A stretch of 11,304 nucleotides of DNA from an uncultured Oscillibacter sp. Its GTDB lineage: Bacteria; Bacillota; Clostridia; Oscillospirales; Oscillospiraceae. Shown piece after piece: positions 1 through 11,304 of the stretch. The stretch is taken from positions 1 to 11,304 of the forward strand of contig CAOJHG010000025.1 in assembly GCA_948435975.1 (NCBI GenBank), written 5' to 3'. A program made the translations under genes and the position numbers. Under the pieces are notes generated by a model. That model did not search any database. It saw nothing but the letters and a program-made list of their open reading frames with translations, and was not told the origin of the DNA. How positions within the stretch are numbered: position 1 is the first letter of the stretch; each line of letters opens with the position of its first letter.

Positions 1-156
1 AGCGAAGTATTCCCGGAAGCCAGGATTCCAGGAGAAGGCTTGCAGCAGGCGGCGGGCGTTCTCCCGGATGCCCTTCTCGTCATAGATATGGAACGGGGTG
101 GGGTACTGGGCGGCGATGGCCTCTAGCTGAGACTGAGTGGCAAAGGGTGTTTTCAT
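1..156 (-). CDS. lysA: Diaminopimelate decarboxylase-like protein, N-terminal 52 residues (truncated by window edge)
   Basis: Reading left from an ATG, the first 52 codons are open and run off the window. The N-terminus contains TPFHIYDEKGIREN followed by AFSWNPGFREYFA. This is the start of the fold-III PLP decarboxylases of the LysA type, where 'TPFxxYDexxIren...' leads into the barrel and 'yfAvKA', with the PLP lysine just outside the window. LysA decarboxylates meso-diaminopimelate to lysine in the cytoplasm. A GAGGT ribosome site lies 7 bases before the ATG, and a strong promoter lies about 45 bases upstream. Only the N-terminus is visible, so a related decarboxylase such as a carboxynorspermidine enzyme cannot be excluded. 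The FSWNxGFREYFA wording is what I associate with clostridial LysA. Confidence 0.75.
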   Translation of the reverse strand, partial: MKTPFATQSQLEAIAAQYPTPFHIYDEKGIRENARRLLQAFSWNPGFREYFA

Positions 157-196
157 GGAAAGGACCTCAAATCTTTTTAGTTTCAGAATGCTTTCT

Positions 197-225
197 ATTT
201 TAGGTGGACCCGCTCATTCTGTCAA
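197..225 (-). promoter_or_regulatory. Promoter of the lysA-like gene
   Basis: On the minus strand a perfect -35 TTGACA (220-225) and -10 TAAAAT (197-202) are separated by exactly 17 bases. Transcription would start near 190, giving a leader of about 35 bases that holds the GAGGT ribosome site. Seen directly by matching to the sigma-A consensus; not tested. Confidence 0.75.
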
Positions 226-250
226 GGCTTTTATGCGCCGCGTTTGGCTC

Positions 251-278
251 TTGCTCAAGAAAAACCTGCTTGTATTCT
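251..278 (+). promoter_or_regulatory. Candidate promoter of the 57-aa protein / TraX / Nudix operon
   Basis: TTGCTC (251-256) and TATTCT (273-278) are spaced by 16 bases on the plus strand, ahead of the first gene of the operon. Both boxes match only partly. A 6-bp dyad (ACCTGC at 264-269, GCAGGT at 285-290) brackets the -10 and could be a regulator site or chance. This is the best candidate in the 167-base gap. Confidence 0.35.
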
Positions 279-323
279 ATTCAGGCAGGTGGAAACAGCT
301 TATTTGAAAGAGGGGGAAGCACG

Positions 324-497
324 GTGGCAAGCAACTGTGAGGAATGCGTCTACGGCGACTATGACAGCGAGCTGGATGCCTTGGTCTGCAATATGGACTT
401 GGATGAGGACGAAATGGAGCGCTTCCTCCGGGGAGACAGCCGGAACTGCCCCTTTTACCGCCGGGGGACCGATTACACCACAGCGGCGAAGCAGTAA
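324..497 (+). CDS. Four-cysteine small protein, DUF6472-like (57 aa)
   Basis: I start this at a GTG because an AGAGGGGG ribosome site sits about 6 bases before it. The same frame stays open upstream to another GTG at 204, but that region is not protein-like and overlaps the lysA promoter. The product is 57 residues, acidic, with cysteines at C5, C8 (CEEC), C22 and C42, and an acidic stretch DLDEDEMERFL followed by NCPFYR. This matches the small clostridial family I know as DUF6472: N-terminal CxxC, 'DEDEM..FL', then 'CPyYR'. Four conserved cysteines suggest a zinc or iron-sulfur knot, but no function is established. It is the first gene of a plus-strand set with TraX 32 bases downstream. The family name is from memory. 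Confidence 0.7.
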   Translation: MASNCEECVYGDYDSELDALVCNMDLDEDEMERFLRGDSRNCPFYRRGTDYTTAAKQ

Positions 498-529
498 CGG
501 CCCCGCATGAGAAAGAGAGAGATTGCGAT

Positions 530-1432
530 ATGACAGCACAGCGGCGCGACGCCCCTCTGACCAGCTTCCACCTGAAATTGATTGCCCTGGTGACGATGGT
601 GATCGACCATGTGGGCTATGTGTTCCTCGGGACGATACCGCTTCTGCGGACCATTGGCAGGGCGGCCTTTCCCATTTACGCCTTTTTGATTGCGGAGGGA
701 TGCCGCCGTACCCGGGACCGGAAGCGCTATCTTTTGGGCTTAGGCGCGTTTGCGGTCATCAGCGAGCTTCCTTTTGATATGGCCTTCGGACCCATCTATC
801 AGGGGACAAGCCTGCCCGAGGTGGATTTCCTGGAGAATACCAACATTTTTTATACCCTCTTTTTCGCCGCAGCCGCCATACATATCTTCGAGACCCTGCG
901 GCGTCAGCCCTGGCCGGTACAGGCCCTGGGCGCGGCTTTCGGCGGGCTCGGGATTTTTCTGGAGGGGCTGGTTGTCGTCATCTCCTACCAGAAGCAGACG
1001 GCGATGGTGCTGGCCTATGTGTGGATTCTGGGCACGCTGTTCTTTTGCTGTAAGTTGCCGGAAGACCCGCCCAAGGGCAGACAGTCCACGCTTCCCATCC
1101 TGGCGTCGGTGCCGGTCCTGCTGATTTTCTTCCAGGCCGAAATCAGTGACTGTGATTACGGCGCGTTCGGCGTTCTGCTGATTGCGGCGCTGTACCTGGC
1201 GGGGACGCCGAAACGGTCCTCTGTGGTGCTGGCAGCGGCGGTGGCGCTCTATTACGGCCCGCTGTATCGTTACGGCTTCCGGCTGGGCTTTCTCGTGATG
1301 GCGCTGCTTTCGGCGGGGCTGACCTTCCTCTACAGCGGGGACCGGGGGCCGAATGTGAAGTGGCCCTTCTACTGGGCTTACCCGGGACATATCGCGGTGC
1401 TGGCGGCACTGCGGCTTTTGCTGAAGTATTGA
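530..1432 (+). CDS. TraX family integral membrane protein
   Basis: A 300-residue polytopic membrane protein with the TraX signature motifs near the N-terminus. These are LKLIALVTMVIDHVG (D26, H27), then R40-x-IGRAAFPIYAFLIAEG to residue 57, then ISELPFD at 77-83, followed by NTNIFYTL before a run of hydrophobic helices. F-plasmid TraX acetylates the N-terminus of pilin. Chromosomal TraX homologues in Firmicutes, as here, have no pilin or conjugation genes nearby and probably acetylate something else at the membrane. The start is the ATG with only a weak purine-rich GAGAGA ribosome site. It follows the 57-aa gene by 32 bases and precedes the Nudix gene by 28, consistent with one transcript. 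Family assignment is firm; substrate is unknown. Confidence 0.85.
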   Translation: MTAQRRDAPLTSFHLKLIALVTMVIDHVGYVFLGTIPLLRTIGRAAFPIYAFLIAEGCRRTRDRKRYLLGLGAFAVISELPFDMAFGPIYQGTSLPEVDFLENTNIFYTLFFAAAAIHIFETLRRQPWPVQALGAAFGGLGIFLEGLVVVISYQKQTAMVLAYVWILGTLFFCCKLPEDPPKGRQSTLPILASVPVLLIFFQAEISDCDYGAFGVLLIAALYLAGTPKRSSVVLAAAVALYYGPLYRYGFRLGFLVMALLSAGLTFLYSGDRGPNVKWPFYWAYPGHIAVLAALRLLLKY

Positions 1433-1460
1433 CGTTTGATTTTTCATATGGAGGAAACGG

Positions 1461-1979
1461 ATGGAATTAGTGGATTTATACAACGAGGACCGCGTCCCTT
1501 TGGGCAGAACAGCGGAACGTATGGCCCCCAAAGGAGTAGGAGAATACCGCATGGTGGTCCATATCTGTGTGTTTGACAGCGAGGGACGGATGCTGATCCA
1601 ACAGCGGTCCATGGAGAAATACAGTCTGCCGGGCATGTGGGACGTGGCGGCGGCAGGGGGCGTGGACGCAGGGGAAACCAGCCGTCAGGGGGCAGAGCGG
1701 GAATTCCTGGAGGAGCTGGGCTTTCCCCTGGACCTGAGCGGCATCCGGCCTTCAGTGACGGTGAACTTCGACGGCGGCTTTGACGATTTTTACATCCTCT
1801 GCCGGGATATCCCCCTGGAGGCTCTGACCCTTCAAAAAGAGGAGGTCAGCGCCGTCCGGTGGGCCGCACTGCCGGAGGTGCTGGACATGGTGGACAGCGG
1901 GACCTTTATCCCCTATCCCAAGAGCTTCCTGAGCTTCCTTTACGAAATGCGGAATCAATTCGGCTTCATCACAAAATGA
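1461..1979 (+). CDS. Nudix hydrolase (Idi/YfcD-like)
   Basis: A 172-residue soluble protein with a complete Nudix box: G66-x5-E72-x7-R80-E81-F82-x-E84-E85-x-G87-F88. The glutamates bind the divalent metal used to cleave a nucleoside-diphosphate-X or similar pyrophosphate. The N-terminus (LVDLYNEDRVPLGRTAER) followed by 'YRMVVHICVFDSEGRMLIQQRS' and 'GMWDVAAAGGV' is the arrangement of the YfcD/isopentenyl-diphosphate-isomerase-like Nudix subgroup. That subgroup is common in clostridia and its physiological substrate is generally unassigned. A GGAGG ribosome site lies 7 bases before the ATG. It is the last gene of the plus-strand set and a hairpin follows its stop directly. I cannot name the substrate from the sequence. 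Confidence 0.9.
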   Translation: MELVDLYNEDRVPLGRTAERMAPKGVGEYRMVVHICVFDSEGRMLIQQRSMEKYSLPGMWDVAAAGGVDAGETSRQGAEREFLEELGFPLDLSGIRPSVTVNFDGGFDDFYILCRDIPLEALTLQKEEVSAVRWAALPEVLDMVDSGTFIPYPKSFLSFLYEMRNQFGFITK

Positions 1980-1984
1980 ATCAA

Positions 1985-2016
1985 AAAGAGGGCGGTGTAT
2001 CAACCGTCCTCTCTTT
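1985..2016. terminator. Bidirectional hairpin terminator between convergent operons
   Basis: A 9-bp stem (1988-1996 pairing with 2003-2011, one G-U pair) with a 6-base loop. It is flanked by AAAAA on the left and TCTTT on the right. On the minus strand the hairpin is followed by TTTTT, a good intrinsic terminator for the acyltransferase operon, whose TGA lies in the loop. On the plus strand the T-tract is shorter but it directly follows the Nudix stop. One element therefore probably ends both transcripts. Confidence 0.75.
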
Positions 2017-3037
2017 GCGTCCTCCGCAGGCGGGCAAAACCGGGGCGGAGGATTTTTTCAATCAGTTGGCGCAGGAGTACCGCCAGCACCAGATTCAGCG
2101 CGTATACGGTCAAGTAGTAGACGATATGCCGCCCGTCCCGGTCAAACCAGGGTGACAGGGCCGCAAATTCCCGGGTGACAATCACATTCAGCAGATAAAT
2201 TTCCAGGCTGTAGGCCCCCAGGAAGCGGAGCGGGCGCCACTCCCAGCCCAGGAGGTCCAGCCCCTTCGCCAGTAGCAGGCAGAAGGGCATGACACAGGCG
2301 GCCACCATGTAACAGGTGGAGATATACAGCTTTCCCTGGAGCCGCAGAACCGCCACCGTAATGCCGCATACAGCTACGGCGGTCCAGGCGGCGGCGTGTT
2401 TGCGGTTCAAGGGCTGGCCCTCCGCCAGATAACAGCCCGCCAGGAGCCCCGCCGCGAATGTGGGTATCCGGTCCAGGAAGTCCGAAAGATAGTTCAGGCC
2501 CACGGGGATGCTCAGCCGGTAAACGCCATAGGCCAGAGGGAAGGTCAGCAGCGTCAGGAAGCCCTTGTACTTCACCCGGCGCAGTATCTTCACCCAGAAC
2601 GGGGCCAGGGCGTAGAACAGCAGCAGGGCGGGAACGTACCAATTGAAGGTCCCAGGGACGCGGAACCAATAGTGGAAGGTGGAAAGGCTCCAAAGGGCGG
2701 TCTTGATCGAAATGCGCCCCTGTACCCGGAGCCACAGACTGTAGAGCCCCACCACCAGCCAGTATGCGGGCAGCACCCGGGCGCACCTGCGGTAAAAATA
2801 GGAGGGAAACCGCTCCTGCCGCCGGACGATGGACCCATACAGCCCCAGGCCGGACAGCAGGAAGAACATGTCTACCCCGCTGAACCCCAGCCACTTGAAG
2901 GCGTTCAGCGCTGGATTGTCAATTTGGAGCTCATAGGCATGGAAGAACATCACCCAAAGCATCGCCAGGCCCATCAGCTCTCCGCGGTAACGGCTGAGGA
3001 GCTGGTAGCCTGCGGCCGTTTCAGTGTGGTTCTTCAT
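2000..3037 (-). CDS. Acyltransferase family 3 membrane protein (OafA/WecH-like)
   Basis: A 345-residue protein that is hydrophobic nearly throughout, with about ten membrane segments. The N-terminal part reads RGELMGLAMLWVMFFHAYE with the expected catalytic-type histidine at H33, followed by GVDMFFLLSGLGLY, the hallmark of acyltransferase family 3. This family moves acyl groups (usually acetyl) onto sugars of cell-surface polymers at the membrane. The usual arginine of 'ELRG' is methionine (M22), a variant I recall in clostridial members. The ATG lies inside the end of the metallopeptidase gene (17-base overlap), so it is probably translated from the same message. The acceptor is unknown; a polysaccharide or wall polymer is the family-based guess. 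Confidence 0.87.
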   Translation of the reverse strand: MKNHTETAAGYQLLSRYRGELMGLAMLWVMFFHAYELQIDNPALNAFKWLGFSGVDMFFLLSGLGLYGSIVRRQERFPSYFYRRCARVLPAYWLVVGLYSLWLRVQGRISIKTALWSLSTFHYWFRVPGTFNWYVPALLLFYALAPFWVKILRRVKYKGFLTLLTFPLAYGVYRLSIPVGLNYLSDFLDRIPTFAAGLLAGCYLAEGQPLNRKHAAAWTAVAVCGITVAVLRLQGKLYISTCYMVAACVMPFCLLLAKGLDLLGWEWRPLRFLGAYSLEIYLLNVIVTREFAALSPWFDRDGRHIVYYLTVYALNLVLAVLLRQLIEKILRPGFARLRRTQREDG

Positions 3038-3425
3038 CGCTGGACGCCTCCTGAGAAAATTCCGTCCGCCACGCTTCCAGCTCTTTCGCGTCCCGGTCGT
3101 CCAGGGCGTGCAGTCCGGCGCGGGCCTCCATATGGTGGGTCAGCTCATGGGACAGCGTGGTATACAGCTCTTTCCGCCAGTCCTCCGCCGTCCACTGCTC
3201 CTGTTTTGCCAGGGCCGCGAAGGAACCATAGTATAAATTCACATACCGGCCCAGCATGTCATTGCAGTATTCCCCCAGTATATATAGCTCTCCCTCGGGG
3301 AATTCTGGGTCTGGCACGGCGTCTTCCAGCAGGTTCACGCCGCCGTTCAGCCCCTCAAAAAGGACTCGGGGAAACGCTTCCGACAGCTCGTCCAGCAAAT
3401 CCCCCGCCTGGTCAAAGCTCAGCAT
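3021..3425 (-). CDS. Minimal HExxH metallopeptidase-like protein (zincin, PF06262-type)
   Basis: A 134-residue cytosolic-looking protein without a signal peptide. Its C-terminal half carries TLSHELTHHMEARAG, an HExxH zinc site (H93, E94, H97). The N-terminal half (NLLEDAVPDPEFPEGELYILGEYCNDMLG...YVNLYYGSF) matches the short 'possible zinc metallo-peptidase' family, where a 'edxPd...lLGlY.G' region precedes 'HExxHhfG'. No substrate is known for the family. Its ATG overlaps the HAD phosphatase stop by 7 bases (ATGCTGA). Its own end overlaps the acyltransferase start by 17, so the three are translationally linked. The tail after the zinc site is acidic (ends SSDEEPH). Activity as a peptidase is inferred only from the motif. 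Confidence 0.8.
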   Translation of the reverse strand: MLSFDQAGDLLDELSEAFPRVLFEGLNGGVNLLEDAVPDPEFPEGELYILGEYCNDMLGRYVNLYYGSFAALAKQEQWTAEDWRKELYTTLSHELTHHMEARAGLHALDDRDAKELEAWRTEFSQEASSDEEPH

Positions 3426-4081
3426 AGCAGCAGCGCCTCCAGTTCCGCCGCGGAGTCCGCCAGATAGTCCGCCCCAGCATCGGTCAGAGACTGGCGGGAG
3501 CGGAATCCCCAGGTCACGCCGCAGGCAGGCAGTCCCGCGTTATGGCCGGTCTGGATGTCAACGCTGCTGTCCCCCACGAAGAGCGTCCGCGCCGGGTCTG
3601 CCTCCAGCTTTTCCAGAATCTGGCGCACGCCGGTGGGGTCCGGCTTCACGGGGATGTCATCCACTTTTCCCTGAACGATGTCGAATACGCCGGGAAAATA
3701 CTGCGTCACGATGGCCCGGCTGAGCGCGTCAGCTTTATTGGAATAGACGGCCATGCGGACCCCGGCGGCTTTCAGATGCTCCAGCAGGGCGGGAATGCCG
3801 GGGTAGGGGGCGGTCTTGTCCATATTATGTGCGCCGTAATAGGCCGTGAACTGCTCCAGCGTTTTTTGGAGGCGTTCCGGGTCCTGGCACTCGGGTGGAG
3901 AGAAGCGGGTCACTAGGTTCGGGATGCCGTGGCCCACCATCGCCATGAAGCTGGACGTGGAGAACTCCGGCCAGCCGTTTTGCCGGCAGACCCAGTTGCC
4001 CGCGCCCGCGAGGTCGTCAATAGTATTCAGAATCGTGCCGTCCAGGTCGAAAAGGACGGTTTGGTAAGCAGGACGGTTCAT
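3419..4081 (-). CDS. HAD-superfamily phosphatase, phosphoglycolate phosphatase-like
   Basis: A 220-residue HAD subfamily IA hydrolase with all four motifs. Motif I is FDLDGT (nucleophile D12, acid D14), motif II is VYSNK (S115), motif III is K146 in VKPDP, and motif IV is GDSSVD (D171, D175). An alpha-helical cap lies between motifs I and II, as in Gph. It would dephosphorylate a small phosphate ester such as 2-phosphoglycolate; the exact substrate is not readable from sequence. I start at this ATG because GAGGT lies 6 bases upstream. The GTG two codons earlier would abut the ribosome site. First gene of a three-gene overlapping operon with its own promoter. Confidence 0.88.
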   Translation of the reverse strand: MNRPAYQTVLFDLDGTILNTIDDLAGAGNWVCRQNGWPEFSTSSFMAMVGHGIPNLVTRFSPPECQDPERLQKTLEQFTAYYGAHNMDKTAPYPGIPALLEHLKAAGVRMAVYSNKADALSRAIVTQYFPGVFDIVQGKVDDIPVKPDPTGVRQILEKLEADPARTLFVGDSSVDIQTGHNAGLPACGVTWGFRSRQSLTDAGADYLADSAAELEALLLC

Positions 4082-4119
4082 GTGCACACCTCATATCAAT
4101 TGCAAATCAGCAGTTCTGA

Positions 4120-4136
4120 GAACCCCCTGGGGGTCC
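4120..4136. promoter_or_regulatory. GC-rich dyad at the HAD operon transcription start
   Basis: ACCCCC and GGGGGT form a perfect inverted repeat around a single central T, with an outer G/C pair also symmetric. The one-base spacer rules out a stable hairpin of this form, so a protein-binding operator is more likely. It sits at about +1 to +17 of the predicted minus-strand transcript, a classic repressor position. No regulator gene is adjacent. Confidence 0.35.
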
Positions 4137-4143
4137 CCTCTGC

Positions 4144-4172
4144 ATTGTAACAGCCCTGGCGGACATTGGCAA
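4144..4172 (-). promoter_or_regulatory. Promoter of the HAD / metallopeptidase / acyltransferase operon
   Basis: On the minus strand TTGCCA (4167-4172) and TACAAT (4144-4149) have exactly 17 bases between them. The predicted start is near 4137, about 56 bases before the HAD start codon. Confidence 0.65.
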
Positions 4173-4223
4173 GGGCGCTTTTGTGAAAAACCATCAAATT
4201 CAAACCCTTGCGCTTTGTTGAGC

Positions 4224-4252
4224 TTGCACATTGGAAAAAACAGCAGTAAAAT
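4224..4252 (+). promoter_or_regulatory. Promoter of the pyridoxal kinase gene
   Basis: TTGCAC (4224-4229) and TAAAAT (4247-4252) are separated by 17 bases. Transcription would begin near 4259, about 28 bases before the ATG. Its -35 is 51 bases from the -35 of the divergent HAD promoter, so the two do not overlap. Confidence 0.7.
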
Positions 4253-4286
4253 AAACCTCAACTTGAACGAAAAGAAGGGTCTTTCT

Positions 4287-5153
4287 ATGCTGCTGACTCC
4301 CCGTGTTGCCGCTGTCCACGATCTCTCCGGTTTTGGCCGCTGCTCCCTCACTGTCGCTATCCCTATCCTCTCCGCCATGGGGGTCCAGTGCTGTCCTCTG
4401 CCTACGGCCTTCCTCTCTACCCACACCGGCGGATTCCAGGGCTTTACCTTCCTGGATATGACCGAGGAGATGCCCCGTGTTTCCGCGCACTGGAAGGGCC
4501 TGGGCATCCGCTTCCAGGCGGTCTATAGCGGCTTTCTAGGCAGTGCGCGTCAAATTGGCGTCGTGTCGGACTTCATCCGGGATTTCCGCACGCCGGAAAC
4601 GTTGATTGTGGTGGACCCGGTGATGGGAGACGACGGGCGGGCCTACCAAACCTGTACCCCGGACCTCTGCGCGGGCATGGCACAGCTTGCGGAGGAGGCG
4701 GACGTAATTACCCCCAATCTGACGGAGGCGGCGTTCCTCCTCGGGCAGAGCTATAAGGATTTGGCCAAGGACTGCGCTCATGAGGGAGGAACGGCCCTCC
4801 GCCGTGCGGCAGAGGCTTTGAGCTTAGGCGGGCGGCGGTCTGTGGTTCTTACCGGGGCGTCACTGGAGCCGGGGAAAACGGGCGCCATGTGCTTCGACGC
4901 GAAAACCGGACGGACAGAGGCGGTCCAGACAGATTTCATTGTGCATCCCCTTCATGGCACTGGGGATGTATTTTCCAGTGTGCTGACTGGGGCGTTAGTC
5001 CGGGGTGCGGCATTGACGGAAGCGGCGGCTCAAGCGGCGGAGTTCGTCCGGGCCTGTGCGGTAAGGACGGTGAAACAGGACCTCCCTCTGCGGGACGGCG
5101 TGGATTTTGAGCCGCTGCTGCATCTTCTGTGGGAGGAGACCCGGCAGGATTGA
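4287..5153 (+). CDS. pdxY: Pyridoxal/pyridoxamine kinase
   Basis: A 288-residue ribokinase-fold enzyme that phosphorylates the 5'-OH of B6 vitamers with ATP in the salvage route to PLP. Diagnostic segments are HDLSGFGRCSL (11-21), the DPVMGDDGRAY block (110-120) typical of PdxK/PdxY, TPNLTEA (142-148), and HGTGDVFSS (223-231) with the anion hole and catalytic base D227. The start is the ATG 7 bases after a GAAGGGT ribosome site and about 28 bases after the predicted transcription start. The frame is open much further upstream (to 4080), but that stretch spans the promoter and is not translated. The gene stands alone and converges on the CMD-family gene. The symbol is tentative: the clostridial family is called pyridoxamine kinase, and PdxY versus PdxK cannot be separated by eye. 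Confidence 0.9.
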   Translation: MLLTPRVAAVHDLSGFGRCSLTVAIPILSAMGVQCCPLPTAFLSTHTGGFQGFTFLDMTEEMPRVSAHWKGLGIRFQAVYSGFLGSARQIGVVSDFIRDFRTPETLIVVDPVMGDDGRAYQTCTPDLCAGMAQLAEEADVITPNLTEAAFLLGQSYKDLAKDCAHEGGTALRRAAEALSLGGRRSVVLTGASLEPGKTGAMCFDAKTGRTEAVQTDFIVHPLHGTGDVFSSVLTGALVRGAALTEAAAQAAEFVRACAVRTVKQDLPLRDGVDFEPLLHLLWEETRQD

Positions 5154-5190
5154 ATGGCGGAGGGTTCCTGGAAACGCTGTCTTTTACCAC

Positions 5191-5210
5191 TATCCCGGAA
5201 GTGCGGGATA
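5191..5210. terminator. Short hairpin in the gap between convergent genes
   Basis: A perfect 7-bp stem (TATCCCG / CGGGATA) with a GAAGTG loop, in the 120-base gap between the convergent pyridoxal kinase and CMD-family genes. Neither strand has a T-tract after it, so it is not a textbook intrinsic terminator. It is the only strong dyad in the gap and could pause or terminate both messages. Nothing else is visible in this gap. Confidence 0.35.
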
Positions 5211-5273
5211 CGCGGCCCGTACACAGAAAGCCGGACGCGTGGGCAAACGTCAGGACCGCTTTGGGGCAAGCCT

Positions 5274-5672
5274 TTAGTCCCTTTCCCTCCATTTCTCATC
5301 CCGCCGTTCTGTAAAAACCTTTTTGGCGGCAAACACAGCGTTCAGCACCCTCGGGAAGCCTGTGTAGGGAATACATTGGAGAAAAACCTCTACAATCTTC
5401 TCTGGGGATATCCCAACGTTGAGCGCTCCATTGATGTGGACCTCCAACTGAGGCTCGCATCCGCCGGCGGTCAGCAGACTGGCCAGGGTGAGCATTTCCC
5501 GTTCCTGGAGGCTGAGCTTTTTCCGGGTGTAAATGTCTCCAAAAGCAAATTCGACGATATACCTGCCCAGGTCCGGGGCGATATCCTCCAACGAGCGGAT
5601 GACCCCTTCCCCGCCAGAGCCGTCGATTTCCCTCAGCTTTTCCCATCCCAGGTCAAATCGTGTCTGTTCCAT
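5274..5672 (-). CDS. Carboxymuconolactone decarboxylase (CMD) family protein
   Basis: A 132-residue all-helical protein of the CMD/AhpD fold. The core is LSLQEREMLTLASLLTAGGCEPQLEVH (C72, E77, H79) followed by INGALNVGISPEKIVEVFLQCIPYTGFPRVLNAV, the conserved active-site and trimer segment. There is no CxxC, so a disulfide-based alkylhydroperoxidase activity of AhpD type is unlikely; the E/H pair fits the gamma-carboxymuconolactone-decarboxylase-like branch. I start at the second ATG, 9 bases after AGGAGG; the first ATG (5681) touches that site. The gene is divergent from a MerR regulator across 86 bases that contain a MerR-type promoter, so induction by that regulator is likely. The substrate is unknown. 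Confidence 0.85.
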   Translation of the reverse strand: MEQTRFDLGWEKLREIDGSGGEGVIRSLEDIAPDLGRYIVEFAFGDIYTRKKLSLQEREMLTLASLLTAGGCEPQLEVHINGALNVGISPEKIVEVFLQCIPYTGFPRVLNAVFAAKKVFTERRDEKWRERD

Positions 5673-5704
5673 CGTTTGCATCCTCCTTCTATTTGGTAAT
5701 CAGG

Positions 5705-5735
5705 AGCTTACTACTTAAACCAAGGTTGATGTCAA
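5705..5735 (-). promoter_or_regulatory. MerR-type promoter of the CMD-family gene (19-bp spacer)
   Basis: On the minus strand a perfect -35 TTGACA (5730-5735) is followed by a 19-base spacer and a -10-like TAAGCT (5705-5710). A 19-base spacer is too long for normal sigma-A use and is the signature of promoters that MerR-family proteins activate by twisting DNA. The spacer contains AACC-TT-GGTT with further partial symmetry outward, a fitting operator. The divergent merR-like gene starts 24 bases away. The spacing is seen in the sequence; the regulation is inferred. Confidence 0.6.
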
Positions 5736-5758
5736 GACTTTTTTGGGAGGTGCAAAAC

Positions 5759-6124
5759 ATGACCATTGGAGAGATGTCCGAAAAAGTGGCCCTGCCGGAA
5801 AGTACACTGCGGTACTATGAAAAAAAGGGCCTTCTGCTGGTCTCCCGGGACCGGAACGGCAGAAGGGTCTATGAGGAAAGCGATGCCGCGTGGATTCAGT
5901 TCATCCGCCGCCTGAAGGAAACGGGGATGCCTCTGCGGGAGATTCAGCGTTACTCCAAACTGCGGTATCAGGGCGAATCCACTATGCTGGAGCGGCTGGA
6001 AATGCTGAAGGTCCATCGGGAGTACGTATTGGACCAGCAGCGGAAATGGGCGGAATATCTGGAAAACCTGGACGGTAAGATTTCCCTTTACCAGCGCACT
6101 GTAGAGGGCCGGAAAACGCCCTGA
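5759..6124 (+). CDS. MerR family transcriptional regulator
   Basis: A 121-residue regulator. Residues 1-70 form the winged HTH (MTIGEMSEKVALPESTLRYYEKKG with the typical RYYE at 18-21, then RNGRRVYEE and a wing/helix region with GMPLREIQ). Residues 74-112 form the dimerisation coiled coil, with a short charged tail. The whole protein has no cysteine, so it does not sense metals or electrophiles by thiol chemistry as MerR, CueR or AdhR do. It also has no large effector domain of BmrR type. A GGGAGG ribosome site lies 8 bases before the ATG; the frame opens upstream but without a good start. It is divergent from the CMD-family gene and probably controls it and itself. The inducer is unknown. 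Confidence 0.9.
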   Translation: MTIGEMSEKVALPESTLRYYEKKGLLLVSRDRNGRRVYEESDAAWIQFIRRLKETGMPLREIQRYSKLRYQGESTMLERLEMLKVHREYVLDQQRKWAEYLENLDGKISLYQRTVEGRKTP

Positions 6125-6136
6125 TCACAAAACGCA

Positions 6137-6172
6137 AAGAGCGGCAGGGCCGATAAAAGCCTTGCCGCTCTT
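6137..6172. terminator. Long hairpin terminator between MerR and 5'-nucleotidase genes
   Basis: A 14-bp stem (6137-6150 with 6159-6172, one G-U pair) and an 8-base CGATAAAA loop, between two convergent genes. It begins about 12 bases after the MerR stop. Thymines follow on both sides but are interrupted, so it is probably a bidirectional terminator of moderate quality. Confidence 0.75.
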
Positions 6173-6198
6173 GCTGTTCCTTTTAGGAGGTCTTTGAC

Positions 6199-8064
6199 TT
6201 ACGCCGCAGGGATAACCAGCACCTGGCCGATTTCCAGGGTATCGGCGTTCTTCATGCTGTCCTGGTTGGCCTCGTAGATCACGTTCCACATGGTCCCGGT
6301 GCCATACTGCTTCTTTGCGATGCTCCACAGACAGTCGCCGGATGTAACCACGTAGGTGCTGTACTCATTTGCGAGGTCGGAAGGATTTACGGGCCCCGGT
6401 GTGGGCACAGGAGCGGGAGCAGGCTCCGGCTCAGGGGCGGGTTCGGGTGTAGGCGCGGGCTCCTCGACGGGAGCGGGCGTTTCTGGAGCGGCCGCAGCGA
6501 TACCGATGCGGCTTGCGGGCTTGCCGTAGGCTTCCTCTGTAACGACGCCGTTCAGCTCTTCGGTGATGTAGTCCATCAGCACCTCGTCCATGGGGATACC
6601 CAGGTCATAATTGGCGGTTGCGGCGGCAAAGGCATAGTAGGTATCGCCGCCCGCAGCCATGAAATCATTGGTGGCGATGGAGTACACTGCGTTCTCGTCG
6701 AATTCCTTGCCGCCAACAGTGCTGATGCTTACACGTTTGATGCTGGCGGGCTTGTGATATGTAGAGCCGGGATAGAGGTCGCCTTCGTCAAACTCCGCAG
6801 CGGTGTTCACAGTAAATTCGATGCCGCTGACCTGGGGGAAGCCGCCGACTGCGGTGGGGGTGCAGTAGGTAGAAGCCTCCAGGGCCTCCAGCAGCTCTGC
6901 TCCGGTGACCTTGACGATGCTCAGAGTGTTGCCAAAGGGGAGAACGGTATTAACATCCTTCTTGGTGATGTCGCCCGCAGCGATTTCCGCACGGATGCCG
7001 CCGCCGTTGGTGATAGCTGCATCCACAGCCTCGCCGTTCTTCTCCGCGCCCCAAACCAGAGCGTCAGTAATCAGGTCGCCAAGGTTGGTTTCCTCCGTGC
7101 GGTTGCCGGGGTCTCTCTCGCCGTTCAGCAGTACCTCTGTCTTGGCAAAGACCGTACCATAATCGTCGTCGATTTCCTTCTGAATGGCGGCGGCACGGGC
7201 AGCGATGTCCGCATCCTCGTCCAGGCCCTCAGTCGGAATGCTTTCCACCTTGATGGAGCCGCCGGAAATGGTGATTACGCCGATGTTGGCCAGCTTGGTG
7301 CCGGTGGAAGCGATGACGTGATCGCCGCCAACGGCCTGGACCTCTTCCAACGTGGAGTGAGAGTGGCCGTCGATGAAGATATCAATGCCGGTGACATTCT
7401 CCAGAACGTCAATGGAGCGGTTGCCAGCAGACTCATCGTCAATGCCCAGATGTCCCAGGCACACTACATAGTCACAGCCCGCTTCCTTCAGGTAGTCCAC
7501 TTCCTTTTGCGCAATGGCAAACATGTCCTCGCCTGCGGCAAAGGTCACGCCCTGAATCTTGGCGGGGTGCGCCTTGGTAGCCGTCTCGGGAGTGGCCAGG
7601 CCGAAGACGCCGATCTTTGTGCCGTCGGGGGCCTCAAAGATATGCTCCTCATGCTCCACGCCGGTATTGCTGGCGATAAAGGGGAAGTCCGCCTTCTCAA
7701 CCAGGGCTTGCAGATTGGCATAGCCGTAGTCATACTCATGATTGCCGACGGTGGCAGCGTCATAGCCTGCCATGTTCATCAGCTCCACGGCAGTCTCGCC
7801 CTGGCTGACGCTGACGGTGGGATCGCCCTGAATGAAGTCGCCGGCGTCCAGCAGCAGGACGTAAGCCCCAGTCTCCTGGTAAGCCTTCTTCATTGCAGCT
7901 ACCTTGGAATAGCCTGCAATAGCGCCGTGGACGTCGTTGGTGTGGAGAATCACGATCGTGCCTTCCTGACTCTCGCTCTCCTCCTCGGCGGCGCTGGCGG
8001 TGACGGCCAGGGACAGCATCATCGCAGCCGCCAGCAGCAGGGACAGCAGTTTCTTTTTCCTCAT
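6199..8064 (-). CDS. Secreted 5'-nucleotidase / metallophosphatase with C-terminal LysM
   Basis: A 621-residue extracellular protein. Residues 1-26 are a signal peptide (RKKK, hydrophobic core, ASAA). Residues 35-275 are the calcineurin-like phosphatase domain with the dimetal ligands TNDVH (D44, H46), GD (D76), GNHE (N108, H109), GHLG (H205) and GHSH (H234, H236). Residues 300-520 are the 5'-nucleotidase C-terminal substrate domain (NGGGIR 353-358, FGNT, and NDFMAAGGD near 466). A Pro/Glu/Ala-rich linker (about 527-560) leads to a LysM domain (570-619: YVVTSGDCLWSIAKKQYG...IGQVLVIP) that should bind peptidoglycan. It would release phosphate from extracellular nucleotides or UDP-sugars at the wall. 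The start is the ATG 6 bases after AAAGGAGGT; the frame's upstream extension lacks a signal peptide. It is a single-gene unit. Confidence 0.93.
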   Translation of the reverse strand: MRKKKLLSLLLAAAMMLSLAVTASAAEEESESQEGTIVILHTNDVHGAIAGYSKVAAMKKAYQETGAYVLLLDAGDFIQGDPTVSVSQGETAVELMNMAGYDAATVGNHEYDYGYANLQALVEKADFPFIASNTGVEHEEHIFEAPDGTKIGVFGLATPETATKAHPAKIQGVTFAAGEDMFAIAQKEVDYLKEAGCDYVVCLGHLGIDDESAGNRSIDVLENVTGIDIFIDGHSHSTLEEVQAVGGDHVIASTGTKLANIGVITISGGSIKVESIPTEGLDEDADIAARAAAIQKEIDDDYGTVFAKTEVLLNGERDPGNRTEETNLGDLITDALVWGAEKNGEAVDAAITNGGGIRAEIAAGDITKKDVNTVLPFGNTLSIVKVTGAELLEALEASTYCTPTAVGGFPQVSGIEFTVNTAAEFDEGDLYPGSTYHKPASIKRVSISTVGGKEFDENAVYSIATNDFMAAGGDTYYAFAAATANYDLGIPMDEVLMDYITEELNGVVTEEAYGKPASRIGIAAAAPETPAPVEEPAPTPEPAPEPEPAPAPVPTPGPVNPSDLANEYSTYVVTSGDCLWSIAKKQYGTGTMWNVIYEANQDSMKNADTLEIGQVLVIPAA

Positions 8065-8140
8065 TCCGATACCTCCTTTGTATTCCGGACGGCGGGTTAA
8101 ACAGGATGCCGGTCTGTGGGAACGCCGTCCGCTTGACCCC

Positions 8141-8149
8141 ATTATACCA
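8141..8149 (-). promoter_or_regulatory. Extended -10 promoter of the 5'-nucleotidase gene
   Basis: On the minus strand TGG-TATAAT is a perfect -10 with the TGn extension. No good -35 is found 16-18 bases upstream, which fits an extended -10 promoter. The predicted start is near 8134, giving a leader of about 70 bases. Confidence 0.6.
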
Positions 8150-8231
8150 CATTCCTCCAAAATAGATAGTAAAAAACGCTGTAAAAGGAGAATTTTTTTT
8201 GCGGAAAATCTATCACGGCCCGCGGCCTCTG

Positions 8232-8251
8232 GTTCAGCGGCGCCACTGAAC
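8232..8251. repeat. Inverted repeat over the DUF4330 stop codon
   Basis: GTTCAG and CTGAAC arms surround a GGCGCC core, giving a near-perfect 20-base palindrome (one G-U pair if folded) that includes the gene's TGA. No T-tract follows on the minus strand, so it is a weak terminator candidate or an mRNA 3'-end hairpin. The next minus gene has its own promoter about 90 bases further on. Confidence 0.4.
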
Positions 8252-8716
8252 GTCTACGACGGTGCCGAATTGGAACTCGATATATTCGCTCTTCATGATA
8301 TAGTCCGTTTTACCGATACGGACCTCCTGCTCGCCGATTTTCGTGGTCATAACGGGGGTATCTGCTACCTGGGCCTCGATGGTGAAGTAGAGATTGATAT
8401 GATCCGGGTCCTCGTACCACTCTCCGTCCGGCCCCAGGACCAGATAGGGGGTTTTGTCCACCGCCACAATCTGCCCATCCAGCAGCGCGCCGGAGGCCAT
8501 CAGGGTAGACGGCAGGTGCTCCTGGCAGGTGTCATACATCTCTGTAGCGGCCTTCTCCACCCGGACCACGTAGGTCACGCCGATGGTAGGAGCTGGCGCG
8601 TCGTCATGCCGCAGCAGCTTATACGCGCCGAACGCAACGACAGCGATCAACAGCACAATGGCAGTCAGGTCCACGATGTTCAGTTTTCCAATGCGGAACG
8701 CTTTTTTCTCTTCCAT
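8234..8716 (-). CDS. DUF4330-like single-pass membrane protein
   Basis: A 160-residue protein with a short basic cytoplasmic tail (MEEKKAFRIGKLN), one transmembrane helix at about 13-35 (IVDLTAIVLLIAVVAFGAY) and an extracytoplasmic beta-rich domain. That domain contains TYVVRVEKAATEMYD and a 'G..V..V...PYLV...GE' stretch. The 'gKlNivDl.avl.l' N-terminus is what I recognise as DUF4330. Function is unknown. In clostridia such genes occur near secondary-wall-polymer glycosyltransferase and CsaB genes (from memory), and here a CsaB-type gene lies on the other side of a divergent promoter. The start is the ATG 6 bases after GGAGG; the frame stays open 36 codons upstream through the promoter. Confidence 0.75.
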   Translation of the reverse strand: MEEKKAFRIGKLNIVDLTAIVLLIAVVAFGAYKLLRHDDAPAPTIGVTYVVRVEKAATEMYDTCQEHLPSTLMASGALLDGQIVAVDKTPYLVLGPDGEWYEDPDHINLYFTIEAQVADTPVMTTKIGEQEVRIGKTDYIMKSEYIEFQFGTVVDVQWRR

Positions 8717-8776
8717 GCTTGTCCTCCATAGCGGACGCCATACGCCCGTGTTTTCTGATTTGACGCCCTGCCGGTG

Positions 8777-8805
8777 TGGACAAGGCTCAGGAAGTATTGT
8801 ATAAT
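8777..8805 (+). promoter_or_regulatory. Promoter of the 167-aa protein and GT4-CsaB genes
   Basis: TGGACA (8777-8782), 17 bases, perfect TATAAT (8800-8805). Transcription would start near 8812, leaving an unusually long leader of about 200 bases before the first start codon. Confidence 0.7.
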
Positions 8806-8824
8806 ATTTTCCGGATTTGCACAA
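8796..8824 (-). promoter_or_regulatory. Promoter of the DUF4330-like gene
   Basis: On the minus strand TTGTGC (8819-8824), 17 bases, TACAAT (8796-8801). Its -10 shares bases with the plus-strand -10 at 8800-8805, so the two promoters are face to face and probably compete for polymerase. Confidence 0.55.
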
Positions 8825-9014
8825 GGGGAATTTTTCCGGGGAGGAATCGCTTTTGCTTTTGATTCAAATAGTAAGCCTTATCTGGTATAAGCAGGACCGC
8901 GGTTCCGCTGGCGCGGAGGCCCGCAAGCATTTTCCGCAGGCCTTTCCCCTAGAGCCCTGTACTGGTCCGGTGGTCCTCCACCGCCTGCGGTTCTGTCAAA
9001 AGGGGACAAAATTC
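8812..9014 (+). other. Long, possibly structured 5' leader
   Basis: The leader holds several short inverted repeats: CTTAT/ATAAG (8877-8891), CCGCG/CGCGG near 8898-8917, and CGGTGG-TCCT-CCACCG (8968-8983). The right arm of the last one can instead pair with the following GCGGT. An open frame continues through from 8817 but lacks a proper start (TTG, no ribosome site). I recognise no known riboswitch and no terminator T-tract, so function is unproven. Confidence 0.3.
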
Positions 9015-9518
9015 ATGGACGAGGCAGAGGAAGCCCGTTTATTGCTGAACCGCGCAAGAGTGAATCTGGGTCTTTCTCAGCAACAGGCGCAAAGGGAAAT
9101 CCGCCAGAGAGAGCAATGGATTCAGAGATACCGTGTACAGGTATTTCAGGATGTGTCCGAGCTGAACGTGACAAATTTATCCCTTTCTCCCTATGAGAAC
9201 GGCTATGCGGTTTCCTTCTTCTATGACAGGCACCGCAGCGGCGCACCCTTCCGCCGGGGACATAATCAGGGTTATCTCAGCCCCGCGTCCCCCCTTTATG
9301 GCCAGGACTGCCTGAACGAAACCGCATTCCGCCTGCGGCCGGGACAATATGGGCGTATCCTCTGGAATGAGCGCCAGACATATGCGGACACAGGCGGATG
9401 GTGCTATCTGCATCATATATACAACCTTTTTTGCGTTCCGGGAGATACACTGGAGAAGGACCTCCTAACTGCTGGTACTCCAAATTTCGTATACCGGCAG
9501 CTTGCGGGCTTATACTGA
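9015..9518 (+). CDS. Unrecognised 167-aa protein
   Basis: I do not recognise this family. The ATG has an AGGGG ribosome site about 10 bases upstream. Residues 1-46 are strongly helical and charged or Gln-rich (LLLNRARVNLGLSQQQAQRE, then QREQWIQRYR), likely coiled coil or a helical hairpin. Residues 50-140 look like an alpha/beta domain with many aromatics (YENGYAVSFFYDRH, WCYLHHIYNLFC) and three cysteines (C99, C130, C140). There is no signal peptide or membrane helix, so it is probably cytoplasmic. It ends 59 bases before the GT4-CsaB gene with no terminator between, so they are probably cotranscribed, which hints at a role in the same surface-polymer process. No function is assigned. Confidence 0.6.
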   Translation: MDEAEEARLLLNRARVNLGLSQQQAQREIRQREQWIQRYRVQVFQDVSELNVTNLSLSPYENGYAVSFFYDRHRSGAPFRRGHNQGYLSPASPLYGQDCLNETAFRLRPGQYGRILWNERQTYADTGGWCYLHHIYNLFCVPGDTLEKDLLTAGTPNFVYRQLAGLY

Positions 9519-9577
9519 TTCCGCACATGGAAAACCATCATTATAAAAAGAACCCAGAAAAACGGAGAAGAACATTT

Positions 9578-10999
9578 ATGAAAGTGATTCATCTAATCAG
9601 CGGCGGCGACTCCGGCGGGGCCAAGACCCATGTACTGAGTCTGCTGCAAAACCTGAACAAGACCATCACCGCCCAACTGGTGTGCTTCCGGGACGGCCCC
9701 TTCGCTCAGGAAGCCCGGGACCTGGGCATCCCCACCATGATTTGCGGCGGCAACAACATCCTCCGCATTCGCCGCCGCCTTACAAAATACATTCAGCAGG
9801 AGGGCTTCCAACTGATCCACTGCCACGGCTCCCGGGCCAACATGATCGGGGCCTTTCTCCGGCGTCCCACCGGCTTGCCGGTCGTCACCACCGTTCACAG
9901 CGACTACCGGCTGGATTACATGGGCCGTCCTCTGGGGAGGCTCACCTATGGCGTGATCAATGCGTGGGCCCTGCGGCAGTTAGATTACCGGATCGGGGTA
10001 TCGGACGCCATGGTAGACCTGCTGATTTCCCGAAATTTTCCCCCAGACCGGTTTTACGCCATCTATAACGGCATTGATTTCACGCCTCCGCCCGCACAGG
10101 GAGACCGGCTGGCATACCTCCGGGGCCTGGGCGCAGACGTGGAGGAAGATTCCGTGGTTGTGGGCATCGCGGCGCGGCTGAATCCGGTCAAGGATATGTC
10201 TACCCTGGTTCGCGGCTTCGCCGAAGGGTATAAAGCGTGTCGAAAATTGCGTTTAGTAATCGCCGGAGACGGAGAAGAACGGGAAAAGCTGGGCAGTCTT
10301 GCCAAGGAGCTGGGCGTAGAAAAGCAGGTTGCTTTCGCCGGGTGGATCAGCGGGGGCATGGACCAGTTTTATTCCGCTCTGGATGTAAACGCCCTCACCA
10401 GCCTGTCGGAGACGTTCCCCTATGCCTTGACCGAAGGGGCGCGGTTCCGCCTGGCGACTGTGGCAACGGCCGTGGGAGGCATTCCCTATCTGATTGACCA
10501 GGGAGTAAATGGCTATCTTTTCCAGCCCGGAGATTGGAAGGTCCTGGGAGAGCGTCTGGCCGCGCTGGGGAACGACGGGGACCTGCGCCGGGAGATGGGA
10601 GAGCGGCTGTACGAAAAGGCGTCCGCCCGGTTCTCTATACAGCGGACAGTGGATACGCAGCTTCATATTTATGAAGAGATTCTGCGCCGGCACAGCCGGC
10701 CTGGGAGCAAGCGGGATGGCGTGGTCATCTGCGGCGCGTATGGACGGGGCAACGCCGGGGACGACGCTATCTTGGAGGCCATATTGCAGGAAATGCGCTC
10801 GGCGGACCCCGACATGCCGGTTACTGTGCTGTCCAAAGCCCCTGAGAGCACCCGCATGGCCTACTGGGTCAACGCGGTCAGCCGGGTGGCGTTCTTCCGC
10901 TGGTTCAGGGCCATGCGGCGGGCGAAGCTGTATATCAACGGCGGCGGAAGTCTCAACGTCATATCCTGTAAGCGGTCCATGAGCCATGCCAACCTATAA
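9578..10999 (+). CDS. GT4 glycosyltransferase fused to the N-terminal part of a CsaB-type pyruvyl transferase, ending at a premature TAA
   Basis: As read, 473 residues. Residues 1-370 are a complete GT-B, family 4 glycosyltransferase: MKVIHLISGGDSGGAKTH nucleotide-sugar loop start, HCHGSRAN (81-88), VGIAARLNPVKD (195-206), IAGDGEE, and the donor-site EX7E (E278, E286) before VGGIPYLI. Residues 381-459 start a polysaccharide pyruvyl transferase: GVVICGAYGRGNAGDDAILEA, TVLSKAPESTRM, AKLYINGGGSL. In CsaB this domain adds ketal pyruvate to secondary cell-wall polymer. After GGGSL come 14 odd residues and TAA, while CsaB sequence resumes in the same frame just beyond. The start ATG follows GGAGA by about 9 bases. 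The GT4 part should be functional; the pyruvyl transferase part cannot be if the stop is real. Confidence 0.85.
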   Translation: MKVIHLISGGDSGGAKTHVLSLLQNLNKTITAQLVCFRDGPFAQEARDLGIPTMICGGNNILRIRRRLTKYIQQEGFQLIHCHGSRANMIGAFLRRPTGLPVVTTVHSDYRLDYMGRPLGRLTYGVINAWALRQLDYRIGVSDAMVDLLISRNFPPDRFYAIYNGIDFTPPPAQGDRLAYLRGLGADVEEDSVVVGIAARLNPVKDMSTLVRGFAEGYKACRKLRLVIAGDGEEREKLGSLAKELGVEKQVAFAGWISGGMDQFYSALDVNALTSLSETFPYALTEGARFRLATVATAVGGIPYLIDQGVNGYLFQPGDWKVLGERLAALGNDGDLRREMGERLYEKASARFSIQRTVDTQLHIYEEILRRHSRPGSKRDGVVICGAYGRGNAGDDAILEAILQEMRSADPDMPVTVLSKAPESTRMAYWVNAVSRVAFFRWFRAMRRAKLYINGGGSLNVISCKRSMSHANL

Positions 11000-11023
11000 A
11001 TCAACGTCGTCGTCAGCCTGATC
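10922..11023 (+). repeat. Degenerate 66-base duplication in the CsaB GGGSL loop
   Basis: Bases 10922-10957 and 10988-11023 align without gaps at an offset of 66 (25 of 36 identical by my count). The first encodes AKLYINGGGSLN, the second ANL-stop-INVVVSLI. Differences fall mostly at third codon positions, apart from a triple GGN-to-GTC change. TCAACGTC also occurs twice (10953-10960 and 11001-11008). The extra 22 codons keep frame but include the TAA at 10997-10999. Confidence 0.55.
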
Positions 11024-11304
11024 AAGGACGTGACCTCCCGGCGGTCTTTGTGGTTCTACCTGATGAATATCCGTGCGGCAAAATGGGCGGGATGCAGGGT
11101 GCAGATGTACGGCTGCGGCATTGGACCCGTTACCCGCGGGAACCACCGGCGTCTCGCGGCGGCCGTGCTGAACCGCAGCGTAGACGTAATCACTCTGCGG
11201 GAGCCGGACTCCCTGGAGGAGCTGCGGGCTATGGGAGTAGACAAGCCGGAAATCCTGCTGACGGCGGACCCGGCTTTGACCCTCCGCCGCGCCGGGGACG
11301 ATGA
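11000..11304 (+). pseudogene. csaB: Remainder of the CsaB-type pyruvyl transferase after the in-frame stop (runs off window)
   Basis: The same frame continues open to the window end and is unmistakably the next part of the pyruvyl transferase. It reads LIKDVTSRRSLWFYL, then IRAAKWAGCRVQMYGCGIGPV, then DVITLREPDSLEELRAMGV and ILLTADPALTL, all typical CsaB blocks in the right order. No ribosome site or suitable start codon lies between the TAA and these motifs (the first ATG, at 11062, is inside the domain), so independent translation is unlikely. Conserved wording after the stop argues that the break is recent or an artefact. The C-terminus lies outside the window. Confidence 0.75.

Follow-up and report, generated by a model that had tools for sequence, protein, structure and literature searches.

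A 66-nucleotide insert with an in-frame stop codon in the GT4–CsaB fusion gene of an uncultured Oscillibacter is probably an assembly artefact

As assembled, the csaB gene of an uncultured Oscillibacter sp. is interrupted by a 66-nt insert that carries an in-frame stop codon. We consider, with a probability of about 0.8, that this insert is a sequencing or assembly artefact in a fragmented MAG and corresponds to no biological feature. This reading is preferred because the insert carries a cluster of unusual bases dominated by two transversions, is bordered by conserved flanks and falls within 350 nt of a contig end in a fragmented MAG. In the living organism, the gene is probably an ordinary intact GT4–CsaB fusion.

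The window, i.e. the whole stretch of DNA analysed, is contig C25 (11,304 nt), from a bin of 376 contigs that totals 2.26 Mb and is 61% complete. A Pfam family was assigned to nine of the 10 frames scanned upstream of the site (table 1). One of them, on the minus strand at 6202–8100 of the window, is a 5'-nucleotidase family protein with metallophosphatase and C-terminal domains, proline-rich linker repeats and LysM. The open part of the fusion gene consists of glycosyltransferase family 4 and group 1 domains, followed by the start of a polysaccharide pyruvyl transferase domain. The PF04230 match in the piece 9578–10999 scores 22.7 bits, slightly below the cut-off of 25.3 bits, and is above the cut-off in the piece 10700–10996. 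Positions 1–69 of the profile are matched upstream of the site and positions 151–280 on another contig, C269; together with the match downstream, the domain is recognised on both sides of the insert. The assembled sequence, which contains the TAA, does not offer CsaB an uninterrupted open frame. The PF04230 scan of this incomplete bin revealed one PS_pyruv_trans gene, in two pieces. There are 42 SLH matches in the same bin as the broken csaB.

Table 1. Features of the window around the csaB site.
Feature	Position	Strand	Remarks
Families before the site			Pfam: TraX, NUDIX, acyltransferase, HAD hydrolase, phosphomethylpyrimidine kinase, CMD, MerR, 5'-nucleotidase with LysM, DUF4330
GT4–CsaB fusion gene, open part up to the TAA	9578..10999	+	473 aa; Pfam PF13439, PF00534, PF04230
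Intact 22 codons ending in YINGGGSL	10889..10954	+	stretch repeated by the insert
66-nt degenerate insert	10955..11020	+	colinear with the preceding 22 codons, absent from relatives; simplest placement
Cluster of nine bases unseen in 30 near relatives	10963..11024	+	eight are G>T or C>A; eight in the insert plus 11024
In-frame TAA	10997..10999	+	column of the conserved Tyr of YINGGGSL in the second copy
csaB resumes normally (IKDVTSRRSLW...), then runs off the contig	11021..11304	+	PF04230 match, profile 76–157

In the csaB frame, YINGGGSL is followed by 14 residues, the TAA and then INVVVSLIKDVTSRRSLW, all in one frame. The insert and the 22 codons just before it are colinear, with identical bases at 38 of 66 positions (30 of the last 45). 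This score was reached in none of 200,000 codon shuffles (maximum 35) and is above the best score (32) of the 488 other in-frame 66-mers of the gene. The same displacement appears in comparisons with relatives. In the blastn alignment with the related locus L002, query positions 10–256 correspond to 7132–7378 and positions 278–600 to 7334–7656; these two pieces share 45 nt of the relative's sequence, with a displacement of 66 nt. The 66-nt shift is repeated in the blast pieces of genomes G031 and G002, and 32 of 36 genomes of the same genus give some match. No repeats of at least 12 nt were found at the insert site. The frame, the shift against L002 and the shuffles bear out the 66-nt offset, the 22-codon repeat and the in-frame TAA noticed in a sequence-only reading of this DNA. 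That reading had placed the stop exactly at the GGGSL loop; it does not lie in the first loop, and falls instead in the second, degenerate copy, at the conserved Tyr.

The insert is absent from the relatives compared. When the two sides of the site were searched apart by tblastn, the gap between them was exactly 0 nt in 81 of 82 related loci, the remaining locus having no match on one side. The comparison with homologues proposed earlier as a check finds the 66 bases missing in these 81 loci. The loop is contiguous in all of the 119 other proteins listed: in 117 according to the pattern and in two, with one changed residue, by eye. The homologues are mostly 741–743 aa long and, among the matches listed, are up to 86% identical to the 473 residues before the stop. 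For the comparison of bases, 52 rows (46 unique) were kept from the 82 loci, and the 30 loci without a single loop-pattern hit were dropped. The pattern requires a contiguous loop, so that the insert is absent from these rows by construction, and the tblastn count is the independent one. A search among 108 loci found the insert in none of 105, the other three being the window itself. Two short weak matches aside, no second copy of the insert was found elsewhere in the bin, and an exact 24-mer search of the set viral_contigs found none. No match to phages was found, and none to viral contigs by protein. No other copy of the same species was found; the best other protein of the 120 listed is 86% identical and the best fragments 80–85%.

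The consensus base of 30 near relatives is present at 47 of the 66 positions of the insert and at 48 of the 66 positions of the intact copy. Eight bases of the insert (five G>T, two C>A and one T>A) are found in none of these relatives, and a ninth unseen base, C>A, stands at 11024, 4 nt downstream of the insert. The intact copy has no unseen base in these columns, and each of the 30 relatives, left out in turn, has 0–2. With all 46 unique rows, which include distant relatives, the insert keeps four unseen bases (three G>T and one T>A) and the intact copy again has none; the C>A at 11024 is also unseen in this larger set. The 1377 nt of the gene upstream contain 27 unseen bases of mixed type, with at most four per 62 nt (maximum from 10825). 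There are three unseen bases in 11025–11304, none in 11025–11164 or 10908–10954, and six in 567 comparable nucleotides of C269. The reference sets consisted of 30 rows for the insert columns and 34 rows for the gene-wide scan; the latter counts eight bases in the cluster, one column being too thin. For this 62-nt stretch, which was picked after the data had been seen, the Poisson probability is about 5e-6 with nine bases and 4e-5 with eight.

The substitution spectrum of the cluster differs from that upstream (Fisher p = 0.006). A base that none of the 46 relatives shows is present in three of the six consensus-G columns preceded by a G and in none of the 12 other consensus-G columns (p = 0.025); another version of this G-context test gave p = 0.0007, and we rely on the p = 0.025 version. 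Of the G>T sites in the insert, five in number, just one is preceded by GG. With the change at 11024, the second residue past GGGSL on the downstream side is K, versus Q in the 117 pattern-matched homologues, as if the altered patch ran into the downstream piece.

The insert and the intact copy differ at 16 positions where the intact copy has a base other than the consensus. At 11 of these, the insert carries the consensus base, about five being expected (p = 0.004), which suggests another CsaB lineage plus errors, and not a worn neighbouring copy, as the source of the insert. In a weaker form of this test, 24 of the insert's 28 differing bases are seen in relatives and 22 are expected, which is not significant (p = 0.11). 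The idea that the second block is a mutated copy of the first fits less well with the consensus bases at the 11 positions. No contig with the presumed second csaB haplotype was found in the bin. Diversity-generating retroelements alter A positions; such an element was rejected by inspection, the changes here being mostly at G and C.

Contig C25 ends 284 nt after the insert (350 nt from the start of the insert). The rest of csaB is found at the terminus of C269, in a 195-aa frame that is intact, open to its end and reads in frame from C25; it matches residues 552–741 of the protein P0002. The ends of C25 and C269 share 9 nt exactly, and no end overlaps of at least 15 nt were found among the 22 contigs examined. 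A break with a 9-nt overlap inside the gene suggests thin read coverage at this place. The 350-nt piece is similar in length to a single merged read pair, which is suggestive only. On C269 (locus L123 of genome G000, 1–3815), the 3' end of csaB is on the minus strand and a frame with SLH-domain matches (2473–2598 and 2794–2925) is on the plus strand, directed toward csaB. Such an end-to-end arrangement of csaB and a putative SLH protein gene would be in keeping with the presumed role of CsaB.

No second scar of the same kind was found in the window and 20 of the 375 further contigs (185,734 bases, with a threshold of at least 40 of 66 for a tandem copy). The scan gave four hits, one of which is the csaB insert itself. 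Another lies in the repetitive linker of the 5'-nucleotidase gene and was discarded as a second scar. The other two, in locus L086 (contig C20 of G000, about 11196–11660), were likewise rejected, being natural 69-nt tandem repeats with a SVTIPEGVTKIGGRAF-like minus-strand translation, which we take to be of the leucine-rich type. As far as the sampled contigs show, the insert is one local event.

We propose that the last piece of C25, from about 10955 to 11304, was joined to the preceding csaB 22 codons too early, and that such a join would show these 22 codons two times over. Some 70 bases at the start of this piece would be poor base calls, probably made on a related csaB haplotype, and these poor calls could have produced both the cluster of G>T and C>A and the TAA. 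It is from the signature of the bases that we infer miscalling as the cause; the insert combines absence from comparable sequences with an error-like signature near a contig end. In the R1 reads of one MiSeq data set, C was wrongly called A in 58% of cases, G was called T in 45% and A was called C in 66% (PMC4381044). Illumina substitution errors are described, in another report, as tending to follow G or GG and rising toward read ends; on HiSeq, according to the same report, wrong calls favour G and error motifs end in GG (PMC4787001). Chimeric contigs can arise from related species together with sequencing errors in one sample, according to a section of a third report (PMC7299287). The match to the known error profiles is loose, because the change from A to C is absent here and HiSeq favours G as the wrong base.

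Several observations weigh against an artefact. Nine odd bases in 62 nt would be a very high density of errors for an assembled consensus, and the insert keeps the reading frame, for which the chance is one in three. The bin has yielded neither a contig of a second haplotype nor, in the bases scanned, another scar. Compared with all 46 relatives, only four bases of the insert, plus 11024, stay unseen; nine of the 27 unseen bases upstream are likewise G>T or C>A; and the strong change from A to C (66%) of the same MiSeq passage is not seen in the insert, which leaves the literature match loose. Of the possibilities offered by the sequence-only reading (a young lesion, a phase site or a chimeric assembly), a chimeric or low-quality assembly is nevertheless the one best supported, by the cluster, the flanks, the contig end and C269, and a phase site finds no support.

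It is unlikely that the insert is a real and recent lesion, i.e. that 66 nt of a related csaB were inserted by ectopic recombination or template switching, from damaged or foreign DNA, so that only the GT4 part would be made. Such an origin would agree with the closer resemblance of the insert to another CsaB lineage than to the neighbouring copy, and the conserved flanks would fit a young event. Loss of csaB could moreover be favoured, for example by phages needing a pyruvylated wall: csaB loss-of-function mutations are selected by phage AP50c in Bacillus anthracis (PMC3545897). Recombination alone, however, does not explain the skew toward G>T and C>A; the site falls in the terminal piece of the contig, with the CsaB part on C269 intact, and the species is represented by this sole assembly among the matches listed, where the next protein and fragments are those given above. 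A particular form of such an event, in which a short patch from the csaB of a related species, bearing clustered G:C to T:A damage, would have been left as an ectopic recombination scar that switches off wall pyruvylation, we judge very improbable. No paper devoted to short-patch illegitimate recombination was among those listed by the literature search.

Even less probable is an old tandem duplication within the gene, in which the strain would have doubled 22 codons of its own, with decay of the inner halves after the death of the gene. The offset, which equals the length of the insert, and the 38 identical positions of 66 are in its favour. Free decay of a dead gene is nevertheless disfavoured because the edges of the cluster are sharp: decay should extend throughout, yet the stretches 10908–10954 and 11025–11164 are free of unseen bases. 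In addition, the csaB frame on C269 stays open throughout, and the insert follows the consensus of the relatives where the neighbouring copy departs from it. The least credible reading is a functional or switchable element, relying on read-through, bypass or a phase-variable duplication that would toggle pyruvylation. The insert is in frame, with a single stop and conserved flanks, as such an element could be; however, it would fall within a conserved loop and is lacking in 81 of 82 related loci, and no repeat of at least 12 nt that could drive switching was found at the site. No second allele was detected at the csaB site, for which one assembly of the species was found.

The case invites caution: what looks like a broken gene in a fragmented MAG can be a short join full of errors, for which the spectrum of bases that relatives do not show provides a simple test. 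Lost pyruvylation matters only if the lesion is real. If it were, an organism with many SLH proteins would have lost wall pyruvylation, and the donor-derived patch would be traceable; a true recombination scar would be a natural record of the uptake of an oxidised DNA fragment in a gut anaerobe.

Truncation of csaB is also known from phage-selected mutants of Bacillus anthracis, in which resequencing revealed single-base changes or a 5-bp insertion (PMC3545897); the present case, in contrast, is seen in one assembly of a distant relative. In its position near a contig end of a fragmented MAG, the insert resembles the chimeric contigs and error-derived joins of short-read metagenomes (PMC7299287), although an insert of this make-up was not found described in the parts of the literature searched. 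The closest counterparts of the gene are the Oscillospiraceae GT4–CsaB fusions of about 741 aa, which have the same domain order, the YINGGGSL motif and the downstream IxDVTSRRSLW; in the assembled gene, by contrast, GGGSL is followed by 22 additional codons, one of them a stop, and K replaces Q.
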